In this document: piece by piece, positions 1 through 49,730 of the stretch
How the letters are laid out: every line of letters starts with the position of its first letter
How positions within the stretch are numbered: position 1 is the stretch's first letter
Source: Bradyrhizobium sp. NFR13
GTDB taxonomy: Bacteria > Pseudomonadota > Alphaproteobacteria > Rhizobiales > Xanthobacteraceae
Length of the DNA stretch: 49,730 nucleotides
Direction of reading: 5' to 3'
NCBI RefSeq assembly: GCF_900114605.1
Contig: NZ_FOTP01000012.1
Span: forward strand, 1 to 49,730
Position numbers and translations under genes: made by a program
Notes under the pieces: model-generated
What the model saw: only the letters and a program-made list of their open reading frames with translations
What the model was told of the DNA's origin: nothing
Databases searched by the model: none

Positions 1-3
1 AAC

Positions 4-242
4 CGAAAAAACACCGCAGGCGGAACGCCGGGCACTTCGCCCAGCGCGTCCGAAAGTCCTGATGCATCTAAGAATTGCGGAAGACCGCATTCGCATCAGG
101 CCCAAGGGTGCAACGGGCACCCGGCGTTCCGCACACCCTCTCACAGGAGGGTGGGAATGCGAAACACGACGGCGCCCCCGCGCCGCAAATAATGGGGGCG
201 ATGACGCATGTCTGGAGAGCCGTGGCTGTTTGACAGTTGAAT
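4..242 (+). repeat. Structured repeat, copy A (candidate ncRNA element)
   Basis: A ~237-bp element that recurs in inverted orientation at 49361-49597; most positions agree by eye. Read on the plus strand it offers five perfect stems: 20-32 with 120-132 (13 bp, closing arm GCGGAACGCCGGG), 58-65 with 93-100 (CCTGATGC/GCATCAGG), 76-80 with 85-89 around an AAGA loop, 134-140 with 147-153, and 173-179 with 194-200 (CGCCCCC/GGGGGCG). The loop between 65 and 76 differs between copies while both flanking stems are intact. The ORF on this stretch (62-244) has no coding character. The left border is uncertain because the window begins here. Whether it is a mobile repeat, a small RNA gene, or both is inference. 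Confidence 0.75.
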
Positions 243-268
243 AGGTCGTGAGACGCGCACGCCCCATG

Positions 269-405
269 CTCGTCATTCCGGGGACGGGCCGACGCCGTAG
301 GCGGCGGGACGGAGCCTGGAATCTCGATCGGGGAGTCTCCGTAGAGCCAAGCCTCATCGAGATTCCGGGTTCGCTCGCCAAGCGGCGGCGCCCCGGAATG
401 ACGAG
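269..405. repeat. REP-like intergenic inverted repeat
   Basis: The element is bounded by perfect 15-bp terminal inverted repeats, CTCGTCATTCCGGGG at 269-283 and its reverse complement at 391-405. Inside is a second inverted pair (GGAATCTCGAT near 319 and ATCGAGATTCC near 357). It sits directly 3' of the gene ending at 408 and could fold into one long cruciform or RNA hairpin. The ends and architecture match the element at 46396-46513, so this is a dispersed family. No coding potential is seen. Confidence 0.8.
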
Positions 406-407
406 TA

Positions 408-1208
408 TCACGCCGCCACGACCTCGCGTGGCTGAGTGATCGCGATGTGCTGGCAATGCGCCACGGGTGTCGTGCCGTTGGCCACGATGATCGCATCGAG
501 CTCGACGAAGCGATGCCCTTTCTTCTCGTAATTGGCGGTCACCTTCGCCCGCGCAATCAACTCGTCATCGGTGTTCGCGGTCGCCAGCAACTGCATCCTG
601 CTGCCGACGTGAATCCACGGCCCGAGCACCGCATTGTCCACCAGCACCTTGTTCATGATCCGCTGCAGCACGCCGGGATGCACGATGCCCTCGCGCAAAT
701 ACCGATCGTCGGCCTCGCGCACCTCACCGAGATATTCGGCCAATCCATCCTCCGGCCAGACCCGCGGCGCGGTGCCGAGCCACTTGTCCAGCGCGTAGGA
801 TTCGGCGTTGACCGGAAGCCGCCTGGCGACCGCCGCCGTGTCCGGAAAATCCTGCAGAGACGGCACCACCGGGAAGGCCGTCAGCGACGCCGTGCCGGTC
901 GCGCGAATCTCACCGCCGCCCTCGACACTCAGCGTGAGCCCCTCGCCCGCTTCCTCGGCGATCACCTCGACGGTCTCGCCGTCATAGACCGGCTTGGTAA
1001 AACGGGCCTCGATTAGACCCCGTTCCAGAAAGTCCGTGCCCCAGTGCTGCACCGGCGGGTGGATCATATAGGCCAGGACATCGACGCCTGGCACCAATCC
1101 GCCGCTGAAGCCGAATTTCCGGGCGACAGAATCGTCATGCATCTTGTTTTCGGACTGTTTGGCCGTGTTAAAGGCCTCGACACGGTACGGTTCGAGCCGC
1201 TTTGTCAT
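408..1208 (-). CDS. MaoC/hotdog-fold acyl dehydratase-like protein
   Basis: A 266-residue protein. The start is taken at the ATG at 1208 because GGGAGGA lies just upstream; an in-frame extension to 1247 is not needed. Residues 19-36 resemble the hydratase-2 motif of MaoC enoyl-CoA hydratases: N21, H24, D26 and a GFSGGLVPG stretch. The usual catalytic Asp five residues before the His is Ser19 here. The C-terminal half (about 165-260) looks like a second hotdog repeat, so a double-hotdog fold acting on or binding acyl-CoA is likely. It stands alone on the minus strand, divergent from the DUF188 gene. Catalysis is uncertain given the missing Asp. Confidence 0.65.
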
Positions 1209-1364
1209 GATTCCTCCCGAAAACTGCGCGAAATTGAGTGTTCGCATTGGCAGGAGATGATACCCGTCACCATGTTCGAGGCAAGGCGACGGGCGGGGAA
1301 CTGCCCCGCGTCAGCGCCGCATCGCCCAGCCGCAAATGACTGTCTTTCTGGAACCCGTAGCCCC

Positions 1365-1847
1365 TTGACCACACGCATCTATATCGACGCCGACGCCTGC
1401 CCGGTCAAAGACGAGATTTACCGCGTCGCTGCCCGCTTCAGCCTGCCGGTCACCGTTGTGGCCGGGAACTTCATCCGCATCCCGCAGGACCCGCTGATCG
1501 ATATGGTATCCGCCGGCGCCGGCATGGATGCGGCCGACGACTGGATTGCGGAACGCGCCCGGAAGGGCGATATCGTCATCACGGCCGACATTCCGCTGGC
1601 CAGCCGCTGCGTCAAGGCGGGCGCCGCGGTGATTGCCCCCAACGGCAAGCCGTTCACAGAACAATCCATCGGGATGACGCTCGCGGTGCGCAACCTGATG
1701 ACCGACCTGCGGTCATCGGGCGAAATCACCGGTGGTCCCAAATCATTTGCGCCGCGCGACCGCTCGGCGTTCCTTTCGGCCTTGGATCAAACCATCCGCC
1801 GTATCCAGCGCGACCCGGCCTTTGCGCCCGCGCCGAAACAAAGTTGA
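1365..1847 (+). CDS. YaiI/YqxD family protein (DUF188, UPF0178)
   Basis: A 160-residue protein of the DUF188 family, recognised by the N-terminal [18 protein letters not shown] block, the central [12 protein letters not shown] block and the [11 protein letters not shown] block. These Asp-rich blocks (DADACP near residue 6, D in TADIPLA) resemble PIN/NYN-type metal sites, but the biochemical role of the family is not established. The family normally begins right at the IYIDADACP block. The only suitable in-frame initiator there is the TTG at 1365, because the longer frame back to 1044 is antisense to the neighbouring gene. Nine bases separate it from the ABC-F gene, so the two may be co-transcribed. 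Confidence 0.8.
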
Positions 1848-1856
1848 ACTGACCTA

Positions 1857-3668
1857 ATGGCTCCACCGCTTATCCAGCTCAAAGACATCTTCCTGACCTT
1901 CGGCGGCACGCCGCTGCTCAACGGCGTCGAACTCTCGGTAAGCCAAGGCGAGCGCGTCTGTCTGATCGGCCGCAACGGCTCCGGCAAATCGACGCTGCTG
2001 AAGATCGTCGCCGGCCTCGTCGACAACGACAAGGGCAGCCGCTTCGTGCAGCCCGGCGCCACCGTGCAATATCTGCCGCAGGAGCCGGACTTTTCCGGCT
2101 ATGCGACGACGCTCGCTTATGTCGAAGCCGGCATGGGCGACGGCCACAACATCTATCAGGCGCAATATCTGCTCGAACAGCTCGGCCTCACCGGCCATGA
2201 AGATCCGAACAATCTGTCCGGCGGCGAGGCGCGCCGTACGGCGCTGGCCCGCGTGCTGGCACCCGAGCCCGACATCCTGCTGCTGGATGAGCCGACCAAC
2301 CATCTCGATCTCACCACCATCGAATGGCTGGAAGGCGAACTGGCCAGCCGGCGCTGCGCGCTGGTGCTGATCAGCCATGACCGCCGCTTCCTGACCAATC
2401 TCTCGCGTGCCACCGCCTGGCTCGATCGCGGCCAGATCCGCCAGATCGATCGCGGCTTCTCGGCCTTCGAACAATGGCGCGACGACGTGCTCGCGGAAGA
2501 AGAACGCGACCAGCACAAGCTCGATCGCAAGATCGTCAATGAAGAACACTGGCTGCGCCACGGCGTCTCCGGCCGCCGCAAGCGCAACGTCAAACGCCTC
2601 GCCGGGCTGCATGAACTGCGCGCGCAGCGCCGCGACTATCGCGGCGCTGCCGGCAATGCGACGCTCGCCGCTGCCGAGGCGGAAAAGTCCGGCAAGCTGA
2701 TCTTCGAAGCGAAGAACATCTGCCGCACCTATGGTGACCGCAAGATCGTCGACGACTTCTCGATCCGCGTGCAGCGTGGCGATCGCATTGGTGTGGTCGG
2801 TCCGAACGGTGCGGGCAAGACCACGATGATCAACATGCTGACCGGCACCGAGCCGCCGGATTCGGGCACCATCCGCTTCGGCGCCAATATCGAAATGGCG
2901 ACGCTCGACCAGCATCGCGAAAGCCTCAACCCGAAGACCACACTGGCGGAGGCCCTCACCGGCGGCCGCGGCGATCATGTGATGGTCAACGGCCAGCCCA
3001 AGCATGTGGTCAGCTACATGAAGGACTTCCTGTTCTCGCAGGAACAGATGCGCACGCCGCTTGAAGTGTTGTCCGGCGGTGAACGCGGCCGCCTGATGCT
3101 GGCACGCGCGCTGGCCAAGCCATCGAATGTGCTGGTGCTGGACGAACCGACCAACGACCTCGATCTCGAAACCCTCGACGTGCTCGAGGACATGCTCGGC
3201 GATTACGAAGGCACGGTGATCCTGATCAGCCATGACCGCGACTTCCTCGATCGCGTGGTCACCTCGGTGATCGTGCCGGAAGGCAACGGCAAGTGGATGG
3301 AATATGCCGGCGGCTATACCGACATGCTGGCGCAGCGCGGCGCGGATCTGAAGCGCGAGGCGAAGACCGAGGCCGTGGCTACCAAGAGCAATGGCAACAA
3401 ATCGGACTCGTCCAAGCCCGCCGGCAAGCGCAAGCTGAACTTCAAAGACAAGCACGCGCTGGAAACCCTGCCGAAGACGATGGACAATCTGCGGTCCGAG
3501 ATCGCCAAACAGCAGCGCCATCTCGACGATCCCAATCTCTACAAGAAGGATCGCAAGAAGTTCGACACCGCGACCGCGGCGCTCTCCAAGGCGCAGAAGG
3601 AATTGCAGGATTCGGAAGAGCAATGGCTGGAGCTGGAAATGCTCCGCGAAGAAATCGAGAACGCATAA
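1857..3668 (+). CDS. uup: ABC-F family ATPase, Uup type
   Basis: A 603-residue soluble ABC-F protein with two ATP-binding cassettes and no membrane segments. Cassette 1 has Walker A GRNGSGKST (about 38-46), signature LSGGEARR and Walker B ILLLDEPTNHLDL. Cassette 2 has GPNGAGKTT (about 317-325), LSGGERGR and VLVLDEPTNDLDL. The charged C-terminal tail (about 525-603, LPKTMDNLRSEI onward) is a predicted coiled coil, the DNA-binding domain typical of Uup, which affects transposon excision and ribosome or DNA-structure transactions. Its stop codon is one base from the next ATG (3670), so it is probably co-transcribed with the PLP enzyme. Family assignment is firm; Uup rather than another ABC-F paralogue is probable. 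Confidence 0.88.
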   Translation: MAPPLIQLKDIFLTFGGTPLLNGVELSVSQGERVCLIGRNGSGKSTLLKIVAGLVDNDKGSRFVQPGATVQYLPQEPDFSGYATTLAYVEAGMGDGHNIYQAQYLLEQLGLTGHEDPNNLSGGEARRTALARVLAPEPDILLLDEPTNHLDLTTIEWLEGELASRRCALVLISHDRRFLTNLSRATAWLDRGQIRQIDRGFSAFEQWRDDVLAEEERDQHKLDRKIVNEEHWLRHGVSGRRKRNVKRLAGLHELRAQRRDYRGAAGNATLAAAEAEKSGKLIFEAKNICRTYGDRKIVDDFSIRVQRGDRIGVVGPNGAGKTTMINMLTGTEPPDSGTIRFGANIEMATLDQHRESLNPKTTLAEALTGGRGDHVMVNGQPKHVVSYMKDFLFSQEQMRTPLEVLSGGERGRLMLARALAKPSNVLVLDEPTNDLDLETLDVLEDMLGDYEGTVILISHDRDFLDRVVTSVIVPEGNGKWMEYAGGYTDMLAQRGADLKREAKTEAVATKSNGNKSDSSKPAGKRKLNFKDKHALETLPKTMDNLRSEIAKQQRHLDDPNLYKKDRKKFDTATAALSKAQKELQDSEEQWLELEMLREEIENA

Positions 3669-3669
3669 C

Positions 3670-4749
3670 ATGACAACGACGCTCGCCGCGAAGATTGCCA
3701 ACGACTACGGCACGCCTGCCCTCGTCATCGACATGGACCGCGTCGAACGCAACATCGCGCGCATCCAGAAGGTTTGCGACGATGCCGGCGTTGCCAACCG
3801 GCCGCATATCAAGACGCACAAGAGCCCGGTGATTGCGAAGATGCAGATCGCGGCCGGCGCCAAAGGCATCACCTGCCAGAAGCTCGGCGAAGCCGAGATC
3901 ATGGCCGATGCCGGGATCGACGACATCCTGATCAGCTACAACCTGCTCGGCGACGAGAAGATGGCGCGGCTCGGCGCACTGCAGGCGAAGGCGAATGTCA
4001 CCGTCGCCGCCGACAATTCCGTCGTCATCGGCGACTTGCCGAAAGCCGCCGCGATTTCGGGCCGGAACGTCAACGTCGTGGTCGAATGCGATACCGGCCG
4101 CAAGCGCGCCGGCGTCGAGACGCCTGCGGAGGCGATTGCGCTGGCCAAAGAGATCGCAGCCTCGAAGGGCCTGACCTTCGCAGGCTTCATGCTGTACCCG
4201 ACCGAAACCGGCTGGCCCGACGCACAGAAGTTCTACGATGAAGCGCTGGCAGGCGTCCGCGCGCTTGGCCTGGAGCCGACCATCGTCTCCACCGGCGGCA
4301 CGCCGAACCTGAAGAATGTCGGCAAGCTCAAGGGCGCCACCGAACATCGCTTCGGCACTTACATCTACAACGACCGCATGCAGGTCGCCGCCGGCTCCGC
4401 CACCTGGGACGACTGCGCGCTCAACGTCTATTCGACCGTGGTCAGCCGCGCCGGTCCGGAACGCGGCATTCTCGATGCCGGCTCAAAGACGCTGACACCC
4501 GACACCGGCGGTCTCGACGGCTATGGTCTGATCCTCGAACACCCGGAAGCCAAGATCGCGCGCTTCGCCGAGGAGCACGGTTTCCTCGACCTCGGCCGCA
4601 GCAACACCCGCCCCAATGTCGGCGACGTCGTCCGCATCGTGCCGAACCATGTCTGCGTCGTCGTCAACATGTTCGACGAAGTGGTGATGGTGCGCGGCGA
4701 CGAGATCATCGGCACGCTGCCAGTCGCCGCGCGTGGTAAACTGCGCTAA
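3670..4749 (+). CDS. PLP-dependent D-threonine aldolase / D-serine dehydratase-like enzyme
   Basis: A 359-residue fold-type III PLP enzyme: an alanine-racemase-like N-terminal barrel and a C-terminal D-serine dehydratase-like domain. The expected Schiff-base lysine is K48 in RPHIKTHK. The C-terminal metal site reads H327-V-C329 (PNHVC). As I recall the family, eukaryotic-type Zn-dependent D-serine dehydratases use His-X-Cys while classical D-threonine aldolases use His-X-Asp, so this copy leans to the dehydratase type; the substrate is not settled. It begins one base after uup. Its stop overlaps tail-to-tail by 4 bp with the flavoprotein gene on the other strand. It acts on D-3-hydroxy amino acids in the cytoplasm. 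Confidence 0.8.
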   Translation: MTTTLAAKIANDYGTPALVIDMDRVERNIARIQKVCDDAGVANRPHIKTHKSPVIAKMQIAAGAKGITCQKLGEAEIMADAGIDDILISYNLLGDEKMARLGALQAKANVTVAADNSVVIGDLPKAAAISGRNVNVVVECDTGRKRAGVETPAEAIALAKEIAASKGLTFAGFMLYPTETGWPDAQKFYDEALAGVRALGLEPTIVSTGGTPNLKNVGKLKGATEHRFGTYIYNDRMQVAAGSATWDDCALNVYSTVVSRAGPERGILDAGSKTLTPDTGGLDGYGLILEHPEAKIARFAEEHGFLDLGRSNTRPNVGDVVRIVPNHVCVVVNMFDEVVMVRGDEIIGTLPVAARGKLR

Positions 4750-5978
4750 CGCGACAGCCAGCGCAGCGCGCCTTCACCGGCCGCTGCGCCCGTCGCGAAC
4801 GAAGCTTGCAGCAGGTAACCGCCGGTCGGCGCTTCCCAGTCGAGCATCTCGCCGGCGACGAACGTGCCGGGCATGCGCTTCAGCATGAAGGCGTCGTCGA
4901 TCTCGTCGAAGGAGATGCCGCCCGCTGTCGAAATCGCGCGCCCGATCGGCGCTACGCCATTGAGCGTCACCGGAACGGCGTTAATCAAGGCAGCCAGCTT
5001 CTCCGACGGCAATGACGCCAGTTGAATGCCCTCTGCGATGGCGACTTCCAGCAGCAGCCCAATGGCCACCGGCGACAGATGGACCGCCTTGCGCAGGAAA
5101 TTGGAGAACGACTGCTTGCCGCGCGATGCCGCAAGCTTGGTCGTCAATTCATCGACGCCAAGATCCGGTCGCAGCGCCACGTTCAACGCGGCCTTGCCAT
5201 CTGCAATGACAGCCTCGCGCAACACAGACGACAACGCATAGATGCCGCCGCCTTCGATACCGCCGCGCGTCACCATCGCCTCGCCGCGCACGCTATGTGC
5301 CCCAAACGACAGCGCAATGCCCTTCAGCGCCTGCCCCTCAAAACGATCTTTGAAAATCTCAGACCACGCAACCGTAAAGCCCGAATTCGCCGGCCGCAGC
5401 GGCGCGATGTGCACGCGCTTCGCCGCCAGCACATCCACCCATGCGCCGTCCGAACCAAGCCGCGGCCAGCTTGCGCCGCCGAGCGCGAGGACGGAGGCAC
5501 TGCTGGCCATGACCTGCGGCCCGTTCGGTGTCTGAAAATTCAGGCGATCTTCGCTGTCCCATCCGATCCAGCGATGCCGGAACGCGAACTGTACGCCGCT
5601 CTCGTCCAGCCGCCTCAGCCACGCCCGCAAAAGCGGCGATGCCTTGAACGCCTGCGGAAACACCCGGCCGCTGGAGCCGACAAAGGTCGGCTGCCCGAGC
5701 GCCTCGCTCCAGTCGCGTAAAGCGGTCGGCATGAAAGCCGAGATCGATGGCGCGAGCCGCGCTTCCGCGGCGCCATAGCGCCTCAAAAATTCCGGCAGCG
5801 GTTCGCTATGAGTGAGATTGAGGCCGCCGCGTCCGGCCATCAGGAATTTGCGGCCAGCCGACGGCATCGCGTCATAGACCGTGACGGCGGCGCCGCCACG
5901 GCTCAGCACTTCGGCCACCATCAGCCCCGCAGGACCCGCGCCAATGACCGCAACTTGATTCTTCACAGGCTCGGTCAC
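4746..5978 (-). CDS. BaiN-like / TIGR03862-type FAD-dependent oxidoreductase
   Basis: A 410-residue flavoprotein. A Rossmann FAD motif (VIGAGPAGLMVAE, about 10-22) opens the protein, followed by SAGRKFLMAGRGGLNLTHSE (about 41-60), a hallmark of the HI0933/BaiN family. A second nucleotide-proximal block, MPGTFVAGEMLDWEAPTGGY, lies near the C terminus. The substrate of most members is unknown; some relatives reduce steroid or bile-acid enones, and reductase activity is only inference here. It is the last gene of the long minus-strand run, 27 bp after the SDR gene, so it may be the distal gene of the catabolic operon. It converges with the PLP enzyme gene. Confidence 0.8.
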   Translation of the reverse strand: MTEPVKNQVAVIGAGPAGLMVAEVLSRGGAAVTVYDAMPSAGRKFLMAGRGGLNLTHSEPLPEFLRRYGAAEARLAPSISAFMPTALRDWSEALGQPTFVGSSGRVFPQAFKASPLLRAWLRRLDESGVQFAFRHRWIGWDSEDRLNFQTPNGPQVMASSASVLALGGASWPRLGSDGAWVDVLAAKRVHIAPLRPANSGFTVAWSEIFKDRFEGQALKGIALSFGAHSVRGEAMVTRGGIEGGGIYALSSVLREAVIADGKAALNVALRPDLGVDELTTKLAASRGKQSFSNFLRKAVHLSPVAIGLLLEVAIAEGIQLASLPSEKLAALINAVPVTLNGVAPIGRAISTAGGISFDEIDDAFMLKRMPGTFVAGEMLDWEAPTGGYLLQASFATGAAAGEGALRWLSR

Positions 5979-6005
5979 GGTCTCACGCAGTGGCGAAGCC
6001 GCCGA

Positions 6006-6923
6006 TCAGGCCTTCACGCCCAAGCGAGTGGCGGCCTGTTCGACATACTTCTGGGTCTGATGGAAAGCGCCTTCCAGCGCCCTAGCCTTCGACATATCAC
6101 TAATGTCCGCGAAATGCGCGGCAATCGTGTCCGGGCTCCAGTCAGCTTCGGCGAAATTGACACCTTCGCTTTCGAGAATCTTGATGACCGCGAAGGAGCC
6201 TGCGCCGGCGCCCATGATGGTCTTGGTCGGTGCATTCTCGCTCAGCAGATATTCGACCGCCGGCGTGATTGCTTCCGGCTTCATCAGTTGCAGCGCCTGC
6301 GCCGGCAGCAGTTCCTCGGTCATCCGCGTCGCTGCGGTCGGCGACACGATATTGACGCGGATGTCGGTCTTGCGACCTTCCTCGGCGAGCACATTCATCA
6401 GGCCGACCATGCCGGTCTTGGCAGCACCGTAATTGGCCTGACCGAAATTGCCATACAGACCAGACGACGAGGTGGTGAGCACAATGCGCCCATAGTTGCG
6501 GGCGCGCATGCCCTCCCACACCGCCTTGCAGCAATAGAAAGTGCCGGTGAGATGCACGTCCAGCACCTTGGCGAAGTCGGCGAGCTCCATCTTGGCGAAG
6601 GACTTGTCGCGGAGGATGCCAGCATTGGCGCACATCAGGTCGACGCTGCCCCAATCCTTCGTGGCCTTGTCGACCATCGCCTGGACCTGCTCGAAATTCG
6701 AGACGTCTGCGCCATCGGCCATGGCCGTACCGCCAGCCGCGCGGATTTCCTCAACGACGGACTCCGCCGCCGTCATCGATCCGCCGGTGCCATCGCGCGC
6801 GCCGCCGAAGTCGTTGACAACGACCTTGGCGCCGAGCTTCGCGAGGCCGAGTGCATGGGCGCGGCCCAGTCCATTGCCAGCGCCGGTGACGATGGCGACG
6901 CGGCCGTCAAATCGGATAGTCAT
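6006..6923 (-). CDS. SDR family 3-hydroxyacyl-CoA dehydrogenase-like
   Basis: A 305-residue classical short-chain dehydrogenase: cofactor loop TGAGNGLG (13-20), NAG at 100-102, a serine cluster at 152-154, and Y165-x3-K169. The VVNDFGGARDGTG block and the ~50-residue C-terminal extension match the dehydrogenase unit of peroxisomal multifunctional enzyme 2 (HSD17B4-like), which oxidises (3R)-3-hydroxyacyl-CoA. The upstream gene encodes the partner (R)-specific hydratase and is only 12 bp away, so the pair would perform two consecutive beta-oxidation steps on R intermediates. The NAD versus NADP preference cannot be read with confidence; the Asp at the end of beta-2 (VVND) favours NAD. Confidence 0.85.
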   Translation of the reverse strand: MTIRFDGRVAIVTGAGNGLGRAHALGLAKLGAKVVVNDFGGARDGTGGSMTAAESVVEEIRAAGGTAMADGADVSNFEQVQAMVDKATKDWGSVDLMCANAGILRDKSFAKMELADFAKVLDVHLTGTFYCCKAVWEGMRARNYGRIVLTTSSSGLYGNFGQANYGAAKTGMVGLMNVLAEEGRKTDIRVNIVSPTAATRMTEELLPAQALQLMKPEAITPAVEYLLSENAPTKTIMGAGAGSFAVIKILESEGVNFAEADWSPDTIAAHFADISDMSKARALEGAFHQTQKYVEQAATRLGVKA

Positions 6924-6935
6924 GTGGCATGCTCC

Positions 6936-7397
6936 TCAATTGAAATAGACAAGGCCGAGCCAGTCGGCGACCAATGCCGGCTTGTCCTCGCCTTCGATCT
7001 CGACGGTCACGTTGGTGCGCGTGAACAATTCCTTCGGCTTGCGCAACGTCGCCTCGGTCAGCGTGAAGCGGCCGCGCACGCGAACGCCCGCTTTCACCGG
7101 CGACACAAACCGCATCTTGTCGGTGCCGTAGTTCACGCCCATGGCGACATCGGCCAGCTTGGGCAGCGCCTCATAGGAAAACACAGACAGCAGCGACATG
7201 GTCAGGAAGCCATGAGCGATCGTCGTGCCGAACGGCGTTTCGCGCGCACGCGCGGGATCGACGTGGATGAACTGGTGATCTTCCGTGGCACTCGCGAAAG
7301 CATCGATGCGCGCCTGATCCACGAGGTGCCATTCGGAGATGCCGACTTCCTTGCCCACCATGGCGATATAGGCATCACGTTCAATCATCGCGCTCAT
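6936..7397 (-). CDS. MaoC family (R)-specific enoyl-CoA hydratase
   Basis: A 153-residue single-hotdog protein with an intact hydratase-2 motif: ATEDHQFIHVDPARA, giving catalytic D40 and H45, then the GTTIAHGFLTMSL stretch. It should hydrate trans-2-enoyl-CoA to (3R)-3-hydroxyacyl-CoA, feeding the downstream SDR. An alternative start at 7388 (MIERD) is possible because neither ATG has a strong Shine-Dalgarno. It lies 106 bp downstream of the acyl-CoA synthetase gene on the same strand, and the order ligase, hydratase, dehydrogenase suggests a small degradation cassette appended to the valine genes. Confidence 0.87.
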   Translation of the reverse strand: MSAMIERDAYIAMVGKEVGISEWHLVDQARIDAFASATEDHQFIHVDPARARETPFGTTIAHGFLTMSLLSVFSYEALPKLADVAMGVNYGTDKMRFVSPVKAGVRVRGRFTLTEATLRKPKELFTRTNVTVEIEGEDKPALVADWLGLVYFN

Positions 7398-7503
7398 TCA
7401 GTCTCAGTCCTCAAAATCCAGTTGCGTTGCGGGCGCAGATTCCACAGCAGACACCCTGGCGCCAAGCGAAATTGTGCGCTGCAGCCATGCAAAGCGCGAC
7501 AAA

Positions 7504-9246
7504 TTACCGCTCGCCCTCTTGCGATCCCGCCGCGCGGAGCGCCTGCAATTCGGGGAAATCCTCTTCGCGAAACTCGACACCGCGCAAGGGATCGCTGCGA
7601 TCGTCGGCGTGTTCGAGCCGACGCAGATGCACCCTGCGAATCTTGCCCGAAATCGTCTTCGGCAGCTCGGTCACGAACTCGATCCGGCGAATGCGTTTGA
7701 ACGGCGCCAGCCTGACATGCAGATGCTGATAGATCGACAGCGCCGTCGCCTTGGACGGCGCGGTATCGCCGATCAGCAACACATAGGCCTTGGGGATGGC
7801 GAGCCGGATCGGATCCGGACTCGGCACGATGGCGGCCTCAGCCACGGCATCGTGTTCGAGCAGGACACTCTCCAATTCGAACGGGCTGATGCGATAGTCC
7901 GAGGATTTGAACACATCGTCGGAGCGACCGACGAAAGTGAGATAGCCATCGTCATCGGCAAATACGACGTCGCCGCTGCGATAGATCTCACCGCTTGCAC
8001 CGCTGACGCTACCGTCTTCGGCCTGATAACCCTGCATCAGTCCCGCCGGGCGATCGACGCCGAGCACGAGGCTGACCTCGCCCTCCTTCGCCGGATTGCC
8101 ATCGCCATCGACAACGCGAACCTTGTAGCCCGGCAGCGGACGGCCCATGGAGCCCACCTTGACGGTCTGGCCCGGCGAATTGCCGGCCAGCGCGGTGGTC
8201 TCGGTCTGGCCGTAGCCGTCGCGAATGGTGAGGCCCCAGGCCGCCTTGACCTGATCGATCACTTCCGGATTGAGCGGCTCACCGGCGCCACAGACTTCGC
8301 GCAGCGCGACTTTGAACGTCGCGAGCTTCTCCTGAATGAACAGTCGCCAAACGGTCGGCGGCGCGCAAAGCGTGGTGACGCCGCAGCGGCCGATGGTCGC
8401 CAGCAGACCCTTGGCATCGAAGCGCGGCTGGTTGACGACGAACACCGTGGCACCGGCATTCCACGGCGCGAAGAAGCAGCTCCAGGCATGCTTGGCCCAG
8501 CCCGGCGAGGAAATGTTCAAATGCACGTCGCCGGGCTGTAGCCCGATCCAGAACATGGTGGACAGCCCACCGACGGGATAGCTGCGCTGGCTGTGCCGCA
8601 CGAGCTTCGGCTTCGCCGTGGTGCCCGAGGTGAAATAGAGCAGCATCGGATCGTCAGCTTTGGTCGAACCATCCGGCGTGAATGTGTCGGAGAACTCGGC
8701 TGAGGCCTCGAAAGCCAGCCAGCCGTCATGAGGCGACATCGCATTGACGACGATCTGGCCGATGCCGTCAGTCTTCAGGCTGCCGAACTTGACGACCTGG
8801 TCCTCTGCCGCCACCACAAGCCTGGCGCGCCCACGGTCGAGCCGGTCCTGCAATTCATCCGGGGTCAGCAGCGTGGTGGCAGGAATGATGACGACGCCGA
8901 GCTTGATCGCCGCCAGCATGGTCTCCCACAGCGGCACCACATTGCCGAGCAGCAACAACAAATGATCGCCGCGCTTCAGCCCCTGCGCGCGCAGGAAATT
9001 GGCAACCTGATTGGAGCGACGTGACAGTACTTCGAACGACAGCTTCGTCTCGCGGCTGGCGGCCGCATCGACGATCCAGAGCGCGGTCCGGTCCTTGCTG
9101 ACGGGATCGCGAGCAAGTTCGGCGTCGAACCAGTCGAGCGCCCAGTTGAAGTCGACCGGATCGGGCCAGCGAAAGCCGGCGACAGCGGCGGCGTAGTCGG
9201 TGCGATGTTCGAGGAGGAAGGCGCGGGCCTGCTTGAACGTGGTCAT
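7504..9246 (-). CDS. Acyl-CoA synthetase (AMP-forming), medium-chain type
   Basis: A 580-residue ANL-superfamily ligase. The phosphate loop is YFTSGTTAKPK (about 207-217), the adenine site DGYGQTETT (about 343-351), the hinge region RSGDVVFADDDGYLTFVGR, and the C-terminal catalytic lysine lies in ISGKIRR. The long N-terminal region and the DGYGQTE and GSMGRPLPG blocks resemble medium-chain (ACSM-like) synthetases. It activates a carboxylic acid to its CoA thioester; the acid could be a branched or medium chain, but specificity is unproven. It sits 14 bp downstream of mmsB, so it is probably in the valine-catabolic transcription unit. It would supply substrate to the MaoC and SDR genes that follow. 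Confidence 0.85.
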   Translation of the reverse strand: MTTFKQARAFLLEHRTDYAAAVAGFRWPDPVDFNWALDWFDAELARDPVSKDRTALWIVDAAASRETKLSFEVLSRRSNQVANFLRAQGLKRGDHLLLLLGNVVPLWETMLAAIKLGVVIIPATTLLTPDELQDRLDRGRARLVVAAEDQVVKFGSLKTDGIGQIVVNAMSPHDGWLAFEASAEFSDTFTPDGSTKADDPMLLYFTSGTTAKPKLVRHSQRSYPVGGLSTMFWIGLQPGDVHLNISSPGWAKHAWSCFFAPWNAGATVFVVNQPRFDAKGLLATIGRCGVTTLCAPPTVWRLFIQEKLATFKVALREVCGAGEPLNPEVIDQVKAAWGLTIRDGYGQTETTALAGNSPGQTVKVGSMGRPLPGYKVRVVDGDGNPAKEGEVSLVLGVDRPAGLMQGYQAEDGSVSGASGEIYRSGDVVFADDDGYLTFVGRSDDVFKSSDYRISPFELESVLLEHDAVAEAAIVPSPDPIRLAIPKAYVLLIGDTAPSKATALSIYQHLHVRLAPFKRIRRIEFVTELPKTISGKIRRVHLRRLEHADDRSDPLRGVEFREEDFPELQALRAAGSQEGER

Positions 9247-9260
9247 GCCGACGCGCTCCG

Positions 9261-10148
9261 CTATTTCGGCATCAAATGCCTAAGGTGATGAATGATCCCC
9301 GAGAAGTCATCACCGCCGTGACCTTCCTTTTCGTAGGTCTCATAGATGCTCTCGGCATGGGCGCCGAGCGGCGTCCTGGCGCCGGCCGCTTTTGCGGCCT
9401 CCTGCGACAGCCTGAGATCCTTGAGCATCAGCGCCGCGGCGAAGCCCGGCTTGTATTCATTGTTGGCCGGCGATGTCGGCACCGGACCCGGCACCGGGCA
9501 ATAGGTCGTCAGCGACCAGCACTGGCCCGACGAGGTCGACGCCACATCGAACAGTGCCTGATGTGACAGACCGAGCTTCTCGGCGAGTACGAAGGCTTCA
9601 CTGACGCCGATCATGGAAATGCCAAGGATCATGTTGTTACAGATCTTGGCCGCCTGCCCCGCGCCGGCGTCGCCGCAATGGACGATCTTCTTGCCCATGG
9701 CTTCGAGCACCGGCTTGGCTGACGCGAACGCCTTGGCATCGCCGCCGGCCATGAAGGTCAGCGTCGCGCCCTTGGCACCGCCAGTGCCCCCCGAGACCGG
9801 CGCATCGACCGATGGCAGCTTCTGCGCAGCCGCAAGTTCATGCGCCTTGCGTGCACTTTCCACATCGATGGTCGAGCAATCGATCATCAGCGCGCCCTTG
9901 CTGGCTGCGGGAATGACCTCGCTCCAGACCGACACCACATGCTTGCCGGCCGGCAGCATGGTGATGATGAATTCGGCCCCCTTCACGGCATCGACCGCCT
10001 TGTCAGCGATGGTCACACCATCGGCCTTCGCCTGCGCGCGGGAAGCCTCGACGAGGTCAAAGCCCGTCACCTTGTGGCCCGCCTTGACCAGATTGGCGGC
10101 CATCGGGCCACCCATATTGCCGAGACCGATGAATGCAATGCTGGTCAT
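9261..10148 (-). CDS. mmsB: 3-hydroxyisobutyrate dehydrogenase
   Basis: A 295-residue beta-hydroxyacid dehydrogenase that oxidises (S)-3-hydroxyisobutyrate to methylmalonate semialdehyde with NAD. It has the N-terminal FIGLGNMGGPMA dinucleotide motif, the substrate-binding DAPVSGGTGGA block (115-125) and the catalytic lysine K168 in GAGQAAKICNN. The length is normal for the family. It lies between 3-hydroxyisobutyryl-CoA hydrolase (66 bp upstream) and the acyl-CoA synthetase (14 bp downstream), and its product is the substrate of MmsA in the same operon. This context separates it from other members such as tartronate semialdehyde reductase. Confidence 0.93.
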   Translation of the reverse strand: MTSIAFIGLGNMGGPMAANLVKAGHKVTGFDLVEASRAQAKADGVTIADKAVDAVKGAEFIITMLPAGKHVVSVWSEVIPAASKGALMIDCSTIDVESARKAHELAAAQKLPSVDAPVSGGTGGAKGATLTFMAGGDAKAFASAKPVLEAMGKKIVHCGDAGAGQAAKICNNMILGISMIGVSEAFVLAEKLGLSHQALFDVASTSSGQCWSLTTYCPVPGPVPTSPANNEYKPGFAAALMLKDLRLSQEAAKAAGARTPLGAHAESIYETYEKEGHGGDDFSGIIHHLRHLMPK

Positions 10149-10214
10149 GTCCTGCCCTCGTGATCGTTTGTTTGTTTTTAAAGCCTGATGAAAACGGCGA
10201 AATCCAACTTTCGT

Positions 10215-11285
10215 TCAGAAGGTCAGGGCAACGTCGCGCGGCGCGAGATAGCGCGCGACGATCTCCGGCGTCACGCCCTTGAGATCCGGCGGCTGCCATT
10301 TCGGATTACGATCCTTGTCGATGATGGCCGCGCGCACGCCCTCGACGAAGTCGGCGCTATCGAACACCTCGAGCGCCGCGAGATATTCGCGCGACAGGCA
10401 TTCCTCGAGCGATTTTGACGCGCGCGCGAGCCGCAGCAGCTTCAAGGTGACTTTCAGGCCACGCGGCGACTTGTCGGACATGGCCTTGAGTGTCGCCAGC
10501 GCTAACTCCGAACCGTCCCGCTCAAGCGCAGCCACGATCTCCTCGACGCTGTCATGGGCGAAAGCGCGATCGATCAGCGTACGCTGCTCCGTAACTGGAC
10601 CGGTTTGTTCCGGAGCTGCAAACTTCTTGAGTGTCGTCATCACCGACGCTGCATCGGCGCCCGCCGACAGCTTTGTCAGCGCCTCGCGCAATGCCGGCCA
10701 ATTGACGGTGTCGATCAGGACGTCCGCCATATGTGCAGCAAGCGCATCAGCACCATTTGCCGTCAGTCCGGTCAGACCGAAATACGTCCCGAGTTCGCCC
10801 GGCGCGCGCGACAACAGCCATGTGCCACCGACGTCGGGGAAGAAGCCGAGGCCGACTTCCGGCATCGCCATCCTGGTCTTCTCGGTGACGATGCGATGGC
10901 TGGCATGGCCGGCCAGACCGACGCCGCCGCCCATCACGAAGCCATCCATATAGGCCACATAAGGCTTCGGAAATTTCGCGATCCGCGCGTTGACGATATA
11001 TTCCTCGCGCCAGAAGATCTTGCCGAGATCGCCTTTGACCTTGGCGCTCTCATAGAGACCGCGGATATCGCCGCCGGCGCACAATCCGCGTTCGCCTGCA
11101 CCTTCCAGAATGATCAGCACAACTTTCGGATCTTTCTCGAACGCATCGAGCGCTGTGGCAATCTCGCGAGTCATCTCCAACGTCAGCGCATTCAGCGCCT
11201 TCGGTCGGTTCAACCTGATGACACCGGCCGCGCCTTCGCGTGCAACGATCAGATCGCCGGCCTCCGTCGTCACGTCAGAACTCAT
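10215..11285 (-). CDS. 3-hydroxyisobutyryl-CoA hydrolase
   Basis: A 356-residue crotonase-fold thioester hydrolase of valine breakdown, releasing free 3-hydroxyisobutyrate so that the CoA group is lost. The LCAGGDIRGLYE block (68-79) is diagnostic for HIBCH rather than a plain enoyl-CoA hydratase, and the catalytic pair is seen as E143 and D151 in MPEVGLGFFPDVGGTW. The extended C-terminal domain (to 356) is also HIBCH-like. Its start overlaps the stop of the acyl-CoA dehydrogenase gene by 4 bp (ATGA type), implying translational coupling. mmsB follows 66 bp downstream. Confidence 0.92.
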   Translation of the reverse strand: MSSDVTTEAGDLIVAREGAAGVIRLNRPKALNALTLEMTREIATALDAFEKDPKVVLIILEGAGERGLCAGGDIRGLYESAKVKGDLGKIFWREEYIVNARIAKFPKPYVAYMDGFVMGGGVGLAGHASHRIVTEKTRMAMPEVGLGFFPDVGGTWLLSRAPGELGTYFGLTGLTANGADALAAHMADVLIDTVNWPALREALTKLSAGADAASVMTTLKKFAAPEQTGPVTEQRTLIDRAFAHDSVEEIVAALERDGSELALATLKAMSDKSPRGLKVTLKLLRLARASKSLEECLSREYLAALEVFDSADFVEGVRAAIIDKDRNPKWQPPDLKGVTPEIVARYLAPRDVALTF

Positions 11286-12430
11286 CGCGCGCCCTCGATC
11301 AATTTGCGCGACACGATCAGCCGCATGATTTCATTGGTGCCTTCGAGGATCTGGTGCACGCGCAAATCGCGCACGATCTTCTCGATGCCGTATTCGGCGA
11401 GATAGCCGTAGCCGCCATGCAGCTGCAGCGCGTCGTTGGCGACCTCGAAACCGATATCCGTGCCGAAGCGCTTGGCCATCGCGCAGAGCATGCCGGCATC
11501 GGCATCCTTGCGGTCGAGTGCCGCCGCCGCCCGCCACAGAAATGTGCGCGCAGCTTCCAGCTCGGTCGCCATGTCGGCGATACGAAATTGCAGCGCCTGG
11601 AATTCGTCGAGCCGTTTTCCGAACGCCTTGCGCTCCTTCATGTAGCTCAGCGACTTGTCGAGCGCAGACTGCGCGCCACCAAGCGAGCACGCCGCGATGT
11701 TGAGACGACCACCATCAAGACCGGCCATGGCGATCTTGAAGCCGATGCCTTCGTCACCGAGCCGGTTGGCAATCGGCACGCGGCAATTTTCGAAGATCAC
11801 TGCGCGTGTCGACTGCGCGTTCCAGCCCATCTTGCGTTCGTTATTGCCAAAAGAGAGACCCGGCGTGCCCGCCTCCACCACGATGGTGGAGACGCCGCCA
11901 GCGCCCTCTCCGCCGGTGCGCACCATCACGACATAGACATCGGTGTCGCCAGCGCCGGAGATAAACTGCTTCTGACCATCGAGGACGTAGTGATCGCCAT
12001 CCACGACAGCACGCGTGCGCAGCGCCGCTGCATCCGATCCCGAGCCGGGCTCGGTCAGGCAGTAGCTCGCCAGCAGCTCCATGGTGCAAAGTCGCGGCAG
12101 CCACTTCTGGCGCTGCGCTTCGCTGCCATATGAATCAATCATCCACGACGCCATATTGTGGATCGAAATGAAGGCCGAGGTGGTCGGGCAGCCGGTCGCC
12201 AGCGCTTCAAAGATCAGCGCGGCGTCAAAACGCGTCAGCGCCGAGCCGCCGACATCGTCACGGATGTAGATACCGCCCATGCCGAGCACCGCGGCCTCGC
12301 GCATCACCTCCTTGGGGAAATGCTTGTCCTCGTCCCATTTGAGCGCAAAGGGAGCGATCTTTTCCGCAGCGAATTCGCGCGCCATATCGCGAACGGCGGT
12401 CTGTTCCTCATCGAGAGCGAATTGCATCAC
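11282..12430 (-). CDS. Isobutyryl-CoA dehydrogenase (ACAD8-like)
   Basis: A 382-residue FAD acyl-CoA dehydrogenase. Family blocks are visible: YCLTEPGSGSDAAALRT (about 133-149), the arginine-bearing KERKAFGK block and QLHGGYGYLAEY. The catalytic glutamate is E363 in HQILEGTNEIMR. Placement between mmsA and the HIBCH-like gene makes isobutyryl-CoA (to methacrylyl-CoA) the expected substrate, as in other valine operons; a broader branched-chain range is possible. It begins 85 bp downstream of mmsA, across a hairpin with a T-rich tail that could lower its expression relative to mmsA. Electrons would pass to ETF, which is not encoded here. Confidence 0.88.
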   Translation of the reverse strand: MMQFALDEEQTAVRDMAREFAAEKIAPFALKWDEDKHFPKEVMREAAVLGMGGIYIRDDVGGSALTRFDAALIFEALATGCPTTSAFISIHNMASWMIDSYGSEAQRQKWLPRLCTMELLASYCLTEPGSGSDAAALRTRAVVDGDHYVLDGQKQFISGAGDTDVYVVMVRTGGEGAGGVSTIVVEAGTPGLSFGNNERKMGWNAQSTRAVIFENCRVPIANRLGDEGIGFKIAMAGLDGGRLNIAACSLGGAQSALDKSLSYMKERKAFGKRLDEFQALQFRIADMATELEAARTFLWRAAAALDRKDADAGMLCAMAKRFGTDIGFEVANDALQLHGGYGYLAEYGIEKIVRDLRVHQILEGTNEIMRLIVSRKLIEGAR

Positions 12431-12462
12431 GCCCTTCTTGTTGATTGTTGATCAGCCAGGAA

Positions 12463-12504
12463 AATGAAACGGCCCGGTGCACCACCTTTGGGAGCGCCAG
12501 GCCG
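12463..12504 (-). terminator. Candidate attenuating hairpin between mmsA and the acyl-CoA dehydrogenase gene
   Basis: In the 85-bp gap after the mmsA stop, the minus strand can pair 12497-12504 with 12470-12477 (8 bp including one G-U), followed by a TTTCATTTT stretch. This is a weak intrinsic terminator shape. Because the downstream genes belong to the same pathway, it may act as a partial terminator or as an mRNA 3'-end stabiliser. Function is inference. Confidence 0.35.
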
Positions 12505-12515
12505 CTTGCGTGTTC

Positions 12516-14012
12516 TTACTTCATCAACGGGATCGAGAACTCGGCGCCTTCCTTGACACCCGATGGCCAGCGCGCGGTCACCGTCTTGGTCTTGGTGTAG
12601 AAGCGGATCGAATCCGGACCGTGCTGGTTGAGATCGCCGAAGCCGGACTTCTTCCAGCCACCGAAGGTGTAATAGGCGATCGGCACCGGGATCGGCACGT
12701 TGATGCCAACCATGCCGACATTGACCTTGGCCGCGAAGTCGCGGGCTGCATCTCCATCGCGGGTGAAGATCGCAACGCCGTTGCCGTAGTCATGATCCGA
12801 CGGCAGCGCGAGAGCTTCTTCGTAATCGTGGGCACGCACTACCGACAGCACGGGCCCGAAGATCTCTTCCTTGTAGATGCGCATGTCCTTGGTGACGTTG
12901 TCGAATAGACAGCCACCCATATAGAAGCCGTTCTCGTAGCCCTGCATCTTGAAGCCGCGGCCATCGACGGCCAGCGTGGCGCCTTCCTTGATGCCGATAT
13001 CGACATAGTTCTTGACGCGGTCGACGGCTTCCTTGGTCACCAGCGGACCGAAGTCAGCCGACGGATCCACGGAGGTGCCGATCTTCAGGCTCTCGACGCG
13101 CGGGATGAGTTTTTCCATCAGGCGGTCGGCGGTGGTCTTGCCAACAGGTACCGCCACCGAGATCGCCATGCAGCGCTCGCCAGCCGAGCCGTAGCCGGCA
13201 CCGATCAGCGCATCGACGGTCTGGTCCATATCCGCATCAGGCATGATGATGGCGTGGTTCTTCGCTCCACCGAAGCACTGGGCGCGCTTGCCGGTCGCCG
13301 CAGCGCGCTCGTAGATGTACTGGGCAATCGGCGACGAGCCGACAAAGCCAACGGCCTTGATGTCTTCGTCGTCGAGGATTGCGTCGACGGCTTCCTTGTC
13401 GCCGTTGACGACATTGAGGATGCCCGGCGGCAGACCGGCTTCGATCATCAGCGCAGCGAGCATCATCGGCACGCCGGGATCGCGCTCCGAGGGCTTCAGG
13501 ATAAACGCATTGCCGCAGGCGATGGCCGGACCGAATTTCCACATCGGGATCATCGCCGGGAAGTTGAACGGCGTGATGCCGGCGACGACGCCGAGCGCCT
13601 GGCGCATCGAATAGATGTCGATGCCGGGACCAGCGCCTTCGGTATATTCGCCCTTCATCAGATGCGGAATGCCGCAGGCGAATTCGATCACTTCCAGGCC
13701 GCGCTGGATATCGCCCTTGGCGTCCGGCACGGTCTTGCCATGCTCACGCGCCAGGCAATCGGCCAGCTTGTCGTAATCGCGGTTGGCGAGTTCGAGGAAC
13801 TTCATCAGCACGCGGGCGCGGCGCTGCGGATTGGTGTTGCCCCAGGCAACCTGCGCCTCGGCAGCATTGAGAACCGCGGCGCGCATTTCGGCCTTGGAGG
13901 CCAGCGCAACCTTGGCCTGAACTTCGCCAGTCATCGGCTCGAAAACGTCGGCGAAACACCCCGACTTGCCCTCGACCTCACGGCCGCCGATGAAATGTCC
14001 AATCGTGCGCAT
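12516..14012 (-). CDS. mmsA: Methylmalonate-semialdehyde dehydrogenase (CoA-acylating)
   Basis: A 498-residue aldehyde dehydrogenase that converts methylmalonate semialdehyde plus CoA to propionyl-CoA with NAD and CO2 release. The ATG at 14012 is chosen because AGGAGGAAACGC precedes it; the frame extends seven codons further without a signal. Visible features are the cofactor block ITPFNFPAMIPMW, GFVGSSPIAQYIY, and catalytic C281 in GSAGERCMAIS, the MmsA-type active-site context. The EHGKTVPDAKGD block is also MmsA-like. It is first in the valine operon, with a 163-bp upstream gap where its promoter should lie. It can also serve thymine or inositol breakdown in other bacteria. Confidence 0.95.
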   Translation of the reverse strand: MRTIGHFIGGREVEGKSGCFADVFEPMTGEVQAKVALASKAEMRAAVLNAAEAQVAWGNTNPQRRARVLMKFLELANRDYDKLADCLAREHGKTVPDAKGDIQRGLEVIEFACGIPHLMKGEYTEGAGPGIDIYSMRQALGVVAGITPFNFPAMIPMWKFGPAIACGNAFILKPSERDPGVPMMLAALMIEAGLPPGILNVVNGDKEAVDAILDDEDIKAVGFVGSSPIAQYIYERAAATGKRAQCFGGAKNHAIIMPDADMDQTVDALIGAGYGSAGERCMAISVAVPVGKTTADRLMEKLIPRVESLKIGTSVDPSADFGPLVTKEAVDRVKNYVDIGIKEGATLAVDGRGFKMQGYENGFYMGGCLFDNVTKDMRIYKEEIFGPVLSVVRAHDYEEALALPSDHDYGNGVAIFTRDGDAARDFAAKVNVGMVGINVPIPVPIAYYTFGGWKKSGFGDLNQHGPDSIRFYTKTKTVTARWPSGVKEGAEFSIPLMK

Positions 14013-14145
14013 GCGTTTCCTCCTGGGAGCCAAATTTGGCCCGATGTTGATCAGGCTTTATGGCGTTTGGAAAGGCCCTGCACGCGCGGCGGATTTGCGA
14101 AATTGCAGGCTCGCTGCAGTTTAGCCCTGTCAGAATGTCACCGCC

Positions 14146-14158
14146 GCGACAATGTCGC
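14146..14158. promoter_or_regulatory. Perfect palindrome upstream of mmsA (candidate operator)
   Basis: GCGACA-A-TGTCGC is a 13-bp perfect palindrome in the gap between tetR and mmsA, about 134 bp upstream of the mmsA start. It could be an operator for the mmsA operon or part of the tetR 3' end. No T-tract follows it, which argues against a terminator. Its role is inference. Confidence 0.35.
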
Positions 14159-14175
14159 AGGCAGTGCGCCGATTA

Positions 14176-14856
14176 TCAATTCTTGGCGGCAGATACGGCC
14201 TTGGTTGCCGCCTTCTTTGCAGTCGGCTTTCTAGCCCCGCTCTTGGGAGCCTCAACCTTGGACGCTGTCGGCTTCGGCGCTGCAGCACGGCCCAGCACGG
14301 CCTCGCGGCCAGCGCTCAAAAGCTCCTCGGACAACTCGCCATTGCCGGCGGCGCGGGCGAGCACGATGGTGCCCATCATGGTGGCAAGCGCCGCCATCGC
14401 CTGTCTGCGCGCCGATTTGCTCGGTCCGCCATGAAACTGCTCGGACATCATCTCGATCATCTGATCGAGCTTGGCGGCAAACACCTTGCGCGTTTTGGGG
14501 CTCTCGCGCGCGATCTCAGCGCCCAGCGCCGGGACGGCGCAGCCATGACCTGGGTTGTCGCGGTGCTGCGGCGACAGGTAGGAATCCACGATCGTCGCCA
14601 GACGCTGATCCGGCGCCGCCTGTCCGGCCAGCTGACGCCAGCGATCGGTCGATCGGTCCATCGCATAGGCGAAGGCTTCAATCACCAGCGCCTCACGCGA
14701 ATCGAAATGCGCGTAGAAGCCGCCATGGGTCAGACCCGCGTCCTTCATGAGGTCAGCCACGCCGATGCCATGCGCGCCTTTTTCGCGCAGACGCACGGAA
14801 GCCTTCTTCACGATCCGCGCATGCGTCTCGAGCTTGTGTTCCTTCGAATAGCGCAT
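14176..14856 (-). CDS. TetR/AcrR family regulator with Lys/Ala/Pro-rich C-terminal tail
   Basis: A 226-residue regulator. The ATG at 14856 gives the usual family start MRYSKEHK; a TTG five codons upstream is the alternative. The N-terminal helix-turn-helix (about 10-55) contains GVADLMKDAGLTHGGFYAHF, a classic TetR recognition helix. Residues about 190-226 form a low-complexity, highly basic tail of K, A, P, T and S resembling histone H1 C-terminal repeats, unusual for TetR proteins, which normally end after the ligand-binding helices. It lies divergently from the enoyl-CoA hydratase gene and upstream of mmsA on the same strand, so either side may be its target. Confidence 0.88.
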   Translation of the reverse strand: MRYSKEHKLETHARIVKKASVRLREKGAHGIGVADLMKDAGLTHGGFYAHFDSREALVIEAFAYAMDRSTDRWRQLAGQAAPDQRLATIVDSYLSPQHRDNPGHGCAVPALGAEIARESPKTRKVFAAKLDQMIEMMSEQFHGGPSKSARRQAMAALATMMGTIVLARAAGNGELSEELLSAGREAVLGRAAAPKPTASKVEAPKSGARKPTAKKAATKAVSAAKN

Positions 14857-14880
14857 CGGCGGTCCATTCAAAACAAATAG

Positions 14881-14894
14881 ATGATGTCGATCAT
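14881..14894. promoter_or_regulatory. Inverted repeat in the tetR/enoyl-CoA hydratase divergent region (candidate TetR operator)
   Basis: ATGAT-GTCG-ATCAT, 25 bp upstream of the tetR start, has perfect 5-bp arms. The related palindrome CATCATATGATG occurs before the thiolase gene at 15857-15868. An autoregulatory operator is plausible because TetR-family genes usually bind their own divergent promoter. The short arms mean chance occurrence cannot be excluded. Confidence 0.35.
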
Positions 14895-15032
14895 ATTACT
14901 CACCCTGCTCCGCATGCGCAACGCACACCTGGCCGCAGGCCTTGACAACACCGCAGTTTGACGCGGAATTGATAGGAGCAAGACCGGCGATCCGCGCCGG
15001 CCCAAGGAAATGCCAAGGGACGAGACGATTTC

Positions 15033-15803
15033 ATGCATATGCTCAATCCCCATTGCGGTGTCGAACGTGACCCGCGAGGTATAGTTCGGCTGACGATCTG
15101 CAACGCCGGCTCACTCAATATTCTCAATTCAGCCGCAATCAAGGGCGTTCGCGAAGGCATCGAGGTATTGGCCACAGAACGCGCCATTCGCGCGCTTGTC
15201 ATCGCCGGCCAGAGCGAAAAGAGCATGATTGGCGGCGCCGACATCAAGGAAATGGCGACGCTGGATCAGGCCTCCGCCGAGAAGTTCATTTCCGGCTTGC
15301 GCGATCTCTGCGAAGCCGCCCGCGCTTTTCCCGCGCCTGTGATCGCCCGCATCCCCGGCTGGTGCCTTGGCGGCGGCCTCGAATTTGCTGCCGCCTGCGA
15401 TTTCCGGATCGCGTCGCATGATTCCAAATACGCCATGCCCGAGGTCAGAGTCGGTATCCCCTCGGTGATTCACGCTGCCCTCTTGCCGCGCCTGATCGGT
15501 TGGGGCCGTGCCCGCTGGCTGATCATGACCGCCGCCACCATCGATGCACCGACCGCGCTCAATTGGGGTCTGGTCGATGTGGTTGCGGCCGAAGGTGCGC
15601 TTGATGCCGAAGTTGAAAAGACGATCGAAGCCATACTCGAGTGTGGACCCGAGGCTATGCGGTCGCAAAAAGCCCTGCTGAAACAGTGGGAAGAGCTGCC
15701 GCTGAAGGAATCCGTCAATCTCAGCGTCGGCGTGTTCGGCGAGGCCTATCTGACCGGCGAGCCGCAGCGACTGATGCAGGGTTTCATCGACCGCAAACGC
15801 TAG
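15033..15803 (+). CDS. Enoyl-CoA hydratase/isomerase (crotonase fold)
   Basis: A 256-residue crotonase-family protein. The oxyanion-hole block SMIGGADIKEM (64-74) and GGGLEFAAACDF (113-124) are present. E117 and E137 align with the two catalytic glutamates of crotonase, so hydratase activity is likely. It could provide the methacrylyl-CoA hydratase step that the valine operon lacks, but that is inference from position. The start at 15033 has a weak ribosome site, and the next Met two codons on is equally possible. It is divergent from tetR and 109 bp upstream of a thiolase, suggesting a TetR-controlled beta-oxidation pair. Confidence 0.82.
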   Translation: MHMLNPHCGVERDPRGIVRLTICNAGSLNILNSAAIKGVREGIEVLATERAIRALVIAGQSEKSMIGGADIKEMATLDQASAEKFISGLRDLCEAARAFPAPVIARIPGWCLGGGLEFAAACDFRIASHDSKYAMPEVRVGIPSVIHAALLPRLIGWGRARWLIMTAATIDAPTALNWGLVDVVAAEGALDAEVEKTIEAILECGPEAMRSQKALLKQWEELPLKESVNLSVGVFGEAYLTGEPQRLMQGFIDRKR

Positions 15804-15856
15804 CAGCTCGACCTCACGAGAATTTTGCACAGGCCGGCATTGCGTATCTTGCAGCG

Positions 15857-15868
15857 CATCATATGATG
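15857..15868. promoter_or_regulatory. Palindrome upstream of the thiolase gene (candidate operator)
   Basis: CATCATATGATG is a perfect 12-bp palindrome 45 bp upstream of the thiolase start. It shares the ATCAT/ATGAT half-site with the inverted repeat in front of tetR at 14881-14894, so both could be bound by the same TetR protein. This is inference from two sites only. Confidence 0.35.
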
Positions 15869-15912
15869 AGTGTCATCCAAATGATCCGCGCTTGCGCGAA
15901 GGAGCCTCCATC

Positions 15913-17109
15913 ATGTCCGCAGCTTCAGATCCGGTCGTCATCGCCTCGGCCACCCGCACCCCGCTCGGCCGCTTCCAGGGCGAACTATCGCCCTTCTCCG
16001 GCCATAAGCTCGGCAGCCACGTGATCGGTGCCGCCGTTGCACGCGCAAAACTGACACCCGAGCGCATCGACGAAGTCTTCATGGGCTGCGTGCTTCCCGC
16101 CGGCCAGGGTCAGGCGCCCGCCCGCCAGGCCGCCCGAGGTGCCAAGCTGCCGGATGCCACGGGGGCCACGACGATCAACAAGGTCTGCGGCTCCGGCATG
16201 AAGGCGACCATGCTTGCCCACGACATCATCCATGCCGGCTCGGCGGAGATCGTCGTCTCCGGCGGCATGGAGAGCATGACCAATGCGCCCTATTTGCTGC
16301 AGAAGGCACGCGGCGGTTACCGCGTCGGCCATGATCGCATCATCGATCACATGCTGATGGATGGGCTTGAGGATGCCTATGAGGTCGGTCGCTCGATGGG
16401 TGACTTCGGCGAAGCCACCGCTGAGGCCTATCAGTTCACGCGTGGAGATCAGGACGCCTATGCGATCGAGACGCTGACCCGCGCGCGCAAGGCGGTGGAG
16501 AGCGGCGCCTTCAAGGCGGAGATCACGCCACTGACCGTCGTCGAGAAGTCCGGAGCTCGCGAGATCGCCAATGACGAACATCCGCTGAAGGTCGATCCCG
16601 CCAAGATCCCGAACCTCAAGCCAGCCTTCCGCAGCAACGGCACCATCACGCCCGCTGCTTCGTCCGCCAATGCCGATGGCGCTGCTGCCCTGGTGCTCGC
16701 CAAGCGTTCCCTCGTGGATCGTGAGGGCCTGCCCGCGCTGGCCGTGATCCATGGCCACGCCACGCACAGCCAGGAACCGCAATGGTTCACGACCGCGCCC
16801 ATTCCGGCAATCCGCAAATTGCTCGACAAGGTCGGCTGGAGCGTGGGCGATGTCGACCTGTTCGAGATCAATGAGGCCTTCGCCGTGGTGCCGATGGCCG
16901 CGCAACGCGACCTTGGCATCCCTCGCGAGAAGCTCAACGTCAACGGCGGCGCCTGCGCGCTGGGCCATCCCATCGGCGCAACCGGCGCGCGGCTGATCGT
17001 GACGCTGCTGCACGCGCTGGAAGCCAGGGGCTTGAAACGCGGCGTCGCGGCACTGTGCATCGGCGGCGGCGAAGCCACCGCGATTGCCATCGAACGCATC
17101 GTTCGCTGA
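15913..17109 (+). CDS. Acetyl-CoA C-acetyltransferase (thiolase)
   Basis: A 398-residue thiolase with all three catalytic residues: C92 in NKVCGSGMK, H352 in ACALGHPIGATGA and C382 in ALCIGGGEA. The NEAFAVVPM block is also intact. The ATG at 15913 is preceded by GAAGGAG; a TTG at 15892 is rejected. It either cleaves 3-ketoacyl-CoA or condenses acetyl-CoA; sequence alone does not separate degradative from biosynthetic use. The upstream hydratase argues for beta-oxidation or branched-chain degradation. An MFS carrier gene follows 74 bp downstream on the same strand. Confidence 0.92.
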   Translation: MSAASDPVVIASATRTPLGRFQGELSPFSGHKLGSHVIGAAVARAKLTPERIDEVFMGCVLPAGQGQAPARQAARGAKLPDATGATTINKVCGSGMKATMLAHDIIHAGSAEIVVSGGMESMTNAPYLLQKARGGYRVGHDRIIDHMLMDGLEDAYEVGRSMGDFGEATAEAYQFTRGDQDAYAIETLTRARKAVESGAFKAEITPLTVVEKSGAREIANDEHPLKVDPAKIPNLKPAFRSNGTITPAASSANADGAAALVLAKRSLVDREGLPALAVIHGHATHSQEPQWFTTAPIPAIRKLLDKVGWSVGDVDLFEINEAFAVVPMAAQRDLGIPREKLNVNGGACALGHPIGATGARLIVTLLHALEARGLKRGVAALCIGGGEATAIAIERIVR

Positions 17110-17183
17110 ACCGCCTTTCCCAGATATGATCGTCGCGGCGATGGTCGCCGCGACGCCTATTCTCATTGATTGCAGGAAACCAG

Positions 17184-18467
17184 ATGATTTCCGGATGGCT
17201 CTCCACTGCCCTCGCCCGCCGCAACATTCACTATGGATGGGCGATGATCGCCGTGACCTTCGTGACGGCGCTGGTCAGCGCTGCAGCGGTTGGCGCGCCC
17301 GGCGTCTTCATCGTGCCACTGCAGAAAGAATTCGGCTGGAGCACCGCCGAGATTTCCTCCGCCATGTCGATCCGCTTCGTGTTGTTCGGCCTGATGGCGC
17401 CGTTCGCCGCGGCGCTGATGAACCGTTATGGCTTGCGCAACGTCACGCTGATTGCCCTGCTCGTCGTTGCTGCAAGCCTCATCTTGTCGCTCGGAATGAC
17501 GCAGGTCTGGCAGCTCATGGCGCTCTGGGGCGTCGCCGTTGGTATTGGCACTGGGATGACGGCGCTGGTGCTCGGCGCCACCGTCGCAGCGCGCTGGTTC
17601 AGCGCACGCCGTGGCCTCGTCGTGGGCATCCTCACCGCGAGCGCGGCCACCGGCCAGCTAATCTTCCTGCCGATCCTTGCGAGCATCACCGAACACAGCA
17701 GCTGGCGCTGGGCACTGGCGCTGATGTGCGTGATGCTGGCCATAGCCGCGCTCGGGGTGCTGCTGGTGATGCGGGACCGTCCCAGCGACATTGGCATTCG
17801 CCCCTATGGCGACACCAGCACCGAGCCGCTGGCCGCGCCGCCACCGAACACCTCGCCGATCATGGCGGCAGCACTCGGTGCCCTGCGTGATGCCGCCCAG
17901 ACCAAGGTATTCTGGATCCTGTTTGCAACCTTCTTCATCTGCGGCGCCAGCACCAACGGGCTGGTCCAGGTTCACCTGATCCCGATGTGTCTCGACTTCG
18001 GCATTCCGCAGATTCAGGCGGCCGGACTGCTTGCGGCCATGGGCGTGTTCGATTTCGTCGGTACCATCGCGTCGGGCTGGCTGTCGGATCGCTATGACAA
18101 CCGCTACCTGTTGTTCTGGTATTACGGCCTGCGCGGCCTGTCGCTGCTGGCGCTACCGTTCACCGACTTCTCGTTCTACGGTCTGTCGCTGTTCGCGCTG
18201 TTCTACGGCCTGGACTGGATCGCCACCGTGCCGCCGACCGTGCGCCTCGCCGCATCCAAGTTCGGGCCGGAACGCGCAGGCCTGGTGTTCGGCTGGATCT
18301 TCGCCGGCCATCAGTTAGGTGCAGCAACGGCGGCATTCGGCGCTGGCCTGTCGCGCACGGTACTGCTCAGCTATCTGCCTGCCTTTTTCGCGGCAGGTGC
18401 GCTATGTATTATTGCAGCGCTGATCGTGCTGGCGATTTCAAAAGACAAGAAGGTCGCGATCGCCTGA
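17184..18467 (+). CDS. MFS transporter, oxalate/formate antiporter or monocarboxylate type
   Basis: A 427-residue, 12-helix major facilitator protein of the inner membrane. The N-terminal block RRNIHYGWAMIAVTF is characteristic of the OFA/monocarboxylate-like branch. ARWFSARRG after helix 4-5 is the expected cytosolic loop signature, and SGWLSDRYDNR marks the helix 8-9 loop. The ATG at 17184 has AGGAAA upstream; a TTG at 17166 is the longer alternative. It is flanked by thiolase and FabF-like genes, so a carboxylic acid substrate is plausible. Specificity cannot be read from the sequence. Confidence 0.85.
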   Translation: MISGWLSTALARRNIHYGWAMIAVTFVTALVSAAAVGAPGVFIVPLQKEFGWSTAEISSAMSIRFVLFGLMAPFAAALMNRYGLRNVTLIALLVVAASLILSLGMTQVWQLMALWGVAVGIGTGMTALVLGATVAARWFSARRGLVVGILTASAATGQLIFLPILASITEHSSWRWALALMCVMLAIAALGVLLVMRDRPSDIGIRPYGDTSTEPLAAPPPNTSPIMAAALGALRDAAQTKVFWILFATFFICGASTNGLVQVHLIPMCLDFGIPQIQAAGLLAAMGVFDFVGTIASGWLSDRYDNRYLLFWYYGLRGLSLLALPFTDFSFYGLSLFALFYGLDWIATVPPTVRLAASKFGPERAGLVFGWIFAGHQLGAATAAFGAGLSRTVLLSYLPAFFAAGALCIIAALIVLAISKDKKVAIA

Positions 18468-18516
18468 TCCCCGGGATTCGGGCCGCTCGCCACTCATATC
18501 AGAACGGGAATACATC

Positions 18517-19779
18517 ATGCGCCGCGTTGTCATTACGGGGATGGGAGCAGTGTCGCCGCTCGGTTGCGGCGTCGAGATCAACTGGTCCCGGTTGCTCGCC
18601 GGCCAATCCGGCCTTCGCCTGTTGCCGGCGGCCATGACCGCTGATCTCGCCGCCAAGGTCGGCGGCCAGGTACCCGACATCGCGAACGATCCGGAAGGCG
18701 GTTTCGATCCTGACAAGGCGGCGCCGCGCAAGGATCAGAAGAAGATGGATCGCTTCATCCTGTTTGCGCTGATGGCTGCCGATGAAGCCATCGCGCAAGC
18801 CGGCTGGCAGCCGAAGGATGCGCGAGACCGCCAACGCACCGCCACGATCGTCGCCTCCGGCATCGGCGGCTTTCCGGCGATTGCCGACGCGGTCCGCACC
18901 ACCGACACCAAGGGCATCCGCCGGCTGTCACCGTTCACCGTGCCCTCGTTCCTGGTCAATCTTGCGGCCGGTCATATCTCAATCCGCTACGGCTTCGAAG
19001 GTGCACTCGGCGCACCCGTGACAGCCTGCGCCGCCGGCGTGCAGGCGATCGGCGATGCAGCGCGTCTCATTCGCTCCGGCGAAGCGGATGTCGCCATCGC
19101 CGGGGGTGCCGAAGCCTGTATCGACCGCGTCAGCCTCGGCGGCTTCGCCGCCGCCCGCGCGCTCTCCACCGATTTCGTTGCCAATCCGGAACGCGCATCG
19201 CGCCCGTTCGATCGCGACCGCGACGGCTTTGTGATGGGCGAAGGTGCCGGGATCGTGGTGCTTGAAGAGCTCGATCACGCCTTGGCGCGTGGCGCCAAAC
19301 CTATCGCCGAACTGATCGGCTACGGTACGACCTCCGATGCGTTCCACATGACAGCCGGCCGCGAGGACGGCGATGGCGCCAGGCGCGCGATGGATATCGC
19401 TCTGGCACAGGCCAACATCACGCCTGCCGATGTCCAGCATCTGAACGCCCATGCCACATCGACGCCGGTCGGCGATCACGGCGAGCTCGAAGCGATCAAG
19501 TCGATCTTCGGAACGACTGGCGGGGTCGCTGTAAGCTCGACCAAATCCGCCACGGGCCACCTGCTCGGTGCAGCCGGAGGGCTTGAGGCGGTCTACGCAA
19601 TCCTCGCGCTGCGTGACCAGATCGCTCCGGCCACGCTCAATCTCGAAAATCCCGATCCGTCTGCCGACGGCATCGATCTGATCCGCGGCAAGGCGCGGCC
19701 GATGGCCATTGAGCACGTGCTCTCGAATGGCTTCGGCTTCGGCGGCGTCAATGCCAGCGTGCTGCTGCGGCGAGTATAG
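18517..19779 (+). CDS. Beta-ketoacyl-ACP synthase II (FabF-like)
   Basis: A 420-residue ketosynthase with the full triad of KAS II enzymes: C171 (PVTACAAGVQ), H312 (NAHATSTPVGD) and H348 (KSATGHLLGAAG). The terminal GFGFGGVNASVL block is also typical. It condenses malonyl-ACP with acyl-ACP. No acyl carrier protein, malonyltransferase or FabG/FabZ gene adjoins it, so it is probably an accessory FabF paralogue rather than the housekeeping fab-operon copy. It converges with the carboxyltransferase gene, whose stop is one base from its own. The start at 18517 has only a modest GGGAA upstream. Confidence 0.9.
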   Translation: MRRVVITGMGAVSPLGCGVEINWSRLLAGQSGLRLLPAAMTADLAAKVGGQVPDIANDPEGGFDPDKAAPRKDQKKMDRFILFALMAADEAIAQAGWQPKDARDRQRTATIVASGIGGFPAIADAVRTTDTKGIRRLSPFTVPSFLVNLAAGHISIRYGFEGALGAPVTACAAGVQAIGDAARLIRSGEADVAIAGGAEACIDRVSLGGFAAARALSTDFVANPERASRPFDRDRDGFVMGEGAGIVVLEELDHALARGAKPIAELIGYGTTSDAFHMTAGREDGDGARRAMDIALAQANITPADVQHLNAHATSTPVGDHGELEAIKSIFGTTGGVAVSSTKSATGHLLGAAGGLEAVYAILALRDQIAPATLNLENPDPSADGIDLIRGKARPMAIEHVLSNGFGFGGVNASVLLRRV

Positions 19780-19780
19780 C

Positions 19781-21337
19781 TTACGGCCGCATCGCGAGCC
19801 GTGACGGGCCTGCCGTGCGGAGCGGTTCGGCAAGACGTGCAAACTCACACAGCAGCGAGCGCGTCTTCGTGGGGTTGATGACTTCCTCGACCCAGAACTT
19901 CTCGGCCGAACGGAATGGCGAGCGCAGCTTGTTGAGGCGCTCCTCGATTTCCTGCTGCTTGAGCTTTGGATCGTCCGCCGCGTCGATCTCGGCGCGATAG
20001 GCCGCCTCGATGCCACCTTCCAGCGGCAGCGAGCCCCAATAGGCCGAAGGCCATGCGTAACGCATCGAGAACCGGTTGGCCGGCTGATGCACCACGCCAG
20101 CGACGCCGAACGCATTGCGGATGATGATCGTGCACCACGGCACCGTGGTCTGATTGACCGCGGCCATGGCGCGCACGCCGTGACGGATGGTCGCTGCCTT
20201 CTCCGCATCGAGCCCGATCATGAAACCCGGGCAATCCATGAGATAGACGACAGGCAGATGGAACGTCTCAGCGAGGTCGACGAAGCGCACGACCTTCTGG
20301 CAGGCTTCCGCGGTCCACGAGCCGCCATAGTGGAACGGATCGCTGGCAAGCAGCAGTACCGCACGGCCTTCGAGACGCGCAAAACCGGTGATGATCGGCC
20401 GGCCGAAATTCGCCGCCATCTCGAAAAACGAGCCTTTGTCGACGACGGCGTCGATGATCGGGCGCATCTTGTAGACCTGCCGACGATTGCGCGGCACGGC
20501 CTTCAGCAGAGATTCTTCCGCACGTTCGGGATCATCATTGCAGGCGATCGTGGGCGGCAAGTCATAGACGGACGATGGCAGATAGGACAGGAAGCGCCGC
20601 GCGCAGGCGAAGGCCTCCTCTTCTGTTTCCACGGCATGATCGACGCCGCCAGCGCGCGTCTGGATATCGGCGCCGCCGAGCTCCTTCTTCTCAAGCGACT
20701 GGCCGAGGCGCGCGACCACGGGAGGCCCGGCGACGAACATCGCCGAATTCTTCGTCATCACCGAATAATGGCTGGCTGCGAGCCGCGCAGCGCCGAGGCC
20801 GGCGACTGAACCAAGGCCGAGGCCGACGACCGGCACCTGCGCCAGATTGGACGTCGTGTACCAGTACCAGCGCGTGCCGCCGACGCCGCCCGGCAGATTG
20901 GCTGCGCCCCTGGTCTCGATGGTCTTGACCGAACCGCCGCCACCGGAGCCTTCGATCACGCGAATGATCGGCAGCCGGAAGTCATGCGCCATTTCCTCAG
21001 CCATCAGCGGCTTGGCCGAAATCGAGGCGTCTGCCGAACCGCCGCGCACGGTGAAGTCGTCGCCAACAACGACGACGGGACGGCCGTCGATCTTGCCGCG
21101 ACCAAACACGCAATTCGCCGGCGTCAGATGCTTCAGCTCGCCAGACGCATCGTATTCACCAATGCCGGAGACTGCCCCGACTTCGTGAAAGCTTTTTGCA
21201 TCTATCAGTCTGTTGATACGTTCACGAACTGTGAGCCGGCCCTGGTCATGCTGCCGCTTGACCTTGTCAGCGCCCCCCATCTCCCGCGCGAAGGCTTCGC
21301 GCCGGGCGAGGTCGTCGAGTTCCGGCTTCCAGTTCAT
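19781..21337 (-). CDS. Acyl-CoA carboxylase carboxyltransferase (beta) subunit
   Basis: A 518-residue biotin-dependent carboxyltransferase, with both crotonase-fold halves: GRLTVRERI near the N terminus, the GGGGS-containing oxyanion block near residue 132, then FLVD-type LPVVYLMDCPGFMIG and NAFGVAGVV in the C-terminal half. It resembles PccB/MccB subunits, which move CO2 from carboxybiotin to an acyl-CoA. A strong GGAGGGAATGA precedes the ATG at 21337. Its first 71 bp overlap the 3' end of iclR in another frame, so the two genes are coupled. A biotin carrier gene lies just beyond iclR, but no biotin carboxylase subunit is encoded in the window. The substrate is unknown. Confidence 0.9.
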   Translation of the reverse strand: MNWKPELDDLARREAFAREMGGADKVKRQHDQGRLTVRERINRLIDAKSFHEVGAVSGIGEYDASGELKHLTPANCVFGRGKIDGRPVVVVGDDFTVRGGSADASISAKPLMAEEMAHDFRLPIIRVIEGSGGGGSVKTIETRGAANLPGGVGGTRWYWYTTSNLAQVPVVGLGLGSVAGLGAARLAASHYSVMTKNSAMFVAGPPVVARLGQSLEKKELGGADIQTRAGGVDHAVETEEEAFACARRFLSYLPSSVYDLPPTIACNDDPERAEESLLKAVPRNRRQVYKMRPIIDAVVDKGSFFEMAANFGRPIITGFARLEGRAVLLLASDPFHYGGSWTAEACQKVVRFVDLAETFHLPVVYLMDCPGFMIGLDAEKAATIRHGVRAMAAVNQTTVPWCTIIIRNAFGVAGVVHQPANRFSMRYAWPSAYWGSLPLEGGIEAAYRAEIDAADDPKLKQQEIEERLNKLRSPFRSAEKFWVEEVINPTKTRSLLCEFARLAEPLRTAGPSRLAMRP

Positions 21338-22235
21338 TCATTCCCTCCGGGAGCATTTTTTTCTGAGCTGTTGGCGCGGGAGGCGCATCTGGAACGGGCG
21401 CACTGGTCAGGCCGCTATCTGCATTCTGAACCATCATGCTGATCGTGCTGCTGAGCTGGCGCAGGATCGGAGCGATCTCGTCCTGCAGGCGCTGCTCGTC
21501 ATACATGGCGGCAAGCAGACCGATGGTGACGACCACATAGGTTTGATACTGCGGCGACCAGATCGGCGTCGCAATGCCGGTGATATGCGGTGACCAAAGG
21601 CCACCTGCGAGAACGTAGCCGTTGTCACGCAGACATTCGCGGTTCCCAGCGATCTTGCCGCGCAGGATCTTGGCGTCCTCGGGCATTTCGCGCGCGATAT
21701 CGTTGATCAGGGCATTTCCGACGTCTTCGTCGAGCGCTGCGGTGTAGGCGTGGCCGGCTGCAGTCCGGCCCATGGCAATGCGGCTGCCGGTGGTAGAATG
21801 CAATCCGAGCGCGTGATCGGCGCGAGCATATTCGAGATAGACCATGTGGAAACGATCGGGGATCGTGAAGCCGATCGTGCCAGGTACCTGCTCCGCCACT
21901 TCCTGCAAACGCAGGCGGATCAGGTTGCGCACCTGAAGTCCCCGCATCATCGAAGCACTCATCGCGACCGCACTCGATCCGATGCGATACTTCTGATCTG
22001 CAGGCAGATAGGCGAGCTGGCCCATGCGCGTCAGCGTATGCGTCAGGCGCGATACGGTGGAGCGCGGCAGGCCGCAGCGATTGGAGATTTCGAGATTGCC
22101 AAGCCGGGCATCATGGCCCTCGAAGCAGCGAAGAATATCAAAGGCGCGCGAGACCACCTGGATCACATCGCCATCGCCTGCCAGGTCGCTGGCGAGCATG
22201 CCTTGTTTGCTGAGCCGTTCCGAACGTCGTCCCAT
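21267..22235 (-). CDS. IclR family transcriptional regulator
   Basis: A 322-residue regulator: winged helix at about 23-85 (VSRAFDILRCFEG, then CGLPRSTVSRLTHTLTRMGQL) and an IclR effector domain at about 100-275. The effector domain carries SRIAMGRTAAGHAYTAAL and the IATPIW block that lines the ligand pocket. A Pro/Ala-rich extension of about 40 residues follows, and its last 23 codons overlap the carboxyltransferase start. GGGAA lies ahead of the ATG at 22235. The gene is divergent from the biotin carrier gene across 238 bp, so it probably controls both the carboxylase and the TRAP transporter arm. The effector is unknown. Confidence 0.9.
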   Translation of the reverse strand: MGRRSERLSKQGMLASDLAGDGDVIQVVSRAFDILRCFEGHDARLGNLEISNRCGLPRSTVSRLTHTLTRMGQLAYLPADQKYRIGSSAVAMSASMMRGLQVRNLIRLRLQEVAEQVPGTIGFTIPDRFHMVYLEYARADHALGLHSTTGSRIAMGRTAAGHAYTAALDEDVGNALINDIAREMPEDAKILRGKIAGNRECLRDNGYVLAGGLWSPHITGIATPIWSPQYQTYVVVTIGLLAAMYDEQRLQDEIAPILRQLSSTISMMVQNADSGLTSAPVPDAPPAPTAQKKMLPEGMNELEAGTRRPRPARSLRAGDGGR

Positions 22236-22322
22236 GATGCGTTTCCCTTAAAACGACGCATCTCACGGGGAGCCAATCCGTTGGATTACCCCGATGTGCG
22301 CCGCCGTCCCGTTCCACTCTGC

Positions 22323-22335
22323 GGAATTATATTCC
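22323..22335. promoter_or_regulatory. Candidate IclR operator
   Basis: GGAAT-TAT-ATTCC has perfect 5-bp arms around 3 bp and lies in the divergent region, 88 bp upstream of the iclR start and 138 bp upstream of the biotin carrier gene. Short GGAA/TTCC palindromes of this kind are typical of IclR-family binding sites. A second TTCCACT element at about 22312 may be a further half-site. Binding is inferred. Confidence 0.45.
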
Positions 22336-22473
22336 ACTTGCGGGCTACGCTACCTCAGGCAATCTGCGGCGACAACACCAAGCTGCTCGTTTCTTCTCAT
22401 TCTTAGGAATTGTCCGGTCGCGTCGGCGCTACACCTATAGCGAGCAGCCGCCCACGTGATCGCGGAGAACACC

Positions 22474-22695
22474 ATGCCAGAGATCAAGATCCTCAGCGAA
22501 GTCGCCGGCCGTATCTGCTCACTGCCGCTCGCAACCGGCGATTCCGTGAATGAAGGAGACGAGGTGGCTTTTGTCGAAGCCATGAAGATGGAAATTCCGG
22601 TCGCCTCTCCTGCCGCAGGTAAAATCAAATCGATGATCGTTGCGGTCGACGACGTGGTCACGGAAGGACAGTTGCTCGGCACAGTCGAGACGTGA
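22474..22695 (+). CDS. Stand-alone biotin carboxyl carrier protein
   Basis: A 73-residue single biotinyl domain. The biotin-accepting lysine is K38 in the canonical EAMKME motif, flanked by the two symmetric beta-hammerhead halves (V-G-I/V-turns at SPAAGKI and EGQLLGTVE). The ATG at 22474 follows GGAGA at good spacing; an upstream GTG at 22456 is rejected. This is the minimal carrier, unlike AccB (~150 residues) or fused PccA. It is divergent from iclR and lies 179 bp upstream of the TAXI receptor. It would ferry carboxybiotin to the carboxyltransferase at 19781-21337, with a biotin carboxylase supplied from elsewhere. Confidence 0.93.
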   Translation: MPEIKILSEVAGRICSLPLATGDSVNEGDEVAFVEAMKMEIPVASPAAGKIKSMIVAVDDVVTEGQLLGTVET

Positions 22696-22840
22696 GCAGA
22701 CATGCAGTGACGGTCTCGACTACCTTACCAATGTGCTGCGGCATTCTGTCTGAGATGGTGACCGCTCCCATCATCCAGCGAACTGCCTCAGGACATTGCC
22801 AGCGCCTGACGGCGATGACATGATCGCCGAACAATAAAAA

Positions 22841-22860
22841 GCAATTCGCAAAGCGAATGC
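22841..22860. promoter_or_regulatory. Small hairpin just ahead of the TAXI receptor ribosome site
   Basis: ATTCGC (22844-22849) and GCGAAT (22853-22858) flank an AAA loop, extended by GC on each side. The hairpin ends four bases before the GGAGGGG ribosome site of the TAXI receptor gene. It could modulate translation or be an operator; nothing else supports a role. Confidence 0.3.
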
Positions 22861-22874
22861 ATCTGGAGGGGAAA

Positions 22875-24026
22875 ATGCTTCACCGGCTCATCGCGCTGGC
22901 GTCCGTTGCCGTGCTCAGTACGACCGGCGCTGTATGCGCACAGGATATCAAGCTTCCACCGACCATGGCGGTCACCGCCTACGACACCGGTACCGCCGGC
23001 TTCAACATCGCCGTCGCTGTCGGCAAGATGATGAAGGACAAATACTCCACCGATGTGCGTGTGCTGCCTGCCGGCAATGATGTCGCGCGGCTGGCGCCAT
23101 TGCGCGCCGGTCGCGCAACGATCGCCTGGATGGGCTCGGGCATCTACTTCGCACAGGAAGGCGTGTTCGAATTCGGCGTCAAGGAATGGGGCCCACAGCC
23201 AGCGCAGGTCACGCTGTCGACCATCGACTGTAATGGCGCCTCGCTCGGCGTCGCTCGCGATATCGGCGTGAAGGAGATCAAGGATCTACGCGGCAAACGC
23301 GTCGGCTTCGTCGTCGGCTCACCTGCCCTGAACCAGAACTCGCTTGCGATCATGGCGTTTGGCGGTCTCACCAAGGCAGACATCAAGCCGATCGAGTTCG
23401 CAAGCTACGGCGCAATGTGGAAAGGCATGGTGAACAACGACGTCGATGCAGCCTTTGCTACCACCATCACTGGCCCGGCCAAGGAAGTCGAGACATCGCC
23501 GCGAGGCATCATCTGGCCGCCCCTCCCCGCGGAAGACAAGGCCGGCTGGGAGCGCGTCAAGCGTGTGGCACCGTTTTTCAATCCACATGTCGCGACCTGC
23601 GGCGCGGGCATCACGGCATCAGCGCCCGTCAACATGAGCACCTACCCCTACCCCGTCGCGACCGTCTACGGCTTGCAGGCGGAAGATCAGATCTACGCGA
23701 TCACCAAGGCGATGATCGTCAACTTTGACGCCTACAAGGACAACGCACCAGGCGCGTTAGGCCTCGCCGTAAAGGCGCAATCCATGAAATGGGTCGTTCC
23801 GTTTCATCCCGGTGCCGTGAAAGCCCTTAAGGAAGCCGGCAACTGGACGCCAGAAGACCAGGCACACAATGACGGACTGCTGAAGCGGCAGGACGTCTTG
23901 AAGGCGGCATGGAGCGAATACGCCAAGGCCAGTGCATCAGCCGGTGAAAAGGAGTTTCTCGACGGCTGGATGACGGCCCGCGCCGCTGCGCTCAAGAAGG
24001 TCGGCATGCCGAACGGCTTCGAATAA
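22875..24026 (+). CDS. TAXI family TRAP transporter solute-binding receptor
   Basis: A 383-residue periplasmic receptor. The ATG at 22875 follows GGAGGGGAAA, and residues 1-20 form a Sec signal peptide with probable cleavage after VCA (before QDIK). The mature part shows TAXI blocks: an N-terminal GTAGFNIAVAVGKMMKD, LPAGNDVARLAPLRAG, then DLRGKRVGFVVGSPA and the DVDAAFATT block where ligand-binding residues cluster. TAXI receptors bind small carboxylates such as glutamate or alpha-ketoglutarate analogues, but many ligands are unknown. The membrane partner follows 45 bp downstream. Linkage to biotin carboxylase genes and IclR suggests an acid that is activated and carboxylated. Confidence 0.9.
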   Translation: MLHRLIALASVAVLSTTGAVCAQDIKLPPTMAVTAYDTGTAGFNIAVAVGKMMKDKYSTDVRVLPAGNDVARLAPLRAGRATIAWMGSGIYFAQEGVFEFGVKEWGPQPAQVTLSTIDCNGASLGVARDIGVKEIKDLRGKRVGFVVGSPALNQNSLAIMAFGGLTKADIKPIEFASYGAMWKGMVNNDVDAAFATTITGPAKEVETSPRGIIWPPLPAEDKAGWERVKRVAPFFNPHVATCGAGITASAPVNMSTYPYPVATVYGLQAEDQIYAITKAMIVNFDAYKDNAPGALGLAVKAQSMKWVVPFHPGAVKALKEAGNWTPEDQAHNDGLLKRQDVLKAAWSEYAKASASAGEKEFLDGWMTARAAALKKVGMPNGFE

Positions 24027-24071
24027 CGTCGTTATTTTTAGCTGTAACCGCGAACAATAATCGGGGCCATT

Positions 24072-26276
24072 ATGTCAATTTCGTCACCCGATCATGCGCG
24101 GCCCGCATCCGACATTCCCGTAAAAATGGAACTCGACGATCCCCATGGAGTCGCCGACCTCCAGGAGTCCGAGGTCTCGCGCGTTCGCGCCTTGCACGGC
24201 GTGTGGCGCTGGGCGCTGATACTGGCCACGCTCGCAACCATCCTGCTCTGCATCAACCAGCAATTTTCGCTGCGCTTCTTTGTCGATGTCACGCAACTCA
24301 ACACCGAATATTTCTATCTGCTAATCGCGCTGATGCTGCCGTTCACGTTCCTGATCTTTCCGGGAACGTCGAAGGCCGATCTCGACCGTGTGCCATGGTA
24401 CGACGTCGTATTGTTCGTCGCCACTTTCGCGGCCGCGATCTTCCTGATGATGAACATCCGCAAGGCCGCGCAATTTGGCTGGGAATTCGACGGCGCACCT
24501 AAACCCGTGATCGCCGCAGGCCTCGTGATGTGGTTCGTGCTGATGGAGGCGCTGCGCCGCACCGGCGGCTGGAGCCTGTTGCTCAGCGTCTTCCCCTTCA
24601 CGCTGTATCCACTGTTTGCCGACGCCAAATGGCTCGGACCGTTCCGCGGCACCCAGTCGACGCTGGAGCAGACCACGGCCTATCACGTGCTATCTGGGGA
24701 GAGCCTGCTCGGCATTCCGATCCAGGCCTTTGCCGACACCGTGATCGGCTTCCTGGTGTTCGGCACGGCGCTGATGATGACCGGTGCCGGCAAGTTCTTC
24801 ATCAACATTGCCTTCGCGATGTGCGGTACCTTCCGTGGTGGCGCGGCAAAGGTGTGCATCTTTGCATCCGGCCTGCTCGGCACCGTAGGCGGCAGCATCG
24901 TGTCCAATGTGCTCACCGCTGGAACGATGACGATCCCCGCGATGAAGAAAACCGGCTTCACGCCGTCCTATTCAGGAGCGATCGAAGCCTGCGCATCCAC
25001 CGGCGCCGTGCTGGCGCCACCGGTGCTGGGCGCGACGGCCTTCGTCATGGCGCAGTTCATGAACACGAGCTATGCCGACGTCGCCCTCGCCGCCACCATT
25101 CCGTCGATCTTGTATTACTTCGGTCTGTTCGCGCAGGTCGACAGCTACGCCGCGCGTCACAAGCTCGAAGGCATCCCGCGCGCGGAACTGCCCCGCTTCA
25201 TGGATGCGCTCAAGGAGGGCTGGTACTATCTCTTTGTCATCGCGATCCTTGTCGTAATGTTGCTGTACTTCAAACGCGAGAGCCACGCGCCGTTCTATGC
25301 CACCGCTTTGCTGGTCATCCTGCATCAATGGTCAGGCCCGGCACCATGGAAGAAGGGCAACACCGCCGTCCTGGCGCTCTCGATTGCGCTGACCGGATTG
25401 ATGGTTTGGCTCGATCTGCAGAACGCCTATCTATGGGGAATGTGCATCCTCGCTGCGCTCAATGAATTCTTCCCTGGCAAGAATTGGGGCGGCGCGCGCT
25501 GGATCCACTTCCTCGAACTCAACGGCAAGACCTTCGTCGAACTGATCGCGATCCTCGCCGGCTGCGGGTTGCTGATCGGCGCGTTCTCGCTCACCGGCGT
25601 AATCTCGAGCCTGGCCAACGATCTTCTGGCGATCGCCGGCGGCAACGTCTTCCTGCTGCTGATCATGTGTGCCTTCACCAGCCTGATCCTCGGCCTCGGC
25701 CTGACGACGACGTCCTGCTACATCTTCCTCGCTATCCTTGTCGCACCGGCGCTGGAGAAGCTCGGCCTCAACAAGATGGCCGTGCACATGTTCATCTTCT
25801 ATTGGGGCATGCTGTCGTCGATCACGCCACCGGTCGCCATCGCATCCTTTGCCGCCGCCGGCATCGCCGGCGCGCCGGCGATGAAGACCGGCTGGGAGTC
25901 GATGTGGGTCGGCAGCATCATCTATTTCATCCCGTTCTTCTTCGTGCTGAATCCGGCGCTGCTATTGCAGGGCGACAGCCCCTACCTCGAAGCGTTCGGC
26001 CTCACCGGCCTTGCCTGTCTCGGCATTGTCTTCATCTGCGGCGGCATTCAGGGCTATCAAGCCTATGTCGGCGATCTCCGCCGTGCGGGCGCGATGGAAT
26101 GGCCACTACGTGTGCTGCTGGTGATCGGTGGCTTCGTGATGGCGACACCCGGCGGCGGCATCAATCCGCTGTCGCAGTGGCAGATCGTCGCCCTCGCCGC
26201 CTGCATTCTCGCGCCGACGGTGCTGATCGCGCTGGCGCTGATCAGGCGCGGCGATGCGCGGCTCGCGGTGTCATGA
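24072..26276 (+). CDS. TRAP transporter fused permease (4TM/12TM, TAXI type)
   Basis: A 734-residue inner-membrane protein combining the small DctQ-like (about 50-220) and large DctM-like (about 225-660) TRAP subunits. The soluble N-terminal ~45 residues are followed by multiple strongly hydrophobic helices. DctM-type loops are visible: GTVGGSIVSNVLTAGTMTIP (about 276-295), ACASTGAVLAPPVLGATAF, and the second pseudo-repeat GLGLTTTSCYIF with SSITPPVAIASF. Those two repeat regions normally carry the Na+ and substrate sites. The C-terminal ~90 residues add further helices. It is the partner of the receptor encoded immediately upstream, and transport should be driven by a sodium gradient. Confidence 0.92.
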   Translation: MSISSPDHARPASDIPVKMELDDPHGVADLQESEVSRVRALHGVWRWALILATLATILLCINQQFSLRFFVDVTQLNTEYFYLLIALMLPFTFLIFPGTSKADLDRVPWYDVVLFVATFAAAIFLMMNIRKAAQFGWEFDGAPKPVIAAGLVMWFVLMEALRRTGGWSLLLSVFPFTLYPLFADAKWLGPFRGTQSTLEQTTAYHVLSGESLLGIPIQAFADTVIGFLVFGTALMMTGAGKFFINIAFAMCGTFRGGAAKVCIFASGLLGTVGGSIVSNVLTAGTMTIPAMKKTGFTPSYSGAIEACASTGAVLAPPVLGATAFVMAQFMNTSYADVALAATIPSILYYFGLFAQVDSYAARHKLEGIPRAELPRFMDALKEGWYYLFVIAILVVMLLYFKRESHAPFYATALLVILHQWSGPAPWKKGNTAVLALSIALTGLMVWLDLQNAYLWGMCILAALNEFFPGKNWGGARWIHFLELNGKTFVELIAILAGCGLLIGAFSLTGVISSLANDLLAIAGGNVFLLLIMCAFTSLILGLGLTTTSCYIFLAILVAPALEKLGLNKMAVHMFIFYWGMLSSITPPVAIASFAAAGIAGAPAMKTGWESMWVGSIIYFIPFFFVLNPALLLQGDSPYLEAFGLTGLACLGIVFICGGIQGYQAYVGDLRRAGAMEWPLRVLLVIGGFVMATPGGGINPLSQWQIVALAACILAPTVLIALALIRRGDARLAVS

Positions 26277-26311
26277 CCGCGAAGGCATTCAGGTCGATTG
26301 AAGATTGAAAG

Positions 26312-26764
26312 CTAGAAAAACTCTTCCGGGCAGGGATCGACGATCTTCCAGAGATCCATGCCGTTCTTGATCTTTTTCATTTCCGGCGTGAGACCGCCGT
26401 TGCGCGCAAGCCAATCTTTCACCGGCGGCGGATAATAGGCCATCAGGTCCGAGGTGCCCTCGTAGCTGATCACCTTCATGCCGAAGGTGAAAGCCTTGTC
26501 GTAATAGGCCTGATGGAAGCCCAAGCTGGCGCGCGGAGTCACGCAGACCTTGTTCATCGGCACGATGCCGAACACCAGCGTGCAGGCCGAATTGCAGATG
26601 CCGTCGATGATCACCCGCTCCTTCCGGTCGCGGATGCGCTCATACTTGGCCTTGTATTCCTCGACATAGCCGCCGTGGTCCCGGGTGATGCGCAAATCTG
26701 CCCGTGCCGGGGCTACAGACAGCACCAGCAGGGACATCAGGACAGGCAGCAGCGAAAGACGCAT
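26312..26764 (-). CDS. Small periplasmic ClpP/crotonase-like protein (COG3904-type)
   Basis: A 150-residue exported protein. Residues 1-22 are a signal peptide ending ARA. The mature part has VIIDGICNSACTLVFG (51-66) and the ASLGFHQAYYD block (79-89), the pattern of periplasmic ClpP-like proteins in which a Ser after the turn (S59) and a following His (H84) would be nucleophile and base. Four cysteines (C57, C61, C74, C147) could form disulfides. Whether it is an active peptidase is unknown. It converges with the TRAP permease gene and lies downstream of the ilvA terminator region. Confidence 0.6.
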   Translation of the reverse strand: MRLSLLPVLMSLLVLSVAPARADLRITRDHGGYVEEYKAKYERIRDRKERVIIDGICNSACTLVFGIVPMNKVCVTPRASLGFHQAYYDKAFTFGMKVISYEGTSDLMAYYPPPVKDWLARNGGLTPEMKKIKNGMDLWKIVDPCPEEFF

Positions 26765-26876
26765 CGCGTGATGAAACCGGTAAGGGACCCCAAGCCAACG
26801 CCCTTTTCCGGCATCAGCACACCGCCCGACTCTGGCCGGACAGTGCTAGTATTCCGTTAAGCATCGCCTTTGAGCG

Positions 26877-26902
26877 AAAAAAAGGCAGGAACCGGCCCTG
26901 CC
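26877..26902 (-). terminator. Intrinsic terminator of ilvA
   Basis: On the minus strand GGCAGG (26902-26897) pairs with CCTGCC (26889-26884) around a 7-nt loop, and seven consecutive T follow (26883-26877). It starts 35 bp after the ilvA stop. This is a textbook rho-independent terminator. Confidence 0.85.
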
Positions 26903-26936
26903 TCACTCTCTACCCCACCCGACTACCCCACCCGGC

Positions 26937-28454
26937 CTAGCCGTTCAGGAACATCCGGTAGACCGGATTTAGCGTTTCATCCTCATAGGGATAGCCGAGC
27001 GACGTCAGCCGCTGCGTCAGGGTCGGGCGGTCGGCCTGCGGGACTTCAATCCCAACAAGCACCCGGCCGTAATCCGCGCCGTGGTTACGGTAGTGGAACA
27101 ACGTGATGTTCCAGTCCGCGCCCATCTGGTCGAGGAATTTCAGCAAGGCGCCCGGACGCTCCGGGAACTCGAAGCGCAGGATAACCTCGTCCCGCAAAGC
27201 CGGCGGTGCTCGCCCGCCAACCATATAGCGGATGTGCAGCTTGGCGGTTTCGTCCGCGCTGATGTCCAGCACCTTGTAGCCGAGGGCCTGCAACTGCCCG
27301 ATCAGCTCGCCCTTGTCGTTTTTCGCGCCGCTCAGCTTCAGGCCGACAAAGACATTGGCTTCCTTGGCATCGGCATAGCGATAGTTGAACTCGGTGATGT
27401 TGTGATTGCCGATGGTCTGAATAAAGCGGCGATAGCTGCCGGGCTGCTCTGGAATGGTCACGCCCAGCAGGATCTCGCGGGCCTCGCCGACCTCAGCACG
27501 CTCTGCGACGTGCCGCAGGCGATCGAAATTCATGTTGGCGCCGCTGTTGATGGCAATTAGCGCGCCGGTGCGCGTGGGATTGTTCGCGGCGTAGCTCTTC
27601 AGTCCTGCCAGCGCCAAGGCGCCGGCCGGCTCCGCGATCACGCGCATATCCTCGAAGATATCCTTGATGGCAGCGCACATCTCGTCGGTGTCGGCCGTGA
27701 TCACATCATCGAGCAATTCGCGGCAGAGACGGAATGTTTCGACGCCGGCCTGGCGCACGGCCACACCGTCGGCGAACAAACCGACCCGATTGAGAACGAC
27801 GCGCTCGCCAGCATCTATCGCGGCTTTCATCGAGGCGGCATCGACGGGCTCGACACCAATGACCTTGGTCTCCGGGCGCAGAAATTTGATGAAGGACGCA
27901 ACGCCGGCCGCAAGCCCGCCACCGCCGATCGGCACGAACACCGCCTCGATCGGATCGGGATGCTGCTGCAGGATTTCCATGCCGATGGTGCCCTGCCCCG
28001 CGATCACGTCGGGATCGTCATAGGGATGCACGAAGGTCAGCTTCTGCTCGGCCTCGAGCTTGCGCGCATGCGCCGCTGCTTCGTCGAACGTGTCGCCGAA
28101 CAGCACGGCATTGCCGCCCCAATATCTGACCGCATCGATCTTGATCGGCGGCGTGGTCACAGGCATCACGATGGTTGCCTTGATCCCGAGCCGCTGCGCC
28201 GACAGCGCCACGCCCTGCGCATGATTGCCAGCCGACGCGCAAATCACGCCGGCCGCGCGCTGCTCCGCAGACAGCCCCGCAATACGGTTGTACGCGCCAC
28301 GAATCTTGAACGAGAACACCGGCTGCAAATCCTCGCGCTTGAGCAGCACGGGGCTTCCCATGCGCGCGGTCAGCCGAACCATCGGGTCCAGCGGCGTCTG
28401 GATCGCGACGTCATAGACGCGGCTGTCCAGGATTTTGCGAACGTAGTCAGTCAC
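26937..28454 (-). CDS. ilvA: Threonine ammonia-lyase (threonine dehydratase), biosynthetic
   Basis: A 505-residue PLP enzyme deaminating L-threonine to 2-oxobutyrate, the first step of isoleucine synthesis. The GTG at 28454 is preferred because AAGGA sits just upstream; the frame continues 10 codons further without a signal. The Schiff-base lysine is K50 (FSFKIRGAYN), and the phosphate-binding glycine loop reads IGGGGLAAG. Two ACT-like regulatory domains follow: LLGVTIPEQPGSYRRF (from about 325) and RFEFPERPGALLKFL (from about 420), as in isoleucine-inhibited enzymes. Catabolic TdcB-type enzymes lack this double regulatory tail. A clear terminator lies downstream. Confidence 0.93.
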   Translation of the reverse strand: MTDYVRKILDSRVYDVAIQTPLDPMVRLTARMGSPVLLKREDLQPVFSFKIRGAYNRIAGLSAEQRAAGVICASAGNHAQGVALSAQRLGIKATIVMPVTTPPIKIDAVRYWGGNAVLFGDTFDEAAAHARKLEAEQKLTFVHPYDDPDVIAGQGTIGMEILQQHPDPIEAVFVPIGGGGLAAGVASFIKFLRPETKVIGVEPVDAASMKAAIDAGERVVLNRVGLFADGVAVRQAGVETFRLCRELLDDVITADTDEMCAAIKDIFEDMRVIAEPAGALALAGLKSYAANNPTRTGALIAINSGANMNFDRLRHVAERAEVGEAREILLGVTIPEQPGSYRRFIQTIGNHNITEFNYRYADAKEANVFVGLKLSGAKNDKGELIGQLQALGYKVLDISADETAKLHIRYMVGGRAPPALRDEVILRFEFPERPGALLKFLDQMGADWNITLFHYRNHGADYGRVLVGIEVPQADRPTLTQRLTSLGYPYEDETLNPVYRMFLNG

Positions 28455-28679
28455 GAGAGGTCCTTGAACGTGTCGGCGCACCAATGGAGCACAGAACCGC
28501 TTGCCGGCGGCTTGCCGGGCCAGATGGGCACCGAAATGACCGAGAAATCAAGCCCCGTTTGCGCCTAAACACCTGTGCACGGCTGGGCACGATTTCCCAG
28601 ATCGGCGTTAACGATGGCGTACGGCTCCCGGCGTATATTGGATTGCTGATCCAGATCATCAGAACCAGCGACGCCCTCG

Positions 28680-29750
28680 ATGCAACTATCACCAATCGAA
28701 CACGCAGCAACATCACCCCGAAGCGATCACACGCGTCAGGTCTGGATCGATTTTGCACGCGGTATAGGCGTCATTCTCGTGGTCTATGGCCACGTACTCG
28801 GCGGCTTGATACCGCCGCATCTGTTTCCGGACGGGCCGCTCGCCCAGTGGATGAGCTATGCGCTCTATACGTTCCACATGCCGCTGTTCTTCTTTCTCGC
28901 GGGTCTGAACGTACAGCACAGCCTCGCACGCGGAACTCGAACGTTCCTCGCCGGCAAGGCGTGGACGATCGCCTATCCCTATGTTCTGTGGTCGCTGATC
29001 CAGGGTGGCGTGATCATGCTGATATCGCGCAACGCCAATATTCCCATCACAGCCAGCGACCTTGCGGCGATCTGGTATCGCCCGATGGCGCAATTCTGGT
29101 TTCTATATGCCCTGATGATCTGCCACATATTGGCGGTACTCATTCCCAATCGCACCATCATGATCGCCGTCGCGCTCGCAGGCCTGACCGTCTTCATGCT
29201 GTTGCCGATCCGGCCCGACCTTGCGCTCACCATGCATCACCTGCCGTTCTATGTCGCAGGTCTTTGCGCCACCCGCATCGTGATGGTGTGGCAGCCTCAT
29301 GGGCGAACGGGCTGGACCACGTGGACTGTGATCGCCGCTGGTTTCGCTGCTGCGGTTGCCATTGGAGGACAGCTCTCCGGCCTCGACGCAAATGGCGCGG
29401 CTTCGCTTCCGGCATGTATTCTCGGCATCGGCAGCGTGGTGCTGCTTTGCAAATTGCTCAACGAGACGCGGTATCGCTGGCTGGCACTGGTCGGCGTCAT
29501 GTCCATGACAATCTATGTGCTGCACATCATGGCTGGGTCCGGAACGCGGATCATCATGCAGATGTTGCACGTGCCGCCAATGCCGTGGGTCTATCTCCTC
29601 GCAGGCACCGCGGCCGGCGTGATCCTGCCCATGGTCGCCCATACCGTGTTGCAGCGGCTGAACCTGCTGGCGCCACTCGGGCTAGCGCCACTGCCGAAGC
29701 GCAAACCTGCATCCGCTCCGCCTGTCAGCCAGGCGGCCCGATCGGACTAA
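28680..29750 (+). CDS. Acyltransferase family 3 membrane protein
   Basis: A 356-residue integral membrane protein with about ten hydrophobic helices. The first helix carries VWIDFARGIGVILVVYGHVLGG, the AT3-family start with the catalytic His in GH. AT3 proteins move acetyl or succinyl groups from the cytosol onto extracytoplasmic glycans such as O-antigen, exopolysaccharide or Nod factor. The C-terminal ~25 residues are Pro/Ala/Lys-rich. No clear Shine-Dalgarno precedes the ATG. Its stop overlaps tail-to-tail by 4 bp with the O-antigen-ligase-like gene, and both may act on the same surface polysaccharide. Confidence 0.82.
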   Translation: MQLSPIEHAATSPRSDHTRQVWIDFARGIGVILVVYGHVLGGLIPPHLFPDGPLAQWMSYALYTFHMPLFFFLAGLNVQHSLARGTRTFLAGKAWTIAYPYVLWSLIQGGVIMLISRNANIPITASDLAAIWYRPMAQFWFLYALMICHILAVLIPNRTIMIAVALAGLTVFMLLPIRPDLALTMHHLPFYVAGLCATRIVMVWQPHGRTGWTTWTVIAAGFAAAVAIGGQLSGLDANGAASLPACILGIGSVVLLCKLLNETRYRWLALVGVMSMTIYVLHIMAGSGTRIIMQMLHVPPMPWVYLLAGTAAGVILPMVAHTVLQRLNLLAPLGLAPLPKRKPASAPPVSQAARSD

Positions 29751-31189
29751 ACGCTGCCGGTCCGGATTCCGGCCTGCGCCTGCTGCAGGGGCATCGCGGT
29801 ATCCTCAGCAGATCTAGCAGTCTGGTCGTGCGGACAAGCCATCGCGAAGATCATCCAGAACAGAGCGGAGATCTCACCTGACGAGATACTGGTCAGGGGC
29901 AAGTGAATCAGGATACCGCCGAGCGACAGAGCGCCGAGCACCACGCCTTCTTTGGTCGGCATCCGCCATGCCGCAGACGTGCTCCAGATCCCGACCCAGA
30001 TATAGGCTGCCAAACAGAGCAGTCCGACGGGAATGCCGAGCGTAAGCCAGCTCGCGATGATCTGGCCATCGACCGGCATGGTGCCCGCGACACCGATATC
30101 GGTGAAGCTGAAGCCGGATCCCACCACCATGCTGTCAGGTGTATTCCACAGTGTCACGAACTCCTCGAGACGTTCATTACCGCTGCCATCCTCGGAGCCG
30201 CTGCCCAGCGACTGCAACCGCTCGATGATCACTTCGCCAAACGGCGTGAACAGGACCGCGGCCGTGGCCGCGCCGACGATTCCAAGTCCGGTCGCAAGCG
30301 CCCGCCGCCGCGTGGATTGAAACACCATGCAGAACAGCACGGCCACCGCGAGCGCGATCCAGCCGGTCCGATACAGCGACAGCAACAGGCCCAGTGCCGC
30401 GGGCGCCAGGGCAATCAAAGATTGCCACCCCGGTCTCAGGAAGCCCAGCAACAGCAGTCCCGTCGCCGTGAAGGTCGCGTAAGTGGCGGGCCCGTTCATC
30501 GTGCTGAAGACGCGCACCATATAGGGCAGCGGATAGCCTGCCGACAGGATCGAGGCATAGTTCATCCAGAACCGATCCCAACTCGGCGGATCGACATATT
30601 GCCAGATGCCGTAAAGACCCGTCAGCGGCAGCACCACGAGAAAGATGCGCGCCATGGCATTGACGAGTTCGCCATCGGATTTCGCGCGCTGCTGCAGAGC
30701 GATGCCGTAAAGCACGGGCGCCGCCCACTTCAACGCACCTGTCGCAGCGCTCATCCAGTCATTCTGGAAAATCGACAGCATAGCACCGTAAGCGATGCAG
30801 GCCAGCACGATAGCCGGCGCGATCAGCCAGGGATCACGCAACTGCTCGCGGGACGACAGTAATGTCCACAGGCTCGGTAACGGCATCAGGATAAATAGCA
30901 GAGGCCCGATCAGCATGATGCTGGCCGCGTCGTAGCCCACCGACACATCGACCACGCGCCGCACGAATGGCGCGAAGGCAAACAGCAGGATGGCCGACTG
31001 GACATGGGCCGCGGTGCTGCGTTGCCAGGCCAGCCAGCCAGCAGCGGCGCAACCGGCCACGAAGAGCGGGCGCGACAGACCGCCCAGCGCGGGACCGACC
31101 ACCAAGGTCACGATCAGAAGCAGCGCAGTCGGTAGCCACCCGGACAGGACGAAATCCGCCGGACCGGATTTGAGTCGGCCTTGATTCAT
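29747..31189 (-). CDS. O-antigen ligase/polymerase-like membrane protein
   Basis: A 480-residue polytopic membrane protein, roughly a dozen helices, with a large loop at about 320-390 (SLGSGSEDGSGNERL and the VVGSGFSFTD block). Such an extracytoplasmic loop between late helices is the Wzy_C/WaaL (O-antigen ligase) arrangement, and the LSLYRTGWIALAVAV stretch with a conserved-looking Arg supports it. It could ligate or polymerise glycan chains at the periplasmic face. The pairing with the AT3 acyltransferase points to surface polysaccharide modification. No glycosyltransferases are nearby, so the assignment stays at family level. Confidence 0.65.
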   Translation of the reverse strand: MNQGRLKSGPADFVLSGWLPTALLLIVTLVVGPALGGLSRPLFVAGCAAAGWLAWQRSTAAHVQSAILLFAFAPFVRRVVDVSVGYDAASIMLIGPLLFILMPLPSLWTLLSSREQLRDPWLIAPAIVLACIAYGAMLSIFQNDWMSAATGALKWAAPVLYGIALQQRAKSDGELVNAMARIFLVVLPLTGLYGIWQYVDPPSWDRFWMNYASILSAGYPLPYMVRVFSTMNGPATYATFTATGLLLLGFLRPGWQSLIALAPAALGLLLSLYRTGWIALAVAVLFCMVFQSTRRRALATGLGIVGAATAAVLFTPFGEVIIERLQSLGSGSEDGSGNERLEEFVTLWNTPDSMVVGSGFSFTDIGVAGTMPVDGQIIASWLTLGIPVGLLCLAAYIWVGIWSTSAAWRMPTKEGVVLGALSLGGILIHLPLTSISSGEISALFWMIFAMACPHDQTARSAEDTAMPLQQAQAGIRTGSV

Positions 31190-31292
31190 GACGGCAGACT
31201 ATAGCGAGCAGCGCCCTGACGTTAGGCAAAACCGCTGCGCTCCCCATCGCGGGGCTGGCTTTTGTGACTTTCGCCGCTATGGTGCCGCCGTC

Positions 31293-31369
31293 GCACTCGT
31301 AGCTCAGCTGGATAGAGCATCGGATTTCGATTCCGAGGGTCGGGCGTTCGAATCGCTCCGAGTGCACCA
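31293..31369 (+). tRNA. tRNA-Arg, anticodon UCG
   Basis: A 77-nt cloverleaf: acceptor GCACTCG pairs with CGAGTGC, D stem GCTC/GAGC, anticodon stem TCGGA/TCCGA with loop TTTCGAT (anticodon TCG, reading CGA), and T arm GGGCG-TTCGAAT-CGCTC with one G-U pair. The CCA end is encoded. It lies between the ligase-like gene and a hypothetical gene. I find no integrase or a second copy of its 3' end within the window. Confidence 0.97.
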
Positions 31370-31415
31370 TTACAGATGCCCTTAAACGCCTGTGCCCATT
31401 TGGCTTTTCCAGGGA

Positions 31416-32339
31416 TTAGGCGCTGGCTTCGCGCTCGATCATCCGTAACCGCACGAATGCCGCCCAGGCTTGGGGAAACTCCGCACTCTTGGCATCGATG
31501 GCCATCAGGGCCCGGAGGGCCTCTCGAATTTCGTCCGGCGAAGGCTGCTGAGATGAGGTCCCCGCTTTGGACTTAGCCCAGAGATCTTCAACCGATTTTG
31601 CCAGCACCAACGCCTCGGCATTCGTGCGTTTCTGCACAGGCTTCGCCAACACGTGGTTCGGCGGAAAGACTGGCCAGGCGGTCGGCGGCTTGTCGGAACG
31701 CCAGTCGGATTCGGGACTAGGCGTGGTTTTGAATGTCTGGTTTCCCGATTGCTGCCCGCCCGAGCCGGGTTGGACTGCCAGACGGCCGAGTTGCTGCTCG
31801 GTCGTCCCGGCCGGTCCACTGCCCGCAGGTGATAGTTGCGACGCCATGTCCGTGAGCACTGACGGGTCGGCTGTCGGCAGCGTCTTTTGAACCAGCTTGA
31901 TCGCCTGGAGCGCACCGGGCGATATTCCGATCTTCTGTTGAGCCAGCTTCTCTTCTTCTTCAGAGACCGGACAGGCCTTGTACGCATCGTGCCGTTGCGC
32001 GATCTCTCCGTCGTCGTCGATACGCGCAAAGTCGATGGCAACCGCGTAGACGAAGGCGCGATGCCCGCGGTAACTCCCCGATCTGTCCTTGGCGTTCACG
32101 GTGCCGCAAACATACTTCCCGGCAACGACCTGGACCGACCGCAAGCCATCGAATTGCGCAGATGACGGATTCAGCAAGAGCCGCGCAACCGCAGCACGCG
32201 CCTTCGAATGATTGGTCGTCAGGACGGCATCCAGCGCGTAGTCAGGCCGAATGAAGGACGGCTGATAATAGAACGCGGATGCGGCCGCAAAAAACGCTGC
32301 GCCCACGCCGGCAGATATCAGAGCAGCTGGCGTGTTCAT
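31416..32339 (-). CDS. Hypothetical membrane-anchored protein
   Basis: A 307-residue protein taken from the ATG at 32339 (MNTPAALISAG), which places a hydrophobic anchor at residues 5-25; the open frame runs to 32474 but that extension lacks a start signal. Residues about 30-130 hold a globular domain with the blocks LLLNPSSAQFDGLRSV and GKYVCGTVNAKDRSG, a pattern seen in small periplasmic proteins of Rhizobiales. A long Gln/Ser/Pro/Gly-rich linker (about 160-245) leads to a helical C terminus. I do not recognise a function. It is divergent from the PilZ gene. Confidence 0.65.
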   Translation of the reverse strand: MNTPAALISAGVGAAFFAAASAFYYQPSFIRPDYALDAVLTTNHSKARAAVARLLLNPSSAQFDGLRSVQVVAGKYVCGTVNAKDRSGSYRGHRAFVYAVAIDFARIDDDGEIAQRHDAYKACPVSEEEEKLAQQKIGISPGALQAIKLVQKTLPTADPSVLTDMASQLSPAGSGPAGTTEQQLGRLAVQPGSGGQQSGNQTFKTTPSPESDWRSDKPPTAWPVFPPNHVLAKPVQKRTNAEALVLAKSVEDLWAKSKAGTSSQQPSPDEIREALRALMAIDAKSAEFPQAWAAFVRLRMIEREASA

Positions 32340-32549
32340 GCAGTACGGCGCTCCGCCCAAGCTGTTCGACAGCCACGAATACCACTTTACATTGCACCAG
32401 CCTGTGACCATTCCGTTAACGCTCACCCCCACAAACCGCCGTGTCTGGAACCCCTCGTTGCGCTTGCACGGCAAAGGCCTGCCGTCAGCGGTATTTACCA
32501 GCCGTTACCACCTCCAATTTAGAATTTCCTGCGCCAAGGAAGCGCGTCG

Positions 32550-32861
32550 ATGATCCCTGAAAAACCAAATGCTGGCCGCGTCGCGTTCGAGCGCGGTTTC
32601 CCTGTCTGGCTCATGGCCATCGACGGCACATGGCGCCGCAGCTGCCGCATCATGGACGTGTCCGAAACGGGCGCGCGCCTGATCGTCGAGAGCTCGATCG
32701 AGGGCATCAATCTCAAGGAGTTCTTCCTGCTGCTGTCGTCCACCGGACTGGCGTTCCGTCGCTGCGAGCTCGCCTGGGTCAATGGTGAGGAGATCGGCGC
32801 GACATTCCTGCGACAGGGCGCCAAGAAGAAAGCCGTCCGGCCGGCTGACACCGAATCCTGA
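32550..32861 (+). CDS. PilZ domain protein
   Basis: A 103-residue protein that is essentially one PilZ domain: a charged N terminus (R10, R15) and then the DVSETGARLIV block (36-46), matching the D/NxSxxG c-di-GMP motif. The paired N-terminal arginine motif RxxxR is present as imperfect R10/R15 (spacing of five), so c-di-GMP binding is possible but not assured. It would be a small cytosolic effector or adaptor, and no partner is evident next to it. AAGGA precedes the ATG. The stop codon lies inside the first copy of a perfect 19-bp tandem duplication. Confidence 0.82.
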   Translation: MIPEKPNAGRVAFERGFPVWLMAIDGTWRRSCRIMDVSETGARLIVESSIEGINLKEFFLLLSSTGLAFRRCELAWVNGEEIGATFLRQGAKKKAVRPADTES

Positions 32862-32892
32862 CCTCCCTGCGACATCCTGACCTCCCTGCGAC
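32855..32892. repeat. Perfect 19-bp tandem duplication across the PilZ stop codon
   Basis: ATCCTGACCTCCCTGCGAC occurs twice in a row (32855-32873, 32874-32892). The first copy carries the TGA stop of the PilZ gene. Because the unit is 19 bp, the second copy's stop lies in another frame. It looks like a recent replication-slippage event. Confidence 0.9.
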
Positions 32893-33032
32893 CGGTGCCG
32901 GAATCTGGCGCCTGACACGCGGCAGCTCCGCTGCCCGGATCTGCCCAACTTTGCGGCAGGAACATCCGCGCGCGCCAACTCTTGTCCCGTCAACAGTTGG
33001 GTGCGTTTGTCCGTTTGAACCCGGGAGCCACC

Positions 33033-33251
33033 GTGAAGAATTTTTCTCATGCCGCGTTTCCGCCCGACACGATCTCAGTGATGAAACAGGCGCTCGACGG
33101 TGCTGTTTCAACGCTGCCGCATCCCGTCAACTCGTCCCATGTCCAACGCATCGCCGAAAGTATTCTGCGGACGACGCGCGAGGGCGAACGCGATCCCACA
33201 ATGCTCCAGACCATGGCGCTGCTGGAATTGCAGATTACCCAGCGGGACTGA
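33033..33251 (+). CDS. Small hypothetical protein (72 residues)
   Basis: A GTG start at 33033 is chosen because GGGAG lies six bases upstream; an ATG-type extension to 32982 is less likely. The 72-residue product is helical and mildly charged, without a signal peptide or membrane segment. Blocks such as HVQRIAESILRTTREGERD resemble short conserved hypothetical proteins of Bradyrhizobium, but I cannot name a family. It is followed 105 bp later by another small gene on the same strand. Confidence 0.55.
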   Translation: MKNFSHAAFPPDTISVMKQALDGAVSTLPHPVNSSHVQRIAESILRTTREGERDPTMLQTMALLELQITQRD

Positions 33252-33355
33252 CGGCCAACTTATCATCACGACTTCGTGGACGACGAAAGTCGGGCTTGCT
33301 GCAGTGCAACCAGATGCCATATTCCACGTTATCGCCTCACAACGGAGGTTGCCGC

Positions 33356-33634
33356 ATGCCCTACGCGCTGTTTTCAAACTCGGTCAAAGTCAGCAAGGCC
33401 TTTCCCAATAAATCGGATGTCTGGCGGCATGCCGTCGAGAGTGGCTTGGTGATGGAGGTCGGCCTGGGCGAGGAAGATCCGCCACGTCGTCTTCTCGATA
33501 TCGGGTATGCGATCCATGCATGTGCCGCCGATATAGTCGAAAAATCGGACACCAAAGGCATGAGCGAGCACGACATCAGTCAGATGATTGCCGCTTGTCA
33601 GCTCAATCAGCGGTCCGCAGCCGCCGCATCGTAA
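33356..33634 (+). CDS. Small hypothetical protein (92 residues)
   Basis: The ATG at 33356 has an excellent ACGGAGGTT ribosome site. The product starts MPYALFSNSVKVSKAFP and contains DVWRHAVESGLV and a acidic EEDPPRR loop; it is predicted soluble and helical. The longer frame back to 32951 covers the preceding small gene out of frame and is rejected. I do not recognise the family, though it has the look of a conserved Rhizobiales protein. Its last 32 bp overlap tail-to-tail with the minus-strand gene ending at 33603. Confidence 0.65.
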   Translation: MPYALFSNSVKVSKAFPNKSDVWRHAVESGLVMEVGLGEEDPPRRLLDIGYAIHACAADIVEKSDTKGMSEHDISQMIAACQLNQRSAAAAS

Positions 33635-33842
33635 ATTCAATGTCGCCGTCTGGCAGCTCGCGCCAGCGCTCAACTTCGCTCATGTAGGCTTGCTTCGGGA
33701 ACCGATCCAGAAACGCCCGCGCCGTCTTGCGGGCGTTTTCGCGCGGCTGTGTAAAGCTCTGGCGCACATAGCCGTCATCGATGGCACGCCGCTGCTGGCG
33801 CGCCGCCATTCTCTCCGCCAGATCGCGCGGTGTTCCCGGCAT
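33603..33842 (-). CDS. Small basic hypothetical protein (79 residues)
   Basis: Started at the ATG at 33842 (MPGTPRDLAERM), with GGAG about ten bases upstream; the frame runs on to 33959 but that part overlaps the rreB terminator. The product is strongly charged, Arg-rich, with RENARKTARAFLDRFPKQAY in its middle. No domain is recognised. It lies just downstream of the rreB terminator, so it needs its own promoter, and it ends inside the convergent 92-residue gene. Confidence 0.55.
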   Translation of the reverse strand: MPGTPRDLAERMAARQQRRAIDDGYVRQSFTQPRENARKTARAFLDRFPKQAYMSEVERWRELPDGDIEFTMRRLRTAD

Positions 33843-33940
33843 TGCTGCTACTCCGGACACAAGCAACGTTTGATAGATTGTCACGGATAGACTGCAGATC
33901 AAGCACCATATTCTTGGCCTAACGAGCTTTGAGGTCAGAA

Positions 33941-33974
33941 GAAAGGGCGCACCGATCACTCGGCGCGCCCTTTC
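33941..33974 (-). terminator. Intrinsic terminator of rreB
   Basis: On the minus strand GAAAGGGCGC (33974-33965) pairs perfectly with GCGCCCTTTC (33950-33941) over a 14-nt loop, followed by TTCT. It lies 58 bp after the rreB stop. A further GGCGCC-CTC-GGCGCC hairpin at 33993-34007 sits between the stop codon and this terminator. Confidence 0.75.
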
Positions 33975-34031
33975 CCTGTTCTCGCTGAACCAGGCGCCGA
34001 GGGCGCCCTTGCGAAGCTCAAAGAGTGAGCC

Positions 34032-34076
34032 TAGCGGGCGGCCTCAGCGAGGTGACAGCGCTTGGAATTAGACACT
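34032..34076 (-). CDS. rreB: RreB 14-residue peptide, small mRNA with extended Shine-Dalgarno
   Basis: A 14-codon ORF (product MSNSKRCHLAEAAR) with GTG start at 34076 and TAG stop. The minus strand from 34092 to 34076 reads GAAAGGAGGTGGTCCAG, which pairs with 17 nt of the usual alphaproteobacterial 16S rRNA 3' end (CTGGATCACCTCCTTTC) with a single G-U. It includes the G of the start codon. From memory, this fits the described rreB small mRNA of Bradyrhizobiaceae: about 165 nt, 14 codons, GTG start, 17-nt extended ribosome site, weak translation and ribosome-linked stability. The predicted transcript here (start near 34104, end near 33936) is about 168 nt. The length of the peptide means similarity-based annotation normally misses it. 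Confidence 0.88.
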
Positions 34077-34110
34077 GGACCACCTCCTTTCATTGTTCGT
34101 GACACCTTGA

Positions 34111-34139
34111 GTATAGGAAAGATTCGCGCCGTGTTAAGG
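34111..34139 (-). promoter_or_regulatory. Promoter of rreB
   Basis: On the minus strand CTTAAC (34139-34134) and TATACT (34116-34111) are separated by 17 bp, close to the alphaproteobacterial housekeeping consensus (CTTGAC, 17 bp, TATA-type box). Transcription would start near 34104, about 28 nt upstream of the GTG codon. Confidence 0.7.
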
Positions 34140-34339
34140 GGCGCGATCCAGACGAGCCATGCAATCTCGCACAGGGCGCGCGAGCCAGCCGCCGTTGTGA
34201 AGGCCTGGCCGTGCATGCATCATCTTTCTCTGCTGTTGCCGCGCGCATCACCCGAGCGAGCCGCGGACAGCGGTAAAATCAATCGAGGACGGAAGCGACC
34301 ATTGGGCTTGTCCCACTTCGTCCACTAGGCCTTTCCCCG

Positions 34340-35539
34340 ATGTCCAGCAATCTCGACGCCCGGCCGAAAGGCGTGATGACGCGTCGCGCTGCCGTTGTTT
34401 TTCAGATCGCAACGCTCGGCACTGTCGCCATGTTCGCGAGCGCGCCGACACCGCTCTACCGGATTTATCAAGACCACTGGCACCTCTCGCCGGTGATGGT
34501 CACGACGGTGTTCTCCGCCTATGCGCTCAGCCTGCTGATCGCGTTGCTGACGGTCGGGGGATTGTCGGATTATATCGGTCGCCGGCCCGTGATGTTCTCG
34601 GCGCTGATCCTGAATGTCGTGGCGCTGCTGGTTTTCATTACGGCAGATTCCGTCGTGGCACTGATCACCGCCCGCACCATTCAGGGATTTGCAACCGGCA
34701 TTGCCTTTGGCACCATCGGTGCCGCCATGCTCGACCTGAACCGCGCGCATGGATCGCTGATGAACAGCCTGACGCCTGTAACGGGCACAGGCATCGGCGC
34801 CTTGCTATCCGGCATACTCGTCAGCTACGCGCCAATGCCGACGCAACTGGTTTATCTGCTGCTCCTCGCAGTAACGCTCCTGCAAGCCATTCTGCTGTGG
34901 TGGATGCCGGAAACGGTCGTTCGTCGATCCGGCGCGTGGGCGTCGCTCCGGCCAATCGTCACCGTCCCGCCTCATGTGCGACAACCCTTGACCCTGGTCT
35001 CGCCGGGTAACATTGCCGTCTGGGCGTTGGGCGGATTCTATTTATCGCTGATGCCCTCGCTGCTCCGGCTCATCACCGGATTGAATTCGCCTCTCCTCGG
35101 CGGTCTTGCCGTGACGACGCTGACCTTGAGCGGTGCCGCCTCGATGCTGGTGGCGCGTAAATGGCCCGGCACCGTCATTCTGATCCGCAGCATGGCATGT
35201 CTTATTCTCGGTGTGTTGATCACGCTGGGTGGGGTCTACACACAAAGCATCCCGCAACTACTGGCCGGCACCGTCATCGCTGGCTTTGGCTTCGGCGCCG
35301 GATTCTTCGGCAGCATCCGGACCGTTGTGCCGCTCGTACCTGCACAGGAGCGTGCCGGATTGCTCTCAGTGATTTTCATCATCTGCTATCTCGCCTTCAG
35401 CCTGCCAACCATTATTGCAGGCTTGGCGATACCGACCCTCGGCCTGCCGCTGACGCTCGATATCTATGGCGCAGTGGTGATCATCCTCGCGGCGATCTCG
35501 CTGATCGCCGCGCTCGCATCGAGCCGTCGAGCGTCGTGA
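34340..35539 (+). CDS. MFS transporter
   Basis: A 399-residue, 12-helix inner-membrane carrier. The helix 2-3 loop has GGLSDYIGRRPV, the MFS A-motif, and helix 4 begins ITARTIQGFATGIAFG. Drug/proton antiporter or sugar efflux branches are both possible, and substrate cannot be assigned. The start at 34340 has no obvious ribosome site; ATG at 34376 (AAAGG nearby) is an alternative that trims a cytosolic tail of 12 residues. The 263 bp upstream carry the rreB promoter on the opposite strand. It converges with the secreted protein gene, 4 bp away. Confidence 0.82.
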   Translation: MSSNLDARPKGVMTRRAAVVFQIATLGTVAMFASAPTPLYRIYQDHWHLSPVMVTTVFSAYALSLLIALLTVGGLSDYIGRRPVMFSALILNVVALLVFITADSVVALITARTIQGFATGIAFGTIGAAMLDLNRAHGSLMNSLTPVTGTGIGALLSGILVSYAPMPTQLVYLLLLAVTLLQAILLWWMPETVVRRSGAWASLRPIVTVPPHVRQPLTLVSPGNIAVWALGGFYLSLMPSLLRLITGLNSPLLGGLAVTTLTLSGAASMLVARKWPGTVILIRSMACLILGVLITLGGVYTQSIPQLLAGTVIAGFGFGAGFFGSIRTVVPLVPAQERAGLLSVIFIICYLAFSLPTIIAGLAIPTLGLPLTLDIYGAVVIILAAISLIAALASSRRAS

Positions 35540-35543
35540 CCGG

Positions 35544-35996
35544 CTACGTCATGCTACCTGGCATGAAACAGCGGATCACTGTGCCGGACGAGCCCTGTAT
35601 CGGCCACACCATAGTGCGACCGACGCGGTTCGGCACCGTGATGACAGCTTCGTCAGGTACGTCGAGCCACATCCCGTCGATCCGCACCTTGTAGTGCCCG
35701 CTGTTGGATTCCCAGTCCACATCGCTGACGGCGCTGCCGTCGGCATCGGAACAACACGGACCCTTGCCGCTGCGCAGACTATCGAACCAGGCTTTCAGAT
35801 CGGGGCTGGTGTTGGCGAATTGTCCGCGATCGCGCGCAGCGACCGATTGCATCAGCGGCACTGATAACAGAGCCGCAACACACAAGGTTGGCGCTCCCAG
35901 CTTCAACCAGCCTGCACGACGCCGGACGCGTCGATCGTGAGAGATAGTAGTTGGCGAACACGGCGCGTCGGCGCCGGAAGTCTTCCAGTCGCTCAT
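35544..35996 (-). CDS. Hypothetical exported/anchored protein
   Basis: A 150-residue protein; the ATG at 35996 follows GGAG at seven bases, while the frame reaches a GTG at 36074 without a signal. A basic stretch (DRRVRRRAG) precedes one hydrophobic segment (about 34-54, WLKLGAPTLCVAALLSVPLM) that may be a signal peptide or anchor. The exported part has GPCCSDADGSAVSDVDWES and ends with a cysteine-containing IRCFMPGSMT. The Cys pair plus later Cys suggests a disulfide-stabilised periplasmic domain. The SLRSGKGPCCSDADG block resembles short conserved periplasmic proteins of Bradyrhizobium, but function is unknown. Confidence 0.65.
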   Translation of the reverse strand: MSDWKTSGADAPCSPTTISHDRRVRRRAGWLKLGAPTLCVAALLSVPLMQSVAARDRGQFANTSPDLKAWFDSLRSGKGPCCSDADGSAVSDVDWESNSGHYKVRIDGMWLDVPDEAVITVPNRVGRTMVWPIQGSSGTVIRCFMPGSMT

Positions 35997-36395
35997 TTGC
36001 TTGCTCCAGCCCCCGGCCGGCACAATGATGTTCAGGTTTGTCACGGGCAACGTACCCGCCTCTTCCGTAGTCACTCACGCAAAGCGGATCATACGACTAT
36101 CGAAGACCGGCTGCGCTTCAACTTCGCGGCAGACGCCGATCAAAACGATAGGCGATTCTCCGTTAGCACCGGCAGGCTCTCTTCGCACTGCAGCGAATTT
36201 GTGGTGATAACTTCAATGGCAGAGGTATTTAAGAACGCCCTCGTCACGAAGTGCCAAGGCGGCAAGCGAGCGCGCCTGCGTTACTCGGTTTTCGCTCGTG
36301 TACCAACAGCACGCGAATGCGTTGACGTTGGTATACGGTCTTTGCAATACTTCTGATTGCGCAACCAAGGGACGGGTTCGCGCCATCGGGCTATC
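35997..36395. other. Gene-free 399-bp interval
   Basis: This stretch separates two divergent genes. I find no supported ORF, RNA gene or repeat in it. The only element worth naming is a possible promoter for the plus-strand gene at 36322-36351. A plus-strand frame across 35937-36356 lacks a ribosome site and reads as shadow sequence. Confidence 0.5.
36322..36351 (+). promoter_or_regulatory. Candidate promoter of the GrlR-like gene
   Basis: TTGACG (36322-36327) and AATACT (36346-36351) are 18 bp apart, giving a start about 38 bp before the ATG at 36396. The match to a sigma-70 type promoter is fair but unproven. Confidence 0.35.
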
Positions 36396-36755
36396 ATGAA
36401 GAACGGACTTTACTCGATCCATGTCGAGCTTCTCGACGGGCGTTCAGGCAAGGGCAGCGGTGTTGTAACCTTTCGCGAAGGCGAACTGCTCGGCGGTGAC
36501 GCGTACCTGTTCTATGTCGGCACCTATGTGCTCAACAAGGAAGCCGGCACGTTCAAGGGCGAGGTGTCCGTCATGCAGCATACGCCCAGCCCTAACATGA
36601 GCCCACTATTCGGCGGCCAGAGCCAACCGGTCGGCATCGGTCTGTCGGGTACTTTCACGGATACGTCGGCGACGATGAACGGCACAGCGCTCGTCGGCAA
36701 GCACAGCCAGATATTTCGCGCGACACTGCGCAAGCTTGCGGAATTTCAGCAGTAG
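36396..36755 (+). CDS. GrlR-like small beta-barrel protein
   Basis: A 119-residue protein resembling GrlR, the type III secretion regulator fold. The shape is an N-terminal MKNGLYSIHVELLDG strand, then GSGVVTFREGELLGGD (20-35), YVGTYVL, a central LSGTF repeat and final strands. GrlR in enteropathogens binds and blocks the activator GrlA. Bradyrhizobium and relatives carry free-standing copies whose partners are not known, and no GrlA or T3SS gene is in this window. The ATG at 36396 is favoured because the family begins at this M; 36357 is only an open frame. Tail-to-tail with the histidine kinase gene (9 bp). Confidence 0.72.
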   Translation: MKNGLYSIHVELLDGRSGKGSGVVTFREGELLGGDAYLFYVGTYVLNKEAGTFKGEVSVMQHTPSPNMSPLFGGQSQPVGIGLSGTFTDTSATMNGTALVGKHSQIFRATLRKLAEFQQ

Positions 36756-36764
36756 CAGCGTCCG

Positions 36765-39446
36765 CTATTCCGCAGCCATCTCCAGCGGAGCAACGCGCGG
36801 CAGGATGATCTGGATGCGCGTTCCCTGCCCCGGGTCGGACTGCAGATGCAGACGACCACCGAGGCGGCTGGTGACGATGCTGTAGACGATGTGCAGGCCC
36901 AGGCCCGTGCCGCCCTGATCCCGGCGCGTCGTGAAGAACGGATCGAAAGCACGCCGCCGAACCTCAGGGCTCATGCCGACGCCATTATCCGCGAAAAGAA
37001 TTTCCACATGATCGTTGCCGGCTTCCTGCACCTTGATCTCGACCGAGCCACCATTGCCATCGGGAAATGCATGAGCGACGGAATTGAGGAACAGATTGGT
37101 CAGCACCTGACCATACGGGCCCGGATAGCTGTTCATCGTCAGTCCCGGCTTGCAGTCGACCGAGAGCGCCAGCTTCTGTTTTCGTAATCCCGGCTTCAAG
37201 CTCATCACCACCTGCTCGGTGAGATCGGCGAGATCAAAGACGCGCTGGTCGGAATAATTGCGGTCAGCGGAAACCTGCTTGAACGACTGGATCAACTCAG
37301 CCGCGCGATTGAGATTGGCGACCAATTGTGCCGCTGCATCGCGATTGGACTCGATGAATTCGGTCAGGGTCGAGCGGCGCAGCTCGCCGCGCGCAACCTC
37401 CTCGCCGAAGAGCGCGATCTTGCGTTCCAACGATGAGGCCACGGTCAGGCTGATGCCCACGGGATTGTTGACCTCGTGGGCCACACCGGCAACCAGCCGC
37501 CCAAGCGCCGCGAGCTTCTCCGCCTCGATCAAGGAATTCTGCGTCTCACGCAGATTGCGTAGCGCCGTCTCAGCGGCGTCCTTGGCCTTGAGCATCTCCT
37601 GCTCGCTGCGCTTGCGCTGGCCGATATCGAGCGCCACGGTCACGATGTTCTGGATATCGCCATCGGCCGTCAGCAAAGGCAGCTTGTTGACCAGCCACTG
37701 CCGCATCACGCCGCCAGCATCCTTGTATTCTTCCTCGTAGAAACCGAGGCCCTTCCTGGTCGCCAGCACCATCTTGTCAGGTGAGTCGGTCTTCGACGCG
37801 CCAAAGCGCATCATCAGCTCGCCGGTGGTTTTCCCGATCGCGTCACCGGGCTCGATGCCGAAAATCCCCGCCATATAGCGGTTCATCAGGACGTATCGCA
37901 GATCAGTGTCCTTTACATTGATGACGGCAGGAACGGTGTCGATGACCTGCTGCAGCAACCTGCGGCCTTCCCTAATCGCCGCTTCGGCATGCTTCTGATC
38001 AGTAATGTCGCGGACCGTTCCCTCATATCGCACAACCTCGCCATTCTCGTCGCGGACCGCCGTGGCGCTGTCCGACAGCCAGAGGATCGCGTCGTGCCGT
38101 TGACGGACCTGATACTCGAATTCGCGCACCATGCCGTCGCTTTCCATGCGCTGTTGATACTCGGCGCGCGCCGCGGGATCGACATAGATGTTGCGCGAGA
38201 TATCCAGCGTGGCGCGGATCAGGTCTTCCGGTGAATCATACCCCATCATCCGCGCCAGTGCCGGATTGGCATTGAGCAGCGCGCCTGCCGGCGTCGTCAC
38301 ATAAATGCCGTCGACGGATCCTTCAAATAGCTTGCGATAACTTTCTTCCGCCAGCTTCTGCTCGGCCAACGCATGCAAGGCCGCCTCACGCGCGGCATCG
38401 GCATCTACGAGCGTCTTGCGGAACACCTCCGCGGCGCGCGCAATGTCACCGATTTCATTCTCCAGATCCATGGCCGGGATCGGCGTGTGCTTGGCGCCAC
38501 CGGCCAGCGCACGGATCGACCTGGCAATCGCCTTCAGCGGCTTCACGATCCGCCGCACCACGAACAGTGCCGCCAGCAAGCCAACGAGAACGCCGGCAGT
38601 GCCAAGAATGATACTTTGCCATCTCGCCTCGGTCAGCGTGTGCGCGAATTCACGCGACAGGACCCGGCCGCGTCGTGCGCTAAGCTCTCGCAACAATTCG
38701 GTCACCCGGCCGATCAGGCGGCCTTCCGCCCCGAGCACGTCCCTGTCGAGATCGGCGATCTCGCTTTCGGTCTCCGAAATTGCGATGATCGCATCGGTAT
38801 AGGCATCGGAAGCCGCACGAAGCGCGGGTGTACTGACTGGCAGCGCACGCATGCGCTGCGCGGCCTGCTCGGCCCCGACAGGATCGCGCGCCAGCAAGGC
38901 GGCAGCGATCTCGTTCTGCGCCCGGAACATCGCCTTGGCGCCGTTGGAATTCGTCACATCCGGAATGGCATTCTCGAATTGCTCGCGCAGCGGCGGCAAC
39001 GTCGCCAGCAAGGCAGAACGGCGCGCGATCATCGACGAGACGCGTTCGATCCCCTCGCGATACTTGATCAGGCGCGCGTCGACGCCGTCAATCATGTCGC
39101 GCTGCTCGGGCGCAAGCTCGATCCGGGTCTTCTTCAGGAGATCGCCGAGCGCCGTGGCAGCCTGTGAGACCCTCTCGGGTTGCGTATCGGGATCGGTGAC
39201 AAAATCGCGCGCGGCCAGCCGCAGCCTCGTCAGGCGGCGGTCGATATCCTCGGCCAGATCGCCAACGGTCTGCAGACGCTGAAGCTCGGCGAAGGTATTG
39301 TCGATATGACGGATCGCGACCACGCTGGCGATGCTGGTGATGAGGATCACCGTCAGCACCAGCAGGAACCCGCTGAAGGTCAGCTGGCCGATCGAGAGCG
39401 AGGACGATCGGACCCGCTGAAAGAATGCCGTAATGGCAGAGGACAT
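36765..39446 (-). CDS. Orphan membrane histidine kinase (HAMP, two PAS, HATPase)
   Basis: An 893-residue sensor kinase. Order: TM1 (about 22-45), a ~230-residue helical periplasmic sensor (about 46-275), TM2 (278-298), HAMP (about 299-350), PAS 1 (about 368-485), PAS 2 (about 500-610), coiled coil, then the dimerisation helix with phosphoacceptor H657 in AHEVNNP. The ATPase domain has N-box YGQVLTNLFLNSVAHA, G1 ADNGVGM, F-box FDPFFTTR and G2 GGTGLGLHIV. The N-terminal sensor resembles the four-helix domains of chemoreceptor-like kinases. No response regulator gene adjoins it. The signal is unknown. It could act on a distant regulator. Confidence 0.9.
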   Translation of the reverse strand: MSSAITAFFQRVRSSSLSIGQLTFSGFLLVLTVILITSIASVVAIRHIDNTFAELQRLQTVGDLAEDIDRRLTRLRLAARDFVTDPDTQPERVSQAATALGDLLKKTRIELAPEQRDMIDGVDARLIKYREGIERVSSMIARRSALLATLPPLREQFENAIPDVTNSNGAKAMFRAQNEIAAALLARDPVGAEQAAQRMRALPVSTPALRAASDAYTDAIIAISETESEIADLDRDVLGAEGRLIGRVTELLRELSARRGRVLSREFAHTLTEARWQSIILGTAGVLVGLLAALFVVRRIVKPLKAIARSIRALAGGAKHTPIPAMDLENEIGDIARAAEVFRKTLVDADAAREAALHALAEQKLAEESYRKLFEGSVDGIYVTTPAGALLNANPALARMMGYDSPEDLIRATLDISRNIYVDPAARAEYQQRMESDGMVREFEYQVRQRHDAILWLSDSATAVRDENGEVVRYEGTVRDITDQKHAEAAIREGRRLLQQVIDTVPAVINVKDTDLRYVLMNRYMAGIFGIEPGDAIGKTTGELMMRFGASKTDSPDKMVLATRKGLGFYEEEYKDAGGVMRQWLVNKLPLLTADGDIQNIVTVALDIGQRKRSEQEMLKAKDAAETALRNLRETQNSLIEAEKLAALGRLVAGVAHEVNNPVGISLTVASSLERKIALFGEEVARGELRRSTLTEFIESNRDAAAQLVANLNRAAELIQSFKQVSADRNYSDQRVFDLADLTEQVVMSLKPGLRKQKLALSVDCKPGLTMNSYPGPYGQVLTNLFLNSVAHAFPDGNGGSVEIKVQEAGNDHVEILFADNGVGMSPEVRRRAFDPFFTTRRDQGGTGLGLHIVYSIVTSRLGGRLHLQSDPGQGTRIQIILPRVAPLEMAAE

Positions 39447-39505
39447 GGTTGTGGGACCGGACTTCAGAGCGTCCCAATATATCCCGACTTCAGGCGCGGG
39501 GGGAA

Positions 39506-39544
39506 CATGCTGGACGGCCCGATCGGGCCGAACCGTCCAGCATG
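39506..39544. terminator. Strong hairpin behind the PQQ dehydrogenase gene
   Basis: CATGCTGGACGG (39506-39517) pairs perfectly with CCGTCCAGCATG (39533-39544), with a further CCCGATCGGG palindrome in the loop. It begins 5 bp after the stop of the minus-strand PQQ dehydrogenase gene. It lacks a good T-tract, so it may be a transcript-stabilising 3' hairpin or a factor-dependent end rather than a pure intrinsic terminator. Confidence 0.6.
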
Positions 39545-39548
39545 GTGT

Positions 39549-41729
39549 CTATTTTGGCCGTATGGCGTCGGCGGTGCCCTGGATGAAGGCCTGGATCTTG
39601 ACCACATCCGCTTCCGTGAGCTTGCCGGTAAAATCAGGCATGCCCTTGTCCTTGAATGGCCCGTTGAAGACGATGTCCTTCAGATTGGTGATGGTCTCGG
39701 TCGACACGTAACCAAGATTGGGAACATTGCCGCCCTTGTCCACGCCGGGCACGCCGTGGCAGGTCGCACAGGCATTCACGTAGATCGAAGTCCCCTCCGG
39801 GGCGTGCGTGGGATCGTATTTCACGCCGGTCAGCAGATTGCCGATCTGGTACTTGGTAAAGGCAGGCAACGGCGCCTTGCCGCCAATGGCAAAGGTGTAG
39901 ACCGTGCCGGGTGCCTCACGATCCGTCGCGCGCTGGGTGATGCCGAACACGCCGCCCCACCCGACAGCCACCGAGACGTATTGCACGCCATCGACCATAT
40001 AGGTCGCAGGTGCGGCCACCACGCCGGTGCCGACCGGCGTTTCCCAGAGCTTCTCACCTGTCTTGGCGTTATAGGCGATGAAGCGGCCGTCCGCGGTCCC
40101 CTGGAACACGAGATTGCCGGCCGTCGTGAGCGTACCGCCATTCCAGGGCGCGATGTATTCAGTGCGCCATGCTTCCCTCTGCTTTACCGGATCCCACGCG
40201 ATCAGGCGACCGAATGGTGGGTTCTTCGGCGGCTCGGCATTGAGCGAGAAGCCGACATTCCAGCCCGTGGTGCCGCCGAACTTGTTCGAGCCCTGCGCAT
40301 TCTGCACCAGCGTCTTCTCACCCGTGAGGTTCAAAGGCACGCCCTGCGCCGGCAGATAGACCAGCCCGGTTTGCGGATTGAACGACATCGGATGCCAGTT
40401 ATGAGCACCGAACGGTCCGGGAATGCTGTCGAAGGATTTGTCCGGCGAGCGGGCTTCCGGCACCTCGATCGGCCTTCCGCTGGCATCGTAGCCGGTGGCC
40501 CAGTTTACATCGACAAAGTTCTTGGCAGAGATGAACTTGCCGTTGGTGCGGTCGATGACGAAGAAGAAGCCGTTCTTCGGCGCATGCAGCACCACCTTGC
40601 GCGGCGCGCCATCGATGGTGAGATCGGCGAGGATCATCGGCTGCGTCGAGGTGTAGTCCCAGTTGTCGCCGGGCGTTTCCTGATAGTGCCAGAGATATTT
40701 CCCGGTATCGGCATTCAACGCGACGATTGAGCCGAGATAGAGATTATCGCCGCCTCCCGGACTGCGCAGATTGCGATTCCACGGCGAGCCGTTGCCGGTG
40801 CCGATATAGACCATGTTCAGGTCGGGATCGAAGGTGATCGTATCCCATGCCGAGCCGCCGCCGCCATTGACCCAGTATTTGCCGGCCGGATCCCAGGTCT
40901 TCGCCGCGGCAGCCATCGAGTCGTCCTCGAAAGGCTTGGCCGGATCGCCGGGCACCGTGAACCAGCGCCATGCCTGATTGCCGGTCTCCGAGTCATAGGC
41001 CGTGACATAGCCGCGCACGCCATATTCAGCGCCGCCATTCCCGATCACAACCTTGCCGTTGAACACGCGCGGCGCGCCGGTGATCGTATAGGACATCTTG
41101 CGATCGATGACCGTGTCCTTCTCCCAGACTTTCGTGCCCGTCGCGGCATCCAACGCGACCAACCGGCCGTCATAGGCCCCCACAAACACCTTGCCCTTGT
41201 AGAGCGCGACGCCGCGATTCACGACATCGCAGCATCCGCGATATCCCTTCTCGCGATCTACTCCCGGGTCGAAGGTCCATAGCCGCTTGCCGGTCCGCGT
41301 ATCGACTGCATGCACCACACTCCATGGCGCCGACACATACATGATGCCATCGACGACGAGCGGCGTCGCCTCGACGCCGCGGATGGATTCCAGATTATAG
41401 GTCCACATCAGGCCGATATCTTTGACATTCTCGGCCGTGATCTGATTGAGCTTGCTGAAACGTGTCTCGGCATAATCGAGGCCGTAAGTCGGCCAGTCCT
41501 TTGACGTCGCCGTATTGGCCGTGATCGCGGCACTATCGATTGCCGATGTAACCGCCTTGATATGGTCCGGTGTGCCCTTGGTCTGTGCGTTGGCGGCTCC
41601 GCCCAACAACGTTGCACCAAATACGACTGCGATGGATGTTCGGAACCAACGGTGCAGTATGATATGTGAGTTGAGTGTCCCGTTGAAAAATGGACGCGAA
41701 GACGCGCGCCGACGAGCAAGCTGTCTCAT
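39549..41729 (-). CDS. PQQ-dependent quinohaemoprotein alcohol dehydrogenase
   Basis: A 726-residue periplasmic enzyme. The ATG at 41729 has GGGAG upstream; a longer frame to 41909 is rejected. A twin-Arg-free signal peptide ends near ANA-Q (residue 48-49). The PQQ propeller carries the vicinal cysteines C166-C167 (YRGCCDV), repeated tryptophan-docking blades such as LTTAGNLVFQGTADG, and catalytic D358 in NWDYTSTQP. The residue two positions after D358 is Thr360, not the extra Asp of lanthanide-dependent enzymes, so calcium is predicted. A cytochrome c domain follows (CATCH, C654/C657/H658; axial Met in KGMPDF, M697). It oxidises short alcohols and passes electrons to the respiratory chain. 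No PQQ synthesis genes are nearby. Confidence 0.93.
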   Translation of the reverse strand: MRQLARRRASSRPFFNGTLNSHIILHRWFRTSIAVVFGATLLGGAANAQTKGTPDHIKAVTSAIDSAAITANTATSKDWPTYGLDYAETRFSKLNQITAENVKDIGLMWTYNLESIRGVEATPLVVDGIMYVSAPWSVVHAVDTRTGKRLWTFDPGVDREKGYRGCCDVVNRGVALYKGKVFVGAYDGRLVALDAATGTKVWEKDTVIDRKMSYTITGAPRVFNGKVVIGNGGAEYGVRGYVTAYDSETGNQAWRWFTVPGDPAKPFEDDSMAAAAKTWDPAGKYWVNGGGGSAWDTITFDPDLNMVYIGTGNGSPWNRNLRSPGGGDNLYLGSIVALNADTGKYLWHYQETPGDNWDYTSTQPMILADLTIDGAPRKVVLHAPKNGFFFVIDRTNGKFISAKNFVDVNWATGYDASGRPIEVPEARSPDKSFDSIPGPFGAHNWHPMSFNPQTGLVYLPAQGVPLNLTGEKTLVQNAQGSNKFGGTTGWNVGFSLNAEPPKNPPFGRLIAWDPVKQREAWRTEYIAPWNGGTLTTAGNLVFQGTADGRFIAYNAKTGEKLWETPVGTGVVAAPATYMVDGVQYVSVAVGWGGVFGITQRATDREAPGTVYTFAIGGKAPLPAFTKYQIGNLLTGVKYDPTHAPEGTSIYVNACATCHGVPGVDKGGNVPNLGYVSTETITNLKDIVFNGPFKDKGMPDFTGKLTEADVVKIQAFIQGTADAIRPK

Positions 41730-41970
41730 GCATTTCACTCCCAATGGCCTCTGGCGGGCCTGTCGCGATGTTACGCGCAGGAGTTGAATCGTCAACAGAT
41801 CAGAACAGCTCCAGATTTTTCTCTCGCGTTTTGCATCGCAAAGATCGCGGAGATCCTTTGAACCATCTGGTGAGATATAAGCGATCGACCACGCTTGCCC
41901 GCCCCTCACCTATCGTTATGATCGCGCGACAGAGATGCGCACAGCATCCGCAGCATCGGGGGAAAACGCC

Positions 41971-43539
41971 ATGAACATCACGCAGGGCCTGCGCCGTGCG
42001 CTACAAACCAGCCCGCAGACAATAGCCACTATCGACGGCGATCGCCGCCGGACATGGCGCGAGGTTGGCGATCGCGTCGCGCGTCTTGCCGGTGCGCTGC
42101 AAAAGCTTGGTGTCAAGCACGGCGACCGCGTAGCGGTGCTGATGCTGAATTCCGACCGCTATCTCGAACTCTATCTGGGCATCGCCTGGGCCGGCGCCGT
42201 AATCGTGCCGACCAATGTGCGCTGGAGCCAGGCCGAAATTCTCGACTCCCTGCTCGACTGCCGCGCCAGCGCGTTGATCGTCAACAACGCATTCGCGGCC
42301 ATGGGCGTCGAACTGGCGAAGGCCATGCCACTCACGCTGGTCTATGCCGATGACGATACAGGTCCGGTCGAAGCGCACGACTATGATGAGCTTGTCGAAA
42401 CGACGTCACCCATTCCGGATGCCATGCGCGGCCGGGAGGAGCTGGCCGGCATTTTCTACACCGGCGGAACGACCGGCCGTTCCAAGGGCGTGATGCTGAG
42501 CCATGGCAACATCATGAGCAACTCGCTGCATATGATGAGCGAAGGGCTCCTGCCCCATGGCTCGATCTATCTCAATGCTGCGCCGATGTTTCACGTCGCC
42601 AATGGCGGGGTGATGTTCACCTCGCTGGCCTCTGGCGGCACCAATGTCATCGTCCGGATGTTCAATCCGGAGCTGGTGATGCAGACCATCGCCCGCGAGA
42701 AAGTATCAGCCACGTTGATCGTCCCGACCATGATCCAGATGCTGGTCGATCACCCCGCATTCCAGACTGCTGATCTCTCATCGCTGAAGATCATGATGTA
42801 TGGCGCATCGCCGATCAACGATGCTCTTCTGAAGCGCGCGATGGCCGGCATGCCCGGCACCGAATTCCATCAGCTCTACGGCATGACCGAATTGTCCCCG
42901 CTGGCGACGCATCTGCCGTGGGATCAGCATATCGGCGAGCAAGCTGCGGCGAAGAACCGCCAGCGCGCCTGCGGCCGTGCAGCAATCGGCTGCGAGGCCC
43001 GCATCGTCGACGCCAATCGCAATCCTGTACCAAATGGCGAGGTCGGCGAAGTCGCTGTGCGCGGCCAGAATGTCATGATGGGCTATTGGGAGCGACCCGA
43101 GGAAACAGCCAAGTCCGTCATCGATGGCTGGATGCACACCGGCGACGGCGGCTACATGGACGATGAAGGTTATATCTATCTCGTCGACCGGATGAAGGAC
43201 ATGATCATCTCCGGCGGCGAGAACGTCTACTCCACTGAAGTCGAGAATGTGGTCGCTCAACATCCGGCCGTGGCGCAATGCGCCGTGATCGGGATTCCCG
43301 ACCCGCAATGGGGCGAGGCCGTACATGCCTTCGTCATTCCGAAACCCGGCGCGAGTGTCAATGCCGCCGAGATCATCGCCTTCTGCAAGGAGAAGATCGC
43401 CGGCTACAAGTGCCCGCGTAGCGTGGACGTGCGCAACGAGCCCTTCCCGCTGTCCGGTGCCGGCAAGGTGCTGAAGCGCGAGCTGCGACGGCCATTCTGG
43501 GAAAATGCCGCAGCGGCGCCGCAAGCCAAGGCGGGATAG
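41971..43539 (+). CDS. Long-chain acyl-CoA synthetase/ligase (AMP-forming)
   Basis: A 522-residue ANL ligase. The ATG at 41971 follows GGGGGAAAA; the frame extends to 41935 without signal. Motifs are FYTGGTTGRSKGVMLSHGN (about 165-183), YGMTE in the adenine pocket, DGWMHTGDGGYMD and the GGENVYSTEVE hinge block, and a C-terminal lysine in GKVLKRELR. This is the FadD-like subgroup acting on medium or long fatty or aryl-alkanoic acids. It is divergent from the PQQ dehydrogenase across 241 bp. Its substrate could come from alcohol oxidation by that enzyme, but the link is only positional. Confidence 0.87.
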   Translation: MNITQGLRRALQTSPQTIATIDGDRRRTWREVGDRVARLAGALQKLGVKHGDRVAVLMLNSDRYLELYLGIAWAGAVIVPTNVRWSQAEILDSLLDCRASALIVNNAFAAMGVELAKAMPLTLVYADDDTGPVEAHDYDELVETTSPIPDAMRGREELAGIFYTGGTTGRSKGVMLSHGNIMSNSLHMMSEGLLPHGSIYLNAAPMFHVANGGVMFTSLASGGTNVIVRMFNPELVMQTIAREKVSATLIVPTMIQMLVDHPAFQTADLSSLKIMMYGASPINDALLKRAMAGMPGTEFHQLYGMTELSPLATHLPWDQHIGEQAAAKNRQRACGRAAIGCEARIVDANRNPVPNGEVGEVAVRGQNVMMGYWERPEETAKSVIDGWMHTGDGGYMDDEGYIYLVDRMKDMIISGGENVYSTEVENVVAQHPAVAQCAVIGIPDPQWGEAVHAFVIPKPGASVNAAEIIAFCKEKIAGYKCPRSVDVRNEPFPLSGAGKVLKRELRRPFWENAAAAPQAKAG

Positions 43540-43548
43540 AACTGAGCG

Positions 43549-44349
43549 CTACGGCGCGCCGGTCAATTCGAACACCTCGCCGTCATAGCCCGCCTCGATC
43601 GGAATCCGCAGCTGGCGCTTGTCGCCATCGCGCGTGACGATGGGTGTGACGCTAACGATCGTGCTGCGGCTGGCGTCGTCCAGTGCCCCCGCGACACTGG
43701 GCTGCTTGCCGAGCTTGATGAGATTGCGCGTGGTCGGGAACGGCAGCGTGAAACGGCCCGATGCGCCGCCTTCCAGCGCTTCGCGTGGCGACAGCCAGAT
43801 CGAGTCCGTGGACTCCTTACCGTCATGCATACCGACCTGTTCGGGCGGCGCCTCGGCGAGGAAGAACCAGGTATCGAAGCGCTTCTTCATGCCTTCCGGT
43901 GTGATCCAGTGTGCGTAGGGCACAAGCAGATCGAGCGCGAGCTCCAGATCGTTTTCGGCAATAATGTTGGCGAATTTGACCTTGCCCTCATTCAGCGCGT
44001 CGCGATGCTGATCGGCGATGGCGCTCGCCTTCGCCGCAGCGATCAGGTCACTAGAGCCGCGCGGACACGCCAGCAGGATGCGGCTTTCCTCGAAAGTCTC
44101 GCGGATCGCGGCGATCTTGAAAGCCAGCATATCAGGATCGAGACCGTCGCCGCCGCTATAGAGGTTAGGTTGCGTACCGATCTCGCGATCACCGGCATCG
44201 ACGCTGCCGCCGGGAAACACCAGCGCGCCTGATGCGAATTCGATCTGATAATGCCGCACCATCATGAAGACGTCGATGGCATCGGTCGCGCCCTTGCGCA
44301 GCAGGAGGATAGTGGAGGCTTGGCGGACGGCGCCGGGCTCGCTTGGCAT
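43549..44349 (-). CDS. Nudix hydrolase, NUDT19-like
   Basis: A 266-residue Nudix-fold protein. FPGGSVDAGD (45-54) opens the Nudix box and the RETFEES segment (83-89) supplies the RExxEE metal ligands. About 28 residues separate the two, longer than the usual box, which is a feature of NUDT19/RP2-type CoA diphosphohydrolases. It might hydrolyse CoA or acyl-CoA, trimming the free pool, and its place at the end of an acyl-CoA gene cluster supports this. AGGGAGAAACTGA precedes the ATG. It lies beyond the terminator of the DapA-like gene, so it has its own transcript. Confidence 0.78.
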   Translation of the reverse strand: MPSEPGAVRQASTILLLRKGATDAIDVFMMVRHYQIEFASGALVFPGGSVDAGDREIGTQPNLYSGGDGLDPDMLAFKIAAIRETFEESRILLACPRGSSDLIAAAKASAIADQHRDALNEGKVKFANIIAENDLELALDLLVPYAHWITPEGMKKRFDTWFFLAEAPPEQVGMHDGKESTDSIWLSPREALEGGASGRFTLPFPTTRNLIKLGKQPSVAGALDDASRSTIVSVTPIVTRDGDKRQLRIPIEAGYDGEVFELTGAP

Positions 44350-44396
44350 TCAGTTTCTCCCTGATCGGCATTCTTGGCGATGCCGCTTATCATTCA

Positions 44397-44430
44397 AAAT
44401 ACGATGCCCGGAGTTTTCTCCGGGCATCGT
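44397..44430 (-). terminator. Intrinsic terminator after the DapA-like gene
   Basis: ACGATGCCCGGAG (44401-44413) pairs perfectly with CTCCGGGCATCGT (44418-44430) over a TTTT loop. On the minus strand it is followed by ATTTT. It begins 12 bp after the DapA-like stop at 44442 and separates that gene from the Nudix gene. Confidence 0.82.
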
Positions 44431-44441
44431 CACGTTTGGAA

Positions 44442-45401
44442 TTAGCCCGCCGCGCTCGACTGCGGCGCGATGTTGGCGCGTTTGTCATAGCGCGCGACGC
44501 GCGACAGGAGATAATCGACCTCCGCCTTCGCCCGCGCCGTGATCGCCACACCGGGCTTGCGCTGCGCGGCCGAGGCAATGACACCGCGCTTCTGCAGCAC
44601 ATATTTCCGGACCGCGAGGCCAATGCCGAGCTGTTGCTCGTAGCGGATCAGCGGCAGATGCGCGTCGAACAGGTCATGCGCCTTGTCGCGCTCGCCCTTC
44701 TTCGAGAGATTGACGACGTCGATCAGCAGTTCAGGGAAGGCATAACCCGTCATTGCGCCATCGGCGCCGCGTTCCATTTCGAAATCGAGGAACACGCCGC
44801 CATTGCCGGTGAGGATCGAGGTCTCGCGCAACGAACCGTCCTTCTGGAAATTGCGCAGCGCGGTGATCTTCTCGAGGCCCGGCCAGTCCTCGTGCTTGAG
44901 CATCACGCAGGACTTGGAGTCCATGATGATCTTGCGGATGATGGCGGGCGTCATCACCACGGTCAGCGTCAGCGGATAGTCCTGCAGCACCCACGGAACG
45001 TCGTCGCCGATCGCCTCGACCGCGCCCTTGAAATAGTTGGTGATCTGGTCGTCGGTGCGCAGATGCGGCGGCGGGGCGATCATGACGCCGGCGGCACCCG
45101 CATCCATCGACTTCAGCGCCAGCGAACGCATGGCGGCGAAACCGGGGGCGGAAACGCCGACGATGATCTGCATCTTGTCGCTGGCGCGCTTGATGAAGCG
45201 GGTGGCGACGGCCTCGGACTCCGCACCCTCCAGCTTCGGCGCTTCGCCCATGATGCCGAGCACGGTCACGCCGTTACAGCCGACCTCCGCGTAGAAATCC
45301 GTCAGGCCGTCGATCGATTTGTCGTCGATGCGGCCGTCGTCAAGGAACGGGGTCGGTGCGATGGCGAAGGTGCCTGCGGCTTTGGCGGTCAGTTTCATCA
45401 T
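44442..45401 (-). CDS. Dihydrodipicolinate synthase/N-acetylneuraminate lyase family protein
   Basis: A 319-residue class I aldolase-type TIM barrel. The Schiff-base lysine is K169 (CVMLKHEDWPG) and the catalytic tyrosine is Y142 (LQDYPLT); GIMGEAPKL (49-57) replaces the GTTGE loop of DapA that orients the pyruvate carboxylate. The C terminus is extended by about 25 residues. The loop change argues against true DapA, so lyase or synthase activity on another keto acid is more likely. It is preceded by the SDR gene 76 bp upstream in a fatty-acyl cluster and followed by a strong terminator. Substrate unknown. Confidence 0.8.
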   Translation of the reverse strand: MMKLTAKAAGTFAIAPTPFLDDGRIDDKSIDGLTDFYAEVGCNGVTVLGIMGEAPKLEGAESEAVATRFIKRASDKMQIIVGVSAPGFAAMRSLALKSMDAGAAGVMIAPPPHLRTDDQITNYFKGAVEAIGDDVPWVLQDYPLTLTVVMTPAIIRKIIMDSKSCVMLKHEDWPGLEKITALRNFQKDGSLRETSILTGNGGVFLDFEMERGADGAMTGYAFPELLIDVVNLSKKGERDKAHDLFDAHLPLIRYEQQLGIGLAVRKYVLQKRGVIASAAQRKPGVAITARAKAEVDYLLSRVARYDKRANIAPQSSAAG

Positions 45402-45477
45402 GGGCCTCTGTGAATGGATGCCGGCAGTCTACCGGGAAATATCGGGTCTGTCCGCCCGAACCGGGCCCAACTGCCCG

Positions 45478-46356
45478 TCAAAAACGCCGTGCCCCGTGCT
45501 GGCTTACCTCGTCCGAGAAGAAGATCTCGCCCGCATGGGTCACCACATCCTGCGCGCTCCAGCCATCATGGGGCGGCTTCCAGCCCTCCATTTCCATCAT
45601 CTTCATCTCGCGGACGCCGCGCGGGCCGGAGACGCCGAGCACCTTGCCGGTCTGGCTGCCGGAGAGATCGCTGACCATGTAGAGCACCGCCGGCGCGATA
45701 CCGTCAGGCCCCAAGGCCGCGCCGGGATTCTCGATATAGCGCGGCAGGTCCGCGGTCATGCGGGTCAGCGCGCCGGGCGCCAACGTCCAGACGCGGATGT
45801 TGTATTTGCGGCCCTCGATGGCCAGCACATTGGACAGGCCCCAGATGCCGCCCTTGGCCGCGCCGTAATTGCTCTGGCCGAAATTGCCGATCAGGCCGGA
45901 GGTCGAGGACGTGTTGACGATGACACCGCCGCCGTTTTCCTTCATCCATTTGAAGACCGGCTGGCCGACGCAGAATGTGCCTTTGAGATGCACTTTCATC
46001 ACCTTGTCCCACGCTGCTTCCGTGGCCTTGGCGAAGGTCTGGTCGAGCAGAATGCCGGCATTGTTGACGAGAATGTCGACCTTGCCGAAGGCCTTGATGG
46101 CATCGTCGAACACGGATTGGCCGCCTGATATGGTCGAGATGTCGGCGCCATTGGCGACGGCCTTGCCGCCTTCCTTCTTGATGGCGTCGACGACCTGCTG
46201 CGCCATGGAGAGATCCGAGCCGGAGCCGTCGCGCGGGCCGCCGAGATCGTTGACCACCACGGATGCGCCCTCGCGCGCAAACAGTTTGGCGTAGGCTTCA
46301 CCGAGGCCGCCACCGGCGCCGGTGATGATGGCAACCTTGCCGTCGAGAAGACCCAT
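45478..46356 (-). CDS. SDR family 3-hydroxyacyl-CoA dehydrogenase-like
   Basis: A 292-residue classical SDR. The ATG at 46356 is preceded by GGGAG; a frame to 46401 is rejected. Cofactor loop TGAGGGLG (12-19), NNAG at 98-101, serines at 150-151 and Y164-x3-K168 are intact. The VVNDLGGPRDGSG block is the same as in MFE-2-type dehydrogenases and resembles the SDR at 6006-6923, so these look like paralogues. The upstream gene encodes the hydratase of the pair; together they would oxidise an (R)-hydroxyacyl-CoA. A REP-like element separates them. Steroid or branched fatty-acid substrates are possible, but unproven. Confidence 0.85.
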   Translation of the reverse strand: MGLLDGKVAIITGAGGGLGEAYAKLFAREGASVVVNDLGGPRDGSGSDLSMAQQVVDAIKKEGGKAVANGADISTISGGQSVFDDAIKAFGKVDILVNNAGILLDQTFAKATEAAWDKVMKVHLKGTFCVGQPVFKWMKENGGGVIVNTSSTSGLIGNFGQSNYGAAKGGIWGLSNVLAIEGRKYNIRVWTLAPGALTRMTADLPRYIENPGAALGPDGIAPAVLYMVSDLSGSQTGKVLGVSGPRGVREMKMMEMEGWKPPHDGWSAQDVVTHAGEIFFSDEVSQHGARRF

Positions 46357-46395
46357 GACGCTCTCCCTGTGTTGTTTTGTTTTTTTGTCTTCTTT

Positions 46396-46513
46396 CGTCA
46401 TTCCGAGGCACGATCTCAGCGCAGCTGAGAGCGCGAACCCGGAATCTCGTAATGTGACTCATGCTGAGGTTCCGGGTTCGCGCGCAAAGATGCGCGCGCC
46501 CCGAAATGACGAG
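46396..46513. repeat. REP-like intergenic inverted repeat
   Basis: Ends CGTCATTCCGAGG and CCCCGAAATGACGAG are near-complementary, as in the element at 269-405. Two inner palindromes occur: CTCAGC/GCTGAG near 46415-46429 and GCGAACCCGGAA with TTCCGGGTTCGC across 46432-46484. It lies between the hydratase and SDR genes of one operon and would form a stable transcript hairpin. Confidence 0.75.
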
Positions 46514-46520
46514 TGCGTGG

Positions 46521-47381
46521 CTACGCCAGCACTGTCTTGCCGCTCTTGATCACGGTGACGCCGCGTTCTTTCACTTTCGCCTCGAACGACACCACGTTGC
46601 CGTCCTTCCACATCTCCATGGTGACAGTCTCGCCGGGAAACACCGGCGACGAGAAGCGCACCGCATGCTGCTTGAACGCGGACGGATCGTAATCGGCATA
46701 GGTCTGCAGCACGCCGCGGCAGGTGATGCCATAGGTGCACATGCCGTGCAGGATCGGACGCGGGAAGCCGGCGCGCTTCGCGAATTCGGGATCGGAATGC
46801 AACGGGTTGCGGTCGCCGCAGAGGCGATAGATCAGCGCCTGATCGGGCCGCGTGGAGATATCGACGGTCCGGTCCGGCGCACGCTTCGGCATCGCATGCG
46901 GCTCGGGCTGGCCTTCCGACTTGCCGCCGAAGCCGCCATCGCCGCGGGCGAAACGCGAGGCCACCAACGTCGCCAGCGCTTCGCCGGCTTCATCGCGCAG
47001 GATCGTCTGGTGCAGGATCACCGCGCCCTTGTCGGCGCCCTTGTCGAACACGCCAAGCACGCTGCTATCGGCAGTGATCTTCGCAGCCACCGGCAGCGGC
47101 TTGTGGAAGGTGATGTCGCGCTCGCCATCGACCACCAGCAGCTTGTTGAGACCCATCTCGCCCGGGCCCGAGCCCCATGCGGCAACCGACGCATAGGTCG
47201 GCACGACTTTCAGCGGACGCGGCGTGTATGTCCCCTCGTTGACGAAAGCGAGTTCGCGCTCGTCCATCGGATCGGCGCCCATGCCGATGCCATAGGCGTA
47301 GAGCATGACTTCGCGATCGGTCCAGGCATATTTCTGGCCGATGTTCTTCATCGCCATCAGGGCTTCGTAGTTGATGGGCAT
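46521..47381 (-). CDS. MaoC/HSD17B4-type 2-enoyl-CoA hydratase 2
   Basis: A 286-residue double-hotdog hydratase. The C-terminal hotdog carries the full motif LCGDRNPLHSDPEFAK with D190, N192 and H195, followed by PILHGMCTYG; the N-terminal half is the substrate-binding hotdog typical of MFE-2 hydratase 2. It hydrates 2-enoyl-CoA to the (R)-3-hydroxyacyl-CoA, feeding the SDR encoded downstream across a REP-like element. The length matches that of the peroxisomal hydratase domain. It follows the DUF35 gene by 164 bp, occupied by another repeat. Confidence 0.9.
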   Translation of the reverse strand: MPINYEALMAMKNIGQKYAWTDREVMLYAYGIGMGADPMDERELAFVNEGTYTPRPLKVVPTYASVAAWGSGPGEMGLNKLLVVDGERDITFHKPLPVAAKITADSSVLGVFDKGADKGAVILHQTILRDEAGEALATLVASRFARGDGGFGGKSEGQPEPHAMPKRAPDRTVDISTRPDQALIYRLCGDRNPLHSDPEFAKRAGFPRPILHGMCTYGITCRGVLQTYADYDPSAFKQHAVRFSSPVFPGETVTMEMWKDGNVVSFEAKVKERGVTVIKSGKTVLA

Positions 47382-47421
47382 TGGTTCGCTCCCGATTTTC
47401 TTGCTTGTTGGGTTTGTTCCG

Positions 47422-47534
47422 AACTGTCATCGCCCGGCAGCGCGAAGCGAGCTTCGCTGGATGACCGGGCGATCCAGTACACACAAGCCTTTCGGCGTTT
47501 ACTGGATCACCCGCCTTCGCGGATGATGACAGTT
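47422..47534. repeat. REP-like intergenic inverted repeat (second type)
   Basis: Terminal inverted repeats AACTGTCATC (47422-47431) and GATGACAGTT (47525-47534) are perfect. An inner GATCCAGTA/TACTGGATC pair and an inner AGCGAAGC-like palindrome complete the structure. Its ends differ from those of the elements at 269 and 46396, so this is a separate repeat type. It sits between the DUF35 and hydratase genes. Confidence 0.75.
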
Positions 47535-47545
47535 TGAGTGTGTCG

Positions 47546-47935
47546 TTACGCCGGCGTGAAGAACGGCAGCGGTGCGCCGTCGGTTGGTTTCCACACCAGT
47601 TTCACCTTCTGGCCGATCTTCACCGTTGCCGGATCGCAATCGACGATATTGGTCTGCACCGACGGTCCCTCCTTCAGCGTCACATAGGCGATCACGTAGG
47701 GGCCAGTCGCCGACTTGCGCATGTGGCTGTAGGTGTAGATCTCGCCCTCGCCCGACGACTCCTCCCACTCGGTCTTGTCGGAGAAGCAGAACGGGCAGAT
47801 CGAACGCGGGAAGAAATGCGCGTCGCCGCAGGTGGTGCAGCGCTTGATCAGGAACTTGCCATCCTTGGCCGCATCCCAGAACGGCTGCGTTTCCGGATTG
47901 CCTTGCGGGGTCGGATACTTCTTGGCTTCAGTCAT
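47546..47935 (-). CDS. DUF35 OB-fold / zinc-ribbon acyl-CoA-associated protein
   Basis: A 129-residue protein: an N-terminal rubredoxin-like zinc ribbon with four Cys (C33, C36, C47, C50) and a C-terminal OB-fold (about 60-129) with GEIYTYSHM and PYVIAYVTLKEG. Such proteins partner thiolase-like enzymes and are thought to bind acyl-CoA and complete the thiolase active complex. Its ATG at 47935 shares one base with the stop of the thiolase gene (TAATG), so translation should be coupled and the two proteins stoichiometric. A longer frame to 48118 runs into the thiolase gene and is rejected. Confidence 0.9.
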   Translation of the reverse strand: MTEAKKYPTPQGNPETQPFWDAAKDGKFLIKRCTTCGDAHFFPRSICPFCFSDKTEWEESSGEGEIYTYSHMRKSATGPYVIAYVTLKEGPSVQTNIVDCDPATVKIGQKVKLVWKPTDGAPLPFFTPA

Positions 47936-49083
47936 TACACGCGCTCCAGAATGGCGGTCGAGGCAGCATGGCGCACGCCGAGCAGGCCGCCGGTGCCGTG
48001 AGCAATAGCGAGGTCGCAATTGGGGACCTGCAGCTTCGGATGGGCTTCGCCGCGCAGCTGGCGCACGGCTTCGAGGATCTTGGTCATGCCACCGCGATTG
48101 ATCGGGTGATTGCTGCACAGACCGCCGCCATCGGTGTTGAACGGCAGCTTGCCGACGCCCGAGATCAGGTTACCGTCTGACACGAACTTGCCGCCCTCGC
48201 CTTTCTTGCAGAAGCCGAGATCCTCGAGCTGCATCAGCACGGTGATGGTGAAGCTGTCATAGATCGACGCGTACTTCATGTCCTTCGGCGTGACGCCCGC
48301 TTCCTCGAAAGCGCGCGGACCGGACCACACACCGGCCGAATAAGTGAGGTCGAGATCCTTGCCGCCGCGAGGACCCTTCATGGCCTCGCCATGGCCGATC
48401 AGACGCACCAAAGGCTTCTTCAGGCTCTTGGCGATCTCTTCGGTCGTGACGATGAGTGCGCCGCCGCCGTCGGTGACCACGCAGCAATCCATGCGGCGCA
48501 GCGGGTCGGAGATCATCGGCGAGTTCAGCACATCCTCGACGGTGACCACGTCCTTGAGCATCGCATGCGGATTGTACTGCGCGTGATGCGAGGCGGCGAC
48601 CTTGATCCAGGCGAGTTGTTCGGAGGTGGTGCCGTAATCGTGCATGTGGCGCATCGCGGCCATGCCATAGGCGTTATGCGTGGTGGCGCCGAAAGCGGTT
48701 TCGAAATCGGCTTCAGCGCCCTGCGCGCGCGGCGACGGCGGCATTGTGCGCGGCTTGCCGGCCAGCGTGATCAGCGCCACCGAGCATTTGCCGAGCGCGA
48801 TCGCTTGCGCGGCGTGACCGAGCGCGATGATGTAGGAACAGCCGCCGGTCTCGGTCGAGTCGACATGGCGCGGCTTGAGGCCAAGATAGTCGGTCATCGG
48901 CCAGAGGCCACCATTCGCATCGCCTGCGATGAAGAGACCGTCGACGTCCTTGTTCGTCAGGCCAGCGTCCTCGAGCGCGCCCTTGGCGACTTCGGCATGC
49001 AACTGCCAGAGGGATTTGTCCGGCGCATGGCGTGTCGGATGCTCATAGATGCCCGCGATATAGGCCTTGCCCTTGATACTCAA
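47935..49083 (-). CDS. Thiolase-like protein (SCP-x/lipid-transfer type)
   Basis: A 382-residue thiolase-fold protein. The nucleophile position reads STETGGCSYI (C82), and the C-terminal end has HPINRGGMTKI and HGTGGLLG blocks in place of the classical GHPxGxTG and CxG motifs. This is the thiolase branch that requires a DUF35 partner, encoded in overlap immediately downstream. It would cleave a 3-ketoacyl-CoA, perhaps of a sterol side chain or branched acid, or condense acyl units. It leads a minus-strand operon with DUF35, hydratase and SDR. The upstream 277 bp to the repeat at 49361 contain no other gene. Confidence 0.88.
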   Translation of the reverse strand: MSIKGKAYIAGIYEHPTRHAPDKSLWQLHAEVAKGALEDAGLTNKDVDGLFIAGDANGGLWPMTDYLGLKPRHVDSTETGGCSYIIALGHAAQAIALGKCSVALITLAGKPRTMPPSPRAQGAEADFETAFGATTHNAYGMAAMRHMHDYGTTSEQLAWIKVAASHHAQYNPHAMLKDVVTVEDVLNSPMISDPLRRMDCCVVTDGGGALIVTTEEIAKSLKKPLVRLIGHGEAMKGPRGGKDLDLTYSAGVWSGPRAFEEAGVTPKDMKYASIYDSFTITVLMQLEDLGFCKKGEGGKFVSDGNLISGVGKLPFNTDGGGLCSNHPINRGGMTKILEAVRQLRGEAHPKLQVPNCDLAIAHGTGGLLGVRHAASTAILERV

Positions 49084-49360
49084 TCGTCTCTCCGCTTGGT
49101 GTTTCGTCCCGGTTCAGTTTTTTTTTGTGACCGTTCACGGCAGGCTTGGCAAGCGACAACATTTCACGCTGCGGACGTGAATTTCACAGAGCGGAATGGT
49201 TGCAACCCAGCCTGGGAGTTTTTCGCCGGTGATTTAGCTGTTTACCAATCTGGTCAGCGAGCTCTCACAAAAGCGGAGGTCTGGATTTCCGGAAGCGGTG
49301 GGCTGAGTGGTACCTACGACAATGGCTTGCGCTACGCGCAGGCCGCGACGTCTGACATGG

Positions 49361-49597
49361 ATTCAACTGTCAAACAGCCACTGCTCATCAGACATGCGTC
49401 ATCGCCCCCATTGTTTGCGGCGCGGGGGCGCCGTCGTCTCTTGCATTCCCACCCTCCTGTGAGAGGGCGTGCGGAACGCCGGGTGCCCGTTGCACCCTTG
49501 GGCCTGATGCGATGCGGTCTTCCGCAAGGGTAATGTGCATCAGGACTTTCGGAGGCGCCGAGCAAGTGCCCGACGTTCCGCCTGCGGTGTTTTTTCG
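49361..49597 (-). repeat. Structured repeat, copy B (inverted relative to copy A)
   Basis: The reverse complement of this stretch matches 4-242 over its whole length, with scattered substitutions. All five stems found in copy A are also possible here. Two differences fall inside stems and remain paired as G-U wobbles when read on the minus strand: CACCCTC becomes CGCCCTC, and GCGGAACGCCGGG becomes GCGGAACGTCGGG. Read on the plus strand these would be A-C mismatches, so the minus strand is the likely RNA sense. The two copies face opposite ways about 49 kb apart. The plus-strand ORF across it has no coding character. Confidence 0.75.
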
Positions 49598-49730
49598 ACT
49601 TGCTTGCACTTTGCCTCAGCGAACGATCCGATCACCGAATTAAAGTCCCAAGGCGATGGGAAGGGAGCCTCAAGCACTTAAGCCGGACGCATTTCGATTT
49701 GGTCGTCCGTCACACTGTCCAGGGCTCTTT

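Follow-up and report, generated by a model that had tools for sequence, protein, structure and literature searches.

The minus strand of a 49,730-nucleotide stretch of the Bradyrhizobium sp. NFR13 genome (the whole of the DNA analysed, here called the window) carries a short predicted transcription unit of the rreB type, in which a 14-codon frame is headed by a Shine-Dalgarno (SD) sequence able to pair with 17 nt of the 16S rRNA 3' end. The 17-nt complementarity, the spread of the locus among relatives, a conserved folding potential, and a frame and stop that are kept while the peptide is under no detectable selection are demonstrated below. On balance, we lean towards reading such loci as ribosome-clamping RNAs, in which initiating, reading and stopping would be what is selected, rather than the peptide, and which may sense or buffer free 30S subunits. 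The rreB kind itself was already known; what is added here is a link to the Rfam entry CC2171 and an argument that the peptide matters little.

A 14-codon unit and its predicted pairing with 16S rRNA

Read along the minus strand, on which all features below lie, the unit is made up of a promoter-like site, AACAA, the 17-nt SD, a GTG start, 14 codons, a TAG stop, hairpins and a terminator hairpin. The promoter-like site, of sigma-70 type, was found at 34137-34110 (TTAACA at 34137-34132, a 16-nt spacer and TATACT at 34115-34110); an earlier note on this DNA had given a promoter at 34139-34111. The site agrees with the consensus at 10 of 12 positions, and one such site was found against a shuffle mean of 0.2. 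Taking the start from the -10 box and the end from the U-run, the transcript is predicted to measure 165 nt (34103-33939). The AACAA element (34097-34093) stands just upstream of the SD, and the frame (MSNSKRCHLAEAAR) runs from the GTG at 34075 to the end of the TAG at 34031. The earlier note had also described a GGCGCC hairpin and an intrinsic terminator (33974-33941); a 15-pair hairpin does precede a U-run in the predicted RNA fold, and fold and sequence together place the putative intrinsic terminator at 33973-33939. No minus-strand terminator was listed by the terminator scan of the window, which probably counts the tail only from beyond the A:U pairs of the stem. A plasmid search gave no match.

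The genome holds two 16S copies, and its 16S reads antisense ...AGAAAGGAGGTGATCCAGCCGCAGG. When the 16S 3' end was examined and the duplex computed, positions 34091-34075 (GAAAGGAGGTGGTCCAG) proved pairable with it over 17 nt with one G·U, as had been claimed, although the coordinates first given (34092-34076) were one base too high. The predicted duplex amounts to -31.8 kcal/mol, compared to -11.6 for an 8-nt SD. The GTG had been thought to lie within the paired stretch; only its first base does, being the last paired base of the extended SD. Beyond helix 45, some 15 nt of 16S rRNA are free, and the complement thus spans the whole free tail plus the last bases of helix 45. Such a sequence is rare: apart from the two antisense 16S sites, the 15-nt core AAAGGAGGTGRTCCA has a single site in the 6.2-Mb genome (reversed control, 0), and up to three mismatches in 17 are found at 31 genomic sites versus 8 in the reversed control. 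Beyond 16S and the rreB-type locus, the next-best genomic sites are nine with two mismatches, eight of them copies of one repeat. A REP-like palindrome (GAAGGCGGGTGATCCAGTA...TACTGGATCGCCCGGTCAT) was also observed on the minus strand at 47440-47520 of the window, with eight exact copies of GAAAGCGGGTGATCCAG elsewhere in the genome.

Relatives of the locus and their named RNA families

The locus is present in all 18 genomes of its own genus that were searched, and 43 of 121 relatives had some DNA match, several of these short. An exact 18-mer, AAAGGAGGTGRTCCARTG, was found in 95 of 149 family genomes (a single site in 93 of them); a class-wide sample of 387 genomes yielded it in 43 and a phylum-wide sample of 397 in 60, with no hit of the reversed control in any of the three sets. 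By hand count, the phylum draw splits into 60/161 Alphaproteobacteria versus 0/236 other Pseudomonadota. A scan of named genomes returned at least 117 stretches, and 92 of the 116 kept sites listed are alphaproteobacterial by NCBI name, the others listed being single or few Phycisphaerae, Planctomycetia, Acidobacteriota, Gemmatimonadota, Myxococcia and more, including one gamma- and one betaproteobacterial label. Mostly outside the Alphaproteobacteria, the 18-mer was also seen to head ORFs of 9-21 codons (L046, L052, L053, L055, L063, L064, L065, L090, L113, L114, L128, L133, L138 and L143), eight of them containing GAGGTGG internally (..SEVA.., ..EVV..); they may represent a separate family of small mRNAs with an extended SD.

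After deduplication, 257 sites were sorted by in-frame peptide motifs, a naming that favours open frames, above all in classes B and R, into B (the window's class, 60), C (93), R (49), S (17) and other (38). The ORF has 14 codons in 55/60 B loci and 18 in 45/49 R loci; C ORFs have 18-28 codons and mostly SHC at the start, and S ORFs, of 22-27 codons with one of 15, begin SSE or SSD and mostly use ATG (one S locus, a Krumholzibacteriia record, fits the regex alone). Common to the classes is a leader of AAC element, extended SD and RTG, the last of which was built into the search pattern. AAC followed by A, C or G lies within 13 nt upstream in 60/60 B, 88/93 C, 43/49 R, 15/17 S and 21/38 other loci. 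The G immediately 5' of the searched pattern, which extends the pairing to 17 and was not demanded by it, is present in 59/60 B, 93/93 C, 42/49 R, 15/17 S and 28/38 other loci. In 54 of the 60 B loci a TA(C/G/T)(A/C/G)NT box lies 8-40 nt upstream of the SD core, a count made without a control.

The earlier note had equated the locus with the rreB small mRNA of Bradyrhizobiaceae, an identification that the comparison supports. The assignment of the window locus to the rreB kind is well supported by its 14 codons, GTG, 17-nt SD, 59 further B-class loci and presence throughout its genus. B-class loci include five records of Bradyrhizobium species and three more labelled Bradyrhizobium, Bradyrhizobiaceae or Afipia (Bradyrhizobium records: L079, L087, L095, L096, L118 and L132), and a Tardiphaga sp. 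P9-11 ORF (L122) is identical to that of the window. Reportedly, rreB has a 14-aa ORF, GTG, a 17-nt SD and a length of about 165 nt in the same family, all of which the window matches, its transcript size by prediction; judging from the Bradyrhizobium relatives, the peptide motif KRCHLA would be the rreB core. Described by Hahn et al. (2017, RNA Biol 14:1353) as a small mRNA of Bradyrhizobiaceae, rreB reportedly co-sediments with 30S, is said to be weakly translated, hindered by its long SD and GTG, and reportedly gives a more stable transcript once the start codon is replaced.

By ORF size (18 aa) and hosts, we take the R class to be rreR of Rhodobacter and Roseobacter, which has the window's extended-SD leader with GTG and a short unit; its SRVILERGVGT-type 18-aa ORF, however, is without evident similarity to that of the window, and its 3'UTR differs. 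The C class, to judge by model scores, corresponds to Rfam RF01867, "caulobacter sRNA CC2171": in a scan of 18 loci, the five that passed the cut-off were all C (5/7 C loci in the set), whereas the four R and S loci tested scored 32.5-41.3 bits. The window RNA aligned end to end with model positions 1-159 (E 5.9e-11), but its 54.6 bits fall short of the 75 that the curated cut-off demands. It has the extended-SD leader of the RF01867 consensus, but the closing helix CAUUGUC/GACAAUG, which joins codons 2-4 with a pre-terminator strand, is mismatched and not formed. The window locus is thus kin of RF01867 in leader and plan and not a member. The model matched 40 of 61 genomes of relatives at E ≤0.001 (9 over the cut-off) and 69 of 290 genomes across the class (10 over the cut-off), and among 14 control genomes Caulobacter alone. 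Six class genomes (G346, G130, G151, G253, G326 and G352) had two or three matches each at E ≤0.001, and the other matching ones had one. A homologue of CC2171, MH_s33, also figures among sRNA candidates of Mesorhizobium huakuii (PMC5596092).

The terminator hairpin is followed by a same-strand hypothetical ORF (33842-33603), as might be expected if the unit were a transcription attenuator or leader for a downstream gene. We regard this as very improbable, given that the ORF has no Pfam match, that neighbours differ between genera and that the largest recurrent neighbour cluster spans 12/60 B loci, its frame lying where a tRNA-Gly gene sits in Bradyrhizobium-type loci. With no neighbour gene common to more than 12/60 B loci, the rreB-type locus looks stand-alone, and synteny was set aside as a functional clue. 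R loci do share neighbours, the same upstream same-strand membrane-protein gene lying within 3 kb in 28/49 of them (e.g. L051), in contrast to B and C loci; it presumably resembles a queuosine precursor transporter. Of ten Bradyrhizobium-type B loci scanned, nine have a tRNA-Gly (tcc) gene a short way upstream of the unit on the other strand (L208-L215 and L227; L218 is without it), and in the window no tRNA is that close to the unit.

Selection on the frame, the stop and the peptide

A strong SD and a conserved ORF are also what an ordinary small-protein gene would have, its 14-residue peptide having a cellular role. All classes retain frame and stop, most B loci have an unaltered KRCHLA core, and within the ORF of 78/93 C loci there is an in-frame TGG motif. 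At codon 15, B loci have TAA in 23, TAG in 22, TGA in 10 and TGG in none (5/60 stop elsewhere), and at codon 19 the 49 R loci have TAG in 22, TGA in 14, TAA in 9 and TGG in none. Frame 0 is open across the shared span in 60/60 B, 92/93 C, 49/49 R and 16/17 S loci, against shuffled expectations of 0.76, 0.65, 0.39 and 0.35, a count weakened by relatedness and by the class naming; in B, frame +1 is also open in 57/60. Against frame selection, indel lengths in R and C ORFs showed no preference for multiples of three (6/40 R and 22/68 C by pairwise alignment, which depends on gap placement).

The pattern of substitutions argues against the small-protein account. The pN/pS ratio is 0.97 in B, 1.04 in C and 0.91 in R, with 0.65/1.15, 1.07/0.88 and 0.73/0.84 in the respective other two frames, such that in no class does the true frame have the lowest of the three values. 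Changes are spread flatly over the three codon positions (863/822/617 in B, 5101/5481/5022 in C and 5408/5072/4960 in R; the comparison of equal-length C ORFs was ungapped and may blur the positions), whereas four of five sets of neighbouring ORFs show a position-3 excess, clearest at 1335/793/3025; the remaining set (2431/2190/2711) is a frame overlying the tRNA-Gly region of Bradyrhizobium-type loci. Among the 30 unique B ORFs of 14 codons, codons 6-9 and 13 do not vary even at the third base, codons 3, 4, 11, 12 and 14 change amino acid freely, and most changes outside 6-9 and 13 are amino-acid replacements; the 17-codon ORFs of L034 and L185 are outside these 30 and differ in the codons invariant there. 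By eye, moreover, one leader heads peptide classes without evident similarity. According to PMC7217052, a 14-aa B. japonicum peptide and an 18-aa Dinoroseobacter peptide are unstructured by CD and NMR; their sizes match rreB and rreR, of which they would be the products. We therefore consider a small protein of cellular role improbable.

The frame and stop are kept, and the amino acids, as judged from substitutions, are not detectably selected; the complete gene that the earlier note had seen stands in the former respect and not in the latter. In our reading, translation and termination would be selected and the product would not.

RNA folding and a putative ribosome clamp

The window RNA is predicted to fold at -88.2 kcal/mol (z = -6.3), with none of 200 shuffles as good, and B-class folds have a median z of -5.8 (a sample of 15 among 59 sequences). 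Helices were followed in an alignment of 50 of the 59 unique B loci (A1; nine were left out by hand, namely near-duplicates and two with long inserts). In hairpin P1 (34086-34049), the SD (34086-34080) pairs with TCACCTC (34055-34049), which lies within the ORF and repeats a segment of the 16S tail, and 34077-34072 pairs with 34061-34056, covering the start codon. Three P1 pairs break in 2/50 sequences and the core pairs are invariant; no compensatory change was found in this alignment, only A/G against U at one pair. Helix P2 joins codons 10-11 (34048-34044) to the CAGC of the 3'UTR (33988-33984) and can be extended by pairing 34051-34049 with 33983-33981 (overall span 34051-33981), an extension that excludes P1. 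CAGCGAG lies near or after the stop in 60/60 B loci, against 1.6% in shuffles, and L034 and L185, in which the middle of the ORF is rebuilt (CGCCGGACCCTCGC or CGCGGGACCCTCGC), P1 lost and the stop moved, keep it despite the loss of P1. The invariant GAG after CAGC extends P2 only with P1 open, which suggests two alternative states.

At one P2 pair (alignment columns 55/150, n = 50) we counted 25 G-C, 19 A-U, 3 G-U and 3 broken. Codon 11 (Gly or Glu) correspondingly tracks a C or U in the 3'UTR, with GGG-C in 33, GAG-T in 21, GGG-T in 3 and GAG-C in 3 of the 60 B loci, P2 being kept in 57/60; with about six joint changes and only two well-supported independent pairs, this covariation allows no statement of significance. 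A third hairpin, P3 (GGCG/CGCC, 34007-33993), lies in the 3'UTR, and its C-G to G-C swap in 10/50 aligned sequences amounts to about one event on the tree.

The C class has helices of its own. Two of them link the ORF with the pre-terminator region, helix 2 changing on both sides at 6/6 pairs, and together they have 23 two-sided-change cells versus 6.4 shuffled in a selected alignment (A2), whose pairing percentage is inflated by how its rows were chosen: 16/93 C loci were dropped before listing, having no pre-terminator motif by regex or not being unique, 54 of the remaining 77 were used, and one row (L266) is shortened. In a swap test, 9 of 21 minority C rows pair better with their own UTR than on average over majority UTRs and 12 do not. 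Such a helix is not universal, since runs of at least seven pairs occur in 0.80 of 91 C loci (controls in C: shuffled UTR 0.195, other ORF segments 0.289) versus 0.18 of 17 S, 0.03 of 60 B, 0.25 of 48 R and 0.11 of the 38 other loci. Counting independent covariation events on trees of B and C was abandoned, the trees being weakly resolved with too few supported pairs. In S-class loci such as L037 and L102, a GCCTC motif recurs by eye in the ORF in differing frames, hinting at an RNA-level element.

The copy of the 16S tail inside the ORF might instead act on other transcripts: in a trans-acting sRNA, the mimic UCACCUC would bind the SDs of other mRNAs, and the 17-nt SD would open the mimic on the ribosome. 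Every base of the mimic is the same in 30/30 unique 14-codon B ORFs, and the CC2171 kin are filed as sRNAs. Pairing with its own SD, however, explains the invariance of the mimic, the mimic is lost in the two 17-codon B loci, and by eye C- and S-class ORFs are without it at that place, so that we judge such an sRNA unlikely.

What we favour, with reserve, is that the RNA clamps the ribosome. P1 would hold the SD by means of the 16S-tail mimic inside the ORF, and a free 30S subunit would dock through the 17-bp duplex, opening P1; opening the whole SD in the predicted RNA costs 8.7 kcal/mol, far below the 16S duplex gain (-31.8). The SD is not exceptionally sequestered by energy: in 30 B sequences the core has a median of 8.0 kcal/mol versus 5.8 once the downstream sequence is shuffled (a value at least as high arises in 22% of shuffles), only modestly over shuffles in B, as in R, and below shuffles in C and S. 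As the first base of the start codon lies in the duplex, the 3' half of the duplex would have to unzip before GUG enters the P site, from which slow initiation and a lingering 30S would follow. The initiating ribosome would then translate the 14 codons, passing the 5' strands of both P1 and P2, and stop at a fixed place, leaving the RNA remodelled and exposed to decay, with the 14-residue peptide as a by-product. Through such ribosome-driven remodelling and decay, the RNA would sense or buffer free 30S subunits. The earlier note had suggested that its main role may be that of a regulatory RNA binding the ribosome, and this fits the finding that it is the RNA, and not the peptide, that is conserved.

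In the open full-text literature we found no paper in which any two of CC2171, rreB and "extended Shine-Dalgarno" occur together; the Hahn 2017 study, outside that scope, may say more. The present comparison joins two catalogues, that of small mRNAs (rreB and rreR) and that of Rfam sRNAs (CC2171). We raise, tentatively and as less than an even prospect, that rreB, rreR, CC2171 and at least one further ORF class form one alphaproteobacterial superfamily of ribosome-sensing RNAs, in which the leader would clamp the full 16S tail, an intramolecular fold would compete, initiating, reading a short frame and stopping would be preserved over the peptide, and free 30S subunits would be reported or buffered. 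Small ORFs are usually taken as evidence for small proteins; here the stop is preserved and the amino acids drift, and the locus offers a testable case in which translation may be under selection for what it does to the RNA or the ribosome.
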